A stretch of 64,000 nt of DNA from Eubacterium sp. (lineage in GTDB: Bacteria > Bacillota > Clostridia > Lachnospirales > Lachnospiraceae), in the NCBI GenBank assembly GCA_017938215.1, contig JAGBBZ010000023.1, positions 161,561 through 225,560 on the forward strand, given 5' to 3'. Within the stretch, counting starts at the first letter, position 1, and each line of letters begins with the position of its first letter. The position numbers and the translations under genes were made by a program. Shown here one piece after another: positions 1 to 64,000 of the stretch. The notes under the pieces are model-generated. The model was not told where the DNA came from, did no database searches, and saw nothing but the letters and a program-made list of their open reading frames with translations.

Positions 1-1
1 T

Positions 2-763
2 GAAGTGGAGGCTGTATTTGGACCAAACGGTTCCTATGATCTGAACTTTATTCGTGTCAATTGTCAGGAACGTTTTTATGAAAAGCTTGCCGGTGTCAGC
101 GAACCAGAACAAAAGCGTAAAATCATCGGAGAAGAATTTATCCGTGTATTTGAGGAAGAGGCAAAAAAAATCGGTGCCGTGGATTTCCTCGTGCAGGGTA
201 CTATATATCCGGATGTCATCGAGTCTGGTCTGGATGACTCTGCTGTCATCAAATCCCATCACAATGTGGGCGGTCTGCCAGACTGTGTCGACTTTAAAGA
301 AATCATCGAGCCCCTTCGCCTTCTTTTCAAGGACGAAGTGAGAAATGCCGGTCGAGAGCTGGGAATCCCAGAGCATCTCGTAAGCCGTCAGCCATTCCCG
401 GGCCCCGGTCTTGGTGTACGTATCGTGGGAGAAGTAACGGCAGACAAAGTGCGAATCGTACAGGATGCCGATGCCATCTTCCGTGAAGAGGTGGCAAAGG
501 CAGGCGTTACCGGTCTCGGTCAGTACTTCGCTGCATTGACCAACATGCGAAGCGTAGGCGTCATGGGCGACGGAAGAACTTACGACTACGCGGTGGCGTT
601 GCGAGCTGTGAATACCACAGACTTTATGACCGCAGAGTGCTCAGATATCCCATTTGAGGTATTGCAGAAATGCATGAACCGAATCATCAATGAGGTGAAG
701 GGGGTTAATCGGGTGCTGTATGATCTGACCAGTAAGCCGCCGGGAACGATTGAGTTTGAATAA
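2..763 (+). CDS. guaA: GMP synthase, C-terminal part (cut by window edge)
   Basis: GuaA makes GMP from XMP, ATP and an amide nitrogen in the cytoplasm. The open frame runs in from the left edge, so the true start and the whole glutaminase domain lie outside the window. Seen here are the later part of the ATP-pyrophosphatase domain ([19 protein letters not shown]) and the dimerisation domain ([12 protein letters not shown], ending GTIEFE). A second guaA copy lies at 44035-45327 and differs along its length, so the two are paralogues rather than a recent duplication. The 3' end of guaA is an established insertion hotspot for genomic islands, and an AT-rich defence island starts right behind this gene. 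The N-terminal integrity of this copy cannot be judged. Confidence 0.95.
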
Positions 764-780
764 TCGTGAAGATAGTGAGC

Positions 781-858
781 CAAGCACGTAGTGCTTGATA
801 AAACAGAAGAAATCATCAGGATGCTTGCATCCAAGGATGGTTTTTTTTGTTTTATCAG
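781..858 (+). terminator. nested hairpins with T-run after guaA
   Basis: A 7-bp inverted repeat (781-787 / 791-797) is followed by a 10-bp repeat, TGATAAAACA at 796-805 and TGTTTTATCA at 848-857. Inside it lies the perfect hairpin GGATGC-tt-GCATCC (819-832), and eight T residues fall at 841-848. It probably ends the guaA transcript. Two further short hairpins follow at 860-874 and 882-895. Confidence 0.6.
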
Positions 859-925
859 AAAATACGAAGTATTTGGCGAACATCCACGTGTGGATTGCCG
901 AAGGCAAGACACTGGAGAGGAACGA

Positions 926-958
926 CGGGAAGCCCTGAAAATAGGGGCTTCCCGTTTT
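926..958 (+). terminator. rho-independent terminator
   Basis: Perfect 10-bp stem (926-935 with 945-954), nine-base loop, then TTTT. It is the last of the hairpin series behind guaA. The rest of the gene-free stretch up to 1425 shows no open frame of note, only AT-rich sequence and the hairpin at 1311-1342. Confidence 0.7.
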
Positions 959-1310
959 CGGTGTAAGCAAAATGTAAGTGAAAATAGAGTTTGTGTTTTG
1001 ATGGGGAGGTGAAGTGAATATGCAAATGATGGGAATGTGATATGTTTTGTGTTTCATGTATTTGATTATAATCGGCTTTTTTTAGTAGAATATGTTAAAA
1101 ATAGAGAGGGGCAAGGTAGTATCAGAAGTGGAGTGGGGGAAATGTTTCGCCTTTGTATTGTAAGGGTGATGTTAGTATAAAACAGGTGGAGAAATTGTAT
1201 ATATTATGATATAATTGGTGTGTTCGATGAGAGCGAAAATTTGAATTTTACGAATACTTTATGTTCTTGTCAGTGCACATATCGGAAAAAATATTTGGTC
1301 ATTTAAAGGC

Positions 1311-1342
1311 AAAGGTTCAATATATGATGTGTTGAACCTTTT
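1311..1342. terminator. hairpin, possible terminator
   Basis: AAAGGTTCAA (1311-1320) pairs with TTGAACCTTT (1332-1341) around an 11-base loop, followed by TTATC. It stands just upstream of the marR promoter and may insulate it from upstream transcription. Confidence 0.5.
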
Positions 1343-1354
1343 ATCATACCTATA

Positions 1355-1402
1355 TAGTTGATAAAATAAATAGTTGACAAACACAACTGAATGAGATATT
1401 AT
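1355..1402 (+). promoter_or_regulatory. marR promoter with overlapping operator
   Basis: TTGACA (1374-1379), a 17-bp spacer and TATTAT (1397-1402) make a good vegetative promoter. The inverted repeat AGTTG-N7-CAACT (1372-1376 / 1384-1388) overlaps the -35 box, and TAGTTGA also occurs 16 bp upstream (1355-1361). A repressor bound here would block RNA polymerase, which suggests that the downstream MarR protein represses itself. Confidence 0.7.
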
Positions 1403-1425
1403 TCCTTTAAAAGGGAGGAATGATT

Positions 1426-1878
1426 ATGAATCAAGCAAAGCTACTTAGAGAAAATACAAGAATTTTGGAATGTCACCTGGGAAACATCAATAAAACAGAT
1501 TCCTGCTGTTGTGGAATAAGTGAACCAGAGTGTTTTGTTTTGGTTGAAATTGGTAGAAAACCAAATATTTCAGTAAAAGAATTGGCAGAGATATTGAGGT
1601 TAGATAAAAGTGGTGTCAGCAGAACGGTTGAAGAACTTGTTCAGAAGGATTATGTAGAAAGAAAACCATCTACAGAAGATAGAAGATTTGTGGTTTTAAA
1701 TCTTACACTCAAAGGAAAAGAGCGTTTTGAAAAAATTGAGAATGATATGAATCGAAAATTTAAAGAAATACTAGATAAAATTCCGGTTGATAAAAGAGAA
1801 CAGGTGATTGAAGCACTTGAATTATATAATGTCGCTTGCGGTGAACTTGAAAGGATTAAAAGAGGGTGTTTGCAATGA
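1426..1878 (+). CDS. MarR-family regulator with cysteine motif
   Basis: A 150-residue winged-helix repressor. The core reads SVKELAEILRLDKSGVSRTVEEL followed by the wing KPSTEDRRFVVLNLT, as in MarR proteins. Near residues 26-36 it carries DSCCCGISEPEC, a Cys cluster typical of the MarR subgroup found next to arsenic or C_GCAxxG_C_C genes, so a metal or thiol signal is plausible (inference). ATG 1426 is preferred over 1420 because the GGGAGG at 1413-1418 abuts 1420 but is 7 nt from 1426. The stop overlaps the next start, so the two genes are translationally coupled. Confidence 0.85.
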   Translation: MNQAKLLRENTRILECHLGNINKTDSCCCGISEPECFVLVEIGRKPNISVKELAEILRLDKSGVSRTVEELVQKDYVERKPSTEDRRFVVLNLTLKGKERFEKIENDMNRKFKEILDKIPVDKREQVIEALELYNVACGELERIKRGCLQ

Positions 1879-2321
1879 ATCATGTAGAAAAGGCGGTAGA
1901 ATACTACAATAATAATTTTAATTGTTCGCAAGGAGTATTTACATCATTTGCGACAGAAATGGGAATGGATGAAAAATTAGCACTCAAGTTAGCTACAAAT
2001 TTTGGTGGTGGTGAAAGAAAAGGCGAATTGTGCGGAGCCGTAGCAGGTGCTTTGATGGTTCTTGGACTACGATGTGGACATTGTGATAGCGAAGATATAG
2101 AAGGAAAATCAAAAGCTTATGCGGTATCAACTGAATTTATGGACCGATTTATTAAGAAAAATGGTAGTGTAGTATGTCGTGAATTGTTGGGATATGACCT
2201 TACTAAGGCAGAAGATAAATTGCTTATTGAAGAACAGAAACTTTTTAAAACATTTTGTCCGAAAATGGTAGAGAGTGCCGCTGAGATAGTAAATGAAATG
2301 ATTACTGAGGGGATATGTTAA
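1875..2321 (+). CDS. C_GCAxxG_C_C family protein
   Basis: A 148-residue redox-type protein of the C_GCAxxG_C_C family. Spaced cysteines are visible: NCSQGV near residue 16, LCGAVAGALMVLGLRCGHC near residues 52-70, then VCRELLG and FCPKM. The family is probably a cofactor- or metal-binding redox protein, but its reaction is not established. It starts at ATG 1875 inside the stop codon of marR, so the pair forms one unit that the MarR protein probably controls. The product may serve detoxification or electron transfer (inference from context). Confidence 0.85.
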   Translation: MNHVEKAVEYYNNNFNCSQGVFTSFATEMGMDEKLALKLATNFGGGERKGELCGAVAGALMVLGLRCGHCDSEDIEGKSKAYAVSTEFMDRFIKKNGSVVCRELLGYDLTKAEDKLLIEEQKLFKTFCPKMVESAAEIVNEMITEGIC

Positions 2322-2334
2322 GGAGGATTAGACG

Positions 2335-2558
2335 ATGAATGAGCAGAAAAAAGAGGGTTGAATATTTCTGAGAGTGCAAAGTATGTTGAAAACAAAATGC
2401 AGGGGATTAAAAGTGTTACAGATGATACCTTGATTTATTATTCAACAAACTTAATGTTTGATGAGTATTGTGAAAAAAAGAGACATGATGCATTGTTGTT
2501 TTGGGTTCCATATACTATTACAACAGTACTTGCGATTGCTTCTCTTTTTTTGAGTTGA
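2335..2558 (+). CDS. small membrane protein with apparent frameshift
   Basis: A good Shine-Dalgarno site (AAGGAGG) precedes ATG 2335, but that frame ends after eight codons (MNEQKKEG). The -1 frame continues from there as LNISESAKYVENKMQ and on to a C-terminal hydrophobic helix (LLFWVPYTITTVLAIASLFL), ending at 2558. The switch point is the run AAAAAAG at 2347-2353. Either a real frameshift broke the gene, or ribosome or polymerase slippage restores a roughly 74-residue protein. Translation from TTG 2358 lacks a good ribosome site. No function is recognised. Confidence 0.5.
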
Positions 2559-2651
2559 TAAAAAATTTGTTTTAAAAAAAGAAATTTAATGCTAACCAAG
2601 TGATGATATGATATACTTTTAAGTACAGGGGTAAACGCTCTAAAAGGAAAT

Positions 2652-3179
2652 ATGGCGATATACAATGAATTTGGATACATCACAATAGATGATGCCAGAA
2701 TTGATGAAACTTGTAATGCCTACTTTAAATGGAAAGATTTGAATACATATATTTCCAATAATAGCCATAGAGGAATCAATATGCCAGATGCAATTAGTGA
2801 ACCGATGGGTTGCTATTGTATGGGCTATTTATGGAATCGTGGTAACGAAGTGGGTGATGCAACAGACCCGGAAACGGGAAAACGAATTGAATTTAAAGCC
2901 ACTTCCCGCTTTGAAGGAGATTTGTCCTCTTTTGGACCTAAATGTGAGTTTGATGATCTGGTCTTTCTGAGATTTAAGCTGGATGATAACTTATTGTACA
3001 TTTATGACTTGAAGATTAACTCTGAGGAATTTGGACAATATCCTGCGAATAAAACTCAGACAATTCAAGATCAGAAAAATCAGGGAAGACGACCACACGT
3101 TAGTCTACAAGCGTTGTTTGTAGATGCACAAAATTTGGAACCTGATATAATCTTTGACATTAGAAGATGTCGGGCCTAG
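2652..3179 (+). CDS. Bsp6I-like type II restriction endonuclease
   Basis: A 175-residue protein resembling the Bsp6I family, whose members cut GCNGC and are about this length, so it looks complete. It has family-like segments around NMPDAISEPMGCYCMGY and a core with EFKATSRFEGD that fits a PD-(D/E)XK type active site (E..K). The C-terminus reads PDIIFDIRRC. The gene overlaps the methyltransferase fragment downstream by 13 bp in another frame. An active restriction enzyme needs a working methyltransferase, and the one beside it is truncated, so this enzyme may be inactive, unexpressed, or protected by something else. Confidence 0.75.
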   Translation: MAIYNEFGYITIDDARIDETCNAYFKWKDLNTYISNNSHRGINMPDAISEPMGCYCMGYLWNRGNEVGDATDPETGKRIEFKATSRFEGDLSSFGPKCEFDDLVFLRFKLDDNLLYIYDLKINSEEFGQYPANKTQTIQDQKNQGRRPHVSLQALFVDAQNLEPDIIFDIRRCRA

Positions 3180-3946
3180 GAGGATTTCCATGCCAAGCAT
3201 TTTCAATAGCTGGGTACAGGCAAGGTTTTGACGATGAAAAGGGGCGTGGAGAGTTATTTTTTGAATTGATGAGAATGATGGAAGCAAAAAGACCTAGGGT
3301 TGCTTTGTTTGAAAATGTTAAAAATTTAGTTGGTCATGATAATGGGAATACATTTAGAGTGATTTGTGAACAATTGCATTTGCTGGGGTATCATTATACA
3401 TACCAAGTTTTAAATGCTATGAATTACGGGAATATGGCACAAAATAGAGAACGCATATACATTGTTGCATTTCGTGATATTGATGATTTTAATAAATTTC
3501 AGTGGCCATTATCTATCCCACTTACAACAACTGTTAGAGATATAATTGATTTTGAGGAAAAAAAAGATGATAAATATTACTATACAGAAGGTAAATACAA
3601 GGGGCAAATTTATGAATTGTTGGTAGAGGCTACAAAAAATGATGATATAAAGAATCCTGCAATCTACCAATGGAGAAGAAAATATGTGAGACAGAATAAG
3701 AGCGGAGTTGTACCTACGCTTACAGCGAATCAAGGTGAAGGTGGACATAATGTGTGTATTGTAAAGACTAAGCATGGATTAAGGAAAATGACACCGAGAG
3801 AGTGTTTTAATACGCAAGGATATCCAAAGGCTTATAAACTGCCGGATAATCAGAGTGACGCTCGTTTGTACAAACAAGCAGGAAATTCAGTGTGTGTTCC
3901 TGTTATTAATCGTATTGCTGAAAATATTTTAGAAGCCATTAAATAA
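3167..3946 (+). pseudogene. C5-cytosine DNA methyltransferase lacking N-terminus
   Basis: 259 codons that begin at the catalytic region: GGFPCQAFSIAG (motif IV, catalytic Cys), FENVKNL (motif VI), QNRERIYIV (motif VIII), a variable target-recognition stretch, and LYKQAGNSVCVPVI (motif X). The first 70-80 residues normal for this family, with the FxGxG SAM-binding motif I and motifs II-III, are missing. The frame is closed by TAG at 3161-3163, and no ribosome site precedes ATG 3167. A deletion fusing the restriction gene to the rest of the methyltransferase is the simplest reading. A split enzyme whose N-terminal part lies elsewhere is the alternative. No such part was found in this window. 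Confidence 0.75.
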
Positions 3947-4050
3947 ATATGCTGAAGAGAGAATGTGTGTAGTAGATGAAACAATAGTTAAGCTGACAAT
4001 TACTATATGTTAGAGAAAAACATTTTGAAAGAGAAAGAAGGAGTCTATAT

Positions 4051-6708
4051 ATGGCATTAGCAAAGTGGTACAAAATTGATTTTCATACTCATACACCAGA
4101 AAGTAAATGTTTTTTGGATAATGGTGTGTCACCAAAACAATGGTTAAAAGCAGCTAAAGATTCGGGTATTAATGCGGTTGTGGTAAGCGATCACAATTCT
4201 GTCGGATGGCTTAAACAAATTCAAGAAGAAAAAGGGAATTTTGAAGATGATAGTTTTAAAGTGTTTTACGGAATTGAACTTTGTGTTTCGTCGGACTTTA
4301 CACATTTTCTTATAATTTTTGATGATAAGTTATCAGTGACAGAAATAGAGGATGCTGTAGTGGGACAACTTGGATTGCAGAGAAAAGACTGGGCAGATAC
4401 TACTGTTAATGTGTCGGAAGACAAATTGAAAAAATTGTGCATAGAATTAAAAGATAGAATATTTGTGATACCGGCTCATTTTGCATCTAATAAAGGTCTT
4501 GGAAAAAGTATGGAAAATGCAATTAAGAAATATCAAGATTTTCTTTCTTTTTCTGCGATAGAAGTAAGAAATGATGACGATGTTAGAGAATATAATAATA
4601 AACTTAGAAACAATGCAATTAATAAAGCGGTTTTGGTAACAGGGTCAGATAATCCATCGAGTAAGGATGAAACTAAACATTCAATCGAAGGATTTGGCAA
4701 AATGTTTACATGGGTTAAGTTGTCAACGTTATCCTTTGAAGGACTTCGGCAGGTATTTATTGATCCTGAACATAGATGTATTAATTGGCTCGAGCTTCAA
4801 AAGATAGGTATGCAATTTGATCCTAATGAAACTACGTATAATTATATAAGTGGGATTGAAATTAAAGGAATTTCGCATATGACAGAAATGAGCATGAGAT
4901 TTTCTCCCAATTTGAATTGTATTGTAGGTGGAAGGGGAACTGGTAAATCTACTATTGTCGATGCGATAAATTATGGTGTGTGTAATGAAATGGATCTTAC
5001 GAAATGCAAGTTATTGGAGAAGACATTGGAAAAAGATGCAATAATTTCTACATACTTTAATTTTGGTAAGGCAAAATCCTATTTAATAAAAACGACAAGA
5101 AAAGGTAAACAGCTTGTGAGCAACGTAGAAGATGATGATGGCATTGTTGAAAATCCTCCAGAGTGTAAGATTGATTTTTATGGTCAGAAAGAAATTTTTA
5201 ATCTAATTGAGGAAGATAATAATATTTCTAATCAAACAACAAGCCCATTAATAAAGATGATTGATGATATAGCAGCTGCAGACATGTATTCATATTCAGA
5301 CGAAATTGATGATGCGATATTAACTATGTTGAAATTATCTGATGAATTTAAGAGTAATAGGAAAAAAATCAAGGAAATACCTACAATCAGAGCTGAGATT
5401 GAGAAGGCAGATTCAATTCTAAAAAAATTCAAAGCAAGTGGAATTGAAAAAGCGAGAAGAGATTTCGAGAACATTGATAACAGAATAAAGAATGTAGAAA
5501 AACTAATTATTTCAGAACGCGATATAGTCAGTGATACAATTTCTAATTTTCAACAACAAGGAGAAAACATTGATATACAAATAAGAGAAATTGAAGAGAA
5601 TGGGAGAGATGCTGAAGAGATTGATACATTAAGAAATTTAAAGCAAATAAATCAAAGTTTCGTTGATTTGTTAAATCAGAAGAAAGTGTTTATTGAACGT
5701 ATGATAAAAACACACGAACTGTCATCTATTCATGAAAAAAGAGAGAAAATGCGCAATGAATATATGACTGCTTTGGAGGAAGTGAAAAATACTGGTGGGG
5801 AGGATATTGATTTTATTCAGGATCAGTTGCAAAAAAATAAACAAAGATATAATGAATTATTAGAGTTACAAAGTGAACAAAAGAATCTAGAAAAGAAAAT
5901 TGATGAGAGTATTAATATATTTGTTAGTAGAAGATTGGAATTATCACGAAAGAGACAGTCTGTGATTGATGAACTCAAATTAAATAATATTTCCATTAAA
6001 GTAATTCCGTTAGGGCATATGACAAGATGGAAGGCAAATATGCAAAAGGAACTTGGAAAAGAAGGAACATTTGATAATGAATTTCAATATTTGGTTGAAA
6101 AAACACTATCGATAGACGAAGATTGGAAATCATATAAAACATACTTGAAATTTATGTTGATTACGGATTCGGGCGATATTGGAGATTTGTTTGGTTTATC
6201 AACAAATGCAAGATTTTCAAAGATTTGGAAAGATAAATTTAGTAATGATACATTAAGTTCAATGGCTAAAGTGATTCCAGAGGACAAATTACAAATCAAA
6301 ATTGTTGATGAAAACGGAGAGATTGATATCAATGAGGGTTCGCCTGGTCAGAAAAGTGCAGCCATTCTTGCATTTATTTTGAATAGTGGAGAAAATCCAT
6401 TAATCATTGATCAGCCAGAGGATGATTTAGATAATAGTTTGATTTATTCTCTTATTGTGAAATCTATAAGAACTATGAAAAATAAGCGTCAAATAATTAT
6501 AGTTACACATAATCCAAACATACCAGTACTTGGTGATGCAGAGGGGATTATTGTTTTGGAACGTAATAATCAAGGTAAAGTTACATTCAGAAAGAGTAAA
6601 AAAACCGGTTGTATTGAAGAAAAACTCATAAGAGAGGGGATTTGCGAAATTATGGAAGGTGGCGAAGATGCTTTTCGTAAGAGGGAGCAAAAGTATCAAT
6701 ATAAATAA
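4051..6708 (+). CDS. TrlF-type PHP domain / SMC-like ATPase
   Basis: 885 residues. The N-terminus is a PHP metal-dependent phosphoesterase (DFHTHTPES at 10-18, SDHNS near 46). A P-loop ATPase follows, with Walker A GGRGTGKST near 293, a long coiled-coil region at about 430-660, and Walker B with signature LIIDQPEDDLDN near 780. This is the layout of TrlF-like PHP-AAA proteins found in defence islands, where the ATPase is thought to gate a nuclease or phosphoesterase. The target is unknown. It is preceded by AGAAAGAAGGAG and sits between an R-M system and a hypothetical gene that probably belongs to the same cassette. Base composition is AT-rich, as in the rest of the island. Confidence 0.8.
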   Translation: MALAKWYKIDFHTHTPESKCFLDNGVSPKQWLKAAKDSGINAVVVSDHNSVGWLKQIQEEKGNFEDDSFKVFYGIELCVSSDFTHFLIIFDDKLSVTEIEDAVVGQLGLQRKDWADTTVNVSEDKLKKLCIELKDRIFVIPAHFASNKGLGKSMENAIKKYQDFLSFSAIEVRNDDDVREYNNKLRNNAINKAVLVTGSDNPSSKDETKHSIEGFGKMFTWVKLSTLSFEGLRQVFIDPEHRCINWLELQKIGMQFDPNETTYNYISGIEIKGISHMTEMSMRFSPNLNCIVGGRGTGKSTIVDAINYGVCNEMDLTKCKLLEKTLEKDAIISTYFNFGKAKSYLIKTTRKGKQLVSNVEDDDGIVENPPECKIDFYGQKEIFNLIEEDNNISNQTTSPLIKMIDDIAAADMYSYSDEIDDAILTMLKLSDEFKSNRKKIKEIPTIRAEIEKADSILKKFKASGIEKARRDFENIDNRIKNVEKLIISERDIVSDTISNFQQQGENIDIQIREIEENGRDAEEIDTLRNLKQINQSFVDLLNQKKVFIERMIKTHELSSIHEKREKMRNEYMTALEEVKNTGGEDIDFIQDQLQKNKQRYNELLELQSEQKNLEKKIDESINIFVSRRLELSRKRQSVIDELKLNNISIKVIPLGHMTRWKANMQKELGKEGTFDNEFQYLVEKTLSIDEDWKSYKTYLKFMLITDSGDIGDLFGLSTNARFSKIWKDKFSNDTLSSMAKVIPEDKLQIKIVDENGEIDINEGSPGQKSAAILAFILNSGENPLIIDQPEDDLDNSLIYSLIVKSIRTMKNKRQIIIVTHNPNIPVLGDAEGIIVLERNNQGKVTFRKSKKTGCIEEKLIREGICEIMEGGEDAFRKREQKYQYK

Positions 6709-6860
6709 TACCCTTTGAGATTAGTAAAAGAACGTAACAAAAGAAAGTAGTTAATGTGATGGTCATGAAGGAAATAGATAATATGATTTTTGGAGAAGAT
6801 AAATTGATACAGTACTTGTATTCTGACAAGTAAACTTAACAGAACAGGAGATGATTAAAG

Positions 6861-7469
6861 GTGAGTAGACGATTTTCGTTGCAAATTTTGCTTCCTATAG
6901 AAGGATATGAAGAAGATAAGATATACAAAAGCGAAGATATTTCTCTAAAAGTTGCGAATTTAAATCAAAAGCCGGACGATGTCTACTATAGACATTTACA
7001 AGAAAAATCTGTTTATGCTTATTTTGGTGATATTGTTAAATTTGCTTGCGAAAAGTATTCGTTAGGGGAAATTCATAATTATTCTATGCAGACTGATTGT
7101 TTAGGTGATCGAGTGATTGAATGTTCTGGTAATAAATATATTGTTACGTCAGATGAAGCAAAACAACTTGAAAGAGAACATATTTCACAATCAATATACT
7201 GTAATGTGTTTAAAGAGTGCAGTTTGAGTTGGTTTTATACCAGTATTGGAGATGAGCTTGTTCCGGATGATATGGCTATCGTGGATGATGAGTTGATACA
7301 AAAGGCTTCAGCTTTAGTGAGTTATGAGTCAGAGAAAGATTTTGCGAGCAGGTTGGCTGATGTCATAAAGGAAGAAGCTGATTGGGAAGACAAGTTTATA
7401 GCATCGCTCATTTTAGCAAAGGAAATCGCCAGTCGTGTGAATGGAAGAGCGGTTCTGTGGTATGACTAA
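6861..7469 (+). CDS. hypothetical protein beside TrlF-like gene
   Basis: 202 residues, soluble, no signal peptide or membrane segment, no family recognised. GTG 6861 is the only usable start, because the upstream ATG frame closes after five codons; AGGAG lies about 10 nt upstream. The protein is acidic, with a helical C-terminal third (residues about 150-190). The next gene begins 20 bp later. Its place between the PHP-ATPase and the AlbA_2 regulator suggests an accessory or immunity role in the same defence cassette (inference). A copy of the half-site TGGTCATGA lies upstream at 6760-6768 and may be an operator. Confidence 0.7.
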   Translation: MSRRFSLQILLPIEGYEEDKIYKSEDISLKVANLNQKPDDVYYRHLQEKSVYAYFGDIVKFACEKYSLGEIHNYSMQTDCLGDRVIECSGNKYIVTSDEAKQLEREHISQSIYCNVFKECSLSWFYTSIGDELVPDDMAIVDDELIQKASALVSYESEKDFASRLADVIKEEADWEDKFIASLILAKEIASRVNGRAVLWYD

Positions 7470-7489
7470 TAGAGGAAGATGGTGAATAT

Positions 7490-8848
7490 ATGAGGGAAAA
7501 AGAGCATCAATCCATAGAGTGGAAAGAATCTTGGCAAGATGAATATCTGAAGTGGATTTGTGGATATGCTAATGCTTACGGTGGAACACTATACATAGGT
7601 ACAGATGACGATGGTAATGTGGTGGGAATTGACAATGCGAGAGAGCTTTTGGAACGAATCCCTAATAAAATTACAGATATGATGGGTATCATCGCGGATG
7701 TAAATTTATTGTATAAAGGCGACCTTGAGTATTTGCAGATAGTTGTTGATAAATATCCGTCACTAATAAGTTTTCGTGGAAAGTATTACTATCGTTCCGG
7801 AAGTACCATGCGTGAGATTACCGGAAAGGAATTGGAAAGAGCTTTGTTGAAAACACAGGGAAGAACATGGGATGGTGTACCATTGCCTAAAATATCAGTG
7901 ACTGATTTAAAGCAGGATGCAATTCAGCTGTTTAAAGAGAAGGCTGTAAAGAGAGGCAGGCTTACACAAGAGGAAGCTGGTGTTGAAGACTCTATTTTGA
8001 TGGATAACCTACACCTCATTGATGAAGAGGGATATTTGATAAGAGCAGCCATGCTGGCTTTTTACAAGGATCCGGAGAAGTGGGTAACAGGGTCCTATAT
8101 TAAAATTGGCTACTTTGGCAAGTCGGATGCGGATTTGGTATATCAGGATGAAGTGCATGGTCCATTGATTGAGCAGGTAGATAAGACCGTTGATTTGGTC
8201 TATACAAAATACATGAAAGCACTTATTGCTTATGAGGGAATTCAGAGAGTGGAGCAGTTTATGTTCCATAAAGATGCCTTTCGTGAAATTCTCTTGAATG
8301 CAATTGTGCATAAGGATTATAGTAGCTGCAATCCTATTCAGATTAGCGTATACGAGGACAAGATATACATTTGGAACGATGGCGAGATGCCGCCGAATTT
8401 GGATTCCACGGACAAGTTGTTTATGAAGCATTCCTCTAAGCCATATAATCCGAAATTGGCAAATGTCTTCTTTAAAAGCGGTATGATTGAAGCTTGGGGA
8501 AGAGGCTTTGAAAAGATTAAAGAAGCTTGTGGACTGTACGATGGTCCTTTGCCGGAGTATGAGATAAATGAGTCGGGAATCATGGTTCTGTGTAAGGCTT
8601 GTGATAAGTATTTGGAACTGTTAAGAAATGATGGTCAACATCATGACCAAAATGGTCATGATATGGTCATGATGATTTTAGACTTTTGCAAAGATGCAAA
8701 ATCTGTACCGGAAATTATGGATAATTTTGGTTTTGAAAGCAGAACAAGCTTTAGGAGAAAATATTTAAATGATTTGGTGGAGACTGGAAAGTTAAAAATG
8801 ACTATGCCAGATAAACCTAAGAGTAAAAAACAAAAGTATTATTCATAA
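7490..8848 (+). CDS. AlbA_2 / HATPase_c_4 transcriptional regulator
   Basis: 452 residues. Residues 1-115 form an AlbA_2 (Schlafen-like) domain (EHQSIEWKESW, GYANAYGGTLYIGTDDDG). Residues about 255-350 match the HATPase_c_4 region (FREILLNAIVHKDYSS, WGRGFEKI). A winged-helix segment fills 393-450. The linker at about 378-390 is the Gln/His/Met-rich NGHDMVMM region, and its DNA (8640-8673) is a palindrome plus a direct repeat. The same palindrome recurs just behind the gene. Proteins of this family are annotated as transcriptional regulators, and the repeated site suggests that this one binds DNA at its own locus. It lies between two defence-type genes and may switch them. Confidence 0.8.
   Translation: MREKEHQSIEWKESWQDEYLKWICGYANAYGGTLYIGTDDDGNVVGIDNARELLERIPNKITDMMGIIADVNLLYKGDLEYLQIVVDKYPSLISFRGKYYYRSGSTMREITGKELERALLKTQGRTWDGVPLPKISVTDLKQDAIQLFKEKAVKRGRLTQEEAGVEDSILMDNLHLIDEEGYLIRAAMLAFYKDPEKWVTGSYIKIGYFGKSDADLVYQDEVHGPLIEQVDKTVDLVYTKYMKALIAYEGIQRVEQFMFHKDAFREILLNAIVHKDYSSCNPIQISVYEDKIYIWNDGEMPPNLDSTDKLFMKHSSKPYNPKLANVFFKSGMIEAWGRGFEKIKEACGLYDGPLPEYEINESGIMVLCKACDKYLELLRNDGQHHDQNGHDMVMMILDFCKDAKSVPEIMDNFGFESRTSFRRKYLNDLVETGKLKMTMPDKPKSKKQKYYS
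8640..8673. repeat. palindrome plus 11-bp-phased repeat inside coding sequence
   Basis: ATCATGACCA (8640-8649), three bases, TGGTCATGAT (8653-8662), one base, then TGGTCATGAT again (8664-8673). Arms are perfect. The 11-bp step between the two forward copies is not a multiple of three, so the repeat cannot arise from a repeated peptide. It lies in the linker between the ATPase-like domain and the winged helix of the regulator gene. Confidence 0.85.
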
Positions 8849-8858
8849 GCGGATTTCA

Positions 8859-8895
8859 TAACCACATCATGACCAAGTTGGTTATGATGTGGTTA
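8859..8895. promoter_or_regulatory. long palindrome, probable operator
   Basis: Two 18-bp arms (8859-8876 and 8878-8895) with one mismatch. The core ATCATGACCA-N3-TGGTTATGAT repeats the palindrome inside the preceding gene with the same 3-bp spacing. There is no T-run, so a protein-binding site fits better than a terminator. It lies 42 bp before the YobI-like gene. Confidence 0.7.
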
Positions 8896-8937
8896 GCTAA
8901 TTAAGAGCGAATCATAGTTGCATAAGAGGAGTGTTGT

Positions 8938-11900
8938 ATGGAACATAAGAAATATTATTTTGAAAAGTTAACACCAGTAAATGACATAGATATTTCTGTG
9001 TATGAAGAGGCTATTGATTATATATTTGATAATGCAGATATAACTAACGTGGCAATTTCTGGCTCATACAGTGCTGGAAAAAGTAGTGTTATAGATACTT
9101 ATAAGGAAAAACATAAAGAATATAAATTTATGCATATTTCTTTAGCGCATTTTGAAACACCTAACAAAGATGATGGCGAGATTAAAGAGTCAGTACTTGA
9201 AGGGAAAATTTTAAATCAGTTAATTCATCAAATTCCATCAGAGAAAATTCCTCAAACTAATTTCAGAGTGAAAAAGGATACAGGAAAAAGTAGAATATTC
9301 TTGATGGCATTGGTGTTATGCTTATTAATTGGTAGTGTAGCCTTTTTATTGTTATCAAATAAAATATCTTCATTTGTGGGAGCATTGCCGGAGAATGTCG
9401 TAAAAAATGTACTCACAGTAGTAACTGGAGAGTATGCAACAATAGTTGTGGTATTGATTCTTGTGGTAAGCAGTGTGATATGTATTTATAATGTTGTAAA
9501 AATTCAACATAATAAAAACATATTTCATAAAGTAAGTGTTCAAGGAAATACAATAGAGATTTTTGAAAAGCAGGATGAATCTTACTTTGACAAGTATTTA
9601 AATGAAGTATTATATCTTTTTGAACAAGTAGATGCTGATGTGATTGTTTTTGAAGATATGGATAGGTTTAATGCAAATAGTATTTTCGAAAGATTGCGGG
9701 AGGTGAACCATTTAACTAATACGCAAAGAAGAACATTGTTTGCAAATAAAAAAGGACAGTATAAACCTTTGAGATTCTTTTATTTGTTAAGAGATGATAT
9801 TTTTACAACAAAGGACAGAACAAAATTCTTTGATTATATAATCCCAATTGTTCCAGTGTTAGATGGATCAAACTCGTATGAACAATTTATAAGGCACTTA
9901 AGGAAAGGTAATATTTTCGAAAAGTTTGAAACAAGCTTTTTACAAAGATTATCACTATATATTGATGATATGAGAGTTCTAAAAAATGTATATAATGAGT
10001 TTGTTATATATATGAATCGATTGGATAATACTGACCTTAATTGGAATAAAATGCTAGCACTTATTGTGTATAAAAATTTATTCCCTAGAGATTTTAGTAA
10101 TCTTCAACTGGGCAAAGGGTATGTTCATGAATTATTTGAGCAGAAAGATAATCTTAGAAGAGAAGTAATAAAGCAACTTGAGGAAGATAAACAACTGGTG
10201 ACTGAACATATAGATAGAATAAATAATGAAATTCTTAATGATACGCAGGAATTAGAAGATGCATATGAAGCAAAATATGAAAAGTTACCTCGAGATTATT
10301 ATGGTAGGATTACACAGGAAGGGCAAAATAGAAAAAACGAATTAGAAAACGAAAAAAAACTTCGAAAGAAAGCAATAGAGGATCGTGCCAATGCAAAGCT
10401 TCCTAGCTATGAAAAGGAAGTTGCAGATATTGAGCAAAAAATCACATTAGTGAAAACTCAATTGCTAGCTGAATTGATAACAAGAAAAAATGCAGAATCG
10501 GTGTTCATGATAAGTAGCATTAATCCGATTGGACAGGAACAAAACTTCAATGAGATTAAGGGCAGTGACTATTTTGAGTTGTTGAAATTTCTTATTCGCT
10601 CTGGGTATATTGACGAAACATATTGCGATTATATGACCTATTTTTATGAAGAAAGCCTATCAGCTAATGATAAGACTTTTTTAAGAAGAATAACAGATAA
10701 AAGAGGGGCTGACTTTGAGTATTCATTACAGGAAGTTCAGAAAGTTATTATATCTCCTGTATTGCGCGTTGTTGATTTTGGAGAAGAAGAAACATTAAAT
10801 TTTGAACTTTTAAGTGGATTGCTTGTTAATCAAGGACTGCCAAATTGTCAGATGTACTTAAAGGCTTTAATAGATCAGCTTAAGACTGATAATCGAATAG
10901 ATTTTGTGACTAAGTATTATGATTCAGATAAATTTGTAAATACATTTATAGTAAAATTAAATGAACAGTGGCCTGAATTCTTTTCATATGTTGTCTCTAA
11001 TAAAAAAATGTCGATAGAGCAAATAAGAAAATATTCTATTGATACTTTGTGTTTGTCAGACGGTGAGACAATATCGCAGGTGAATTTTGATAACAGCTTG
11101 AGTGATTATATATCAGAGCAAGAAGATTATTTGAGTATACAAGGTGTTGATGTAGATGATGTGATATCAAAGTTTGATGTGTTACAGGTGTCGTTTCAAG
11201 CAATTAATTACGAAAAATCTAACAAAGAGTTATTTGATAAAGTTTATGAGCATGATCTTTACGATTTGACATTTAATAATATTGAAATGATGCTTAGGAG
11301 TCAGCATGAAGTAACAAGCTCTTATGATATAAAGCATAAGAATTATACAATTATTAAAGAAGTGGGAGCTTCTCCGCTAGCAGAATATGTAGATTTGAAT
11401 TTGAAATCGTATTTAGAAGAAATAATTTTGAATTGTGGAGAGAAAATTGAGGATGTTGAATCTGCGGCATTAAGTATCTTGAACAACAGTTCTGTTGATG
11501 AAGAAATTAAAGAAAAATATATAGCATTTTTGAGTTCTACAATTGATGATATAACTAAGGTAGATAATCAAAGCTTGTGGAAAGTGCTGATTGTAAATGG
11601 AATAGTGAAAATGTCTGTTTCAAATGTGATATGCTATTTCCAAAAACATGGATTAACTCTTGAATTGGTAGTATTTATTAATGGTATGAATCTAAACACG
11701 GATTATACAAGTGTGCAAGAAGAATTTGGCGTGGAGGTTGCAGAAAAATTCTTTGATTCTGTGGCTATAAGTAATGAGATTGAAACAGCTAAATATCAAA
11801 AAGTACTAACCGATATGGGATACTATTTTGATACATATGATGCAAAAGAAATTGAAGATGAAAAGATAAGGGTGCTTATAGACAATCAAATTATTGAGAT

Positions 11901-12591
11901 GAACGAAATGGGATTGGATTTTATTCGTAATAATTATGAAGGTCATTGTATGCATTTCATTGAACTCAATGTAAAAGAGTATGTAGAGATTCAAACAGAA
12001 GATATCTTCAATTATGATGAGGCTGTAAAAGTATTAGAATTTAGTTGTGATGATGAACTGAAAATAAAATTGTTAGGTTTTACAAGTGATCCTATATCTG
12101 TACTTGATAAAGAACTATCAAATGAAGTCTTAGAGTATATTTTAGAACATAATTTTGATTGTGCTGATAAAGAATACTTATGTCAGCATTATTCGCAGTA
12201 TCACGAATCAGTACGAGCCCTCATATTAAAAAAAGCAGTTTGTGATATTAATAATATCATAAATGACAGTATTGTAATTGAGGATAATTTACTTTCTGAT
12301 ATTTTAACAAAAAGTAAATTAAGTCAAACAATTAAGATTAAGGTATGGGCTAAATCGATTCCTATGTTGAATGAGGAAACTTGTAAAAAGCATTTTGATG
12401 AACTGGGAGTTTCTGAACTTAAGGGTATCTTTACAAAACGAAATACAACGACTAGAAGCTATATTAAAACGGATGAAGTAACAGCAATCCTATCCGAGTT
12501 AAAGAAGAATGCATGGATACATGATTATTATGAGACAGATGAAAAGGAAAGCTACATTGTTATGAAATATCCGCCGAAAACTGATAAGTGA
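8938..12591 (+). CDS. YobI-like P-loop NTPase, membrane-bound
   Basis: 1217 residues, resembling the YobI family of large P-loop NTPases, related to KAP/STAND-type ATPases. Walker A is GSYSAGKSS (42-50) and a Walker-B-like strand VIVFEDMDRF lies near 235-245. Two membrane helices interrupt the NTPase domain (about 120-139 and 165-187). A coiled-coil stretch follows near 395-510, and the long C-terminal half is helical and repeat-like. GAGGAGTG 8 nt before ATG 8938 is a good ribosome site. Such proteins occur in defence islands as presumed sensors or effectors of phage infection; the mechanism is unknown. The palindrome at 8859-8895 suggests control by the upstream regulator. Confidence 0.8.
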   Translation: MEHKKYYFEKLTPVNDIDISVYEEAIDYIFDNADITNVAISGSYSAGKSSVIDTYKEKHKEYKFMHISLAHFETPNKDDGEIKESVLEGKILNQLIHQIPSEKIPQTNFRVKKDTGKSRIFLMALVLCLLIGSVAFLLLSNKISSFVGALPENVVKNVLTVVTGEYATIVVVLILVVSSVICIYNVVKIQHNKNIFHKVSVQGNTIEIFEKQDESYFDKYLNEVLYLFEQVDADVIVFEDMDRFNANSIFERLREVNHLTNTQRRTLFANKKGQYKPLRFFYLLRDDIFTTKDRTKFFDYIIPIVPVLDGSNSYEQFIRHLRKGNIFEKFETSFLQRLSLYIDDMRVLKNVYNEFVIYMNRLDNTDLNWNKMLALIVYKNLFPRDFSNLQLGKGYVHELFEQKDNLRREVIKQLEEDKQLVTEHIDRINNEILNDTQELEDAYEAKYEKLPRDYYGRITQEGQNRKNELENEKKLRKKAIEDRANAKLPSYEKEVADIEQKITLVKTQLLAELITRKNAESVFMISSINPIGQEQNFNEIKGSDYFELLKFLIRSGYIDETYCDYMTYFYEESLSANDKTFLRRITDKRGADFEYSLQEVQKVIISPVLRVVDFGEEETLNFELLSGLLVNQGLPNCQMYLKALIDQLKTDNRIDFVTKYYDSDKFVNTFIVKLNEQWPEFFSYVVSNKKMSIEQIRKYSIDTLCLSDGETISQVNFDNSLSDYISEQEDYLSIQGVDVDDVISKFDVLQVSFQAINYEKSNKELFDKVYEHDLYDLTFNNIEMMLRSQHEVTSSYDIKHKNYTIIKEVGASPLAEYVDLNLKSYLEEIILNCGEKIEDVESAALSILNNSSVDEEIKEKYIAFLSSTIDDITKVDNQSLWKVLIVNGIVKMSVSNVICYFQKHGLTLELVVFINGMNLNTDYTSVQEEFGVEVAEKFFDSVAISNEIETAKYQKVLTDMGYYFDTYDAKEIEDEKIRVLIDNQIIEMNEMGLDFIRNNYEGHCMHFIELNVKEYVEIQTEDIFNYDEAVKVLEFSCDDELKIKLLGFTSDPISVLDKELSNEVLEYILEHNFDCADKEYLCQHYSQYHESVRALILKKAVCDINNIINDSIVIEDNLLSDILTKSKLSQTIKIKVWAKSIPMLNEETCKKHFDELGVSELKGIFTKRNTTTRSYIKTDEVTAILSELKKNAWIHDYYETDEKESYIVMKYPPKTDK

Positions 12592-12676
12592 TATCAGAAG
12601 CGTTGAAAAAGCTAAACAGTGTTTAACCTTTTTGGAGAAAAACACATAGCATCCACCCGAACTTATCCTTTCTCGT

Positions 12677-13207
12677 GGTACTAACCTTTTAAGAATCACC
12701 ACCCGAAAGCCGGTGGAACCGGAAATGGATAATAAAATGGACATTATTATTTCTAGTACCGGGGTATTTGGCACTAGGATTTCACTGTAGATTGTGAGTG
12801 TGGCGTTGCGGTATTTTGTGGTACTATAAAGCATTACCAAAAAATAAGTTCCGGTACTATAAAAGCGGCAAAATAGCCCATAAAAGCGAGCACAGAAATC
12901 TTGGAAGCCCCTGATTTACCTGCGGTACTAATGGTGTGACTAAAAGCTATTTCAGTAAAGCTATTATAAGAATCTTTTGGATACATAAAATTCTTCTTGT
13001 AATTTGCAAAAATGGATTCTATAATAAAATCATGGTTGGAAAGTGACTTGGAACTCACTGTCTCCGGTAGTATCGGCAGGAACGCCAAAACAGGGGAAAA
13101 CGAGTTGAAAAATTCATTTCCAGCCAGAGGAACCATTCACAGTGATGGAAAATTTATCTGACTTATACCTACAATAGTACCAAAAATTTGGTACTAAAAT
13201 GGTACTA
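12677..13207. repeat. array of GGTACTA motifs
   Basis: Eight exact copies of GGTACTA in 531 bp: plus strand at 12677, 12820, 12853, 12924, 13190 and 13201, and minus strand at 12754 and 13175. Chance expectation for both strands is below 0.1. The last three form an inverted pair followed by a direct copy 11 bp on. No gene is supported in 12592-13799; the minus-strand frames there lack ribosome sites and recognisable content. Candidates are arm-type integrase sites of the island end, or operators of a lost regulator. Confidence 0.75.
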
Positions 13208-13311
13208 CAGTCGATAAGAACGAAAAATAATTGGAACAAAATATACATATGTTCAATACAAATATGTATAGAAAACTAATGAAAAACAATATCTCACACT
13301 TCAAACTTTGC

Positions 13312-13323
13312 GAGTTTGAGTAG
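13312..13323 (+). other. guaA-end-like sequence, candidate attachment site
   Basis: GAGTTTGAGTAG is identical over 12 bp to the last bases of the second guaA gene (45316-45327) and matches 10 of 12 at the end of the first guaA (752-763). It lies about 100 bp beyond the last GGTACTA motif, where the right end of an island inserted at guaA would be expected. No integrase gene remains nearby. Confidence 0.4.
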
Positions 13324-13339
13324 AAAATGGACTGAGAGC

Positions 13340-13410
13340 AGTCTGTAAAATAAAAAACAGCTGGACGCGAGTGCTTGCATTCGAGGACGGCTGTTTTTAT
13401 TTTGCAGACT
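13340..13410. terminator. long-stem hairpin
   Basis: An AT-rich stem of about 20 bp (13340-13361 with 13390-13410), one G-U pair and one bulge. The loop itself forms CGAGTGC-tt-GCATTCG. It is the first of several hairpins up to 13660, including the perfect repeats GCAAGC-tt-GCTTGC (13500-13513) and GTAACTGCCA-t-TGGCAGTTAC (13550-13570). The series could be a structured RNA or a set of terminators. Confidence 0.55.
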
Positions 13411-13620
13411 ATTTGAAGGCATGACACGAGGCTTATGGGGGAGCAAAGCGAGCCAATAAGAGGAGTGCCATGACTGCTCGAAGGCCGTGGAGCGAATGTG
13501 CAAGCTTGCTTGCAACAGACGATTGTTCTCTTTGTCTATAGCGCGCGTAGTAACTGCCATTGGCAGTTACGGGACCGCATTTGTGTGAGGCGAGCGAAAA
13601 GCAGTCGTAGACAATAAAGG

Positions 13621-13660
13621 ATGTCGAGCGCAAGCTTAGTTGTGACTCGGCATTTTTTTT
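13621..13660 (+). terminator. rho-independent terminator
   Basis: ATGTCGAG (13621-13628) pairs with CTCGGCAT (13646-13653) with one G-U pair, followed by a run of eight T. It closes the hairpin-rich stretch upstream of the small gene at 13800. Confidence 0.65.
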
Positions 13661-13681
13661 GACGCAATATGATAGTTGTTG

Positions 13682-13690
13682 TGTTATAAT
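13682..13690 (+). promoter_or_regulatory. extended -10 promoter
   Basis: TGTTATAAT is a perfect extended -10 element. A weak TTGACG at 13659-13664 is 20 bp away, so the -35 contact is probably poor. It would start a transcript about 100 nt before the gene at 13800. Confidence 0.5.
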
Positions 13691-13799
13691 GGTACGTAAT
13701 AGGTTAAGAAACTTTGAATTCTCACTCGAGGTGTTTTAAGGGATTTAATAACTATCACTATGAAAATATTGAGTGAAAATATTGTAAAGGATGTAAAGT

Positions 13800-14213
13800 A
13801 TGAGCATAGACGAGGCTAAAGAACTGTTAGGATATCACTCGGGCAGAAGTGGAAATGTTGATGATCCTAAATGGATAAATGGTTTCTTGGGAAGCTTGAG
13901 ACCGTTTAAAGGTGAACTGATTGAGCATAATTTTATAGAAGTTATGGAATGCATGAAGGTTTTACAGGATGAATTTAGGAAAGATAAGGTTGGTAGGAGT
14001 ATTGTGGCAGACGTCGTAGCAATCACCCATTTAGCTAGAGTTTGGGCATCGCCGGATGGGATGCTAGGGTCTAATAAAATACTGACCGAGGAACAAACAA
14101 CTCAATTAAATCTGTGGGTAGATATTATACAAGAGACACTTATGTGGCTTTTAGATGATGCACCAGAGGAGGCATTTTGGTCTTATGAAATGTATTTGGA
14201 AGAGGAGTTATGA
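13800..14213 (+). CDS. hypothetical protein, possible immunity-type
   Basis: 137 residues, soluble, acidic, mostly helical, with a Trp-rich C-terminus (LWVDIIQETLMWLLDD, EEAFWSYEMYLEEEL). AAAGGATG lies upstream of ATG 13800. No family is recognised. It is followed 56 bp later by an ankyrin protein. The two small acidic orphan genes between mobile and defence regions resemble stray immunity genes of polymorphic toxins, but no toxin is present here, so that is only a guess. Confidence 0.65.
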   Translation: MSIDEAKELLGYHSGRSGNVDDPKWINGFLGSLRPFKGELIEHNFIEVMECMKVLQDEFRKDKVGRSIVADVVAITHLARVWASPDGMLGSNKILTEEQTTQLNLWVDIIQETLMWLLDDAPEEAFWSYEMYLEEEL

Positions 14214-14269
14214 TGACACCCAAAAATAAATGTGATTTTGAAGTATATTAATTGGATAAGGAGATAGTA

Positions 14270-14692
14270 ATGAAATCAACTGGACCATACCCTACAATGT
14301 ATAACAGAGATGAAATATTTTTTAGATTGGGCATTGAAAAGTCAGAAGAACTTCTACAAAAAATCAGATGTGCAGAAAATCCGGACTTTCAAGATGATAT
14401 TGGGTTTTCGTATCTTCATAGAGCATGTCAAGCTCATTATTTAGAAGCGATAGAAGCGCTTTTGAAAATGGGCGCCAATCCTAATATTAATGATAACAGT
14501 GGACATTCACCTATTTTAGATGCTATTGGTAGCATCAACGAAAACAATAATGCGATACTTGAACTTATGTTAGAATATGGGTTAGATTTAGATAAAATGG
14601 AAGGCGAAATGACATTAAAAGAGCTGATAGAGTCTTTTGATGACGATGAAATGAATCTAATAATTCATAGGTATTATAATTCGAGTAAGTAA
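14270..14692 (+). CDS. ankyrin-repeat protein
   Basis: 140 residues. ATG 14270 has AAGGAGA 6-12 nt upstream, so the longer TTG frame is not needed. Ankyrin repeats are visible: FSYLHRACQAHYLEAIEALLKMGANPNIND, then SGHSPILDAIG with NNAILELMLEYGLDLDKM. These are protein-protein interaction modules. Small single ankyrin proteins next to orphan genes are often immunity or adaptor proteins, but the partner here is unknown. It probably shares a transcript with the preceding gene. Confidence 0.8.
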   Translation: MKSTGPYPTMYNRDEIFFRLGIEKSEELLQKIRCAENPDFQDDIGFSYLHRACQAHYLEAIEALLKMGANPNINDNSGHSPILDAIGSINENNNAILELMLEYGLDLDKMEGEMTLKELIESFDDDEMNLIIHRYYNSSK

Positions 14693-14826
14693 ATTATTAT
14701 GAAAGAAACATGAAATTTCAGGCTGTTTTCATCTTTATTACACATCCTCAAAAAAGTCAAGAAATATCCTCTCGATGGTGTATAATGGACTTACATCGCG
14801 ATGAACCGAAAGAAAGGAAGTTGACT

Positions 14827-16311
14827 ATGAGTTATCCATTACATACCCGAGCTATCATTGGCTATATCGAGGCTCACATTGCCGAAGGCAAGTTGGATTA
14901 TACGGAGCTGGAGCGAAGGATGGGCTTTTCTTATGCTCATATTCGAGATTTTTTCAAGAAGCATACAGGTGTTTCCTTGGGACAGTATGTGCGAACCAGA
15001 CAGCTGTGTGCATCGGCATTTGACTTGTTGCATACGGATAAGTCCGTGATGGAGTTGGCACTTACATACGGGTTTTCCAACCATGAAAGCTACACGCGAG
15101 CCTTTACAAAGGCTATGGGGAAGACACCTAGTGCGTTTCGAAAGGAACGCCCGCTGATGGGAAAATCCGAATTGACAGACGGGATTTATGGAATTGGATT
15201 GCTCAGACGCAAAGAGCGAAGGAGCGATGTTGAAATGACACAAAAAGAGAAGTATCAGAACAGTGACAGTACGATTTTATATGGTGTTCCCAAAGTGGAA
15301 TGGGGATCCTATGGTGGACAAACCCCGTATCCGATTTGTTTAAAGGCGTGTGCTGATTACTTAGGAGAAGATTTGGACTATGCTACCATAGCAGTGACCT
15401 GTGGCGGGGCATTCCGTTTTACCTGGAATGAAAAAGCATGGGACATGAGCAATGTAGACATTTACCATACCTTTACAGAGGGCGCAGAGGAAACGGTGTA
15501 TTCCTATGCAGCAAAGGCGTTGGGAAGAGAGTTTTCCATGCTGGGAAGGACGGAAACAACCACCAAAGAAGAGTTTATCCAATTCATCAAGCAGCATATT
15601 GATGAGGGATATCCGTGTATTGCACAGGGGATCATTGGACCACCGGAAGCATGTATCATAACGGGCTATCGTGACAATGGAAATGTACTTCTTGGGTGGA
15701 ACTTTTTCCAACATGATCCCATCTTTGGTGGAGATGTGCAGATTGATGACAGCGGTTATTTCGTTTGCGATAATTGGTGGGAAAATACGGACACCCAAGC
15801 GGTAATGTGTCTAGGATTGGTAAATGGAGAACCGTTGCCGAAAGAAGAGATTCTGAAAACGGCAGTCCGGGTTATGACAGGTCGAAAGGACAAGGATTAC
15901 CAGAAGGGCGTGGCGGGGTATGAAGCATGGGCGAAAATGCTTTCCACAGACAGTGAATTTTCTGGGGACAATGAGGCGTTGTTGTTTGAGCGACTTTCCT
16001 GTCAGGATGATGCCACTACTTGTCTTATGGATGGACGAGGTTCTGCAGCACAGTATTTCGAAAAGCTTTCCGAGAGAGAAGATGTGGATGCTGGCACCGC
16101 AGAAAAATATAAGGCGTTGGCGGAGATGTTTGCACAGGAAAAAACGCTGGCGGAACAGATGTGGTCATTGCTTAGTGGCTGGGATAATATGGAGCAAAGA
16201 CCAGCGAAACTGGCAGAGAAAGAAGTGAGAGCGAAGGCGTGTGAGTATATTCGGGAGATTGAGACATTAGATAAGAAGTGTCTGGAGATTTTGACGGAGT
16301 TGTGTATGTAA
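14827..16311 (+). CDS. AraC HTH fused to BtrH-like domain
   Basis: 494 residues from ATG 14827 (GAAAGGAAG upstream); the frame extends further 5' without a ribosome site. Residues 1-105 form an AraC-type DNA-binding domain with both helix-turn-helix units (YTELERRMGFSYAHIRDFFKKH, VMELALTYGFSNHESYTRAF, TPSAFRKER). Residues about 140-380 resemble the BtrH N-terminal, papain-like fold (PYPICLKACADYLGED, GYPCIAQGIIGPPEACIITGYRDNG, VCDNWWENTDT). A helical tail ends the protein. Such fusions are probably small-molecule- or peptide-responsive regulators; the ligand is unknown. The gene stands alone, with a terminator behind it. Confidence 0.8.
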   Translation: MSYPLHTRAIIGYIEAHIAEGKLDYTELERRMGFSYAHIRDFFKKHTGVSLGQYVRTRQLCASAFDLLHTDKSVMELALTYGFSNHESYTRAFTKAMGKTPSAFRKERPLMGKSELTDGIYGIGLLRRKERRSDVEMTQKEKYQNSDSTILYGVPKVEWGSYGGQTPYPICLKACADYLGEDLDYATIAVTCGGAFRFTWNEKAWDMSNVDIYHTFTEGAEETVYSYAAKALGREFSMLGRTETTTKEEFIQFIKQHIDEGYPCIAQGIIGPPEACIITGYRDNGNVLLGWNFFQHDPIFGGDVQIDDSGYFVCDNWWENTDTQAVMCLGLVNGEPLPKEEILKTAVRVMTGRKDKDYQKGVAGYEAWAKMLSTDSEFSGDNEALLFERLSCQDDATTCLMDGRGSAAQYFEKLSEREDVDAGTAEKYKALAEMFAQEKTLAEQMWSLLSGWDNMEQRPAKLAEKEVRAKACEYIREIETLDKKCLEILTELCM

Positions 16312-16340
16312 GTAATATGAATGCAGCGTGAGACGTTAAG

Positions 16341-16449
16341 AAAACTGACTTTGAGTTTTTACTGGAACTTGAAGTCAGTTTTTTGCTGTATAGGAAAGTA
16401 ATTGCTTTGCAATTCCGCGAGGACGCGAAAGAGTCGCAAGCGACTCTTT
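16341..16449 (+). terminator. terminator followed by chain of perfect hairpins
   Basis: AAAACTGACTT (16341-16351) pairs with AAGTCAGTTTT (16372-16382) before a T-run, a clear rho-independent terminator. Directly behind come AATTGC-ttt-GCAATT (16400-16414), CGCG-agga-CGCG (16416-16427) and the 10-bp perfect stem AAAGAGTCGC-aa-GCGACTCTTT (16428-16449). The extra hairpins are not needed for termination. Confidence 0.75.
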
Positions 16450-16489
16450 GTTCTGTATAAAGAGGGCAAAATCAAAAGCGTTTTTGGGG

Positions 16490-16518
16490 TTGAGGATGCG
16501 AAATGAGAATGGTATAAT
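16490..16518 (+). promoter_or_regulatory. promoter of OLD-family gene
   Basis: TTGAGG (16490-16495), 17-bp spacer and a consensus TATAAT (16513-16518) about 70 bp before the gene. Confidence 0.65.
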
Positions 16519-16589
16519 TGACGTATATAGTACGAATCGGCGCTGGAGGAAATGCGACATAATAGAAAGGAATGAAAGGAGGGGACTCG

Positions 16590-18443
16590 ATGCAGATTCT
16601 ATCGTTGACCATTCAAAATTTTAAATCCATTCGGCGGTTACAAATCCGGGAGATTGAAAAAGCTTTGATTTTGGTGGGGAAAAATAATACGGGAAAAACC
16701 GCTGTATTAGACGCGATTCGTGCGGTGACGGGGCATTACCGCGTAGGGGAGCATGACTTCAATGAAAAGCGCCAAAACATTGAAATTGCCATGGAACTTG
16801 AAATTACCGAAGAAGATTTGCGACAGTTTCATGCGCGCGGTTTGGTGAGTGGATATAAAAACTATGAGGCGTGGAATCGCGAGGTGAGAGAAAAGTTGCC
16901 ATCCTTTCAGGGGGATATTCTGTCCTTCACTTGCGTCATCAATCACAGTGGAAAAGTACGATACGACGATGGGGTAAATAAGCACAATCCCTTTGTTTTG
17001 CAGGTGCTCCCGAAGTTACATTTTATCGATACCACTCGAAACCTGGCATCCTTTCAAGAAGACTTGTTGATTTTTCAAAAGTCGAAGGAACTCAGTTGTC
17101 TTCGTTCCAATAAGTGCATGTTTGATGAAGCGAAAAATTGTAATCATTGTTTTAGCTGCATCGGTTTGATCAATCAGAAAAAGCCGGAGGAATTGCAGTT
17201 ACATGAGACGGCGAAGTTGTTGGAATACAAAATCTTTCAGTTGAATATCAGCGAATTTACAAGGAAGATGAACGCGAATTACCGGAAGAATGGTGGCGTG
17301 GAGGACATCTATTATTCGCTGTCCTATGATATGGAAAAGATGTTTTCCATCGAGGTAGAGACGTGGCATGACGAGTTGAAGCGTGCCAATACCGTGGAGC
17401 ATCTGAGTAATGGTATGAAGAGCATCTACATGTTGTCTATGTTGGAAACGTATATCGAAGATGAAAATGTCATGCAAAGCATCGTGGTGGTGGAGTATCC
17501 GGAATTGTTTTTGCATCCGTCGTTGCAAAAGACCGCCAGCAAGATTTTGTATCGATTATCCAAAAAGAATCAGGTTATATTTACGACGCACTCACCGAAT
17601 ATGGTTTCTAATTTTACGCGTGGGCAGATTTGTCAGATGATTTTGGATGAAGAGGGATATTCTTCTGCCAGACAAAAGGCAGATATTGATGATATATTGG
17701 ATGACTTGGGGTACAGTGCCAATGACTTTTTGAATGTAGATTTCGTATTTATCGTGGAAGGACGACAGGATAAAACGCGTTTGCCACTGTTGTTGGAAAA
17801 GTATTATCCGGAGGTGTATGATGGAGAAGGGAATCTGTCCCGAATCTCCATTATTACCACCAATAGTTGTACCAATATTAAGACGTATGCGAATTTGAAA
17901 TACATGAATCAGCTTTATCTCCGTGACCAGTTTTTGATGGTGCGGGATGGCGATGGGAAAGATCCGGTTGAGTTGGCAGAGCAGCTTTGCAAGTATTATC
18001 GGGAGCGAAACCAGCAGGACATCGATAAACTGCCGGTGGTGCAACCGCAAAATGTATTGATACTTAAGTACTATTCCTTTGAAAATTATTTCTTGAATCC
18101 GGAAATTATGGTGAAAATCGGCGTGGTGGAAAGTGTAGACGCATTTTGGGAGACGCTGTATGAGAAGTGGCAGGAGTATTTGTATCGCATTCGAAGCGGT
18201 GTACACTTGACCGAAGTTTTAGGAAAGAAGATTGAATCGGTGGAAGAGTTGAAAGAAAACTATGAGGCCTTCAAGATTTATATGCGAGGACATAATCTCT
18301 ATGACATTTTCTATGGACCATTTCGGAAGCAGGAGGCAGAGTTGTTTCGGAAATACATCGATATTGCGCCACGAGAAGAGTTTAAAGATATTCTGGACGC
18401 AATCGATGGATTTGTATATTTTGAAGGTCGTAAGCATACATAA
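16590..18443 (+). CDS. OLD-family ATP-dependent nuclease
   Basis: 617 residues from ATG 16590, 6 nt behind AAAGGAGGG (the ATG at 16572 lies before that site). The ATPase half has Walker A GKNNTGKT (30-37), the signature LSNGMKS near 270 and Walker B VVVEYPELFLHPS. The C-terminal TOPRIM nuclease half has FIVEGRQDK (E390) and RDGDG (D453, D455). This is the class 1 OLD layout: single gene, no UvrD partner. Unusual is the insert CX5CX7CX2CX2C at residues 170-190, which could bind zinc or an iron-sulfur cluster. OLD proteins act in phage defence (P2 Old, GajA). It has its own promoter and terminator, so it is a stand-alone cargo gene. Confidence 0.88.
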   Translation: MQILSLTIQNFKSIRRLQIREIEKALILVGKNNTGKTAVLDAIRAVTGHYRVGEHDFNEKRQNIEIAMELEITEEDLRQFHARGLVSGYKNYEAWNREVREKLPSFQGDILSFTCVINHSGKVRYDDGVNKHNPFVLQVLPKLHFIDTTRNLASFQEDLLIFQKSKELSCLRSNKCMFDEAKNCNHCFSCIGLINQKKPEELQLHETAKLLEYKIFQLNISEFTRKMNANYRKNGGVEDIYYSLSYDMEKMFSIEVETWHDELKRANTVEHLSNGMKSIYMLSMLETYIEDENVMQSIVVVEYPELFLHPSLQKTASKILYRLSKKNQVIFTTHSPNMVSNFTRGQICQMILDEEGYSSARQKADIDDILDDLGYSANDFLNVDFVFIVEGRQDKTRLPLLLEKYYPEVYDGEGNLSRISIITTNSCTNIKTYANLKYMNQLYLRDQFLMVRDGDGKDPVELAEQLCKYYRERNQQDIDKLPVVQPQNVLILKYYSFENYFLNPEIMVKIGVVESVDAFWETLYEKWQEYLYRIRSGVHLTEVLGKKIESVEELKENYEAFKIYMRGHNLYDIFYGPFRKQEAELFRKYIDIAPREEFKDILDAIDGFVYFEGRKHT

Positions 18444-18445
18444 AG

Positions 18446-19225
18446 CTATCGCATGGATTTTCGAAAGGCACCTGGGGTAACCCCGGTGCTTTTTTTGAAT
18501 TGACGGATAAAATGATATACTTGGCTATATCCCAATTCCAAAGAAATGTCAGCCACAGACATGTCAGTGGAAAGGAGATATTCTTTTGCGGTTGATATTT
18601 TGTTTTCGATGATGTCGGAAAGACATGTGGTTCCGAATGCTTTTTTGTACAATACTTGAAAATAAGCAGGGGACAGCGTGATTTCTTTCGCTAAATCCTT
18701 TATTTTCCAATTCCGAGTTGGATCTGCGAGAATTCGTCGACGAATATTGGACAAATCCTGAAAATAAGGAACATTGGTATTGAGGTGGTGGGCGGCAGAC
18801 CAAGATTCTCCGATACGTGCCATCAAATGCATCATCTGGTGGTACTGAACATCCAACACAAATTCGGTGGCATGATAATATTCCTGGCAGATTCCCTGGA
18901 TGATGGGATCGATGAGGTCATGGTTGTTAATTTTGATGGGTTTATTTAAAGGAAAGTGCAATTTTGATAAAAACTCATCCAGATTTTGTGGGAGGAAGTG
19001 GATGTAGTCGTCGCAATATGGCGTTGTAACAGAAAGGTATTTAAAGGGCGTATATCCTGAGATAATAATGACGGATGGTTCGGTTATGGTGTACGTATTT
19101 TCGGAAACAGAAAGAAGTGATGGCGTCTTTATGTATAGAAGCAAAAAGTCAGCAATTCCGGATTTTCTTTCGATGGAAAAACCGTCTTCATGTATGGTGT
19201 TATAGATGGCATTGTGAATGTGCAT
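18446..19225 (-). CDS. AraC-family transcriptional regulator
   Basis: 260 residues from the ATG at 19225, with AAGGAGTG 6 nt before it; the longer frame adds codons without a ribosome site. The N-terminal half is a cupin-like ligand domain. The last 100 residues are the AraC DNA-binding domain with two helix-turn-helix units (WKIKDLAKEITLSPAYFQVLYKK, MSVADISLELGYSQVYHFIRQF, TGVTPGAFRK). Layout and ligand domain are typical of sugar-responsive AraC proteins. It is divergent from the secreted esterase gene at 19357, with about 130 bp between them, so control of that esterase is likely (inference). Confidence 0.88.
   Translation of the reverse strand: MHIHNAIYNTIHEDGFSIERKSGIADFLLLYIKTPSLLSVSENTYTITEPSVIIISGYTPFKYLSVTTPYCDDYIHFLPQNLDEFLSKLHFPLNKPIKINNHDLIDPIIQGICQEYYHATEFVLDVQYHQMMHLMARIGESWSAAHHLNTNVPYFQDLSNIRRRILADPTRNWKIKDLAKEITLSPAYFQVLYKKAFGTTCLSDIIENKISTAKEYLLSTDMSVADISLELGYSQVYHFIRQFKKSTGVTPGAFRKSMR
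18465..18497 (+). terminator. terminator inside the convergent araC 3' end
   Basis: GGCACCtGGGG pairs with CCCCGGTGC around TAA, followed by seven T (18491-18497). It ends the OLD transcript but lies inside the last codons of the opposite araC gene, encoding its conserved TPGAFRK stretch. Confidence 0.65.
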
Positions 19226-19356
19226 GATATCACTCCTTTTCATAATTATATGTGTATTTATTGCAATTATACGACATTGAGAAATGAAATGCAAGGATGT
19301 AGAATGAAATTACAACGTACCAATCGTTTATTTTATGAAAGAATGGAGAGATGTAT

Positions 19357-20643
19357 ATGTTGACAAACAACAAAACGAAAAAAGCAGTTGCACTTGTACT
19401 TGCTGGAGCGATGCTCGTTCCGGGATTGTGCTTTGAGACTTCTGCTTCGGCAAAGGCAAAATGCACAGTAAAATCAATGACATTATATACGGGACAAAAA
19501 AAGACGATTAAAGTGAAGGGAAAGGTAAAAAAGGCAAAGTACTCCTTTAAATCTTCCAAAAAATCGGTTGCAAAAGTAAGTAAAAAGGGTGTCGTAACAG
19601 CGAAAAAAGCAGGAAAAGCGTGGATTACTGTTACGGAAAAGAAAAAGGCAAAAAAGAAAATCGTAGGTAAAGTGAAAGTGACAGTAAAGAAAAAGACTGT
19701 TGCTCCAACACAAACACCAGAAAATACAACACCGGTACCAGCTGTGACGGAGTCGGCAAAGCCTACGGTGGCACCAACCATTGCGCCAACACCAGTACCT
19801 ACACCATCGGAAACACCAGTTGCTACTTCGAAACCAAAATCATTTATTGATGAAAATTTTGAAGTACCAGAAGAGTTTGAAGAAGAATATGATGATTATA
19901 CATATGCTGAACCACAGACCATTACATATTACTCAAATGTTTCCGAAGCAAACAGAAATGCAGTGATTTATCTGCCGGCAGATTATGATGCAAGCAAAGA
20001 GTATCCAATCATGTATTTGTTGCACGGAATCGGTGGAAGTGAAAACGAGTGGAAAAGTGGTATGCCGGAGTATATCACAGGTAACTTGAATCGTGATGGT
20101 GAAATACCGAAAATGATTATTGTATGTCCAAACCAGTTGGTACAAATACCAGGAGAAGAGATGCCAAGTTATTACTTGGATCCAGGCAGATTTGTAATGT
20201 TTAATCGTATGGTAGAAGAGTTGCGAACCAGTTTGATTCCATATATGGAGGAAAATTATTCCATCATGGAGGGCCGTGACAATCATGCTATTGCAGGTTT
20301 GTCGATGGGTGGCCGAACCAGTTTGTATTGTGGATTTAACATGTTAGACTACTTTAGCTACATTGGCGCCTTTGAACCAGCGCCGGGAGTTCTTGGCGAT
20401 CCGGAAGACGGCGGTTTGTTTGCGAGAGAGGATTTTAAAATTCCAGAAGAGTACCAGTCTACGACATTGATTATGATTCAGCAAGGGGCAAATGATGATG
20501 TGGTGTCGGATAATCCAACACAATACCACGAGGCATTAGAGGAAAATGGTGTTCCGCATATGTTTAATATTGTTCCTTATGGACATGACTGGTCAGCATG
20601 GAAAGAAGGCTTGTATAATTTTGCGAGACGTGTGTTCCAGTAA
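19357..20643 (+). CDS. secreted esterase with Ig-like domain
   Basis: 428 residues. A signal peptide (residues 1 to about 33, KKAVALVLAGAMLVPGLCF, AxA cleavage) is followed by a Lys-rich BIG2-like Ig domain (about 34-110), a Pro/Thr-rich linker (about 113-160) and a CE1/esterase D-type alpha/beta hydrolase. The nucleophile is in GLSMGG (S316), a candidate acid in NDD (D380/D381), and the histidine in PYGHDW (H410). Members deacetylate or deferuloylate xylan and similar polysaccharides, so an extracellular plant-fibre role is likely. ATG 19357 fits the GGAG at 19345 better than ATG 19351. The divergent AraC gene is its probable regulator. Confidence 0.85.
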   Translation: MLTNNKTKKAVALVLAGAMLVPGLCFETSASAKAKCTVKSMTLYTGQKKTIKVKGKVKKAKYSFKSSKKSVAKVSKKGVVTAKKAGKAWITVTEKKKAKKKIVGKVKVTVKKKTVAPTQTPENTTPVPAVTESAKPTVAPTIAPTPVPTPSETPVATSKPKSFIDENFEVPEEFEEEYDDYTYAEPQTITYYSNVSEANRNAVIYLPADYDASKEYPIMYLLHGIGGSENEWKSGMPEYITGNLNRDGEIPKMIIVCPNQLVQIPGEEMPSYYLDPGRFVMFNRMVEELRTSLIPYMEENYSIMEGRDNHAIAGLSMGGRTSLYCGFNMLDYFSYIGAFEPAPGVLGDPEDGGLFAREDFKIPEEYQSTTLIMIQQGANDDVVSDNPTQYHEALEENGVPHMFNIVPYGHDWSAWKEGLYNFARRVFQ

Positions 20644-20681
20644 GCAAAACGATTCATGTAAATATAAAATAAGCTGAAATC

Positions 20682-20722
20682 AAAAGGCGTATGAGACATT
20701 ATTGTTTCTCATGCGCTTTTTG
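20682..20722 (+). terminator. terminator behind esterase
   Basis: A stem of about 13 bp (20682-20696 with 20707-20720), with one bulge and one G-U pair, ending in five T. Confidence 0.75.
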
Positions 20723-20752
20723 TTGTAATACAATAAAAAACTATGGTATAAT
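20723..20752 (+). promoter_or_regulatory. promoter of the methionine/folate operon
   Basis: TTGTAA (20723-20728), 18-bp spacer, consensus TATAAT (20747-20752), about 50 bp before the start codon. No SAM or folate riboswitch is visible in this short leader. Confidence 0.6.
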
Positions 20753-20807
20753 GAGTCTAGTTGAGGATGACATAAATCCCAACAGTATGTACGAAATGGA
20801 GAGTAGC

Positions 20808-22571
20808 ATGAATCACATAAATATTTCAGATATATTGAAACAACAAAAATTATTATTTGACGGTGGATTTGGCACTTACTATGCGCAAGTTTACGACACG
20901 AAAGAATTACCGGAACTGGCGAACATTCTTTATCCGGAACGAGTGAGTCGAATCCATGAAGAATACGTTGAGGCGGGAGCTCAGATTATCCGTACCAACA
21001 CCTTTGCTAGTAATACCATTTCCATGGAATTGCCATGGAATGAGGTGGAGGAAAATATCCGTCAGGGGTACCGTTTGGCAAAACAGGTGGCGGATGAGAA
21101 CGATGTTTACGTGGCAGCGGACATCGGACAGATTCCAGTGGAGAATCTAGAGAATTGGGAAACGATTTCTAAGGAATACGTAAAGATTTGCCGGACCTGT
21201 TTGGAAGAAGGTGCAGAAATTATAGTTTTCGAAACATTTGCCGATATCGAGGATATTCGGGAGGCCATTGACTATATTGGTAATCAGGCATTTGTTATCT
21301 TGCAGTTTTCGGTGAACCAGTTTGGTTACAGTGGTTCTGGACTCAGTGCAAGAAATCTCGTGCAACGAGCAGAAGAAAATGAATATGTGGATGCCATAGG
21401 TTTTAATTGTGGCGTGGGTCCGGGACACATGCAACAAGTCATCGAAGGCCTTTCTGTGTCGGGAAAGAAATATCTTACTGCATTGCCAAATGCAAGTTAT
21501 CCTCAGCTTGTAAGCAATCGCATGGTTTTTAAAAATACAAACTTGGACTATTTTGTGGAAAAAGTTCAGGAGATGCTGAAAATGGGTGTGGATATCATCG
21601 GAGGATGTTGTGGCACGACGCCGGCGTATGTTCGTGCGATGAAGGAAGCGATATCCTTCGCGCAACCGGAGAAAGTGCTGGTGGAAAACGAACCACAGAT
21701 AAAACAAGAACCGGAAAAAAATCCATCTTTCTATGCTGGAAAAGAGGGGAAGAAACTGATTGCGGTTGAGTTGGTGCCGCCGCTTGGAAGCGATGATCAG
21801 GTGCTAATGGATGCGGCTCATTTGCTTTTGAAAAGCGGAGCAGACGTACTGACTTTCCCAGATTCTCCGTCGGGACGAACAAGAGCAGATTCGGTGTTGA
21901 TGGCAGAAAAAGTGGCAAAGGAAACAGGAATGTGTGTGATGCCGCACCTTTGCTGTCGTGATAAAAATGCCATTGCTATGCGATCACAGGTGCTGGGGGC
22001 GTACATTAATCAAATCCAGAATTTCCTTGTGATTACGGGGGATCCGATACCGACCATGGCACGAGGAGATGTGAAAAGTGTATTCAATTTTGATTCCGTA
22101 GGACTTATGCGTCTTATGAATGATATGAATGAGGAGCAGTTTGCAGAGGCGCCGATTTGTTACGGCGGTGCGATAAATCAAGGGCGGAAAAATTTAGACA
22201 TTGAGATAGCTAGAGTGAAGAAAAAAATGGAGGCAGGTGCAACGTTTTTCTTTACCCAACCAATTTGTACCAGAGAAAGTGTGGAGCGGGTAAGACGTAT
22301 TAAGGAAGAGACAGGGGCGCGAATTTTATGTGGTATTATGCCGTTTGTCAGCTTGCGCAATGCCACCTTTATGAAAAATGAAATGACTGGCATCGGTGTG
22401 ACGGATGAAGTGCTGGCACGATACCGAGCCGATATGACCAAAGAGGAAGGCGAGGAGACAGGAGTAGAATTAGCGAGAGAAATGATGGCTCTTGCGGATG
22501 ATTTTGCCGATGGATATTATTTTTCCTTCCCATTTAACCGGGTGTATATGTTGGAAAAGATTTTACAGTGA
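20808..22571 (+). CDS. homocysteine S-methyltransferase / methylene-THF reductase
   Basis: 588 residues. The N-terminal half (1-300) is a homocysteine S-methyltransferase: LLFDGGFGTYYAQ, GFNCGVGPGHM near 200 and GGCCGTTPAYVRAM near 265, giving the three zinc-binding cysteines. The C-terminal half (about 330-588) is a 5,10-methylenetetrahydrofolate reductase (IAVELVPPLGSDDQ, ITGDPIP, FFFTQPICTRE). The layout matches B. subtilis YitJ, which makes methyl-THF and methylates homocysteine to methionine. ATG 20808 is chosen for the GGAGAG 6 nt upstream; the frame is open earlier. The next gene follows after 14 bp, so it leads a three-gene operon. Confidence 0.9.
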   Translation: MNHINISDILKQQKLLFDGGFGTYYAQVYDTKELPELANILYPERVSRIHEEYVEAGAQIIRTNTFASNTISMELPWNEVEENIRQGYRLAKQVADENDVYVAADIGQIPVENLENWETISKEYVKICRTCLEEGAEIIVFETFADIEDIREAIDYIGNQAFVILQFSVNQFGYSGSGLSARNLVQRAEENEYVDAIGFNCGVGPGHMQQVIEGLSVSGKKYLTALPNASYPQLVSNRMVFKNTNLDYFVEKVQEMLKMGVDIIGGCCGTTPAYVRAMKEAISFAQPEKVLVENEPQIKQEPEKNPSFYAGKEGKKLIAVELVPPLGSDDQVLMDAAHLLLKSGADVLTFPDSPSGRTRADSVLMAEKVAKETGMCVMPHLCCRDKNAIAMRSQVLGAYINQIQNFLVITGDPIPTMARGDVKSVFNFDSVGLMRLMNDMNEEQFAEAPICYGGAINQGRKNLDIEIARVKKKMEAGATFFFTQPICTRESVERVRRIKEETGARILCGIMPFVSLRNATFMKNEMTGIGVTDEVLARYRADMTKEEGEETGVELAREMMALADDFADGYYFSFPFNRVYMLEKILQ

Positions 22572-22585
22572 TAAAGGAGGAACCT

Positions 22586-23464
22586 ATGACGACAAAAGAG
22601 ATGACACGAGAGTATTTTGACAGCTTGATGTTGGAGATGCGTCTCATGGACAGTGGGGTGCCGAGCACCGAGATGGAACTTTATGGAAAGCGTTTTCAGA
22701 CACCGATCATGACGGCAGCATTGTCGCATATTGGCACCTTTAACCCAGATTTGCCAAGTGGTATGGTTCAGTATGCTCAGGGAGCTGCGATGGCAGGAGC
22801 GGTGCATTGGATTGGAATGGGAAGCGATGAGGAATTTGAAGAAGTGGCGGCGACCGGAGTGCCAACCATTCGAATCATCAAGCCGTATGCAGAGGAAAAT
22901 AGAATCTATGGCCAGATTCAGTGTGCCGAGAAAAATGATGCATTGGCAGTGGGAATGGACATTGATCACATGTTTGGTCTAGATGGCAATCCAGATATCT
23001 GCATGGGGGAGCAGATGGCAGTGAAAACTTCGGCGGATTTACGGCGTTACATTGCTTCTACGAAGTTACCATTTATTATGAAAGGTGTACTCAGTGTACA
23101 GGATGCGGTGAAATGTGCAGAAATCGGGGCGCAGGGAATCGTGGTTTCTCATCATGGCGGACGATTGAACTCGGCAGTACCACCATTGTATGTGCTGCCT
23201 GAGATTGTGAAAGCGGTGGGAGAACAGATGCCGATTTTTGTGGATTGTGGTATTTGCTCTGGTATGGATGCTTACAAAGCATTGGCGCTGGGAGCTACAG
23301 CTGTTAGTGTGGGCACTCATTTGATTCCATGTATTCGTCAAGGAGGCGCGGAGGGTGTTGGAAAGCGTATTCAGGAAATGACGGAAGAACTGAAGGGAGC
23401 TATGGCATACACGGGCGTGACAAACACGAAAGAATTTGATGCGACGGTGATTCGACACTTGTAG
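22586..23464 (+). CDS. FMN-dependent alpha-hydroxy-acid dehydrogenase
   Basis: 292 residues, TIM barrel. FMN-dependent (S)-2-hydroxy acid dehydrogenase features are IMTAALSHIG near 40, KLPFIMKGVLSVQDA, the catalytic segment IVVSHHGGRLNSAVPP (His-x-x-Gly-Gly-Arg) and DCGICSGMDAYKALALGATAVSVG for the FMN phosphate. It is shorter than classical lactate or glycolate oxidases (about 350-380). Likely reaction: oxidation of a 2-hydroxy acid such as lactate; the substrate is not certain. AAAGGAGG is 5 nt before ATG 22586. It lies in one operon with the methyltransferase and the sugar isomerase-like gene. Confidence 0.8.
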   Translation: MTTKEMTREYFDSLMLEMRLMDSGVPSTEMELYGKRFQTPIMTAALSHIGTFNPDLPSGMVQYAQGAAMAGAVHWIGMGSDEEFEEVAATGVPTIRIIKPYAEENRIYGQIQCAEKNDALAVGMDIDHMFGLDGNPDICMGEQMAVKTSADLRRYIASTKLPFIMKGVLSVQDAVKCAEIGAQGIVVSHHGGRLNSAVPPLYVLPEIVKAVGEQMPIFVDCGICSGMDAYKALALGATAVSVGTHLIPCIRQGGAEGVGKRIQEMTEELKGAMAYTGVTNTKEFDATVIRHL

Positions 23465-23478
23465 AAAGGAGGCGTACT

Positions 23479-24342
23479 ATGAGACTTGGCGGAACGGTAT
23501 TTTATGATGGAACAAATCCGGAAGAATACGCCTTGGCACATGTGGAAAAGGGCTTTGGAGCTGCATTGTGTCCCGATTGGATTTCTTTGGAAAATCCGGC
23601 GCAGTTAGACGAATTTAAGCGGGCGATGCGAAAACATGATGTCTGCATTGCAGAAGTGGGGGCATGGTGCAATCCACTTCATCCGGACAAAAAGGAAGCG
23701 GAGAAAAATATTCAATATATGATTCAGCGGTTGCAGTTAGCAGAGGAATTAGAAGCCGTAACCTGTGTCAATATACTGGGGACGAAATCTGTTGAAAACT
23801 GGTATGCACCGACTCGAGAAAGTTATAGCAACGCCTTTTTTGAAGAGGCAGTGGCGGTGAGTCAGCGTATCATCGATGCGGTGAAGCCTGTCCATACGAA
23901 GCTTTCTTTTGAGATGATGCCCTATAATTTCCTAGACGATGCCAAAGAATATTTGCATTTTTTGGGAGCGGTGGATCGGGATGGGGCTGGGGTGCATCTG
24001 GATATTTGCAACACCATCAACCACCCGCGATTGCTGTATCGCAATGAAGAACATATTCGTGAGACATTTTCACTTTTACGAGACAAGATTGTGACGTTGC
24101 ATTTAAAGGATATTACGTTGCGGAAAGACACATTCACTGTGGAGTTCAACGAAGTGTTGATTGGGACGGGAGATGTGAATTATGAGGTTTTGATGAAGGA
24201 AATCGCTGCGTTGTCTGTGGATACCCCAGCGATGCTGGAACATTTGCAGACGGAAGAAGAGTATGATGCGGCTACTGCGGCGACACTAGCGTATGCGGAA
24301 ATGGCGGGCATGGAGAAAAAAGGTATGGTTTGGCAGTTGTAA
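23479..24342 (+). CDS. sugar phosphate isomerase/epimerase-like TIM barrel
   Basis: 287 residues of the xylose-isomerase-like TIM barrel family. Metal-binding motifs: KLSFEMMPYNFLDD (Glu), GVHLDICNTIN (Asp), KIVTLHLKDI (His), and the final Glu near VDTPAMLEHLQTEEEY. Members isomerise or epimerise sugars and sugar acids. GAAAGGAGG precedes ATG 23479, and the gap to the upstream gene is 14 bp. Together with the hydroxy-acid dehydrogenase it suggests a small catabolic branch for a hydroxy or sugar acid (inference). The exact substrate cannot be read from sequence. Confidence 0.8.
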   Translation: MRLGGTVFYDGTNPEEYALAHVEKGFGAALCPDWISLENPAQLDEFKRAMRKHDVCIAEVGAWCNPLHPDKKEAEKNIQYMIQRLQLAEELEAVTCVNILGTKSVENWYAPTRESYSNAFFEEAVAVSQRIIDAVKPVHTKLSFEMMPYNFLDDAKEYLHFLGAVDRDGAGVHLDICNTINHPRLLYRNEEHIRETFSLLRDKIVTLHLKDITLRKDTFTVEFNEVLIGTGDVNYEVLMKEIAALSVDTPAMLEHLQTEEEYDAATAATLAYAEMAGMEKKGMVWQL

Positions 24343-24349
24343 CAAAGAG

Positions 24350-24377
24350 AGAAGTCCTGCGAAAGCAAGACTTCTTT
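24350..24377. terminator. bidirectional terminator
   Basis: AGAAGTCcTGC-gaaa-GCAaGACTTCT with a T-run on the plus strand, between two converging genes. On the minus strand the preceding A-rich bases give a weaker tail. Confidence 0.7.
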
Positions 24378-24383
24378 TTTGGA

Positions 24384-25085
24384 TTATTCTATTATTTTCC
24401 CATCTGTGGATATCGTCACAACTCGCCAGGAGATGAATTTTCCACTATTTTGAATCGCCTTTTTTGCGGCTGATTCAATGCCACCACAGCAAGGAACTTC
24501 CATGCGAACAATGGTAATACTTTTGATGTTGTTATTCGAGATGATTTCTGTTAGTTTGTCCGCGTAGTCCACGGCGTCTAATTTCGGACAGCCAATCAAA
24601 GTGACATGGTTGCGGATGAATTCGTGATGGAAATTACCGTAGGCATAAGCGGTGCAATCTGCAGCGATTAGGAGATTTGCGTTATTAAAATATGGTGCAT
24701 TTACGGGAGCGAGTTTGATTTGAACCGGCCACTGAGAGAGTTGACTGGAAATCGGTTGGCTGCTTGGTGTATTGATGGAAGTTTGTGGCTGGAGTGCCTT
24801 TGCCTGAGACCCCGGACAACCGCAAGGAAGTGGCGAGGACGGATTCTTTTTGGCTTTGGCAGCCAGAACCGCAGCTTCGTTGTAGGCAGGTGCTTCTCGC
24901 TCTTCGAAAGTGATGGCTCCCGTTGGACATGCAGGAAGACAGTCACCGAGACCGTCACAATAATCCTCTCGCATAAGTTTTGCTTTTCCATCCACCATAT
25001 CGATGGCACCTTCATGACAGGCGCTAGCACAGGCACCACATCCATTGCACTTTTCTTCGTTGATCTTTATTATTTTTCGAATCAT
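24384..25085 (-). CDS. 4Fe-4S ferredoxin-type protein
   Basis: 233 residues, start at 25085 (GGAGG 8 nt before). Two ferredoxin clusters stand at the N-terminus: CNGCGACASACHEGAI and a second, variant set in DYCDGLGDCLPACPTGAI. The middle has a Pro/Ser-rich linker with the extra cysteine motif CGCPG. The C-terminal domain (about 120-233) has LLIAADCTAYAYGNFH, IGCPKLD and VPCCGGIE, further cysteines that could hold metal. Such proteins are common in anaerobes as electron-transfer or sensor proteins of unknown partner. It is divergent from a Crp/Fnr gene, and a likely operator lies between them. Confidence 0.8.
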   Translation of the reverse strand: MIRKIIKINEEKCNGCGACASACHEGAIDMVDGKAKLMREDYCDGLGDCLPACPTGAITFEEREAPAYNEAAVLAAKAKKNPSSPLPCGCPGSQAKALQPQTSINTPSSQPISSQLSQWPVQIKLAPVNAPYFNNANLLIAADCTAYAYGNFHHEFIRNHVTLIGCPKLDAVDYADKLTEIISNNNIKSITIVRMEVPCCGGIESAAKKAIQNSGKFISWRVVTISTDGKIIE

Positions 25086-25155
25086 ATATAAATCCTCCAT
25101 TTTTTGAATATCTTGACCTTACATGCTTATCATAGTACAATAAAAGTAGAAAGTA

Positions 25156-25171
25156 TGTTGAAAATTCAACA
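25156..25171. promoter_or_regulatory. Crp/Fnr-type operator
   Basis: TGTTGAAAATTCAACA: arms TGTTGA and TCAACA around AAAT. The geometry TGTTG-N6-CAACA matches that of CRP/FNR sites. It lies between the divergent ferredoxin-type and Crp/Fnr genes, so it could serve both. Confidence 0.6.
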
Positions 25172-25208
25172 AAATAAATTTTTTTAGGAAGGTAACGATT
25201 CGGGACCA

Positions 25209-25868
25209 ATGGAAAAGTATTTTAAAGTGTTGCGAAACTGCACGCTATTTGCCGATATCGCAGATGAAAATTTGCTGGCCATGATGGGGTGTTTGGATGC
25301 CAAAGTGGCGAAATTCACGAAAAAGGAAACGGTGATTGCCGAGGGGGAACCAGCCCGATATATCGGCATTGTATTAACAGGATCCGTGCGGATTTTGCGG
25401 GTGGATTACTATGGGAATCGCAGTATTGTGACCAATGCGTTTCCGTCCGAACTTTTTGGGGAAAGTTTTGCCTGTGCAGGGGTGGAAGAGATGCCCATGG
25501 ATGTTGTTGCCAATGAAGAGACAGAAATTCTGCTGGTGGATTGTCAGAAATTGCTCCATACATGTAACAATGCTTGCGAATTCCACCGACAGATGATTTA
25601 CAACTTAATGAAAGTTGTCGCCGGGAAAAATCTCTTGTTAAATGAAAAGATCGAAATTACATCAAAGCGAACGACAAGAGAAAAGTTGATGACATATTTA
25701 CTCTTACAGGCAAAGAAAAAAGGGAGCAAACAGTTTGAAATTCCGTTCGATCTCCAAGAGTTGGCGGATTACTTGGAGGTGGAACGAAGCGGACTTTCTT
25801 CGGAAATTGGGAAATTGCAAAAAGAAGGAATTTTGAGAAGTCGAAAGAGTAAATTTGAATTATTGTAA
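25209..25868 (+). CDS. Crp/Fnr-family transcriptional regulator
   Basis: 219 residues. An N-terminal cyclic-nucleotide-binding-like barrel (about 10-125: IAEGEPARYIGIVLTGSVRILR, ELFGESFACAG) is followed by a long dimer helix and a winged helix (about 150-219: TTREKLMTYLLLQAKKKG, LQELADYLEVERSGLSSEIGKLQ). No N-terminal Fnr cysteine cluster is seen, so it is not a classical oxygen sensor; a heme- or nitrosative-stress-type sensor is possible. It probably controls the divergent ferredoxin-type gene and itself through the palindrome at 25156-25171. Confidence 0.88.
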   Translation: MEKYFKVLRNCTLFADIADENLLAMMGCLDAKVAKFTKKETVIAEGEPARYIGIVLTGSVRILRVDYYGNRSIVTNAFPSELFGESFACAGVEEMPMDVVANEETEILLVDCQKLLHTCNNACEFHRQMIYNLMKVVAGKNLLLNEKIEITSKRTTREKLMTYLLLQAKKKGSKQFEIPFDLQELADYLEVERSGLSSEIGKLQKEGILRSRKSKFELL

Positions 25869-25875
25869 GATAGAA

Positions 25876-25903
25876 AAGGGCATATCCGAAAAAGGATATG
25901 CCC
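25876..25903. terminator. bidirectional terminator
   Basis: AGGGCATATCC-gaaaaa-GGATATGCCCT, a perfect 11-bp stem between two converging genes. Confidence 0.75.
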
Positions 25904-25928
25904 TATGTTGTCGCCAGTGTTTATCAAA

Positions 25929-27119
25929 TTAGTCCGTAAAGTTATCGAAATAACCCTGAATATGAATGATTGGTGTTCCTTTGTCTCCGGAACCACTTGT
26001 CAGGTCGCAGAGAGAACCAATCAAGTCTGTGAGCTGTCTTGGTGTTGTACCTTGAGAAGCCATGTTTCCAACCAAGTTTGAATCCTTTTGTTTGATGCTG
26101 TTGGAAATTGCTTCTTTTAATTCAGCACCGCTCAAGTTTTTGAAATCATTGTCGGCAAGATATTTTAACTTCAGCTCGTTTGGTGTACCAACAAGTCCAG
26201 CAGTAAAAGCAGGGGATACAACAGGATCTGCCAATTCCCAAATCTTACCCTGTGGATCTTTGAAAGCACCATCGCCATAAACCATAACTTCGATATGCTT
26301 GCCAGTCTTCTCAAGCATTTTTGCCTGAATATCTTCTACCAAATCCTGACACTCGCGAGGGAAAAGTTTGATCATATCCTCGGTGGATTTGTTCGAACCC
26401 AACAATCCGTATTTGGCATTGTAACCATTGTTATTAACAGGCGCTGTCAAAATGTCATCCAGACAACATACAGCTTTTGCACCTGCCTCCAGTAAGAGAC
26501 GTTTTGTACGTGCTCTTGTGTGGATATCACAAGTGATAATACAGTCCGCGTAGTCCAAAATGGTTTTTGCTTGGTTGGCAAAAATAATCTCGACTTCTGC
26601 TCCTGCGTCTGTGATAATGTCTGAGTAATACTGAACATAATCAACACCAGTGAATTCATGTTTGTTTTCACCAAACAATTCGCGATATTTCTCTAATGTC
26701 AAAATATCGGTATATGGGTTGATGCCAGCGTTATCCAGCTGATCGTAGGTCAAAAGTGCATTTCCAACCTCGTCACTTGGATAGCTCAACATCAGTACTA
26801 CTTTTTTGGCACCCATAGCGATACCTTTTAAGCAGATTGCAAAGCGGTTACGAGACAAGATAGGGAAAATAACACCAACGGTTTCTCCGCCTAATTTTGC
26901 CTTTACATCGTCAGCAATATCCTGTACAGATGCATAGTTTCCTTGTGCGCGGGCAACGATTGACTCCGTCAAAGCGATCACGTCTCTGTCACGAAAAGCG
27001 AATCCTTCGCTCTCGGCAGCTTCCATAACGCTTGTTACAGTGATGTCTACAAGATCATCACCTTCACGAATGATCGGACAACGAATACCTCTTGAAACAG
27101 TTCCAACTTTTCTTTCCAT
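25929..27119 (-). CDS. CofE-like gamma-glutamyl ligase family protein
   Basis: 396 residues related to coenzyme F420-0:L-glutamate ligase (CofE). It shows the N-terminal TVSRGIRCPIIREGDDLVDI, ALTESIVARAQGNYAS and CIITCDIHTRARTKRL segments. Lachnospiraceae and related clostridia are not known to use F420, so the family member here probably acts on another substrate; the function is uncertain. AAGGTG stands before the ATG at 27119. It is transcribed towards the Crp/Fnr gene and away from nothing obvious, so it may be monocistronic. A structural or ATP-grasp-free ligase role cannot be read from sequence. Confidence 0.7.
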   Translation of the reverse strand: MERKVGTVSRGIRCPIIREGDDLVDITVTSVMEAAESEGFAFRDRDVIALTESIVARAQGNYASVQDIADDVKAKLGGETVGVIFPILSRNRFAICLKGIAMGAKKVVLMLSYPSDEVGNALLTYDQLDNAGINPYTDILTLEKYRELFGENKHEFTGVDYVQYYSDIITDAGAEVEIIFANQAKTILDYADCIITCDIHTRARTKRLLLEAGAKAVCCLDDILTAPVNNNGYNAKYGLLGSNKSTEDMIKLFPRECQDLVEDIQAKMLEKTGKHIEVMVYGDGAFKDPQGKIWELADPVVSPAFTAGLVGTPNELKLKYLADNDFKNLSGAELKEAISNSIKQKDSNLVGNMASQGTTPRQLTDLIGSLCDLTSGSGDKGTPIIHIQGYFDNFTD

Positions 27120-27208
27120 ATTATCACCTTCATATTCTAGAATGCTCCCATACCACCTAAACGCCTATTACATTATACATGGAAGTGGCGCTCATTGCAA
27201 GAAAGTTT

Positions 27209-29143
27209 TTAAGAATGTTGATTTAAATCTTCTAGTCGCTCTTTCACGGTTCCGGAAATGCCTTTTACCACATCGGCTTCTGCTAACACTTCTTGGGTGC
27301 TGGCGGCCAAATTGGTTAGTCGGTCGTTAATGTCCGCAATGGAGTGAGTTAGTTCCTCCGTTTCGGACATGAGAATGCGGATTCCTTCTACGATTTCCGT
27401 GCGGTTTCGATTGCTTTGTTCTGCCATGGTGCGACTGGCTTCTGCCAAATCCTTGACTTCATCTGCTACCACAGCAAATCCTTTTCCGGCATCCCCGCTG
27501 CGAGCTGCTTCCACTGTGGCATTCAGTGATACAATTTTCGTTTGATTTGCAATTTTCTCAATATTTTCATTGTTTTTCTCTAATTTATCCAGCAACCCTT
27601 GAATGTCTCGGAACGACGTTTCTAATATGCCACAAAAATCAGATGTTTTCATCATTGTGGAACTGATGGCGCTGCTTTCTTCTGCGTTGACGGCATTGCC
27701 TTGTAACATGCCATCGATGGAGAGATTTAAGGTTTCAAAGTCTTCTGCGATAAAATGGGACATTTCCTCGTTCTTTCGAAGGATTCTACGATTTTGTTCT
27801 TCCAGTTGCAATGAGAATTCCTGCACTTCATTTTTTATGTAATGAATACAGTTAGTAGGGGTATTGCAACCGTTGAAGATTGCTGATGCCATTTCAGAAC
27901 AATTGTTATAGCCACAAGCACCGCAGTTAATACTTCGTTCGTCCGGAGTATGTTTTTTCATTTGGTTGAAGACAGAATCTAATTCACTGGCATGTGGCAT
28001 TCGCATCGAAATGGAAGCGGATTTGTCTGTATATGTACGCATGAAGTCTTCGATGTTTAATGAGGCAAATCTTCGATTCAAGCACCAGAGACGTTGCTTT
28101 GGTGACAAAATTTTGGAAAAAGGGTGAAATGCTTGGTTTTTCTTGCTTCTTGCTTTGATTTCTTCAATGTTATAGTAATTATCTTCCGAGGAACTTTTGG
28201 ATTCTTCGATGCCGGTTCCGTAAAGACAGCCACGTTCGCAATTCAAAATATCTACCATGAAAGGGAGTTTGTCATTTCGCTGAATTCGTTTTTGGTAATC
28301 TTTTAAAAATTCATAGGCGCGCTTTTCGCCTTCTACTTGTCGGATGGCAACATCTTCACCACAAAACCAATACACATTTTCTTTCAAACCACCTGGCATT
28401 GGATAAATGGAACCAAGACCATAGGAAACCTCATCCTTTGTGGGAGTGCCATAGATGTTATGAGTTCGTACGTATTCCATTAAATGGTCAAAAGTGAGAT
28501 TATAGGAGACATACCCTTTTGTGTTTGGGTCTGTGATTTCTGTCTTTTTCGCGATACAAGGACTGACAAAAGCCAGCTTATCGGTAATTTTCATATATTT
28601 TTTGGCATAGATTGCCGTGCACATCATCGGACTATGAATCGGCACTAATTTTCGGATTAATGCAGGTGCGTAATGCTCGATATAGTTGACAACGGCCGGA
28701 CATGGCTGGGAGATACCGCCTTTGAAATGATTTTTGGTAATGTAATTAATGTATGCCCAGGTGGTAATGTCGGCGCCAAAACTTACACTGAGGATGTGAT
28801 TGACCCCAAGTTTTTTTAAGCCACCTAAAACGCGATGGTATTGATCGGGGTAATTGGCTTCAAATGCAGGAGCTAAAATAATAGAAATTCGTTCGCCTTG
28901 TCTAAGGTCGTTGAAAAATTGTTCGGTGTCATCATAAAAACTTCTTGCCTTGTGTTCGCAAGCATCAAAGCAAGATCCGCAACTGATGCAATTTTCGCTG
29001 TGCACCTCGATGCGTTGGTTATGCGAATGTCCGTCTGTTACCGAATAGTTGGCGGTGAGAACGGGACAAACAGAGATGCATCGATTGCATCCCTGACATT
29101 TTTCATTGGTATATACCAATGTGTTCGTTGTGATTTGATTCAT
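27209..29143 (-). CDS. chemoreceptor with [FeFe]-hydrogenase-like sensor domain
   Basis: 644 residues, no signal peptide or membrane helix, so cytoplasmic. Two 4Fe-4S clusters ([25 protein letters not shown]) lead into a [FeFe]-hydrogenase large-subunit-like domain. Its L2 (SPCIAKKTE) and L3 ([11 protein letters not shown]) motifs are kept, but L1 reads SQPCPAV instead of TSCCP, so the proton-relay Cys is lost. A FeS domain follows ([10 protein letters not shown] near 415), then a methyl-accepting signalling domain (about 510-640) with the tip [25 protein letters not shown]. It is probably a redox or hydrogen sensor rather than a turnover enzyme. It is divergent from the chemosensory operon and could feed its CheA/CheW. 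Confidence 0.85.
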
Positions 29144-29306
29144 ATAATCCTTTTTCCTCCTTACTGCTTGTGCAACAAGTGTAGACCAGCGTTTATACTT
29201 TTTTCGATACAGTCATTATACTAAAAGAATTGATAGTTTTCAACAAAAGAAAAGACAAAAAGTGAAAAAAATTGTCACTTTTACACAAAAATTAACGAAG
29301 ATTTTA

Positions 29307-29335
29307 TTGAAAAATGTGTCGAAATGCGTTAAAAT
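29307..29335 (+). promoter_or_regulatory. promoter of the chemosensory cluster
   Basis: TTGAAA (29307-29312), 17-bp spacer, TAAAAT (29330-29335). Transcription would begin near 29342, right at the GGAGGG ribosome site of the first gene, giving a very short leader. Confidence 0.65.
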
Positions 29336-29356
29336 GATTAATGGAGGGTGTTATAT

Positions 29357-30784
29357 ATGATGGAACACGATTTTTTTAAACTTGCAATCGAATATGTGAA
29401 GGAAATCGTACTGTTTTTTGATGCTCAGGGGAAGATTCAGTACGCCAATCGCATTGCAAAAGAATCTCTTGAGTATGGGGAGGAGATTTATCAATGCACA
29501 ATAAGTGACATTTTTCCGTCAATTTGTGAAATTCAAGGGGGAAATGTTCAGATTCTGTGTGCGTTGAACGATGTTGTGTCAGGAAACTTTGCCTATCGAC
29601 AAAATCGTACTTGTTTTCAGACGGAGACCCAGATCATACCGAGTGAAGAACAGAAAGGGTTCTACGTGTGCATGGCAAAAGACGTATCTGCCAGAGATTA
29701 TTTGGAGCGAAAAGTCGTTCAGGCAGGACAGGAAATGGAAGAAGCAGAAAAAGTAAAGACACAGTTTGTAGCAAATGTTACCCATGAACTGCGTACACCG
29801 GTAAATGGGATTTTAGGAAATACAAGAGAGCTACTCTTGAAAGAAGAAGACCCGAAAAAACAAAAAATCTTGCAGTTGGTTCAACGTGGTTGCGACGATA
29901 TGAATGCCATTATTAATAACATCTTGGATTTTTCTAAGTTGGAGGCAGGAAAATTTTCATTGGACCCACACGAGTTTGTTTTTCGGGAGATGATGGACTA
30001 TGTGAAAAACAATCACATCAGTCGCATCGTGGAAAAAGGATTGGAATTATTTATGACCATATCTCCGGAAATTCCGGAGAAAATCATCGCCGACGAGTTG
30101 CGTATTGTACAGATTTTGAATAATCTTTTGTCCAATGCCTGCAAGTTTACTTCGGTGGGGAAAATTATGGTAGAGGTGGTGAAGACGGCTCAGATCGGCA
30201 ACCGGATCGAGCTGTTCTTTATCGTCATTGATTCCGGTATCGGTATTGATAAGGCGGGACAGGATAAGTTGTTCCAAAGTTTTTCGCAGGTGGAAGCGTC
30301 CATTTCGCGAAAATATGGTGGAACCGGATTGGGGTTAAATATTTCAAAGCAGCTGGTAGAACTGATGGATGGTAACATTCATGTGGAAAGTGAATTGGGA
30401 AAAGGAACCACATTTTCCTTTCACATCTGGGTGGATGTTCCGCAGGGAACTAAGGTGACGCCGAATGTGCAGATCGATATGCAGGCGGAACGGAGAAAAT
30501 TGGTCACATTTATCAGTGCCGATGAGGATGAAAAAGTATGGAAGTATGGAGAAGAGGAAAATCTCAAAGAAATTGAGAAGAAAATGTCAAAATTAATTCT
30601 CAGTGTGGAGATGGAAAATTGGGAAAAGGCAGAAATGTTCGCGGATACCTTAAAGCAGTTGTTGGAGGAGGCGCCTCGTGAGATTAAAAGTGGTGCGTTG
30701 CGGCTGAAGATGGCGGTGCAGAAAGGTGACTATGAAAAGACGCAGACGGCGTATGAAAAGTTGAAAGGATTATTGGAATTGTAG
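29357..30784 (+). CDS. PAS-domain sensor histidine kinase
   Basis: 475 residues, no membrane helix. A PAS-like sensor (about 5-120: IVLFFDAQGKIQYANRIAKESL) leads through a coiled helix into HisKA (FVANVTHELRTPVNG, H143) and HATPase_c (NNLLSNACKFT, DSGIGIDK, GGTGLGLNISKQ). A helical C-terminal tail of about 95 residues could be a docking or HPt-like segment, although no clear phosphotransfer histidine is seen. ATG 29357 lies 8 nt after GGAGGG. First gene of the chemosensory cluster; the REC-HD protein encoded 12 bp downstream is its likely partner. Confidence 0.85.
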   Translation: MMEHDFFKLAIEYVKEIVLFFDAQGKIQYANRIAKESLEYGEEIYQCTISDIFPSICEIQGGNVQILCALNDVVSGNFAYRQNRTCFQTETQIIPSEEQKGFYVCMAKDVSARDYLERKVVQAGQEMEEAEKVKTQFVANVTHELRTPVNGILGNTRELLLKEEDPKKQKILQLVQRGCDDMNAIINNILDFSKLEAGKFSLDPHEFVFREMMDYVKNNHISRIVEKGLELFMTISPEIPEKIIADELRIVQILNNLLSNACKFTSVGKIMVEVVKTAQIGNRIELFFIVIDSGIGIDKAGQDKLFQSFSQVEASISRKYGGTGLGLNISKQLVELMDGNIHVESELGKGTTFSFHIWVDVPQGTKVTPNVQIDMQAERRKLVTFISADEDEKVWKYGEEENLKEIEKKMSKLILSVEMENWEKAEMFADTLKQLLEEAPREIKSGALRLKMAVQKGDYEKTQTAYEKLKGLLEL

Positions 30785-30796
30785 AGGAGTGATGGG

Positions 30797-31867
30797 ATGA
30801 AGGATAATCAATCACCAAAGAAGTGGAAAATTCTCATCATCGATGACGTAGAAGCAAATCGATTTGCGTTGCGAGATATCATACAGGAAATGGGGTATCA
30901 ACCCATTTTAGCGGAGCATGGCAAGCAAGCCCTAAAGGTTGTTGCTAGGATGCGACCAGAATTAATTATTTCAGATATTTCGATGCCGGAGATGGATGGT
31001 TATGAATTTTGTGAAACGATAAAGAAAGATGCGGAATTACGGGATATTCCGATTATATTTATTTCTGCATTTGACAATCCGGAAGATATTATGAAAGGGT
31101 TTAATGTAGGAGGAGAAGATTACATAACGAAGCCATTTATTCCGGAAGTGGTAAAGGCTCGTGTGATATTGCATTTGAGACTGTATGACGCGACGCAGGA
31201 TCTTCAGGAAACCAATCGGCAGTTGCAGACATTGGTGACGCAACAAGTAAAACAATTAGAATTGGAAAAAAAGAACGTTCTTTATGCGCTGACCCGTGTA
31301 GCAAGGGAAAATGCTTGTTACGATGAGAGGCACATGGAGAGACTTTGTTATAATTGCCGGATCATGGCAGAGGCGATGCAATTGTCAAAGAAGTATGATC
31401 ACATCGTTTCGGACAGTTTTGTAGAAACCATTGAGTTGGCAGCGCCACTGTGTGACTTGGGGAATGTGGCGATACCTACAAATATTTTGCAGAAGAAGGA
31501 CTCTTTGTCGGAAGCGGAGGCTAAGGTGATGCAGACTCATGCCATGGCAGGAACGCGCATTTTGCAGGACGTGTTGGATGTGGGGGACTACAATGATTTT
31601 ATTCAGATGTCTATGGATATCGCTCATTATCATCATGAGAATTGGGACGGTTCCGGATATCCGGAGGGGGTAAAGGGAGAGGATATACCTTTGCCGGCAC
31701 AGATTATGGCGGTGGTGAGTGTGTTTTGTGCACTGACGGAGACGCGAGTATATCGTGATTCCTATGACACAGAGGCGGCATTGGAAATTATGGAAAAGGA
31801 TTCGGGGATAAAGTTTAACCCGGCATTGTTTGATATATTGAAAAAAATTCATCGACAGTTGCGATAG
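30797..31867 (+). CDS. response regulator with degenerate HD-GYP-like domain
   Basis: 356 residues. Receiver at 10-130 with the phospho-acceptor in ISDISMPEMDG (D60) and YITKPF. A coiled linker leads to an HD-GYP-like output domain with THAMAGTRIL, HHENWDGSGYPEG and ALTETRVYRD. Key metal positions differ: the HD dyad reads CD (C219-D220), the lysine after it is Asn (LGN), and the usual VFDAL is VFCAL (C311). Cyclic-di-GMP phosphodiesterase activity is therefore doubtful and a binding or scaffold role is possible. The gene overlaps nothing and starts 12 bp behind the kinase. Confidence 0.85.
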   Translation: MKDNQSPKKWKILIIDDVEANRFALRDIIQEMGYQPILAEHGKQALKVVARMRPELIISDISMPEMDGYEFCETIKKDAELRDIPIIFISAFDNPEDIMKGFNVGGEDYITKPFIPEVVKARVILHLRLYDATQDLQETNRQLQTLVTQQVKQLELEKKNVLYALTRVARENACYDERHMERLCYNCRIMAEAMQLSKKYDHIVSDSFVETIELAAPLCDLGNVAIPTNILQKKDSLSEAEAKVMQTHAMAGTRILQDVLDVGDYNDFIQMSMDIAHYHHENWDGSGYPEGVKGEDIPLPAQIMAVVSVFCALTETRVYRDSYDTEAALEIMEKDSGIKFNPALFDILKKIHRQLR

Positions 31868-31905
31868 TGATTGTGCTAAGATGGAGGCAGGATGGTGAGA
31901 TTCCG

Positions 31906-32712
31906 ATGATGACAGAAGTTGAATTTTATCAGATAGCCACCTTTCTAAAAGACCGATATGGCATTGATATGAGTGCGAAAAAGGAAATTATGAATGGTAG
32001 ATTGGAAAACTATCTGAGAGCGGGGAGATGGAAGGATTATACGGAGTATTTTCGAGCGGTACAACAGGATGAAACAGGGGAATTGGAAAAGGAATTGGTA
32101 AATCTTCTAACGACCAATCACACCTATTTTATGAGGGAGTTTGAGCATTTTGATTTTTTGCGGGAGGAAGTTCTTCCATGGCTTCGGCAGAAGGAATCCA
32201 GAAATCGCGATTTGTGTATATGGTGTGGAGCGTCTTCCACAGGGGAGGAACCCTATACATTGGCGATGTTGATGTTGGATTTTTTTGGACTAGAACACGA
32301 TTCTTGGGATACGAAGGTATTGGCAACGGATATTTCTACGGAAGTATTACAGCAGGCCTTGAGCGGAATATATCGAAAAGAACAGGTGATGGATCTGCCC
32401 GGTAATTGGCGTCGAAGATTTTTTCGTGAATTACGGGATGGACAACAAGTGCAAGTGACGGAAGAAGTGAAAAAGGAAGTTATCTTCCGACAATTTAATC
32501 TTATGGATCCCTTTCCTTTTCGACGAAAAATGCATATCGTATTTTTGCGAAATGTAATGATTTATTTTGACCAGGATACTAAGAGGGAATTGGTTCAGAA
32601 AGTGTATGATGCAATGGAACCAGGCGGATATTTGTTTGTGGGAAGAACCGAGACGATAGACCGGGGGGAGACACCGTTTCAGATGATCCAACCGTCTATT
32701 TTCCGAAAATAG
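31906..32712 (+). CDS. cheR: chemotaxis protein methyltransferase CheR
   Basis: 268 residues from ATG 31906, which has GGTGAG 6 nt upstream; the frame starts earlier at GTG 31867 without support. CheR methylates glutamates of chemoreceptors using SAM. Seen are the N-terminal helical domain, LLTTNHTYFMRE, the SAM-binding WCGASSTGEEPYTLAM (usual form WSAGCSTGEEPY), VLATDIS, and FLRNVMIYFD near the C-terminus. It is followed 13 bp later by cheB, so the adaptation pair is complete. Confidence 0.93.
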   Translation: MMTEVEFYQIATFLKDRYGIDMSAKKEIMNGRLENYLRAGRWKDYTEYFRAVQQDETGELEKELVNLLTTNHTYFMREFEHFDFLREEVLPWLRQKESRNRDLCIWCGASSTGEEPYTLAMLMLDFFGLEHDSWDTKVLATDISTEVLQQALSGIYRKEQVMDLPGNWRRRFFRELRDGQQVQVTEEVKKEVIFRQFNLMDPFPFRRKMHIVFLRNVMIYFDQDTKRELVQKVYDAMEPGGYLFVGRTETIDRGETPFQMIQPSIFRK

Positions 32713-32725
32713 GGGAGAAAAAAGT

Positions 32726-33757
32726 ATGGCAAAAATACGCGTTTTGGTAGTGGAAGATTCCATGGTGTTTCGGAGACTTCTGGTAGAAGCACTAAACCGG
32801 GATCCTGACATTGAAGTGGTGGCCGTGGCAGAAGATCCGTTTCAAGCACGGGATGCCATTATTGAATGTCAACCGGATGTTATGACTTTGGATGTAGAAC
32901 TTCCCCGTATGAGCGGGATTGAATTCTTAAGAAAATTAATGCCCCAGTATCCATTGGCTACCGTAGTGATTAGCGCACTCAGTGATAAAGTGTTTGATGC
33001 ATTACAGGCGGGAGCGGTGGATTTTGTGGAGAAACCGGCGATGACGCAGAAAGCCCAGCTGGAACAGTTTATGAATCGAGATTTACCGATTATGGTGAAG
33101 GCGGCATCCATGGCAAAGCTCGACCAATTAAGAAGAAAACACACAGAAATTGTGGCCGGTTCGTTGGCGCAGAGGCAGAAAAAAGATGTGGTGATTGCCA
33201 TTGGAGCATCTACCGGCGGTACCGAGGCGACAGCGGAAGTGCTTCGGGAATTTGGAACAGATATTCCGGGGATTGTGGTGGTGCAGCATATGCCAACCGG
33301 TTTTACAAAGATGTACGCAGAACGACTGAATCGCTCATGTCGTGTGGAAGTAAAAGAAGCAAAAACCGGAGACGTGATTCAGCCGGGACGAGTGTTGATT
33401 GCTCCGGGAGGGGAGGAGCACCTAAAGGTGGTTCGAGTGGGAGAGAATTATCAAGTGGTGTGCCGACGGGGAGATAAGGTCAGTGGACATTGTCCTTCGG
33501 TGGATGTCCTATTCCAATCGGTGGCAGAAACGGCAGAAAAAAATGCAATCGGTATTTTGCTCACTGGTATGGGAAGCGATGGGGCGCAAGGGCTATTGAA
33601 AATGAGACAACATGGAGCTCGGACGATCGCTCAGGATGAAAGCAGTTGCATTGTTTACGGTATGCCGAAGGTGGCATACGAATTGGGAGCAGTGCAATAT
33701 CAAGAAAAAATATCGGATGTTGCAAGACGGACGTATCAGATATTAAATTCAATGTGA
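32726..33757 (+). CDS. cheB: chemotaxis response regulator methylesterase CheB
   Basis: 343 residues. Receiver with VVEDSMVFRRLL and D56 in MTLDVELPRMSG. The linker leads to the methylesterase with the catalytic serine in GASTGGTEA, histidine in VVQHMPTGFT and aspartate in LTGMGSDGAQG. It removes methyl groups from receptor glutamates after phosphorylation by CheA. Length is normal for the family. The next gene starts 14 bp later. Confidence 0.95.
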   Translation: MAKIRVLVVEDSMVFRRLLVEALNRDPDIEVVAVAEDPFQARDAIIECQPDVMTLDVELPRMSGIEFLRKLMPQYPLATVVISALSDKVFDALQAGAVDFVEKPAMTQKAQLEQFMNRDLPIMVKAASMAKLDQLRRKHTEIVAGSLAQRQKKDVVIAIGASTGGTEATAEVLREFGTDIPGIVVVQHMPTGFTKMYAERLNRSCRVEVKEAKTGDVIQPGRVLIAPGGEEHLKVVRVGENYQVVCRRGDKVSGHCPSVDVLFQSVAETAEKNAIGILLTGMGSDGAQGLLKMRQHGARTIAQDESSCIVYGMPKVAYELGAVQYQEKISDVARRTYQILNSM

Positions 33758-33771
33758 AGGAGTGAAAAAGT

Positions 33772-34164
33772 ATGAGAATATTATTAGCAGAGGATGATTT
33801 TGTTACAAGAAAATTTATGACGAGTTTCCTGTCCAAATACGGAAGTTGTGATGTTACGGTAGATGGGATGGAAGCGGTGGATGCTTTTTTGATGGCATTG
33901 GAGGATGAGGAACCATATGATCTTGTGTGTCTGGATATCATGATGCCAGTTATGGATGGATATCAGGCGTTGCAGGGGATTCGAAATCTGGAAAAAGAAC
34001 GTGATATACCGGCGGATAAAGCAGCGAAGGTGATTATGGCAACGGCATTGAATGATGAAAGCAATGTGAAGATGGCGTTTGATCTTGGCTGTACGATTTA
34101 CACTGGAAAACCAATCGATCAGGAGCGTTTTGAGATGGCTTTGAAGAAATTGGGGATTGCGTAG
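33772..34164 (+). CDS. cheY: CheY-like response regulator
   Basis: 130 residues, single receiver domain. Acidic pocket EDD (7-9), phospho-acceptor D55 in CLDIMMPVMDG, switch Thr in MATAL and Lys in GKPID. There is no output domain, so it acts by binding a target, classically the flagellar switch. No flagellar genes are in the window, so its target could be elsewhere or one of the neighbouring kinases. It is preceded by GGAG and ends 14 bp before cheA. Confidence 0.9.
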   Translation: MRILLAEDDFVTRKFMTSFLSKYGSCDVTVDGMEAVDAFLMALEDEEPYDLVCLDIMMPVMDGYQALQGIRNLEKERDIPADKAAKVIMATALNDESNVKMAFDLGCTIYTGKPIDQERFEMALKKLGIA

Positions 34165-34178
34165 AAAGGAGTAGATGG

Positions 34179-36359
34179 ATGGCAGAAGAATTTAATTTGG
34201 ACGGCATGTTAGAGGTCTATCTCTACGAAAACAATCAGCTATTGGAACGTCTTCAGGAAATCGTGTTGGAACAAAAAGATGAAGCGTGTTTCGACGAAGA
34301 CAGCATCAATGAGATTTTTCGTACCATGCATACCATCAAAGGTTCTTCGGGCGTGATGATGTTTGATGAGGTGACGAAAATCTCTCACAAGTTGGAGGAT
34401 GTGTTTTATTATCTGCGTGAATCTCAACCGAAGAATGTTCCGCATTTGGAACTGGTAGAGCATGTATTGACAGTGTCTGATTTTATTTCAGCAGAGATGG
34501 AAAAACTGGAAAATGGCGGCGCGGCAGACGGAGATGCCACTGCAATTTACAAAGAAGTGGACAAGTTCTTGACAAAGATTCAAAGCGATGATGCAGATGC
34601 AGAAGAAGTGATCAAGGAGAATGTTCATGAGGAACCACAGCAGTTTTACATTGCGCCGATGGCAAGCAGTGCCAGCAAGTTTTATAAAATTTATCTTACA
34701 TACAAAGAGGGAACACAGCTGGCAAATATTCATGCGTATAAGGTTGTATACGACCTGAAAGAAATTGCAGAAGATCTTCTGTATACGCCGGAAGACATCA
34801 TTACCAATGAGAAAAGTGCAGATGTGATCATGGATCAGGGATTTTTAATGCTTTTGCAGACGCAAAGTAGTGAGGAAGATCTCCGAAAGATCATCAAAGA
34901 AGGGTATGAATTAGAAAAAGTAGAAATCGTACCTTGTACAGCACAAGAATTTCAACAGGGATTTGATAGTGTTGGTTCGGAAATTCGTATCGATTTGGAG
35001 TCCAGTGTGGAAGAAATCGAGAAACGGGCAGAAGAGGCAGAATTGGCAAAGGCAGAAGAGAGCGAAGCGAAACCGGAGCAAAAAACAGAGGTGAAGCCAA
35101 AACCAATGGCACCTGGAGATTTTGTAATTCAGTCCAAGGAGCCTGGAAAAGCGAAAAAGCTTGCCAAGGATAAACCGAAGAAATCGGAAAAAGCTTCCTT
35201 TATCAGTGTGGATGTCCGGAAGATGGATATGCTGATGGATCTCATCGGCGAGTTAGTAATTTCCGAATCCGTTGTTTTGCAGAATCAGGATTTGAAGGTG
35301 CCGGGATTGAAGCTGGATAACTTCAATAAAGCTGCGGGACAGATGAGAAAAATTTCGTCAGATCTTCAGAATGTAATCATGAGCATGCGAATGGTACCAT
35401 TGACCAATACATTCCAGAAAATGAATCGTATTGTGTTTGATGTGTCTCGTAAGTTGGGAAAAGATATCGAGTTTGAGATGATCGGCGAGACTACAGAAGT
35501 AGATAAAAATATTATTGAGCATATTTCGGATCCGTTGATGCATCTTGTGAGAAATGCAGTTGATCATGGTATTGAAACACAAGAAGAGCGAGAAGCCAGT
35601 GGAAAGACGGAAAAAGGTCGTGTTACATTGTCGGCAAAAACAGAGTCTGGAAAGGTTTGGATCGGTGTGCAGGACAATGGAGCCGGGTTGAATCGCGATA
35701 AGATTGTGGCGAAGGCGAAGAAGCAGGGAATCATTGATCCATACAAACCGGACAGTGAATATACAGATAAGGAAGTGTACCAGTTTATTACCCTTCCCGG
35801 ATTTTCTACGAATGAACAAGTAACCGAATATTCGGGACGAGGAGTCGGAATGGACGTGGTGGTGTCCAACCTGCAATCCATCGGGGGTTCCTTGGAAATT
35901 GAAAGTGAGCCGGGACAAGGTAGTATTATGTATCTGAAAATACCACTGACTTTGGCAATTATCGATGGAATCGTGATGGAGGCGGGAGATACTACATTTG
36001 TAGTAGAAACCGGAATTGTAAAAGAATTCATCGGAATTCGGGAAAATACGATTATTACAAAGCCAAACGGCGAAGAGTTTGTTATGATTCGTGGCGAAGG
36101 GTATCCGGTTCTTCGTCTTAGTGATTGGTATCATCTTGGAAAGAACGAAAATGCCAATGAAGAGGAAGCGATGATCGTCATGGTGGAAATGGAGGGCGAG
36201 GTTCTTTGCATCCTCGTAGATCGCTTGATTGGCAAACAGGAAATCGTGGTAAAACCAATTCCGGATTATATCAAAAAGGTAAAAGGATTATCAGGATGTA
36301 CCCAGTTAGGAGACGGAAGCATTGCATTGATTCTGGACGTAGCTGGATTAATTGAATAA
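34179..36359 (+). CDS. cheA: chemotaxis histidine kinase CheA
   Basis: 726 residues. P1 phosphotransfer domain with MHTIKGSSG (H51); a middle region (about 155-275) that may be the P2 response-regulator docking part; an Ala/Glu/Lys-rich linker; P3 dimer helices with LVISESVVLQN; the P4 ATPase with HLVRNAVDHGIE, GVQDNGAGLN and TEYSGRGVGMDVV; and a CheW-like P5 domain at about 590-725. It transfers phosphate to CheY and CheB under control of receptors. It is central to the cluster; the soluble hydrogenase-like receptor and the membrane receptor encoded nearby are likely inputs. Confidence 0.95.
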   Translation: MAEEFNLDGMLEVYLYENNQLLERLQEIVLEQKDEACFDEDSINEIFRTMHTIKGSSGVMMFDEVTKISHKLEDVFYYLRESQPKNVPHLELVEHVLTVSDFISAEMEKLENGGAADGDATAIYKEVDKFLTKIQSDDADAEEVIKENVHEEPQQFYIAPMASSASKFYKIYLTYKEGTQLANIHAYKVVYDLKEIAEDLLYTPEDIITNEKSADVIMDQGFLMLLQTQSSEEDLRKIIKEGYELEKVEIVPCTAQEFQQGFDSVGSEIRIDLESSVEEIEKRAEEAELAKAEESEAKPEQKTEVKPKPMAPGDFVIQSKEPGKAKKLAKDKPKKSEKASFISVDVRKMDMLMDLIGELVISESVVLQNQDLKVPGLKLDNFNKAAGQMRKISSDLQNVIMSMRMVPLTNTFQKMNRIVFDVSRKLGKDIEFEMIGETTEVDKNIIEHISDPLMHLVRNAVDHGIETQEEREASGKTEKGRVTLSAKTESGKVWIGVQDNGAGLNRDKIVAKAKKQGIIDPYKPDSEYTDKEVYQFITLPGFSTNEQVTEYSGRGVGMDVVVSNLQSIGGSLEIESEPGQGSIMYLKIPLTLAIIDGIVMEAGDTTFVVETGIVKEFIGIRENTIITKPNGEEFVMIRGEGYPVLRLSDWYHLGKNENANEEEAMIVMVEMEGEVLCILVDRLIGKQEIVVKPIPDYIKKVKGLSGCTQLGDGSIALILDVAGLIE

Positions 36360-36383
36360 ATATTGAGAAAGGAAAAGGCGCAT

Positions 36384-36905
36384 ATGAGTGAACAACAGGA
36401 CAATTTAAGTTTAAAAGAGAAGTATGTAACTTTTATGTCCGGAAAAGAGTATTTTGGCTTGAAGATTGAATATGTCAATGAAATCATCGTTTTGCAGGAT
36501 ATCACAGCAATTCCTGAGAGTGAAGATTACATCAAAGGGCTTATTAACCTTCGAGGAAAGATTATACCGGTCATAGATGTTCGGCTTCGTTTCAAGCAAG
36601 AACCAATTGAATACAACGATCGTACATGTATTATCGTAATCAATGTACAGTCAACCGTGGTGGGATTGATTGTGGAAAAAATCGCAGAGGTCGTAGAGAT
36701 TCCAGAGGAAAATCTATTACCATCACCATCCATTGGTCACAATGAAAAGAAAAAGACCAAGGAGCGGTATGTATACGCAATCGGTAAAGTGGGAGACACG
36801 GTGAAGCTTTTGCTGGATCCGGACAAGTTAATTAGTGACGAAGATTTGTCAATGATGGAACAGGCAAGTGAAGAAGCACAAGAGTTACAAGAGATAGAAG
36901 AATAA
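36384..36905 (+). CDS. cheW: chemotaxis coupling protein CheW
   Basis: 173 residues from ATG 36384, with GAAAGGAAAAGG upstream (TTG 36363 has no site). SH3-like CheW fold: [36 protein letters not shown], with a Glu-rich acidic tail. It links receptors to CheA in the signalling array. It lies between cheA and the chemoreceptor gene, 14 bp before the latter. Confidence 0.93.
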
Positions 36906-36919
36906 GGAGGACGAAGAGT

Positions 36920-38275
36920 ATGGAATGGAATAAGAATATGAAGATACAGACGAAAGTTAGTATTGGTTTTGCAATTTTAGAGCTTGTTATTTTGTTTATT
37001 ATGGTTCATGGATTTCAAACAGTATCCAAGATGGTAGGAGCGACAGATCCGGAAGTGATTAAAGCGGATTACCGAAATGTAATGTTTGCAATGTTTATCC
37101 TTGTGATCATGCTTATGGTGGGACTTTCTGTGGGGATTTTAGGAAAAATGCGCAAATCTTTCCGTCAGTTGTCGGAAGTGGCAGAGAAATTAGCGCTGGG
37201 TGAGATTGATGAGATTACGATCGTGAAAGATGGCAATGATGAGTTTGGCATGTTGGCAGGAGATGTTCAGCAGGTGGTTGACTCTATGAAGGAGCAGTCT
37301 CATTTGGCAGAAGAGATGGCGACAGGAAATATGATGGTTGACATCCGTCCAAGATCGGATCGAGATGTTTTGGGAAATGCGTTGAAAAAATTAGTGGAGG
37401 GAAATCGTGAATCCATTCGAAGCATCAGTGAGTCTACTTTCCAGGTGTCCACAAGTGCTTCGGAAGTGGCAAGTGCCAGCGAGGCATTGGCGCAGGGATC
37501 TACCGAGCAGGCAAGTGCCATTGAGGAGATTACCGCTTCCATTACCGATATTGCAGGAAAGACAAGAAAAAATGCAGACGAGGCAAATGAAGCATCTAGT
37601 CTGGTGGCAAATGCAATCGTAGATGTGAAACGAGGCAATGAGCAAATGAGAGAGATGATGCATGCCATGGAAGACATTAACGAATCTTCGGAAAGCATTT
37701 CTAAGATTATCAAAGTAATTGATGACATTGCTTTCCAAACCAACATTCTCGCGTTGAATGCGGCAGTGGAAGCAGCGAGAGCAGGGGAAGCTGGAAAGGG
37801 ATTTGCTGTGGTTGCAGAAGAAGTTCGTAATCTGGCAGCAAAGAGTGCGGCAGCAGCAGCGGAGACGGCAGAGCTTATCGAAGATTCCATTCGAAAAGTA
37901 GAAGTTGGTTCTGGCATTGCAGGAAACACTGCGAAGGCGTTGGAAGAAATAACGACAGCTGTAGAAAAAACGGAGTCCATCATCAATGGCATTGCGGATG
38001 CATCCAATTATCAAGCGACAGCGATCGAGCAGGTGGATCAGGCAATTATTCAGGTATCTCAGGTGGTACAGAATAACTCTGCAACCAGTGAGCAATGTGC
38101 AGCAGCAAGTATCGAGTTGTCCAATCAGGCTAGCTACATGAGGGACTTGCTTTCCGCATATAACGTGGGAGAATCCTATCGTTACCAGGCATCTAATGCC
38201 ACAAGAAATTATGCAAGCAAGGCAGACCGCAATGAGCAGATCATCTCATTGAAGGACGGATTTGGAAAATATTAA
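36920..38275 (+). CDS. methyl-accepting chemotaxis protein, minimal external loop
   Basis: 451 residues. Two membrane helices (about 14-31 and 52-74) are only about 20 residues apart, so there is no extracytoplasmic ligand domain. A HAMP-like segment follows, then a long helical signalling domain with the conserved tip [31 protein letters not shown]. Signals must be sensed in the membrane, by the HAMP region, or through another protein such as one of the membrane kinases next door. GGAGG precedes ATG 36920. Confidence 0.9.
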
Positions 38276-38294
38276 TTTCGATTGAATTAGAATG

Positions 38295-38327
38295 GAGCAT
38301 ACTGGCATGTTAGGTGTCGGTATGCTC
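38295..38327 (+). other. intercistronic hairpin
   Basis: GAGCATAC (38295-38302) pairs with GTATGCTC (38320-38327) around a 17-base loop. There is no T-run, so it may reduce read-through or protect mRNA ends rather than terminate. Confidence 0.45.
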
Positions 38328-38368
38328 TGAATGGTTATGGATGAAAAAAGTATGTTGGAGGGGTTTGT

Positions 38369-41161
38369 GTGGAATTTTTAAAATACAATGAGGAAACGCA
38401 AGAGAAATATGAAAAATTAACATTGTTTCTCTTTTCTTTATATAGTAGCGGAATGGCGGTTCTTAGCGCGATACAGGGTTGGGAAATATGGTTGGTAGTT
38501 TTGATTTTGTTAATGATGGTGATGGGATGGGGCGTGTATGTGTTTCATGCGCGTAATTACCCATTTCGTGCTAGTGTAGTAGCGATTGGAGCACACATTA
38601 GTGTTACACTATATGCGTGTCATGTGGACAATCTGTTTCCGATTTTAATGATTGTGGTAGCCTTGGGGATCATCATGGCGCTTTATGTCATACCGGAATT
38701 GATGTGGATCAATGTATTGACCACGGTAGTTCTGATTTTTTATCATATTGTTGTGATTGAAACGATTCAAGCTAAGAATTTGTTGAGTTCCGGAAACTCG
38801 ATTTTTTTCATTTTTAATGTATTTTTGATGCAGTATCTCATTTATTTTTGGGTGAAAAAGAGACAAGAAGGGAATCGGGAATTTTTACGACTGAGCATGG
38901 CATTGGCAGATGCTGAGCGAAGCAAACACGATTTTCTGGCAAATGTAAGTCACGAGATTCGTACTCCGGTAAATACCATATGTGGAATGAGCGAATTGGC
39001 GCAGGAAGAGGATAATATTAAAAAAATGCAGGAAGCAATGTTTGATATTCAATCCGCAGGGCGTAACCTTCTTTCGGTAGTAAGTGACGTGCTGGATTTT
39101 TCGGAATTGCAGTCTGGAAAAATGGAGCTGGAGGAGGAAGAATATAATATTTCTTCAACCATTAATGACATCATTAATATGACGATGGCGCGTAAAAATC
39201 AGAAAAATCTTGAGCTTGTGGTGGATTGTAATGCGGATCTTCCAGCTTGTTTGATGGGAGATGAAAAGAAGATTCGTCGTGTGATTATGAATATTGTTAA
39301 TAATGCCATCAAATTCACCAATGAAGGTGGTGTATGCATCGGCCTTGACTTTCGACGAGAGTCCTATGGAATTAACTTGATTGTGACAGTTAAGGATACC
39401 GGAATCGGCATGTTGGAAGAAAATATCGAGAAATTATTTTCCAGCTTCAATCAGGTGGACACCAAACGAAATCGCCAGGAGGGTGGTATTGGCCTGGGAC
39501 TTGCAATTTCTCAGGCGTTGGTGGAAAAGATGGGTGGTGTGCTGAACATCCGAAGTAAGCTGGGAAAGGGGACGACAGTTCGTATTGTAATTCCGCAGAA
39601 GGTTGTGGAGGATCGTCCGATCGCAAGACTGGAACATACAGAAAATCTGCATATGGCAACTTACATTGACATGGAGCAATTTCGGATGCGATCCATTCGT
39701 GATGCCTATAGTGCCAGTGTATTTCGGATGGCTGCCGCAATGCAGGTTCGCACGCAAAATTGTCGAAATCTCGCAGATTTAAAACGAAAAGAGAGCAAGG
39801 AAACATTTACACACATTATTACAAGCATTGCGGAGTATCAGCAGGATCCGGCGTATTTTGATGAAGTGGCAAAGCGGACCAATGTGGTGGTTATTCTGGA
39901 ACGGGAAGAGGAACGGAAGCTAACCAATCCGGACATTGTTCGCCTGTACAAACCATTTTACATTTTGTCCATTATGCAAGTGCTGAAGCGAGGAAATGTG
40001 GAGCGTGAGTCGTTACGAATGACGCACCAGCGAAAGTTTATCGCTCCGGATGTGAAAGTGCTTGTGGTGGATGACAATGCGATGAATATCCGTGTAATGG
40101 AAGGGCTATTGAAACGGTATCAGATTGCGGTGACGAGAGCCACGAGTGGACATGAGGCACTGAAACTCATCGAATCCCGGGATTATGACTTTGTATTTAT
40201 GGATCATATGATGCCGGAAATGGATGGTGTGGAGACGTTCCACCGAATTCGTAGTAAACATGGCATATACTATCGTGAAGTGCCGATTGTAGCTTTGACG
40301 GCAGATGCAGTGGCAGGTAGCCGCGAACGATTCTTGGAGGAAGGATTTGACGACTTTGTGGAAAAACCGGTGGAATTGTCTGTGCTGGAGCGTGTTTTGC
40401 TTCGTATCGTGAGTCCTACCAAGATTAAGTATATTGAAGAAGAGCAAGAGGAACGGCTGGCGGAGGAAGTCAGTAAGGAACTGCCACAAGAGGAAACTCG
40501 CTTTGCGGTAGGTGATTTGGATGTGGAAAAGGGATTGACGTATTGTGGTGATCAGGAGAAATATCTGGAAGCATTGGCAGAGAGTTTTGTGACAGCAGGA
40601 CGAGATCAAGGAGAGATTTCTCGATGTTTCGCAGAGCAGCAGTGGAAGGATTATACCATTAAAGTTCATGCGCTAAAAAGCGGTATGTTGAGTATCGGTG
40701 CAGTGGCGCTTTCCGAACAGGCAAAGGCATTGGAAGCGGCAGGGCGCAATGAAGATATCCCATATATCAAAGCAAATCATGAAGCGTTGATGGAGCAGTG
40801 GAATCGTGTAATCGAAATGATCGGAAAAGACCCACAGGTGCCGGTGGAAGAGGCGAAAGAGCGTCTGGGAATCGTTGGAGAAGAGGAGGCGCAAGGTGGC
40901 GAAGATGAGTTGGGAGAAAAGGAAGTGGCGGATGATACAATGTGGGAACAGTGGATGATCCAGTTGGAAGATGCCACATTTTCCTTAGATGACGAGAAAA
41001 TGCTTCTTTTGTTAAAGGAAATGCAGGGATATTCTTACTTGGGTAAATCATTGGAACAACCATTGAAACCAGCGATTCGCAAGGTGGAGATGAGTGATCT
41101 GATTTCGGCGTATGAATCGGTATCCGGGATGCGAGAACAGTGGCAGAAGGGAGGCGAGTGA
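38369..41161 (+). CDS. membrane hybrid histidine kinase with receivers and HPt
   Basis: 930 residues; GTG 38369, 5 nt after GGAGGGG. Five to six membrane helices (about 18-165) form the input part. HisKA (FLANVSHEIRTPVN, H195) and HATPase_c (NNAIKFTNEGG, DTGIGM, GGIGLGLAIS) follow. A degenerate receiver-like segment (about 415-545) lacks a clear acidic pocket. A good receiver has D612 in FMDHMMPEMDG, and an HPt domain has H767 in KVHALKSGMLSIG. A complete phosphorelay is thus in one chain. It ends in an acidic tail. Its stop overlaps the start of the next kinase by one base, so both are co-translated. Confidence 0.88.
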   Translation: MEFLKYNEETQEKYEKLTLFLFSLYSSGMAVLSAIQGWEIWLVVLILLMMVMGWGVYVFHARNYPFRASVVAIGAHISVTLYACHVDNLFPILMIVVALGIIMALYVIPELMWINVLTTVVLIFYHIVVIETIQAKNLLSSGNSIFFIFNVFLMQYLIYFWVKKRQEGNREFLRLSMALADAERSKHDFLANVSHEIRTPVNTICGMSELAQEEDNIKKMQEAMFDIQSAGRNLLSVVSDVLDFSELQSGKMELEEEEYNISSTINDIINMTMARKNQKNLELVVDCNADLPACLMGDEKKIRRVIMNIVNNAIKFTNEGGVCIGLDFRRESYGINLIVTVKDTGIGMLEENIEKLFSSFNQVDTKRNRQEGGIGLGLAISQALVEKMGGVLNIRSKLGKGTTVRIVIPQKVVEDRPIARLEHTENLHMATYIDMEQFRMRSIRDAYSASVFRMAAAMQVRTQNCRNLADLKRKESKETFTHIITSIAEYQQDPAYFDEVAKRTNVVVILEREEERKLTNPDIVRLYKPFYILSIMQVLKRGNVERESLRMTHQRKFIAPDVKVLVVDDNAMNIRVMEGLLKRYQIAVTRATSGHEALKLIESRDYDFVFMDHMMPEMDGVETFHRIRSKHGIYYREVPIVALTADAVAGSRERFLEEGFDDFVEKPVELSVLERVLLRIVSPTKIKYIEEEQEERLAEEVSKELPQEETRFAVGDLDVEKGLTYCGDQEKYLEALAESFVTAGRDQGEISRCFAEQQWKDYTIKVHALKSGMLSIGAVALSEQAKALEAAGRNEDIPYIKANHEALMEQWNRVIEMIGKDPQVPVEEAKERLGIVGEEEAQGGEDELGEKEVADDTMWEQWMIQLEDATFSLDDEKMLLLLKEMQGYSYLGKSLEQPLKPAIRKVEMSDLISAYESVSGMREQWQKGGE

Positions 41162-43854
41162 TGATGTTGAAAAAGTTGTATTATAAGATGTTTGGTCAAG
41201 AACTGGGGCTGCAAGAGCGCGTGTTTCGCGTGATTTTGATCGTGGGTAGTATCGCCTGTGTAGTAGGGAATGTGGAATCCACGGTACTCATTGGAGAATA
41301 CAATGTCCCTCTTTTGATTCTTATGATGGCGATGATCGTGTCTTTGGTGGCAACCTTCAAATATCGTCAGGTGAATTTTGCGGCAACGCTGCTGGGAATA
41401 TTTCTCCTTGTGATTGTTTTTCCGGAAATGTTTTTCTGTAGTGGCGGAATCCGAGGTGGTGCTACAATCTGGCTTTCCTTGGGGTTTGTGTATGTTTTCC
41501 TGATGTTTCGGGGAAAGCAATTGGCGTTTTTTCTCGTATTGACGGTGGTGGTGGATGTGTGGACATACATGAGTGGTTACTATCGGCCGGAAGTGATAAC
41601 GGCATTGAATTGTGAGGCGGATGTGTATTTTGATTCATTTTTCTCACTAATTGCGGTAGGAGTCATCAGTGGATTGATTTTGAAATATCAGAGTCGTACG
41701 TTTGAGCGAGAACGAGTCCTTACTTCAAGTCAGAAAAATGATTTGGAACAGATCACGAAATCAAAAAATGCCTTTTTTGCCAATATGAGTCATGAAATTC
41801 GCACGCCCATCAACTCCATTATCGGTTGGAATGAGATGATTCTCCGCGAGGCACCCGATGGGGATATTCCGGAGTATGCGGAAAATGTGCAAAATGCCAG
41901 CGAGATGCTATTGAATCTCGTCAATGACATCATGGATTTGTCACAGCTGGAAATTAAGAAAATGGAGATTGTCTCCGCAGAATATAATGTAAAGAAAGTA
42001 ATTCAAGACCTAGTGAACATGATCCAGATTCGAGTCAAAGAAAAAAATCTGGAAATGAAGGTGGAAATCGACGAAACTATGCCATCGTATCTTTTTGGAG
42101 ATGAAAAGAGAATGAAACAGATTATCTTAAATCTGTTGACCAATGCAGTGAAATACACCGATAAGGGATTTGTAAGTCTGTCGGTGTCGGCAGAACGAGT
42201 GGCAGGCATCGCTGAATTGAAAATCACGGTGGCAGATTCCGGAATTGGTATCCGAAAAGAAGATGTGGAGTCCCTATACGATGTATTTCGTCGAGTGGAT
42301 GCCCGTAGAAATATGACGGTGGAAGGCAGTGGACTGGGTCTCGCCATTGTAAAGCAACTTTTGGATCTCATGGGTGGCGAAATCAGTGTAGATAGTATAT
42401 ACACGAAAGGAACGGTATTTACAGTGACAATGTCACAGCCGATCATTGATGATACTCCGATTGGCGAAGTGGATTTCAGCACTGGTGGAAAGAAGCAAAG
42501 CGGACGTCAGTACCAGCAGAGTTTCGAGGCACCAGAAGCAAGAATCCTGGTGGTGGATGATCATATGATGAATGCATGGATCATCTCGAAACTTTTGAGT
42601 TCTACCAAAGTGCAAGTGGATCTTGCTTACAGTGGAGCAGAATGTCTGGAGCGTACACAGCAGAAATTCTATCATGTCATTTTGATGGATCATCAAATGC
42701 CGGGAATGGATGGCATTGAAACCTTGAAGGAACTTCGTAAGCAGGAAAATGGACTTTGCCGAGATAGTCATGTGGTATTGGTGACGGCAAGTTCTGAGGG
42801 GGAAGCAAGGGGAGTGTATCGAGGAAATCGCTTCGATGGCTTTATTGAAAAACCGGTTAAGGGTGAGAAGCTGGAGATAGAATTGCTTCGCCTTTTGCCT
42901 GAGGAAATCATTGAATATCGTGCGACGTCTTCGGAAAGCGATGACACGTCGATTCAGAGACTTTCGGGCAAAAAGAAAAAGAATATTATGATTTCTACAG
43001 ATAGTGTGGCGGATCTTCCGGAAGATTTGTTGGAAAAATATGATATCAAAGTGGCGCATTTGTATATTAAGACGGACAAAGGACGTTACGAAGATGGATT
43101 GGAAATTGATTCGGATAGTTTGGCGTTGTATCTGCTGGATTCGAACAATTCCGCAGTGCCGGATAGCATATCAATGGAGGAATATGAGCAATTCTTTGCC
43201 GAAGCGCTGATGGAAGCGGATGAGATTATTCACATTACGGTGGCGGAAGGTGTAGGTGTTAGTTATCCGACCGCTGTGGCTGCGGCGAGAGGATTTGACC
43301 ATGTGCACTTGGTGGATTCTGAGCAGATTTCCGGTGGTCAAGGGTTGCTTGTTCTCTATGCGGCAGATCTTGTTATGAAAGGGTATGAGGTAAGTGAAAT
43401 TTTGCCAAGGCTAGAAAAGATGCGAAAGAATATTGAATTCTATTTTATCCTTCCATCATTACGAACGTTTCACCAAAACGGTCGCATCGGTTATGGTTTG
43501 ATGCGCGTGTGTGAAGCGTTGGAATTGCACCTTGTGATGCGAGTTCGGAGTAAACGAATATCCATCGTAGGGGTACGATTGGGAAATATCAACACATCCC
43601 GCAGAAAATTTCTTAGGAAAACATTGCGAAGCAAACGAAAAATCCACAATCGAGTGGTGTATTTTACCTATGTAGGGTGTAACGTAAAACAGCTAAATGC
43701 GATGCGATTGGAGTTGACGAAAAATATTTCTTTCCAAAATGTAATCATGCAAAAGGCTTCCGGTTCTATCGCATGCAATGGTGGAATGGGAACTGTGGGA
43801 GTGGCATATCTGAGGAAAGTGGATGAAAAATCCCTTTTGGAGAGCGAAGATTAG
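41161..43854 (+). CDS. membrane hybrid histidine kinase fused to DegV domain
   Basis: 897 residues from ATG 41161, 6 nt after AAGGGAGG. Five to six membrane helices (about 20-175), HisKA (FANMSHEIRTPINS, H211), HATPase_c (NLLTNAVKYTDKG, DSGIGI, GSGLGLAIVKQ) and a receiver (VVDDHMMN; D510 in LMDHQMPGMDG). A Lys-rich linker follows, then residues about 606-895 form a full DegV-type fatty-acid-binding domain: MISTDSVADLPEDLLEKY, VPDSISMEEYEQFF, VDSEQISGGQGLLVLYAA, LRTFHQNGRIG, IACNGGMGTVGVAYL. The frame is continuous. DegV proteins bind fatty acids, so the kinase may sense or handle acyl chains (inference). Confidence 0.88.
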   Translation: MMLKKLYYKMFGQELGLQERVFRVILIVGSIACVVGNVESTVLIGEYNVPLLILMMAMIVSLVATFKYRQVNFAATLLGIFLLVIVFPEMFFCSGGIRGGATIWLSLGFVYVFLMFRGKQLAFFLVLTVVVDVWTYMSGYYRPEVITALNCEADVYFDSFFSLIAVGVISGLILKYQSRTFERERVLTSSQKNDLEQITKSKNAFFANMSHEIRTPINSIIGWNEMILREAPDGDIPEYAENVQNASEMLLNLVNDIMDLSQLEIKKMEIVSAEYNVKKVIQDLVNMIQIRVKEKNLEMKVEIDETMPSYLFGDEKRMKQIILNLLTNAVKYTDKGFVSLSVSAERVAGIAELKITVADSGIGIRKEDVESLYDVFRRVDARRNMTVEGSGLGLAIVKQLLDLMGGEISVDSIYTKGTVFTVTMSQPIIDDTPIGEVDFSTGGKKQSGRQYQQSFEAPEARILVVDDHMMNAWIISKLLSSTKVQVDLAYSGAECLERTQQKFYHVILMDHQMPGMDGIETLKELRKQENGLCRDSHVVLVTASSEGEARGVYRGNRFDGFIEKPVKGEKLEIELLRLLPEEIIEYRATSSESDDTSIQRLSGKKKKNIMISTDSVADLPEDLLEKYDIKVAHLYIKTDKGRYEDGLEIDSDSLALYLLDSNNSAVPDSISMEEYEQFFAEALMEADEIIHITVAEGVGVSYPTAVAAARGFDHVHLVDSEQISGGQGLLVLYAADLVMKGYEVSEILPRLEKMRKNIEFYFILPSLRTFHQNGRIGYGLMRVCEALELHLVMRVRSKRISIVGVRLGNINTSRRKFLRKTLRSKRKIHNRVVYFTYVGCNVKQLNAMRLELTKNISFQNVIMQKASGSIACNGGMGTVGVAYLRKVDEKSLLESED

Positions 43855-43928
43855 CAAAAAAATCACATTTTTGCAAAAAAAACTGAAATTTTTTTCAGAA
43901 AAAACTTTTCTATCGCAAAATTATGTAA

Positions 43929-43934
43929 TATAAT
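43929..43934 (+). promoter_or_regulatory. -10 element of the guaA-like gene
   Basis: TATAAT about 100 bp before the start codon; the -35 region is poor. The leader (about 43941-44034) shows no purine-riboswitch core. Upstream, the short inverted repeat CTGAAA/TTTCAG near 43883-43898 in an A/T-rich run may end the kinase transcript. Confidence 0.5.
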
Positions 43935-44034
43935 GGTACTATCTTTTTTCTTTGAGCAGGGTTCATGGAGAAAGAGGAGAAACGAAAAGTGTTAAATCTT
44001 TCGAACAAATTTACAAAACAAAGGAGATGCAACA

Positions 44035-45327
44035 ATGAAACAGGACATGATTGTAATTCTAGACCTGGGAAGTACAGAGAACACAGTAGTTGCCAGACAG
44101 ATTCGTGACATGGGAGTATACAGTGAGATTCACCCACATGACATCACACCGGCAGAGCTGAATGCATTGGAGAACGTAAAAGGAATTATTTTGAATGGTG
44201 GAGAAAACCGTGTCGTAGACGGTGTAGCAGTAGATGTGGATCCAGCTATCTATGAATGTGGTTATCCAGTAATGGCCATCGACCATCCAACAGCAAAATG
44301 TCAGCAGCAGTTATCCGAATTGCCAGACGAAGCAACACTGAAAGCGTTCGTATTTGATGAATGTAAGTCCGAGGCAAACTGGAATATGAAGAACTTCATC
44401 GCAGACCAGGTTGAGTTGGTGCGTCGCCAAGTAGGAGATAAAAAAGTGCTTTTGGCATTGTCTGGCGGAGTGGATTCTTCCGTTGTGGCAGCATTGCTTT
44501 TGAAAGCCATTGGGCAGCAGTTGGTATGCGTACACGTAAACCACGGCCTTATGCGTAAAAATGAGTCAGAAAGTGTAGTGGAAGTATTCCGTAACCAGTT
44601 GAATGCGAACTTGGTATATGTGGATGCCACAGATCGTTTCCTTGGCAAGTTGGAAAATGTGGCAGATCCAGAAGAAAAGAGAAAAATCATCGGCGGTGAA
44701 TTTATCCGTGTATTTGAAGAAGAAGCAAGAAAATTGGAAGGCATCGACTTCCTTGGACAGGGAACCATCTATCCGGATATTATTGAGAGTGGTACAAAGA
44801 CAGCAAAATGCGTAAAATCCCATCACAATGTAGGTGGACTTCCAGAGGACTTGCAGTTTGATTTGGTAGAGCCTTTGGCACAGTTATTCAAAGACGAAGT
44901 ACGTGCTTGCGGTATCGAGCTTGGTCTTCCAGAGAGCATGGTTTATCGTCAGCCATTCCCAGGTCCTGGACTTGGTGTGCGTTGTCTCGGAGCTATCACT
45001 CGTGATCGCTTGGAAGCGCTTCGTGAGTCCGACGCCATTCTCCGTGACGAGTTTGCAAAAGCTGGTTTGGATAAGAAAGTTTGGCAGTACTTCACTGTAG
45101 TGCCTGACTTCAAAGCAGTTGGTGTGCGTGACAATGCACGTAGCATGGGATACATGGTGGTAATCCGTGCGGTGAACACCATCGATGCCATGACTGCCAG
45201 CATTGAGCGAATTGATTACGATATTTTGGAAAAGATCGCAGATCGAATCACGGCAGAAGTGCCAAGTGTAAATCGTGTGTGCTATGAGCTGACGAAGAAG
45301 CCGGTAGCAACGATTGAGTTTGAGTAG
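44035..45327 (+). CDS. GMP synthase-like protein with degenerate glutaminase domain
   Basis: 430 residues, against about 510-525 for GuaA. AAAGGAG precedes the ATG. The ATP-pyrophosphatase domain is intact (LALSGGVDSSVVAALL, HVNHGLMRK) and so is the dimer domain ([12 protein letters not shown], ends ATIEFE). The N-terminal class I amidotransferase domain is cut short: after VPV-like YPVMAIDHP about 80-90 residues are absent, including the catalytic Cys of GxCYG and the later His and Glu. It cannot hydrolyse glutamine itself. It may use free ammonia or a separate glutaminase. A second guaA ends at position 763. It has its own promoter and terminator and looks expressed, not decayed. Confidence 0.9.
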   Translation: MKQDMIVILDLGSTENTVVARQIRDMGVYSEIHPHDITPAELNALENVKGIILNGGENRVVDGVAVDVDPAIYECGYPVMAIDHPTAKCQQQLSELPDEATLKAFVFDECKSEANWNMKNFIADQVELVRRQVGDKKVLLALSGGVDSSVVAALLLKAIGQQLVCVHVNHGLMRKNESESVVEVFRNQLNANLVYVDATDRFLGKLENVADPEEKRKIIGGEFIRVFEEEARKLEGIDFLGQGTIYPDIIESGTKTAKCVKSHHNVGGLPEDLQFDLVEPLAQLFKDEVRACGIELGLPESMVYRQPFPGPGLGVRCLGAITRDRLEALRESDAILRDEFAKAGLDKKVWQYFTVVPDFKAVGVRDNARSMGYMVVIRAVNTIDAMTASIERIDYDILEKIADRITAEVPSVNRVCYELTKKPVATIEFE

Positions 45328-45360
45328 ACTCTCAATGAATAATTAAAAATATGAATAATA

Positions 45361-45413
45361 AAACCTTACTGATTTTCAAGTGTGTAAAAAGTTAAAAATT
45401 AGTAAGGTTTTTT
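45361..45413 (+). terminator. terminator behind guaA-like gene
   Basis: AAACCTTACT (45361-45370) pairs with AGTAAGGTTT (45401-45410), extended by A/T pairs inside, then T-rich. Confidence 0.75.
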
Positions 45414-45526
45414 GTTTGGATTATTTCTTCCCCCCGAAAAAACGTCACTCTACGATTCATAGATTGTGTAAAGTGGTGTTTTATGATATGGTTGCAATGA
45501 AATCTTAACTGCAGGAGAGAGAAAAA

Positions 45527-46090
45527 ATGAATACACAACAATTCGGTAAATTTATAGCTGAACAAAGGAAAGCAAAGGGCTATACACAAAAAGAGTTGGC
45601 GGAAAAGCTAGGTGTTACGGATAAGGCAATCAGCCGTTGGGAAAACGGTCATGGCTACCCGGACATCGTATTGCTTGAACCATTGGCAAAGGAACTTGAG
45701 ATTACTATCGTTGAACTTATGCATAGTAAACGGGACAATAATGCTGATTTCGTACCTCAAAAGGTAGATGAAGCAATTTCGAATGCCATAGATATCACGA
45801 TATCCAATCGTAAGCTGGAAAGAAAAACAACAATACTAATTTATATTATTTCCATTGTACTTTTGGTTGGTATGTCATTTTTAAATCGTATTCCGGTATA
45901 TGGTATGATTTCAATTGTGGTAATGTGTATCTATGCGGCGGCAGGTGTTGGTCTATTGATAAAAACGCTTGCTATAAGAAAGAAAAAAGCTGATGTTGAT
46001 AGTAAACTTTTTTATGCTGTTCTTCTTATTTTGATAGCATTTGGTATATTGTTGTTACTGCTATGTTCATCCGTTTCTGTTGTGAATTAA
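45527..46090 (+). CDS. XRE-family regulator with membrane helices
   Basis: 187 residues. N-terminal HTH_3 domain (residues 6-60: FIAEQRKAKGYTQKELAEKL, TDKAISRWENGHGYPDI). The rest has three hydrophobic helices (about 104-122, 127-147 and 162-184), so the DNA-binding domain is anchored to the membrane. This layout is common in Firmicutes next to CPBP or bacteriocin-type genes. GGAGAGAG is upstream of the ATG. The CPBP protease gene starts 19 bp later and probably shares the transcript. Confidence 0.85.
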   Translation: MNTQQFGKFIAEQRKAKGYTQKELAEKLGVTDKAISRWENGHGYPDIVLLEPLAKELEITIVELMHSKRDNNADFVPQKVDEAISNAIDITISNRKLERKTTILIYIISIVLLVGMSFLNRIPVYGMISIVVMCIYAAAGVGLLIKTLAIRKKKADVDSKLFYAVLLILIAFGILLLLLCSSVSVVN

Positions 46091-46109
46091 ATCAACAAGG
46101 AGCGATTTT

Positions 46110-46796
46110 ATGTTAGAACAAAAAAAGAACGGTTTCAAATTATTTATTATCCTACTGTTAGCTTATATGGCAGTACATGTTGTATACACGAAGATATTAT
46201 TGCGATTCATTGATATGCCAATGCAATTCTCCGTAATGCTTCAGATGATATCCTATATTGTATTGGGAAGTGTAGGAATGATTTTGTTTTGGAATGAATT
46301 GAAAGAGGGTATTTCTTTATGGAAGAAGCACCCGTTTAAAAACGTAAGTTTATTTTTAGTAGCGTACGTTTTAGATATCTTTCTAAGTAATCTTGCGTGT
46401 ATCCCAATGATGCATTTGAATCCGGAGTATCAATCATTCAACGAGCATTCCGTTGCAGAGCTTCAAGGCAAATTTCCGGCACTTTTATTGATTATCGCTT
46501 TGGGGATAATGGGACCTGTGGCAGAAGAGATTGTTTTTAGGGTGGCACCGATTCGTTTGACGGAAAAGAAGAGTAAAAGGATTATGGTAGTCCTTGTAAC
46601 AGCTGCTCTTTTTATGCTCGTACATATACATGCTTTCACGGTAGAAGAATTCTTGTACAATATTCCTCATTTTGTTACGGGATTGATATATGGTATTGTG
46701 ATGATTTTAAGCCGGAATGTTACAATACCGATGTCGATGCATATAATGAATAACTTGCCAGCAGTTGTATTTGCGACTCTATATATAGTGAAGTGA
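46110..46796 (+). CDS. CPBP-family intramembrane glutamic protease
   Basis: 228 residues, about six membrane helices. ABI/CAAX protease motifs: GPVAEEIVFRVAPIRL (motif 1, EExxxR), LFMLVHIHAF (motif 2, His) and SMHIMNNLPAV (motif 3, HxxxN). Family members cleave within membranes or protect against bacteriocins. Paired with the upstream XRE membrane regulator. Confidence 0.88.
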   Translation: MLEQKKNGFKLFIILLLAYMAVHVVYTKILLRFIDMPMQFSVMLQMISYIVLGSVGMILFWNELKEGISLWKKHPFKNVSLFLVAYVLDIFLSNLACIPMMHLNPEYQSFNEHSVAELQGKFPALLLIIALGIMGPVAEEIVFRVAPIRLTEKKSKRIMVVLVTAALFMLVHIHAFTVEEFLYNIPHFVTGLIYGIVMILSRNVTIPMSMHIMNNLPAVVFATLYIVK

Positions 46797-46847
46797 GCAC
46801 TACGAAGGAATGAAAATTTTTGCAAAATATCCAAAATGTAAACAAAA

Positions 46848-46858
46848 CAGAAACATTT
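46848..46858 (+). promoter_or_regulatory. shared motif before response regulator gene
   Basis: CAGAAACATTT, within an A-rich run of AAACA-like repeats, 43 bp before the response regulator start. The same 11 bases stand at 50009-50019 before the small gene at 50112. Candidate binding site of the response regulator. Confidence 0.4.
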
Positions 46859-46901
46859 CCATGATACAATAAAAGCAAATATGGTATTTGGAGGTAGTGC
46901 G

Positions 46902-47573
46902 ATGTTTAAGATATTGGTGGTAGAAGATGACAAAGACTTAAATAAGACGGTGTGTTCTTTTCTGAATCACAGTGGTTATGAAGCAATAGGGTGTCTTAAT
47001 GCAAATGATGCATATGATGCTTTGACGGATAATATTATTGACCTTATTGTATCGGATATTATGATGCCGGGGATTGATGGTTTTGAGTTTGCAGAAAATG
47101 TTCGTGAATTAAATGAAGAAATCCCGATTTTGTTTATGACGGCAAAGGATGATATTGCGTCTAAGAAGAGGGGGTTTCGAATCGGCGTAGACGATTATAT
47201 GGTAAAACCAGTCGATTTTGATGAATTATTTCTCCGTATTGGAGCACTTCTCCGCAGGGCGAAGATTGCATCGAGCAGAAAGCTTGAAATCGGTAAATTT
47301 GTAATGGATGCAGACGAACATACGGCATATTTGAATGGAGAAGAAATATCTTTGACGAACAGAGAGTTCAGTATCTTATATAAGCTATTATCCTATCCGA
47401 AAAAAACATTTACCAGAATGCAGTTGATGGATGAATTTTGGGATGCGGGCACAGACACAGCACCAAGAGCGGTAGATGTATATATGACAAAGTTACGTAC
47501 AAAGTTATCGGATTGTGATAATTTTGAGATAGTGACTGTGCATGGATTGGGATATAAGGCGGTGCTGAAATGA
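46902..47573 (+). CDS. OmpR-family response regulator
   Basis: 223 residues from ATG 46902 (GGAGG 7-12 nt upstream). Receiver with VVEDDKDLN and D52 in VSDIMMPGIDG, Lys in MVKPVD. The C-terminal winged helix reads LTNREFSILYKLLSYPKKTFTR and VDVYMTKLRTKL, VTVHGLGYKAVLK. It overlaps the kinase gene by ATGA. It probably controls its own operon and the small gene behind it through the CAGAAACATTT motif (inference). Confidence 0.92.
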   Translation: MFKILVVEDDKDLNKTVCSFLNHSGYEAIGCLNANDAYDALTDNIIDLIVSDIMMPGIDGFEFAENVRELNEEIPILFMTAKDDIASKKRGFRIGVDDYMVKPVDFDELFLRIGALLRRAKIASSRKLEIGKFVMDADEHTAYLNGEEISLTNREFSILYKLLSYPKKTFTRMQLMDEFWDAGTDTAPRAVDVYMTKLRTKLSDCDNFEIVTVHGLGYKAVLK

Positions 47574-48643
47574 GAAAAGAAGAGTTAAGGCATACGGTAT
47601 TACGCGGAATATACAATTATTTATTGTTTTTTCTATTGGTAGCATTTCTTGTATCGTGTTCCATGCTGTTATTTATAAATGTGATGGCGGACTCGCTGAA
47701 ATTGACATTTACCAGCGAGAATATAGGTCTTGCTGCAAAATTGACCTTTGGAAATGTTGTCTTTCTAAGTATCCTATTTACTGTGATTGATGCAGGGCGT
47801 AGGAAGCTTACCACAGAGAAAATCACAAAGCATATCGCTGATGCCGCAAAAAGATTAGTGCAGGGAGATTTTAATGTACGAATTGCTCCGGTGAGTTCTT
47901 TGGGGGCAGATGAGCATTTCAATGAAATCATTGATTGTTTTAATACAATGGCAGAAGAATTGGCGGGAGTGGAGACATTGCGCACCGATTTCATTGCCAA
48001 TGTATCCCACGAGCTAAAAACGCCTCTTTCGGTAATGCAAAATTACGGAATGCTATTACAGATGCCGGATTTGGAGCAATCGAAACGAATGGAATACGCA
48101 AAGGGCGTAGCGGAGGGATCACGCCGTCTGGCAGATATGATGACAAATATTTTGAAATTGAATAAGTTGGAAAAACAGCAGATTTATCCGAAAGCGAAAG
48201 AATACGATTTGGGCGAGCAGTTATGTGAGTGCCTGCTTCAATTTGAAAATGTGTGGGAAGAGAAGAACATAGAAATTGAGACTGAGATTGCAGAGGATAT
48301 TAAAGTAAGCACAGATGGAGAGTTGTTGTCGCTTGTGTGGAATAATTTGTTTTCGAATGCGTTCAAATTCACACCGGAAGGTGGAAAGGTAACGCTGGTG
48401 CTGGAGACAACCGAACATCATGCCATTGTAAAGGTAAGAGATACCGGCTGTGGAATGTCGCCGGAGGTTGGAGCACACATTTTTGAAAAATTCTATCAAG
48501 GGGATACTTCTCATGCCATGCAAGGCAATGGATTGGGGCTTGCCCTGGTAAAACGAGTGATAGATATTTTAAATGGAGAAATCAGTGTAGAAAGTGCCAT
48601 AGGAAAAGGCAGTACTTTTGTGGTAAGATTCCGGAGGATTTGA
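47570..48643 (+). CDS. sensor histidine kinase
   Basis: 357 residues. Two membrane helices (about 15-38 and 55-73) with a short outer loop, then HAMP-like, HisKA (FIANVSHELKTPLSV, H147) and HATPase_c (NNLFSNAFKFTPEGG, DTGCGM, GNGLGLALVKRV). The lack of a large sensor domain and the membrane-protein neighbours suggest an intramembrane-sensing kinase, like those that watch cell-envelope stress. Translationally coupled to the response regulator; the next gene begins 1 bp later. Confidence 0.92.
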   Translation: MRKEELRHTVLRGIYNYLLFFLLVAFLVSCSMLLFINVMADSLKLTFTSENIGLAAKLTFGNVVFLSILFTVIDAGRRKLTTEKITKHIADAAKRLVQGDFNVRIAPVSSLGADEHFNEIIDCFNTMAEELAGVETLRTDFIANVSHELKTPLSVMQNYGMLLQMPDLEQSKRMEYAKGVAEGSRRLADMMTNILKLNKLEKQQIYPKAKEYDLGEQLCECLLQFENVWEEKNIEIETEIAEDIKVSTDGELLSLVWNNLFSNAFKFTPEGGKVTLVLETTEHHAIVKVRDTGCGMSPEVGAHIFEKFYQGDTSHAMQGNGLGLALVKRVIDILNGEISVESAIGKGSTFVVRFRRI

Positions 48644-48644
48644 T

Positions 48645-49541
48645 ATGCAAGGCTGGAAAAAGGTAGGGAAAAAACTTTTATTTCCACCCATGTGGATCAT
48701 TGTATTGTTGACCATGATTTGCACAGTTGCACTTGTGGCGATATTCATCAATGGTTGGGAAATGAACCCTTTGTCATATGTAAGCTATGTTTTGTCATTT
48801 TATACACTAACCGTAATATGTATTGTTTGCTGGAAGGTGTTACCCGGTTATTATAAAAGTGCAAAAAACAAAATGCATGAGAATAAATATATTGACAGAT
48901 ACATAACGGATGCTGTGTTTAAAACGAATGTAGGGCTTTATCAGTCACTGACAATCAATCTGTTTTATATCGTGGTAAATGCGGTATCGGGATGTATTTA
49001 TCAAACATACTGGTTTGTAATATTTGCGGTGTACTATGCAATTATAGCAATGATGCGATTTTTGTTGGTACGATATGTAATAAAGAATCCGACGGGGAAT
49101 AACCATTTGGGAGAACTGAAAAGAGCAAGACTATGTGCCTGCATTTTGCTGACAGTGAATCTGGTATTGTCCGGAGCTGTTTTGATGATGGTGTTTTTCG
49201 ACAGAGGATTTCAGTACCAGGGCTTTTTGATATATGTAATTGCACTGTATACATTTTACATTACGGTAACAGCGGTCATAGATATGGTTAAGTACCGTAA
49301 GTACAAAAGTCCGATTCTATCAATTACAAAAGTGATAAAAATGGCAAGTGCATTGTTTTCCATGCTGTTTTTGGAGACTGCCATGTTTGCGCAATTCGGG
49401 GCAGATACATCTATGGAAGTAAAAAGACTTATGATTATACTGACAGGGGCAGGGATTAGTGTGGCGGTTGTCACAATGGCAATTTATATGATTGTACAGA
49501 CAACCAGGGAAATTAAGCAATATCAACATAACAAGGAGTGA
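48645..49541 (+). CDS. polytopic membrane protein of two-component operon
   Basis: 298 residues with about seven to eight hydrophobic helices (for example WIIVLLTMICTVALVAIFI, LYQSLTINLFYIVVNAV, LFSMLFLETAMFAQF, GISVAVVTMAIYMIV) and a charged C-terminal tail. No known transporter motif. It starts one base behind the kinase gene, so it is part of the same operon and may be the signal partner or the output of the kinase. Function unknown. Confidence 0.8.
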   Translation: MQGWKKVGKKLLFPPMWIIVLLTMICTVALVAIFINGWEMNPLSYVSYVLSFYTLTVICIVCWKVLPGYYKSAKNKMHENKYIDRYITDAVFKTNVGLYQSLTINLFYIVVNAVSGCIYQTYWFVIFAVYYAIIAMMRFLLVRYVIKNPTGNNHLGELKRARLCACILLTVNLVLSGAVLMMVFFDRGFQYQGFLIYVIALYTFYITVTAVIDMVKYRKYKSPILSITKVIKMASALFSMLFLETAMFAQFGADTSMEVKRLMIILTGAGISVAVVTMAIYMIVQTTREIKQYQHNKE

Positions 49542-49547
49542 GGCAAA

Positions 49548-49952
49548 ATGGAAAGTAAGAATACAGAAAGTGTTTTCAAATATACATATTCAGCAAAGGA
49601 GCAGGACGAGATTAAGAGAATCCGTCAAAAATATCAGAGGCAGGAAGAAGATTCCATGACGCGATTGCGAAAATTGGATGCATCCGCTACAAGTAAGGCT
49701 ACCGTAATTGCCTTGGTGCTTGGGATTGGCGGTGCGTTGATTCTTGGTATGGGAATGAGTCTTATCATGACAGATTTAGCAGTGTTGTTAGGAATGACCG
49801 GGATGACCAATATGATCGTTGGGATAATTGCAGGTGTTTTCGGTATTATTCTGTCAGCATTGGCATATCCGGCATATAGCAAGGTTCTTAAACGTGAGCG
49901 TGAAAAGATTGCTCCGGAGATTTTAAGACTGACAGACGAGCTAATGAAATAA
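49548..49952 (+). CDS. small membrane protein
   Basis: 134 residues: a charged N-terminal helix (about 15-45, coiled-coil-like), two membrane helices joined by a short loop (about 50-72 and 86-106) and a basic C-terminal tail. No family name recalled with confidence. It is the last gene of the two-component operon before the terminator at 49967. Confidence 0.75.
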   Translation: MESKNTESVFKYTYSAKEQDEIKRIRQKYQRQEEDSMTRLRKLDASATSKATVIALVLGIGGALILGMGMSLIMTDLAVLLGMTGMTNMIVGIIAGVFGIILSALAYPAYSKVLKREREKIAPEILRLTDELMK

Positions 49953-49966
49953 ATAATGGTTGGAGA

Positions 49967-49990
49967 AGATGGTAGAAATGCCATCTTTTT
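49967..49990 (+). terminator. terminator of two-component operon
   Basis: AGATGG (49967-49972) pairs with CCATCT (49981-49986) and runs into TTTTTCTTT. Confidence 0.65.
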
Positions 49991-50008
49991 CTTTGCAAAT
50001 TAATATTT

Positions 50009-50019
50009 CAGAAACATTT
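50009..50019 (+). promoter_or_regulatory. second copy of CAGAAACATTT motif
   Basis: Same 11 bases as at 46848-46858, again followed by AAACA-type repeats (ACAAACAACATAAAAAC), 93 bp before the small gene at 50112. Confidence 0.4.
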
Positions 50020-50111
50020 TACAAACAACATAAAAACATCGCAGATATATGATAGGTACATAAGGTGCGAACAAAAAGCACTTACAAAAAATTTTAAAGG
50101 AGAATAATGAT

Positions 50112-50402
50112 ATGTCAAAAATCGTAGAAGTAAATGAAAAAATTGCAGAGGTAGTAGTAGACGGATACAAGAAAATTGAGACTAGTGTAGTGGAAGGCTA
50201 CAAGAAAACTGAAGATGGTTTTGTAGAAAAGCATTTAGTAAGAGAAGGAGAAACAGTAGAAGAGGCTAAGGGGCGTATCAAGAAGGAGCAGGAAGAAAGG
50301 GAGGCGCAGGCAAAAGCTCGTGCGCATGTAGAAGTAAATATTCCGGATTCCAGTGAAATCGTAAAAAAAAACTTGAAGCAACAAAGAATGCAAATAAGTT
50401 GA
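50112..50402 (+). CDS. small acidic/basic helical protein
   Basis: 96 residues, no membrane helix, almost entirely charged helix. Two near-repeats stand at the N-terminus (VVVDGYKKIETS and VVEGYKKTEDG), followed by EKHLVREGETVEEAKGRIKKEQEEREAQ. Such proteins are found beside two-component operons in Lachnospiraceae-type genomes, but the function is unknown. AAAGGAG precedes the ATG. Shared upstream motif with the response regulator gene suggests co-regulation. Confidence 0.75.
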   Translation: MSKIVEVNEKIAEVVVDGYKKIETSVVEGYKKTEDGFVEKHLVREGETVEEAKGRIKKEQEEREAQAKARAHVEVNIPDSSEIVKKNLKQQRMQIS

Positions 50403-50433
50403 TTGCGGAGAACAAAAAATTTTAAAGTTTTCC

Positions 50434-50463
50434 TTGACAAGATGATTTTACTCGTGCTATACT
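50434..50463 (+). promoter_or_regulatory. promoter of T-box leader
   Basis: TTGACA (50434-50439), 18-bp spacer, TATACT (50458-50463). Confidence 0.75.
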
Positions 50464-50474
50464 TCTGCATAATT

Positions 50475-50752
50475 CAAAACAAAAGGCTTTGACGAGGAGT
50501 AGTAAATATTAGGAATTTTACAGAGAGAAGATGGTTGGTGCGAATCTTCATTGAACTAGTATTGAAGCAGCCTCTGAGCTGTGGACCGAACAGATACATC
50601 TTAGTAGGCTTCAACGGAGTTCCCCCGTTATCGTAGGAAGCAATATCGGAGAAATCCCGTATTGACAGAGTGCAGAGAAATCTGAAATTAGGTGGTAACA
50701 CGGACTAGAAAGTTCGCCCTAAGTTGATAAATATATCGACTTAGGGCTTTTT
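50475..50752 (+). promoter_or_regulatory. T-box riboswitch, tRNA-Ala specific
   Basis: The leader shows the T-box order. Stem I has AGAGAG and GGTTGGTGCGAATC, and the specifier region GAA-GCA-GCCTCTGAG gives the codon GCA (50567-50569), alanine. The T-box sequence AGGTGGTAACACGG (50690-50703) has TGGT, which would pair with an ACCA tRNA end. A terminator follows: GCCCTAAGT (50716-50724) with ACTTAGGGC (50739-50747) and TTTTTG. Uncharged tRNA-Ala should stop termination and switch on the synthetase gene behind it. Confidence 0.9.
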
Positions 50753-50862
50753 GTTTTGGAGAAAAAATACAAAACAAGGAGGAAATGCCTTTGCTCGCAA
50801 GGGCGGCTCGCATGATGGCTCGCGCAGAGAGACATTTTCTTCGAAAAACAAGGAGGCATAAT

Positions 50863-52635
50863 ATGACAGCGAATGAATTGAGAACCATGTATGTAAACTT
50901 TTTTAAAGAAAGAGGGCATCGGGAAATTGCGTCAGCATCGCTGCTCCCAGAGAACGATCCGACGGTTCTGTTTACCACCGCGGGGATGCATCCGTTGGTG
51001 CCGTATTTGCTGGGGGAAAAGCATCCCAGTGGCAATCGTTTGACCGATGTACAGAAGTGTGTTCGAACGGATGACATCGATGAGGTGGGAGATGATACCC
51101 ATCTAACATTCTTTGAGATGCTGGGAAACTGGTCGCTGGGCGACTATTTTAAAGAGGAATCCATCTCCATGAGCTTTGAATTTTTAACAAAACACTTGAA
51201 TATCCCGGTGGAGCGGCTGGCAGTGACGGTGTTTGCAGGAGATGAAATGGTACCGGCAGACGTGGAGGCAGAGACAAAGTGGAAGAGCTTGGGATTGAAA
51301 TCGGAGCAGATTTTTCGGTACGGAAGAGAGGAAAATTGGTGGGGACCACCGGGACAGACCGGACCTTGCGGACCGGATACGGAGATTTTCTACGACATGG
51401 GTCAGCCAAAATGTGGGACGGATTGTGGACCGGCATGTACCTGCGGAAAATATGTTGAGATTTGGAACAATGTATTTATGCAGTTTAAGAAAGAATCCGA
51501 TGGGACATTTACGGAGTTGAAGCAGAAAAATGTGGACACCGGAATGGGCTTGGAACGTATTTTGACGATTTTTAATGGTAAAACCAATGTGTATGAAACG
51601 GAGTTGTTTGTGCCAGTTATGACGAAGCTGGAAGAACTTGTGGGGAGTTCTGAAATGAGCATGTCGGAAACGGACAAGAGGATCATCTGCGAGCACATCC
51701 GAGCTACTACATTTATCTTGGGCGATCCGAAAAAAATCGCTCCGTCAAACACCGAGCAGGGCTACATTTTGAGACGATTTATCCGCCGAATGATTCGTCT
51801 GTTCAAGAAAACAGGCATCCATGAGAATTGTCTGTGTGAGCTTTCGAAGGTCATCATTGACCAGTACAAGGAGGTGTATCCAGAGCTTGGAGAAAATGAG
51901 GAATTTATATTGGAGCAGCTACAGAAGGAATACACGCTATTTGCAAAGACGCTGGACGATGGACTGAAGAAGGCAAACCGATACCTGCAAAACGTGGGGA
52001 AATGCGGAGTTTTGAGTGGCGACCTTGCATTCAAATTATATGACACCTATGGCTTCCCTATCGAGTTTACAATGGAAATGGCACAGGAAAAAGGACTGCA
52101 GGTGGACTTGGATGGGTTCCAAAAGAAGTTTGAAGAACATCGCAATAAATCCAGACAAGGAGCAGCAGGGAAATTTGCCGGTGGATTGGCAGATAATAGC
52201 GAGCGGACTGCACGACTTCATACCGCAACACACCTGTTAAATGGGGCATTGCGAAGCATCCTTGGAGATGAAATAGCCCAGCGTGGAAGTAATATTACGT
52301 CGGAACGCTTGCGATTTGACTTCTCCTTTGGACGAAAAGTGACGAAGGAAGAACTGAGTCAAGTGGAGGCAATGGTAAACGAAGCAATCGCAAATAAAGT
52401 GGACGTGATTATGGAAGAGATGACACCGGAACAAGCTTACGAAAGTGGCGCAATCGGAGTGTTCACAGGGAAATACGGTGAGATTGTAAAGGTGTATACG
52501 ATTCCGGGGTATTCGAAAGAAATTTGTGGTGGTCCTCATGCTGCAAATACTGGGGAATTGGTGGCTTTCCGTATTTTGAAAGAGGAGGCTTCGTCGGCCG
52601 GAGTGCGGAGAATTAAGGCCGTGATCGAAGGATAG
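50863..52635 (+). CDS. alaS: alanyl-tRNA synthetase, short form without C-Ala
   Basis: 590 residues, against about 870-880 for normal AlaRS. ATG 50863 is 6 nt after AAGGAGG; an in-frame upstream ATG (50785) has its ribosome site only 2 nt away. The aminoacylation core ([45 protein letters not shown]) and the editing domain ([24 protein letters not shown]) are present. The chain stops right after the editing domain, so the linker and the C-Ala tRNA-elbow/dimer domain are missing. The T-box with a GCA specifier supports alanine specificity. It may be a second, stress- or drug-tolerant synthetase, or the only one; the window cannot tell. Confidence 0.88.
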
Positions 52636-52784
52636 AGCGGAAGGGTGGGAGGAAAATATTTTCATTCATATTGCAATAATTGTTGACTGTTGTTAATATT
52701 GAGTTATGCAAGGATGAGTTTTGTATCTGTTAGGGAAAGCGGAGGCGGACGGAGAAAACGGAAAAATGTGAAAGGACGGATATC

Positions 52785-53864
52785 ATGGCTTTCAAAATTG
52801 TACGAAATGATATAACCAAGATGCAGGTGGATGCGATTGTAAATACAGCGAACAAAGCGCCAATCTATTCCTTAGGAACCGATACGGCAGTATATCTGGC
52901 AGCCGGGGAGGAATTGCTTCTGGAAGAAAGGCGTAAAATCGGTTTTATGGAAGAGGGAGAAGTGGCGATTACGCCGGGATTTCAGCTTCCGGCTAAGTAC
53001 ATCATTCATGCGGTTAGTCCGTATTACATCGATGGCTCGTTTGGTGAGGAGGCGAAACTTCGCGGATGCTATCAGAAAAGTTTGGAACTGGCATACGCCA
53101 ATGGATGTGAGAGCATTGCGTTTCCGCTGATTGCTACCGGAAGTTTTGGGTATCCCAAGGAAGAAGGCATGCGCATCGCCGTGGACGAAATCAGTGCCTT
53201 TCTTTTGAAACACGAGATGCTCGTGTATTTGGTCGTTTTTGACAATGAATCCACGGGATTAGGGCGCAAGCTTTACCCGGATCTTCAGGCGTACATTGAT
53301 CACAATTACGTGCGTGATAAGAGGGGAGAGGAGTATGGGGGCGGAATTTTTTCGGCAATATGTGGAGCCCCGTCGATGTCCAGAATGTGCGAATCGATGC
53401 CATTTGCACCACGGGCGATGGAACCAAAGGCTTTGGGACTTCCTGATGACGCCGAAGGAAATTCTTTGGAGGAAGCTTTTTGGGAAGAAAGCCAGGCGGC
53501 ATTGCAGGAGCGAATGAAACATATGTCGGACACGTTTCAGCAGTATTTGCTTTATCTCATCGAAGAACGAAAAATGACCAATGCGGAAGTGTACAAACGT
53601 GCTATTATTACAAAACAACTTTTTTCAAAAATAAAAGGGAACACAAATTACCACCCAGATAAGGGCACGGCCATGCGGCTGTGTGTCGGTGCGAAACTGT
53701 CTTTGGATGAGACGAAGGATCTGCTTGCCAGGGCTGGGTATGCGTTGGCTCCTTGTGACAAACGGGATATCATTTTTTCGTATTTTATTGAGAAAGAAGT
53801 GTATGATATGATTGAAATTGATATCGCGCTGGAGGAACATGGGTTGCCGTGTTTTATAGAGTGA
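52785..53864 (+). CDS. macrodomain protein with C-terminal helical domain
   Basis: 359 residues. The macrodomain fills about 1-170: FKIVRNDITKMQVDAIVNTANKAP, KYIIHAVSPYY and LIATGSFGYPKEEGMRIA. Macrodomains bind or remove ADP-ribose. The variable middle (about 175-240) is followed by a helical domain near 255-359 (EERKMTNAEVYKRAIITKQLFSKI, TAMRLCVGAKLSLDETKDLLARAGYAL). It resembles a small helix-turn-helix unit seen in XRE-like proteins. AAAGGACGG is before the ATG. A NADAR protein and a vWA protein lie 2-4 kb downstream, so an ADP-ribose theme is likely. Confidence 0.82.
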   Translation: MAFKIVRNDITKMQVDAIVNTANKAPIYSLGTDTAVYLAAGEELLLEERRKIGFMEEGEVAITPGFQLPAKYIIHAVSPYYIDGSFGEEAKLRGCYQKSLELAYANGCESIAFPLIATGSFGYPKEEGMRIAVDEISAFLLKHEMLVYLVVFDNESTGLGRKLYPDLQAYIDHNYVRDKRGEEYGGGIFSAICGAPSMSRMCESMPFAPRAMEPKALGLPDDAEGNSLEEAFWEESQAALQERMKHMSDTFQQYLLYLIEERKMTNAEVYKRAIITKQLFSKIKGNTNYHPDKGTAMRLCVGAKLSLDETKDLLARAGYALAPCDKRDIIFSYFIEKEVYDMIEIDIALEEHGLPCFIE

Positions 53865-54010
53865 AAGATGTTGTTAGTGTATAGATTCCCGCATAGCAGC
53901 ATAAAATAAAATGTAATTGCATTTCTTGAGTTTTTAGTGTAGAATGTAGTTAGGAAAGCTGTGCATCAGCGGTGGGTTGACACCTAAAATCTGATACGTT
54001 TTCCGAACGT

Positions 54011-54091
54011 AGGTGTCGGAGGTTGGCAGGCAACGGAAAAACCTGTTATTTTCCAGACATAGGTGCTGGAGGTTGGCAGACAACGGAAAAA
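54011..54091 (+). repeat. 50-bp-phased direct repeat, possible small RNA
   Basis: A 31-base unit at 54011-54041 recurs at 54061-54091 with three mismatches (core GAGGTTGGCAG and CAACGGAAAAA). Just before it GACACCT (53979-53985) can pair with AGGTGTC (54011-54017), enclosing ACGTT-ttccg-AACGT. A terminator follows at 54101. The whole 53865-54222 stretch has no gene and could make a short structured RNA. Confidence 0.6.
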
Positions 54092-54100
54092 TCAACCACA

Positions 54101-54141
54101 AAAAGGGAATGTTTGGTGCTGCGGCATAAACATTCCCTTTT
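54101..54141 (+). terminator. rho-independent terminator
   Basis: AAAAGGGAATGTTT (54101-54114) pairs perfectly with AAACATTCCCTTTT (54128-54141). The A-run on one side and T-run on the other let it work in both directions. Confidence 0.8.
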
Positions 54142-54222
54142 TAAATATTAAGGGATTAAGGGGTTTGTGATGGATAAAAGACGTGCGATTTGGTGTGCTA
54201 AATCGTGAAAGGAAGTGCATTG

Positions 54223-54933
54223 ATGAAAACATATTTGTGGATTGAGGATAGAAAAGATAAATCAGGCTACATATTTTGGCAAACATTTATGGGTCAGTTA
54301 TGCCCCGAAATAATATTGGAAAGCAAGAAGAATAATAGTGAACTGGTAAAAGCAGTAAAGTTACTGGAAGATACTGAGAATAGATATATTGTGGTGTTTG
54401 ATAATTCTTTTGACAATCTGCAGGTGGTTATGGAACAGAAATTGCTAAGAAGATACGCCAGCGATAAAACTAATGTTGTATTAATGGATATTATCTGTTT
54501 TGAGTATGTATTGCTTGAATTTAACGATTTAATAGAATGGATTTATGCATCGGATGATGAATTTTTAATAAAACGTGAAAAGTCAATTACTGCAAGAGAA
54601 AAACTGGTTAGGGCAATTCAAAGTGGTCAAGTTAATTATAAGGATATCCGTGAAATAATAGGATATAATGAGAATGTCGATAATTATAATGTGGAGCAGT
54701 TATCGGCGAGAATTTTGTTTGATTTGACGAGAAATACAGGATTTGAAGTGACAAAGGGAAGGATTGGCGAATGTTGGATTAAGTCCTGTTGTGAATGGGA
54801 AGAAAGAATGTTAGATGATGTTTGCGGTCTTGATGCAAGCCGATTGCTACTTAAGGAAAAGATGAAGCGAATTTGCGAGGGAACTAGTCTTTTGAAGCAA
54901 TTTCAAAATCTAGGTTTGGAGGTGGCATTGTGA
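54223..54933 (+). CDS. hypothetical protein, TOPRIM-like N-terminus
   Basis: 236 residues from ATG 54223 (AAAGGAAG upstream; GTG 54205 precedes that site). The N-terminus reads TYLWIEDRKDKSGYIFW, then VVFDNSFDNLQ near 60-70. A Glu in the first strand and a D-x-x-x-D after a hydrophobic strand resemble the TOPRIM pattern of OLD and DUF4435-like proteins, but the match is weak. The C-terminal half is helical with a Cys pair (IKSCCEWEE). AT-rich, unlike its neighbours. It overlaps the next gene by 4 bp (GTGA), the first of a three-gene cassette ending in a P-loop ATPase. Confidence 0.65.
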   Translation: MKTYLWIEDRKDKSGYIFWQTFMGQLCPEIILESKKNNSELVKAVKLLEDTENRYIVVFDNSFDNLQVVMEQKLLRRYASDKTNVVLMDIICFEYVLLEFNDLIEWIYASDDEFLIKREKSITAREKLVRAIQSGQVNYKDIREIIGYNENVDNYNVEQLSARILFDLTRNTGFEVTKGRIGECWIKSCCEWEERMLDDVCGLDASRLLLKEKMKRICEGTSLLKQFQNLGLEVAL

Positions 54934-55373
54934 TTACGATTTTCAAAAACAAAAAAGATATTCCACAGGATATGGAATATGTAGAATTAAACGATATATT
55001 TTTCAATCAAAATACTGCGCTTATGATTGATGAAAAGGCCGAAAAAATAATAGAGACAATAGATGGAGCAAAGCTGATTAGTAAGTTCAAGATGCGCTCG
55101 AAATTCAATGATGTTGTATTGGATGTAGATAAATTATCTGCCGGCTGTAAGACTGTACTGAATGTGCTTTACAATCCGAATACGGTGTTTTGCCTGAAGG
55201 AATGTGGAAACAATGCCTTGGAGATCTTGTATGGTTTTCGGGAAGGAAATGTTTATAGTGATTATGCATTAATTCCGTTTGAAATGGCTGTAGTTAATGT
55301 GCAGACTTCTTCTGGCAAGAAAGAAATTCATGATTATGAAGAATTAAAGGAGTGGTGGAATTATGAAGAGTAA
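54930..55373 (+). CDS. DUF4869-like protein
   Basis: 147 residues from GTG 54930. The segment DKLSAGCKTVLNVLYNPNTVF followed by ECGNNALEIL resembles the DUF4869 family, small proteins of unknown function in clostridia. Soluble and acidic. It overlaps both neighbours (4 bp and 11 bp), so the three proteins are probably made in fixed ratio and may form a complex. Confidence 0.65.
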   Translation: MITIFKNKKDIPQDMEYVELNDIFFNQNTALMIDEKAEKIIETIDGAKLISKFKMRSKFNDVVLDVDKLSAGCKTVLNVLYNPNTVFCLKECGNNALEILYGFREGNVYSDYALIPFEMAVVNVQTSSGKKEIHDYEELKEWWNYEE

Positions 55374-55791
55374 GCCGATTGTAATGGAGCATTTTTCTAC
55401 AGTTCATACTTCGTTTGTTTTGGATTTTGAATTTACGAATAATATTACAATACTGACAGGAGATTCCGGAGCAGGAAAGACAGCGTCCTTTTCGTTTATA
55501 AAGGAGTGTATGGCATTGAATCCTAATATCATGTGTTTGAATTATTTGGATTATCAGAAGGATATTGCAACTATTATAAAAAGTGCAAGTGAGAAATTGA
55601 TTGTGATTGATAATGCAGATGTGCTATTGAATGATGATGTCAGAAAGTATATTGCACTTGATGATAAGAACCAGTATTTGATAATAGGAAGGAATCCTAA
55701 GAATCTTTTCACTACAAAAGATAATTTGTTTGAGCTCGTCAGCGAGACACAGGGGGAGCAGACTGTGTTGAGACTTATGAGTTATCTGTAA
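55363..55791 (+). CDS. small P-loop ATPase
   Basis: 142 residues, very short for an ATPase. Walker A GDSGAGKTA stands near residues 31-39 and a Walker-B-like strand LIVIDNADVLLND near 84-96; the ending QTVLRLMSYL is hydrophobic. There is no room for a regulatory lid or nuclease domain. It is overlapped by the DUF4869-like gene and closed by a strong terminator. Together with the TOPRIM-like protein it could be a split, minimal version of an ATPase-nuclease defence system (inference). Confidence 0.75.
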   Translation: MKSKPIVMEHFSTVHTSFVLDFEFTNNITILTGDSGAGKTASFSFIKECMALNPNIMCLNYLDYQKDIATIIKSASEKLIVIDNADVLLNDDVRKYIALDDKNQYLIIGRNPKNLFTTKDNLFELVSETQGEQTVLRLMSYL

Positions 55792-55817
55792 TTTGATAAC
55801 CAATATATAGTGATTTT

Positions 55818-55850
55818 CAGGTCGCCGTCAAGGCGACCTGTTTTCTTTTT
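55818..55850 (+). terminator. terminator of the three-gene cassette
   Basis: CAGGTCGCC-gtcaa-GGCGACCTG, perfect 9-bp stem, then TTTTCTTTTT. Confidence 0.85.
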
Positions 55851-55929
55851 CAATGTGATATAGTTATCTCAGAAACAAAGACAGGAAAACGGTTACGTTT
55901 CCATGTTTTGCTACAGAAAGGATGATTAT

Positions 55930-56601
55930 ATGAAAAAGAATGTAACAGAAATCGTATTTATTTTGGACCGAAGTGGTTCCATGAGTGGCTTGGAAAAGGA
56001 CACCATCGGTGGGTACAATTCTCTCATTGAAAAGCAAAAGAAAGAAGAGGGGGAAGCATACATCTCCACGGTGCTTTTTGAAGATCGCACAGAAGTTTTG
56101 CACGACCGAGTTCCATTGGATGAAATCAAGCCGATGACGGAGGAAGAGTATTATGTGCGGGGATGTACTGCCCTACTTGATGCCGTGGGCGGGGCGATTC
56201 ATCATATCGGCAATGTACACAAATACGCCAGAGAGGAAGACCGGCCGGAGAAGACATTGTTTATCATCACCACCGATGGAATGGAGAATTCCAGCAAGAG
56301 GTATTCGTACAATAAAGTGAAGAAAATGGTGGAGCGGCAGAAGAAAAAATACGGTTGGGAGTTTTTGTTCCTAGGTGCCAATATTGATGCCATTGCAGAA
56401 GCGGCGCGCTTTGGTATTTCCAAAGAACATTCGGTACAATACGAGTGTGACGAAATGGGAACAGCACTGAACTATCAGGTTTTAAGTAAGGCGGTTAGCA
56501 CCGTGAGAAGTTGTGCGGCGCCGATGGCGGCTGGGGCGCTGGGTGCGGATTGGAAGAAGGAAATCGAGGCGGATTATAGTAGGCGGCATGGGAAGGCTTG
56601 A
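55930..56601 (+). CDS. von Willebrand factor A domain protein
   Basis: 223 residues from ATG 55930 (GAAAGGATG upstream). Complete MIDAS metal site: FILDRSGSMSG at the start, a Thr in GCTALLDAVGG, and FIITTDGMENSS. No signal peptide, so it is cytoplasmic, like vWA proteins that work with AAA ATPases, ubiquitin-like or tellurite/phage-defence systems. It begins a possible pair with the NADAR gene, 18 bp downstream. Its partner is not clear. Confidence 0.88.
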   Translation: MKKNVTEIVFILDRSGSMSGLEKDTIGGYNSLIEKQKKEEGEAYISTVLFEDRTEVLHDRVPLDEIKPMTEEEYYVRGCTALLDAVGGAIHHIGNVHKYAREEDRPEKTLFIITTDGMENSSKRYSYNKVKKMVERQKKKYGWEFLFLGANIDAIAEAARFGISKEHSVQYECDEMGTALNYQVLSKAVSTVRSCAAPMAAGALGADWKKEIEADYSRRHGKA

Positions 56602-56619
56602 GACAAAGGGGGACGCGAG

Positions 56620-57381
56620 ATGAGCAATATCATTTGTTTTTACCATGAATACGAAGAGTATGGTTGCTTTAGCAACTGGTACCGGGCGGATTTTGAGAAT
56701 GCACGGCGGAAGTTTTCTTCCGTCGAGCAATACATGATGTATCAAAAAGCAGTTCTCTTTCGGGAATACGGACTTGCGGAGAAAATACTTGCTACCAATG
56801 ATCCGGCAAAAATCAAGAAACTCGGCCGTTCTCATATGAAGCGCTTTGATGCCGATGTGTGGGATAAAATAAGTAAGCAAGTTGTGAAGCGAGGAGTCCG
56901 CGCCAAGTTTGAGCAGAACGAAGAACTGCTGGAAATGTTGCTTGCGACAGGGGACGCGGTGCTTGCCGAGTGTTCTCGAAATGATCGAAAATGGGGGATC
57001 GGTGTGGGAATCCGCGAAACGAACCGATATGATACCAGTACGTGGTGCGGAAAAAATCTTCTCGGTAGAGTGCTGATGGAAGTACGAGAGGAACTGCGCC
57101 GAGGGAAGGAAAGAGGGGTGCTAGGGTACGTCGACGCCTACGATCTGGAATTTGAGCAGTGGCAAATGAAACCGGGAGATTTGAAATGCATTCCGAAGTT
57201 TTACGATGCGGTACATGCTTATGCAGATACGTTGGTGAGCGATGACATGCGCAGATGTTTTTATGGTCATGATTTTGCGGGGTGGGATCTGGCGATGCGA
57301 ACCAATATGGGTGGCGGCTTGCCTGCCATCGGATTTTACGAGATGAAGCAGGATATTTATGATACGGTGAGGTATGGGTGA
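56620..57381 (+). CDS. NADAR-family protein (YbiA-like) with C-terminal extension
   Basis: 253 residues. Residues 1-150 are the NADAR/YbiA N-glycosidase domain: YGCFSNWYRADF, FSSVEQYMMYQKAVLF and WGIGVGIRE with LGRVLMEVRE. NADAR enzymes cleave N-glycosidic bonds of riboflavin-pathway intermediates or remove ADP-ribose from guanine in DNA. The extra 90-residue C-terminal domain (CIPKFYDAVHAYADTLVSDDMRR to DLAMRTNMGGGLPAIGFYEMK) is not recognised. Near the macrodomain gene, it points to ADP-ribose processing. Confidence 0.85.
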   Translation: MSNIICFYHEYEEYGCFSNWYRADFENARRKFSSVEQYMMYQKAVLFREYGLAEKILATNDPAKIKKLGRSHMKRFDADVWDKISKQVVKRGVRAKFEQNEELLEMLLATGDAVLAECSRNDRKWGIGVGIRETNRYDTSTWCGKNLLGRVLMEVREELRRGKERGVLGYVDAYDLEFEQWQMKPGDLKCIPKFYDAVHAYADTLVSDDMRRCFYGHDFAGWDLAMRTNMGGGLPAIGFYEMKQDIYDTVRYG

Positions 57382-57592
57382 GGGGGATTGTTGTCATATA
57401 GCTTAAAAGAAAAGCTCAAAACGTGATGCTGTTTCTACGTTGCCAGAGTTAGATGATATGGATTATTGGAAACGTCAGGCTGTTGACTGCTCGAGTTTAT
57501 GAAGCGGTAAAGTTGGATGTGGAATACATGAGAGACCAGACGGTTCAGCAACCGAGTGCAAAGTGAAATGAATCGAATGTTTTATTTGTTTC

Positions 57593-57690
57593 CACTCGAT
57601 TATTGTATGCAAAAAATGCTTTGAATATGGGATTCGGAGAGATAATCGAGTTTTCAATCGAGTGGCACTCGATTAACACTCGATTGAAAA
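57593..57690. repeat. CACTCGATT repeats with palindrome
   Basis: CACTCGATT occurs at 57593, 57666 and 57677 on the plus strand and as AATCGAGTG at 57656 (near copy at 57644). TTTTCAATCGAGTG (57651-57664) and CACTCGATTGAAAA (57677-57690) are a perfect 14-bp inverted repeat. The forward copies are 11 bp apart. The rest of 57382-57896 shows only short broken frames with no recognisable content. Confidence 0.75.
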
Positions 57691-57896
57691 TGCTATAAAA
57701 ATGTCAAAAAGGCAGAAATCGCAGTAGGAAGAGCTACTATGATTATGTATATAGTGGTGTATCTGTTGACAAGTTTAGTGTTTTTGGACTGGGAACTGAA
57801 ATTGAGTCCTGCAAATGGGACAGTAAGGTGTGGTAGAATTGGGTCAGTAGCAAGAAGAACTCCTAAAATTAGAATTACAGGAAAGGAATGATTATT

Positions 57897-58397
57897 ATGA
57901 AAAAGGATAGAACAAGTACTGTGATAGCAGTGACAATAGTAGTTGGACTCATATTGTTAATCGGGGGTATCAGATCTTCGGCTTCAAAATGTAGATACAT
58001 TGATTGTGATCGAAAGGCAACCGATGGAAGTCGATATTGTTATTCGCATTATTTGCTTGTGAGATCGTCGGGGACGCCGGATTATAGTTCTTCTTCTGGA
58101 AGTACTCAGAGTAGCAGCCGTTCCACCACGTCACCGTCTTCCAGCTCTTACTCAAGCTCGACGACGTCCAAGAGTACTTCGAGTAGTACGTCCAGCGGTA
58201 CGACGAGCAGCTGGAAAAACAGTAAAAAGAGTTCGTCGTCATCGTCAAAGAAAAATGGAAATCCATATGAGGCGTACGACAAGGGATATGAGGATGTTAC
58301 GGAAGATGAGGATTATGACTGGGATCGATACAATAGCGATCCGGACTATGCGGATGGTGTAGACGATGCTATGGAAGAAAATGAAGAGGATTGGTAA
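57897..58397 (+). CDS. Ser-rich membrane-anchored protein
   Basis: 166 residues. ATG 57897 fits the AAAGGA at 57882-57887; ATG 57888 abuts it. One N-terminal membrane helix (about 9-26: IAVTIVVGLILLIGGI), then a Cys/His cluster (CRYIDCDRKATDGSRYCYSH) that could bind zinc, then about 70 residues almost only Ser, Thr and Gly, and an acidic C-terminus rich in Asp, Glu and Tyr (YEAYDKGYEDVTEDEDYDWD). It is probably exposed outside the membrane as a stalk. Similar proteins are hypothetical in gut clostridia. Confidence 0.78.
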   Translation: MKKDRTSTVIAVTIVVGLILLIGGIRSSASKCRYIDCDRKATDGSRYCYSHYLLVRSSGTPDYSSSSGSTQSSSRSTTSPSSSSYSSSTTSKSTSSSTSSGTTSSWKNSKKSSSSSSKKNGNPYEAYDKGYEDVTEDEDYDWDRYNSDPDYADGVDDAMEENEEDW

Positions 58398-58606
58398 ATG
58401 GACACTATGATTCTAATGAAATTCTCCGGGAGAAAACATTGCGTGGAAAATCATAGTTTCGTAATGGAAGAAGAATACAGAATCAAAGTTACGAAACGAA
58501 AGTGTCCGTTTTCATAAGGGAAATGGCCGTGTTGCATGACCTCAAATTTATTGCTACAATATCATTACAGAGTCGACGCTGTGAGTTTGAATTGGGAGGC
58601 GATTGG

Positions 58607-59113
58607 ATGAAATATGAAGGTTTGGATACGTATGATAATGCGATTCTGAAATTGATTAAAAATGATGCTCGAATGAGTTATTCGGATATCGGTCAGCAGG
58701 TCGGATTGTCGAGACCAGCTGTTAAAAATCGAATGCTGGCGATGCAAAAAAAGGGCATAATTCAGGGGTATCAAACCGTAATCAATTCATCCAAAATAGC
58801 GGAAGGTGTGAGATTTATCATCGAAGTAGAGGCAAGTACCGATGCATTTCAAGATGTAGTGGAAGTGCTCTGCAATGATAAATACATTCGCCAAGTCTAT
58901 GGAACAACCGGCAACTGCCGTGTGCATTGCCAGGGGGTTGCGCCAAATAATCAAACCTTAGAAGCTCATGTGCGCTACTTATACAATCACAATAAAGGAA
59001 TTCGCAGATTGGAGTGGCACATATTGATGACAACATTTAAGGATATGGATGGAGGCGTCGAGTATGTACGATATAAGGAATCTGAACATATGGAAAGAGA
59101 GCTGCAGGGATAA
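58607..59113 (+). CDS. Lrp/AsnC-family regulator
   Basis: 168 residues from ATG 58607, 8 nt after GGGAGG. N-terminal winged HTH ([48 protein letters not shown]) and a C-terminal RAM-like ligand domain ([32 protein letters not shown]). Lrp proteins sense amino acids and form octamers. Its 3' end overlaps the start of the alpha-CTD-like gene by 50 bp, a tight coupling that suggests a joint role. Confidence 0.9.
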
Positions 59114-59549
59114 TATTTTTCTGTGCCAGAAGAAAGTACTTACAGCAGATGGTTCCAGGAAAGAGGTGACCATTTTGACAGATAAGTGCATGGAAGTAAT
59201 GGAGAAAATCGAGACGATTGCTCCGGGAGTGAATTTTTTTGCAATCAAGAAGCGAAGAGGTGGAAAACTTCGATTTCCGATGTACATTAATAAAGAATTG
59301 AAAGAAACAGAGTTGGAGATTCTGGACTTGTCTGTTCGCTCCAGCAATTGTCTGCACCGAGCTGGATACCACACGATAGGAGAACTGGTGGAGGACATCG
59401 AATTCAGCGAGGATTTGAAGAAAATTCGAAATTGTGGTGCGAAAAGTATCGATGAGATTATGGAAAAGCTATTTTGTTATCAATATACGATGCTGGACGA
59501 TTCGAAGAAGATAAAATACATCCAACAGGTATTGGAACTGAATCGGTAG
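59064..59549 (+). CDS. free-standing RNA polymerase alpha-CTD-like protein
   Basis: 161 residues from ATG 59064 (GGAGGCG at 59051-59057). The C-terminal 65 residues match the RpoA C-terminal domain: [49 protein letters not shown]. The first 90 residues are a separate unrecognised domain. In RpoA this domain contacts UP elements and activators, so a detached copy could bridge DNA or RNA polymerase to a regulator. It overlaps the Lrp-like regulator gene, a natural candidate partner. Confidence 0.8.
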
Positions 59550-59588
59550 GAGAGGAAAAGCAGGCGATTTTAAAGGAGGATGAAAGAT

Positions 59589-59777
59589 ATGGAACCAGAT
59601 GATTTTTGGGAGTACAAAGGTCGTAATAGTTCGGATGACGTGTCACCACCAAGCGGACGGTCCATGAAAGTTTATGTCATTATTATGATTATAGGAGCTG
59701 TATTGGGAGCAATAAATGAAGTCTTTGGAGCCTTGTTTATTATATTTGCAAGCTATCTGGCATGGATGACTAGTTGA
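59589..59777 (+). CDS. small membrane protein
   Basis: 62 residues from ATG 59589, 9 nt after AAAGGAGG (ATG 59580 abuts the site). A charged N-terminus (MEPDDFWEYKGRNSSDD) and two hydrophobic stretches (VYVIIMIIGAVLGAI, FGALFIIFASYLAW). Unknown function; last gene of the Lrp cluster. Confidence 0.6.
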   Translation: MEPDDFWEYKGRNSSDDVSPPSGRSMKVYVIIMIIGAVLGAINEVFGALFIIFASYLAWMTS

Positions 59778-59807
59778 TGTAAAGAATTAGAGGATTTATA
59801 AGACATA

Positions 59808-59960
59808 TGACATGAAGTTTGTTTTTGTGTTTTCATAGAGGCAGAAATCGAATGAAATGATTTTCTCCTGAGTAGTAGATTTCTGTCGCCCGAAGGGGCA
59901 ACCAGGCACGGTAGGAGATGCGAATAATCAGCCGTGCTTCCTTTCTTTTTCGGGGTGGGG
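59808..59960. repeat. dispersed ~150-bp repeat, copy A
   Basis: About 150 bp that recur at 61260-61410 with only scattered differences. Fixed parts include GATTTTCTCCTGAGTAGTAG, GGTAGGAGATGCGAATAATC and a hairpin GCACGG/CCGTGC. It lies between genes; small frames on the minus strand are not convincing. Candidate non-autonomous mobile element or conserved small RNA. Confidence 0.75.
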
Positions 59961-60009
59961 AATATAGAAAATAGTGAATTAAGGTTATCAGAATGGAGGT
60001 ACATAATTT

Positions 60010-60654
60010 ATGGCATTAAGTAAAGTACAGGTGGAAGAAACTTTGGAGTTATTTGCAAACAACTTTGTGTTTGAAAGTGCAGGAATAAACAGGAAAAGGT
60101 TATTTCAAAGATTTGGAGATACTTTTGGACAAGGAATTGTTGAGTGGCACGATTTGGTATTAAGTATCTTGAAAGAGAAAGACGTGTGTGACGAGATTGT
60201 CAACGAATTTATTCTGTTAACCAATGAAAAGAAGATCGTTGATTCGGTCTACGAATACAGAGAATTGACAGAAAGAGATTTTTCGATGGTTAGGGAACTG
60301 CTCAATCGATCTTTTGATTTGATTTTGACGGAATTCGATGACGAACATCTAAAAAAATTCATTAATGGTTATTCGTTAGTAGCGTGCGATAAGGAGGATA
60401 TCGTAGGTGTCATTATGTCATACCCAATTATAAGTTTACAATCAAATATGATTTATGTGGACTCACTTGCCGTCGCTGAATATGCAAGAGGAAGAGGCAT
60501 TGCGCGTGGATTGTTGGATAATGTACGTACAAAAGCAGTGAAGAATAGAATTTATTGTCTTAAGTTAATGACAGATAAACATTTGGACGCATATCAAATG
60601 TATAAACATATGGGATTTAGTGAATCTAAGTACGTTCTCATGAGTAAATGGTAG
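60010..60654 (+). CDS. GNAT-family N-acetyltransferase
   Basis: 214 residues. The C-terminal 140 residues are a GNAT domain: YRELTERDFSMVRELLNRSF, MIYVDSLAVAEYARGRGIARGLLDNV (acetyl-CoA loop R-G-x-G-x-A) and YKHMGFSESKYV. The N-terminal 75 residues are helical and not part of the fold. Acetyl acceptor unknown. GGAGG is upstream of the ATG. The gene lies between two direct 150-bp repeats. Confidence 0.88.
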   Translation: MALSKVQVEETLELFANNFVFESAGINRKRLFQRFGDTFGQGIVEWHDLVLSILKEKDVCDEIVNEFILLTNEKKIVDSVYEYRELTERDFSMVRELLNRSFDLILTEFDDEHLKKFINGYSLVACDKEDIVGVIMSYPIISLQSNMIYVDSLAVAEYARGRGIARGLLDNVRTKAVKNRIYCLKLMTDKHLDAYQMYKHMGFSESKYVLMSKW

Positions 60655-60839
60655 AAATGATAATTGATCTGAAGAAATAAATGGTACAATTACAAGAGAA
60701 AACGTGTAAGAACTGTGCGGATTTGGTGGGCAACAAGCGAGATTCGCATTAGAAAAAATGCAGAAAGCGGATGTTATAAAATTGTTTAATGCAGGACGAT
60801 ATGCAAAAGCACTAGGCTTTAATTGATACGTCAGTCTAA

Positions 60840-61228
60840 CTTGTTGATGCCGAGTTAAAAACAGGATATGCAGATGGATTTGGATCCGGCATGCGAAATA
60901 CAAACAAATACACAAAATTGTATTCTGGCGGAACTCCAGTATTTGTTAAAGATAATACATTTGCGATTACGATTGAAGAAGTAGCAGAACTATAGCGGGA
61001 GGTAGTGGCACTCGGATGGCACTCGGATGGCACTCAAGATGGCACTTAGAATGGCACTCGGGAATTAGCAGAAATACCAAAAGTGCCGAAGAAGTGCCGA
61101 AGTTTGTACCAGAGAGTGCCGGAGTTACGTCAGAAAATGCCGGAGTTGAAAAAGGGGGAGAAAGTTACATAAGCAATGATTTTGTAATATGTTTTGAAGA
61201 AAGCGGATTGGCTTTCGTATATAGATAA
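60840..61228 (+). pseudogene. decayed AlbA_2/HATPase-type regulator, 3' remnant
   Basis: The frame 60840-60995 reads DGFGSGMRNTNKYTKLYSGG with FVKDNTFAITIEE, the usual end of the HATPase_c_4 part of AlbA_2-type regulators. TAG at 60993 closes it. Behind it, in other frames, come SDGTQDGT and NGTRE, the Gly-Thr-Gln linker typical of that family, and VPESAGVTSENAGVE. The stretch 60655-60839 has only short broken frames. So it is a truncated, frameshifted relative of the intact gene at 7490. Confidence 0.65.
61007..61059 (+). repeat. 11-12-bp-phased GGCACTC repeats
   Basis: GGCACTC at 61007, 61018, 61029 and 61053, with GGCACTT at 61041. Steps are 11, 11, 12 and 12 bp. They lie in the linker region of the decayed regulator, at the same place as the repeat inside the intact relative (8640-8673), but with a different sequence. 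Confidence 0.8.
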
Positions 61229-61259
61229 GGAACAAAACGAAGAGGATTCGTGAGGCGGC

Positions 61260-61410
61260 TGACATAAAGTTTGTTTTGTGTTTTCGTAGAAGCAGAAGTC
61301 GAATGAAATGATTTTCTCCTGAGTAGTAGATTTTTGTCGCCCGGAGGGGCAACCAAGCACGGTAGGAGATGCGAATAATCAGCCGTGCACCCTTTCTTTT
61401 GGGGAGGGGA
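61260..61410. repeat. dispersed ~150-bp repeat, copy B
   Basis: Second copy of the repeat at 59808-59960, same orientation. It ends just before the hsdM promoter, so its 3' edge may influence that promoter. Confidence 0.75.
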
Positions 61411-61416
61411 ATGGAG

Positions 61417-61445
61417 TTGAAAATATTTGTAAAAAAAGGTATAAT
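61417..61445 (+). promoter_or_regulatory. hsdM promoter
   Basis: TTGAAA (61417-61422), 17-bp spacer, consensus TATAAT (61440-61445), about 100 bp before the hsdM start. Confidence 0.75.
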
Positions 61446-61542
61446 TGAGTTGTGCGAAAACGAACGATGAAGTTAAGAAAATGGTTGTATGTATATTTAT
61501 AGATACAAAATATAACGAAGTAAACGAAAGTGAGGAATAACA

Positions 61543-63051
61543 GTGGCAGAAAAGACGAATGCAAATATTGGATTTGAGAAAGAAATATGGGATGCAGCAT
61601 GTGTGCTATGGGGACATATTCCAGCAGCAGAATACAGAAAGGTTATTGTTGGGCTCATTTTTTTGAGATACATATCAGCTGCATTTGATAAGAGATACAA
61701 TGAGTTGGTTGCAGAAGGTGATGGATTTGAAGACGATATGGATGCATACACAATGGAGAATGTATTCTATGTCCCGGAAGAAGCAAGATGGTCTACAATT
61801 GCATCAGCTGCACATACTCCAGAGATTGGTCTTGTGATTGATAAAGCAATGAAAGCGATTGAAGCAGATAATAAAAGTCTTAAAGATGTCCTTCCGAAGA
61901 ATTATGCTAGTCCAGATTTGGACAAGAGGGTGCTGGGAGATGTAGTGGACATTTTTACAAATAGTATTGATATGTCTAGTACAGACGTGGATGAGGATTT
62001 GCTCGGAAGAACATATGAATATTGTATTGCACAGTTTGCGGAAAAAGAAGGAGCAGGTGGTGGCGAATTCTATACGCCATCAAGTGTTGTTAAAACATTA
62101 GTAGAGATTTTGAAGCCGTTTGAAAATTGTCGTGTATACGATCCAGCGTGTGGTTCTGGTGGTATGTTTGTACAAAGTGCAAAATTTATACAAGCGCACA
62201 ATGGTAAGAGAGGTGCGATTTCTGTATATGGACAAGAGGCAAATGCGGATACGTGGAAGATGGCGAAAATGAACATGGCTATTCGAGGAATAGACGCAGA
62301 TTTCGGACCATATCATGCAGACACATTTACGAATGACCTTCATTCAACACTTAAAGCGGACTTCATTCTCGCGAATCCACCATTCAATTATCATCCATGG
62401 AATCAGGAAAAATTAGTGGATGATGTACGTTGGAAATATGGATTGCCACCAGCTGGAAATGCAAACTATGCGTGGATTCAGCATATGATTCACCATTTAG
62501 CGCCAAACGGAAAAATAGGGCTTGTGCTTGCCAATGGAGCATTGTCTACGCAAACAAGTGGCGAAGGAGAGATTCGTAAGAAAATTATTGAGGACGATTT
62601 AGTAGAAGGTATTGTAGCGATGCCAACACAGTTATTTTATAGTGTTACCATCCCTGTGACTTTGTGGTTTATCAGTAAGAATAAAAAGCAAAAAGGAAAA
62701 ACGCTGTTTATCGATGCACGTAAGATGGGGCATATGGTAGACCGTAAGCATAGAGATTTTGACGATGCGGATATAAAGAGACTTGCCGATACATTTGAGG
62801 CATTCCAGAATGGAACTTTGGAAGAGGAGAAGGGATTCTGTGCAGTATCAACAATACAAGATATTATGAAACAGGATTATATTCTTACTCCAGGGCGATA
62901 TGTAGGCATCGAGGATCAGGAGGATGACGGGGAGCCATTCGAGCAAAAGATGGGAAGACTTACCTCTGAGCTTTCAGATATGTTTGCCAAGTCTCATGAA
63001 CTTGAGGAGGAAATACGTAGAAAACTGGGGGCGATAGGGTATGAAATATAA
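61543..63051 (+). CDS. hsdM: type I restriction-modification methyltransferase subunit
   Basis: 502 residues from GTG 61543 (GAGGAA upstream). N-terminal HsdM helical domain (EKEIWDAACVLWGHIPAAEYRKVIVGLIFL). SAM-binding motif YDPACGSGGMFV near 200 and catalytic NPPF near 278 mark an N6-adenine methyltransferase. With HsdS it methylates a bipartite target and with HsdR forms the restriction complex. HsdR is not in the window. It overlaps hsdS by 11 bp. Confidence 0.95.
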   Translation: MAEKTNANIGFEKEIWDAACVLWGHIPAAEYRKVIVGLIFLRYISAAFDKRYNELVAEGDGFEDDMDAYTMENVFYVPEEARWSTIASAAHTPEIGLVIDKAMKAIEADNKSLKDVLPKNYASPDLDKRVLGDVVDIFTNSIDMSSTDVDEDLLGRTYEYCIAQFAEKEGAGGGEFYTPSSVVKTLVEILKPFENCRVYDPACGSGGMFVQSAKFIQAHNGKRGAISVYGQEANADTWKMAKMNMAIRGIDADFGPYHADTFTNDLHSTLKADFILANPPFNYHPWNQEKLVDDVRWKYGLPPAGNANYAWIQHMIHHLAPNGKIGLVLANGALSTQTSGEGEIRKKIIEDDLVEGIVAMPTQLFYSVTIPVTLWFISKNKKQKGKTLFIDARKMGHMVDRKHRDFDDADIKRLADTFEAFQNGTLEEEKGFCAVSTIQDIMKQDYILTPGRYVGIEDQEDDGEPFEQKMGRLTSELSDMFAKSHELEEEIRRKLGAIGYEI

Positions 63052-63511
63052 TATATATAAATTACAGGAATTGGTGACGATAAAATATGGGAAAAATCAA
63101 AAGAAAGTTCAGTCAGAAACAGGTCATATTCCCATATATGGAACAGGAGGCTTAATGGCGTATGCTACGGAGCCTTTGTATGATAAGCCATCAGTATTGA
63201 TTGGAAGAAAGGGGACGATAGGTAAAGTTAAATATGTGGATCACCCATTTTGGACAGTAGATACGTTATTTTATACAATTGTAAATGAAAATATAGTTAT
63301 TCCTAAATATTTGTATTATTTAATGTCGTTAATAGATTTGAATAATTACAATGAAGGGACAACAATTCCTAGCTTGCGGACAGAAACATTGAATAGAATG
63401 GAGTTGACAATTCCATCAATTGAACAACAAAGAAGAGTATTGTCAATTATTGAACCTTTGGAACAAAAAATATCACTAAATAACCAGGTAAACAATAATT
63501 TAGTGGCTTAA
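63041..63511 (+). CDS. hsdS: type I specificity subunit, half-length
   Basis: 156 residues: one target recognition domain (YKLQELVTIKYGKNQKK, IPIYGTGG, VLIGRKGTIGKVKYVD, LYYLMSLIDLNNYNEG) and a conserved helix (IPSIEQQRRVLSIIEPLEQKISLNNQVNNNL), then a stop. A normal HsdS has two such units (about 400 residues). It meets an opposite hsdS half tail to tail. Either half-subunits dimerise, or inversion swaps recognition halves in and out of the expressed gene. Confidence 0.88.
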   Translation: MKYNIYKLQELVTIKYGKNQKKVQSETGHIPIYGTGGLMAYATEPLYDKPSVLIGRKGTIGKVKYVDHPFWTVDTLFYTIVNENIVIPKYLYYLMSLIDLNNYNEGTTIPSLRTETLNRMELTIPSIEQQRRVLSIIEPLEQKISLNNQVNNNLVA

Positions 63512-64000
63512 ATGTCAATATTAGAGATATCAATTTCACCAGACAATAACTTTGGTAGCAATGTATCTCTGATAGAAGCAAGTTTTTCGTTTTCTACTTG
63601 ATTTGCCCATATTTTTTCAAACAACGGCTCAACAGTTGATGTAAACGAAGAAAGTGTTTCTATTGAAGGGACTAAAATCTCTGTTTTTTGAAAGTCTGGC
63701 ACAGTTAATTGTTGCTGTGTTGTACCAGTTCCGGTTATATGTAATTGCTTCAACCACAAGTACAGATACTTAGCTGTCACAATGTCCGTATTTGGCACAA
63801 GAGTAATTAAACGGACAATTGGTACATACGGAACATGGCGCAGGCATACAAAACCTATCGTGCCTCGGGCTGATACGGTAACACTTTCATCTGTTATTTT
63901 AGGAGTGTCGGTGTAGCCATATAATCCTTCATCATTTAAACCGTTAGAATAAATTGGATAAGGACATTCTTCAGTTTTAGTTGAAGATACCATTTTGGGC
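63508..64000 (-). CDS. hsdS: opposite-strand hsdS segment (cut by window edge)
   Basis: At least 161 residues on the minus strand, open to the right edge (upstream codons read on beyond ATG 63993). One recognition domain (CPYPIYSNGLNDEGLYGY, VTVSARGTIGFVCLRHVPYVPI, YLYLWLKQLH) with the helix FTSTVEPLFEKIWANQVENEKLASIRDTLLPKLLSGEID, the true C-terminus of HsdS. It overlaps the plus-strand hsdS by 4 bp. This arrangement is typical of invertible hsdS loci with silent copies; a recombinase gene would be expected to the right. Confidence 0.85.
   Translation of the reverse strand, partial: PKMVSSTKTEECPYPIYSNGLNDEGLYGYTDTPKITDESVTVSARGTIGFVCLRHVPYVPIVRLITLVPNTDIVTAKYLYLWLKQLHITGTGTTQQQLTVPDFQKTEILVPSIETLSSFTSTVEPLFEKIWANQVENEKLASIRDTLLPKLLSGEIDISNIDI

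Follow-up and report, generated by a model that had tools for sequence, protein, structure and literature searches.

We identified a membrane hybrid histidine kinase that continues behind its receiver, in one reading frame, into a full-length DegV domain (hereafter HK2-DegV). It lies in a 64,000-nucleotide stretch of genomic DNA (the window), the same domain order recurs across the bacterial family of the host, and the gene is almost always preceded by that of a second hybrid kinase (HK1). The DegV domain is predicted to keep the fold of the fatty acid carrier FakB, while most residues that serve FakB in its dealings with FakA are changed in it and in its fused relatives. We see an even chance that HK1 and HK2-DegV form a two-kinase phosphorelay sharing one histidine phosphotransfer (Hpt) domain, with DegV as a ligand-binding regulatory domain that makes no hand-over to FakA.

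Domain architecture of HK2-DegV

The sequence-only reading of this DNA had described an unbroken chain from membrane helices through kinase and receiver to DegV. This was borne out by a single open reading frame (ORF) in which Pfam recovered HisKA, HATPase_c, Response_reg, and DegV (Table 1), in agreement with NCBIfam. The DegV domain scored 132.7 bits against Pfam PF02645 (cutoff, 27; profile positions 2 to 279 of 280) and 153.2 bits against NCBIfam TIGR00762 (cutoff, 99.7), which places it in the DegV family by full-length profile matches above the curated cutoffs as well as by predicted fold. The residues of a hybrid kinase (HisKA His, HATPase N and G boxes, and receiver Asp, Thr/Ser, and Lys) are all present. 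In the alignment of relatives, the HisKA His and the N, G1, and G2 boxes occur in all 45 rows with sequence there, and the two receiver Asp residues and the Lys in 46 of 46 rows; the receiver Thr is kept in 45 rows and replaced by Ser in one. No Pfam sensor domain was matched in the membrane region (residues 17 to 175). The start ATG overlaps the HK1 stop codon by one base.

The AlphaFold2 training set includes public structures of the DegV/FakB fold. Structure prediction, which the sequence-only reading had proposed as a check, modeled the DegV domain with the whole FakB fold; the best of the five models, and only that one, passed a pLDDT of 80, using an alignment of 5 rows that included three DegV relatives from viral contigs taken for this purpose only.

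TABLE 1 Features of the kinase pair and its upstream region (window positions)
Feature	Position	Strand	Remarks
Candidate response regulator, receiver plus HD domain, GYP motif	30797..31867	+	HD motif degenerate (CDLGN, from translation)
Chemosensory genes upstream of the kinase pair	31867..38275	+	CheY, CheA, CheW, and MCP by Pfam; CheR and CheB from translations
HK1, membrane hybrid kinase, 930 aa	38369..41161	+	HisKA, HATPase, receiver, C-terminal Hpt-like region
Hpt region of HK1, residues 728-797	40550..40759	+	19.5 bits, below the Pfam cutoff of 24.6
His767 in the HALKS motif of HK1	40667-40669	+	
GGAGG ahead of ATG 41161	41150..41154	+	Ribosome-binding-site-like, by eye
HK2-DegV, membrane hybrid histidine kinase-receiver-DegV, 897 aa	41161..43854	+	Unbroken ORF
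Membrane region of HK2-DegV, residues 17-175	41209..41685	+	Several hydrophobic helices
HisKA, residues 202-264	41764..41952	+	Pfam
Phospho-acceptor His211	41791-41793	+	Kept in 45/45 rows with sequence at the site
HATPase_c, residues 313-425	42097..42435	+	Pfam; N and G boxes intact
Receiver (Response_reg), residues 462-572	42544..42876	+	Pfam
Receiver phospho-acceptor Asp510	42688-42690	+	Kept in 46/46 rows
Receiver-DegV linker, residues 573-608	42877..42984	+	35-43 residues in 46/46 aligned rows
DegV domain, residues 609-885	42985..43815	+	Full length, predicted FakB fold
Arg775, equivalent of FakB1 Arg173	43483..43485	+	Retained
Leu807, in place of FakB1 Arg205 (FakA/membrane docking)	43579..43581	+	Arg one position earlier
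Asn873, in place of FakB1 His270 (carboxylate network)	43777..43779	+	

Distribution and origin of the fusion

When 200 genomes from 199 genera of the same family were searched with the whole protein, the stretch from kinase through DegV was found in at least 33, the window's own genome included, and part of it in 2. The resulting 35 fusion-bearing genomes are a lower bound, since four candidates were scored per genome and some of the other 165 may carry the fusion. Full-length matches from other genomes were 34 to 51% identical, and within the genus at least 15 of 21 genomes, again counting the window's own, gave a full or nearly full match. Loci of 46 relatives were fetched, of which 45 passed the filter (L077 failed; L070, L075, and L076 were read only in part); the search for proteins of the same domain order that the sequence-only reading had suggested thus found kinase, receiver, and DegV in this order in 45 relatives.

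A profile of the fused DegV domain was run against 398 genomes of the phylum. Among the matches listed, the only frames of at least 700 residues were those in G000, G444, and G180, which all belong to the family of the HK2-DegV host, and the other places were of stand-alone length (<400 residues), G268 excepted. This exception, with a 580-residue frame and a 469-residue ORF, was considered as a fusion outside the family and rejected because Pfam sees DegV alone. Scans of a genome-contig collection and a plasmid collection gave, respectively, one distant stand-alone DegV and 8 records of 24 to 28% identity that are annotated as DegV family protein or unannotated. Other DegV domains are perhaps parts of multidomain proteins: G045:C4:16049-16891 and G056:C16:48963-49796 have open frames that run to 601 and 620 residues, and the 469-residue ORF at L121 8820-10226 (minus strand) has about 190 residues without a Pfam match ahead of its DegV domain.

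In a quick IQ-TREE reconstruction of 98 DegV sequences, the 47 fused domains were all placed on one side of a branch with SH-aLRT support of 100, and the fused or stand-alone state changed once on the tree versus a mean of 33 changes after shuffling. FastTree gave the fused group a support of only 0.631, and these two values make up its support. Because all 47 fused domains fall on one side of this branch, the fusion of kinase and DegV probably arose once. In the FastTree tree, the fused domains stand next to a group of stand-alone DegVs that have the motif HCGPNTLG. Most of the stand-alone DegVs closest to the fused domains (L109 to L126 except L123) carry this motif or a near-variant, and the four of them that were scanned have varied neighbors (glycosyltransferase 8, radical SAM, and CmpB-type transporter).

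Judged from codon changes, the DegV part is under purifying selection that is weaker than on the kinase: in five close pairs, pN was 0.13 to 0.22 and pS 0.69 to 0.79 (near saturation) for the DegV part, with pN of 0.04 to 0.13 for the kinase part. The lower mean pairwise identity of the DegV domain among 42 sequences (0.37, versus 0.59 for the kinase and 0.55 for the receiver) is what an artifactual or decaying fusion might look like, an explanation that we give almost no credence, as it is already contradicted by the 45 relatives with the same order, by the single group in the tree, and by the selection on DegV.

HK1 and the three placements of the Hpt domain

The fusion has a constant neighbor that the sequence-only reading did not mention, another hybrid kinase encoded immediately upstream. 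A homologue of HK1 occupies this position on the same strand in 43 of the 45 relatives, 40 of them recognized by homologue search and 3 (L031, L050, and L075) in the neighborhood table; the other two loci, L052 and L076, have 581 and 45 bases to the contig end. The two genes mostly overlap or are separated by fewer than 100 bases, the spacing being 311 in L051, which has a partial frame, and in several loci (L031, L051, and L058) the HK1 frame is incomplete or split. Because the genes for HK1 and HK2-DegV overlap, their translation is probably coupled.

For 45 pairs, those of 43 relatives plus the window and L123, an Hpt was located, and its placement is of three kinds. It lies with its His on HK1 in 35 pairs, and on HK2 behind DegV in 7, whose HK1 is 676 to 695 residues long and lacks an Hpt. 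These Hpts behind DegV were confirmed by Pfam in the four proteins scanned (L062, L066, L071, and L123) and recognized by motif only in the other three. The last 3 pairs (L059, L060, and L075) have an adjacent receiver-Hpt gene together with an Hpt region on HK1 that is missing the His. The most economical interpretation is a single relay served by both kinases, and the three placements amount to natural evidence on which kinases work together. A motif search covering the 45 relatives also found an extra small Hpt-like ORF, L063 2639-3097 (plus strand), some 5 kb ahead of the HK2-DegV gene, although HK1 of this locus already has an Hpt.

Departure of the fused DegV domains from FakB

We focused on the residues by which FakB1 binds fatty acid and meets FakA. 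The available text of PMC8892158 gives Thr62, Ser95, and His270 (also Ser171) as the carboxylate hydrogen-bond network of FakB1; in that of PMC9136124, Arg173 is required for phosphorylation by FakA, and both sources, as far as available, have Arg205 docking on FakA and the membrane. The 47 fused domains were compared with 29 stand-alone DegVs, taken from the best-scoring loci (29 of 30 gave a long ORF) and hence biased to canonical ones, and with 19 "closest" stand-alone DegVs (18 in the IQ-TREE group), mostly chosen for their likeness to the fused profile. FakB1 was represented by the F263T mutant chain of PDB 6nyu, with position 263 left uncounted; Ser171, which is Gly in all 48 stand-alone rows, was excluded from the network test.

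The equivalent of Arg205 is Arg in 2 of the 47 fused domains, versus 28/29 stand-alone and 19/19 closest stand-alone DegVs. An Arg stands one position ahead of the lost residue in 9/47 fused domains and three positions ahead in 9/47, so that some of the docking charge may be retained. The His270 equivalent is kept in a single fused domain (1/47; 26/29 stand-alone and 19/19 closest) and is Asn in 42/47. HK2-DegV itself has Pro at Thr62, with a Ser nearby, and Gly at Ser95, both alignments being unsure, and the Thr62/Ser95/His270 network was not found in it. Arg173 has an equivalent in 22/47 fused domains versus 29/29 stand-alone ones, and Ser95 in 24 to 25 of the 47. At most three of the five canonical FakB residues are retained in any fused domain (47/47), and 17 of the 19 closest stand-alone DegVs retain all five. 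Close in sequence to the lost His270, Gly272 is present in 47/47 and Gly274 in 41/47 fused domains, and the fused domains share conserved patches unlike FakB (QKAS..NCGPG and EYE.FFA..L..A).

The window's own genome encodes a FakA-like protein of 552 residues; in its assembly (68% complete), no DegV besides the fused one and no PlsX were found. FakA was detected in 34 of the 35 fusion-bearing genomes tested. The exception, G180 (the genome of L075; given as 100% complete), has no detectable FakA and no DegV besides the fused one; its fused gene contains a run of N between membrane part and kinase, across which full integrity is not readable. This single exception argues against a need for FakA.

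The sequence-only reading had further proposed that the DegV domain holds a fatty acid for a kinase that makes acyl phosphate. The loss of Arg205 in 45/47 fused domains and the change of His270 to Asn in 42/47 speak against this claim, as does the persistence of the fusion in G180 without detectable FakA. We class HK2-DegV as a variant of the hybrid kinases and not as a member of FakB. We rejected, on the residue losses and G180, as our main reading a working FakB on a leash, which would present fatty acid to FakA and channel acyl phosphate into lipid synthesis or to the receiver. The predicted FakB fold, the co-occurrence with FakA here and in nearly all fusion-bearing genomes, the retained Arg173 equivalent, and the position of the fused domain as the only DegV found in its incomplete assembly would suit such a carrier, but with the His270 and Arg205 equivalents gone here and in nearly all relatives, FakA undetectable in G180, and S. 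aureus FakA/FakB failing to phosphorylate SaeS or SaeR in the available text of PMC5539427, we regard it as very unlikely.

Another reading makes DegV the output, receiver phosphorylation governing its pick-up or release of fatty acid and thereby altering lipid metabolism. DegV does stand directly behind the receiver, where an output domain would usually be expected, and FakA is encoded in the same genome. This reading is nonetheless unlikely, given the docking Arg lost in 45/47, the 7 loci with a further Hpt behind DegV, and the retention of the fusion in G180 without detectable FakA.

Chemosensory surroundings and output

The assignment of the fusion to a chemosensory operon by the sequence-only reading is true of the window, where che genes and the gene of a kinase that weakly matches PAS lie upstream of the pair and guaA lies downstream, but it does not hold in general. 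A che cluster lies upstream in 8 of 45 relatives besides the window (some loci having short upstream DNA), and constant linkage to cheA, cheW, and MCP genes was not found. FliG was matched in 30/35 fusion-bearing genomes versus 80/165 others (p = 5.5e-5, a value in which genome kinship overstates independence) and gave no match in G026, G053, G089, G120, and G174 (76% complete). The HK2-DegV system is thus enriched in flagellated members, and because five fusion-bearing genomes have no FliG match, it is not tied to flagella. A general role as a pure chemotaxis component was rejected on the che linkage in 8/45 and these five of 35 genomes.

Nor is the output constant: of the 46 loci searched, only 14 have a receiver-HD-GYP gene as the immediate upstream neighbor of HK1. 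The HD motif is intact in 14/14 of these genes and the GYP motif in 13/14 (variant in L065). CDLGN replaces the HD motif in the window gene, which lies further upstream of HK1, and in the che-linked L035 and L037.

Four other proteins of the window deserve mention. The MCP of the che cluster, at 36920-38275 (plus strand), has hydrophobic segments at residues 9 to 36 and 49 to 78 with a very short stretch between them and no ligand-binding domain by Pfam. Near the cluster, a 644-residue protein at 27209-29143 (minus strand) combines 4Fe-4S ferredoxin, iron-only hydrogenase large-subunit, and MCP signaling domains and is possibly a redox- or hydrogen-sensing chemoreceptor. The GMP synthase at 44035-45327 (plus strand; 430 residues) matches glutaminase only weakly and in part (22.8 bits, residues 7 to 82) and is perhaps ammonia dependent. 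A short alanyl-tRNA synthetase-like protein (50785-52635, plus strand; 616 residues) has only the catalytic and SAD domains by Pfam.

Proposed mechanism

In the preferred reading, HK1 and HK2-DegV would share the single Hpt, carried in the window by HK1, and phosphate would pass from HisKA to receiver, Hpt, and response regulator; in the window, candidates for this end point are the receiver-HD protein and a Che receiver. The DegV domain would descend from a FakB-type carrier, captured once and stripped of the parts that hand fatty acid to FakA. We infer that it acts as an input and binds a ligand: it is most likely a cytoplasmic regulatory domain near the membrane, whose pocket would hold a lipid or other small ligand and which would bias the balance of kinase and phosphatase activities via the short linker behind the receiver. 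Against this reading, pocket residues differ among the fused domains (Arg173 in 22/47, Ser95 in 24 to 25 of 47), a pattern that would follow if the family had no shared ligand or did without one altogether.

The main rival to ligand regulation is that DegV is a ligand-free structural or docking module, joining HK1 to HK2 or the receiver to the Hpt while its FakB pocket decays. We take this to be possible rather than probable. It would account for the loss of key FakB residues throughout the fused domains, the consistent pairing with HK1, the short linker of near-constant length, and the conserved patches unlike FakB, but it sits less well with the predicted retention of the whole FakB fold and of Gly272 and Gly274 beside the lost His270, and pure docking would presumably not require an entire two-lobed domain.

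Should ligand regulation by DegV be correct, a wider and more tentative picture, doubtful as a whole, would be that a fatty acid carrier was captured once, cut off from activation, and turned into an intracellular sensor of lipids or acyl metabolites on one of two membrane kinases, which through their single movable Hpt would link the lipid state of the membrane to motility or HD-GYP outputs in a large bacterial family.

Comparison with known systems

The claim that this combination of domains was not known agrees with the literature: among the matches listed, no paper on DegV, PF02645, or FakB in connection with kinases or chemotaxis, and none on DegV in Roseburia/Lachnospiraceae, describes the HK2-DegV architecture. 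The available text of four papers naming PF02645 (PMC12288450, PMC3146951, PMC2880560, and PMC2954198) contains no kinase fusion, that of PMC12288450 stating without more detail that DegV is also found inside multidomain proteins; separate DegV/FakB genes are the topic of PMC12688256 and PMC10146087, as far as their available text goes. Databases may well list the architecture automatically.

HK2-DegV resembles hybrid kinases of the BarA/TorS/ArcB type in its HisKA, HATPase, and receiver with intact residues, and its best NCBIfam matches are of this type, far below the equivalog cutoffs. It differs in having a C-terminal DegV domain instead of, or ahead of, an Hpt, which its neighbor kinase usually bears. 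From the FakB/DegV proteins (PF02645, TIGR00762; S. aureus FakB1) it differs as part of a hybrid kinase in which His270 has become Asn, Arg205 is lost, Thr62 and Ser95 are not aligned to the same residues, and partnership with FakA is not supported. A regulatory role is known for DhaQ. The titles of PDB entries 2iu4 and 2iu6 describe it as a DhaK-like co-activator of the dha operon, that is, a related fold in regulation.

For fatty acids acting on a membrane kinase, S. aureus SaeRS is a precedent: according to the available text of PMC5539427, which mentions no fused DegV domain, cellular fatty acids, which build up when FakA is missing, inhibit SaeS by a mechanism left open among membrane anchor, bilayer charge, and accessory proteins. 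DegV/FakB proteins are known as carriers that supply fatty acids to membrane synthesis; here, the DegV fold, its FakA-facing residues changed, is part of a two-component protein that many genera retain, and if it binds a ligand, it would provide a direct and testable link between lipid state and bacterial signaling.
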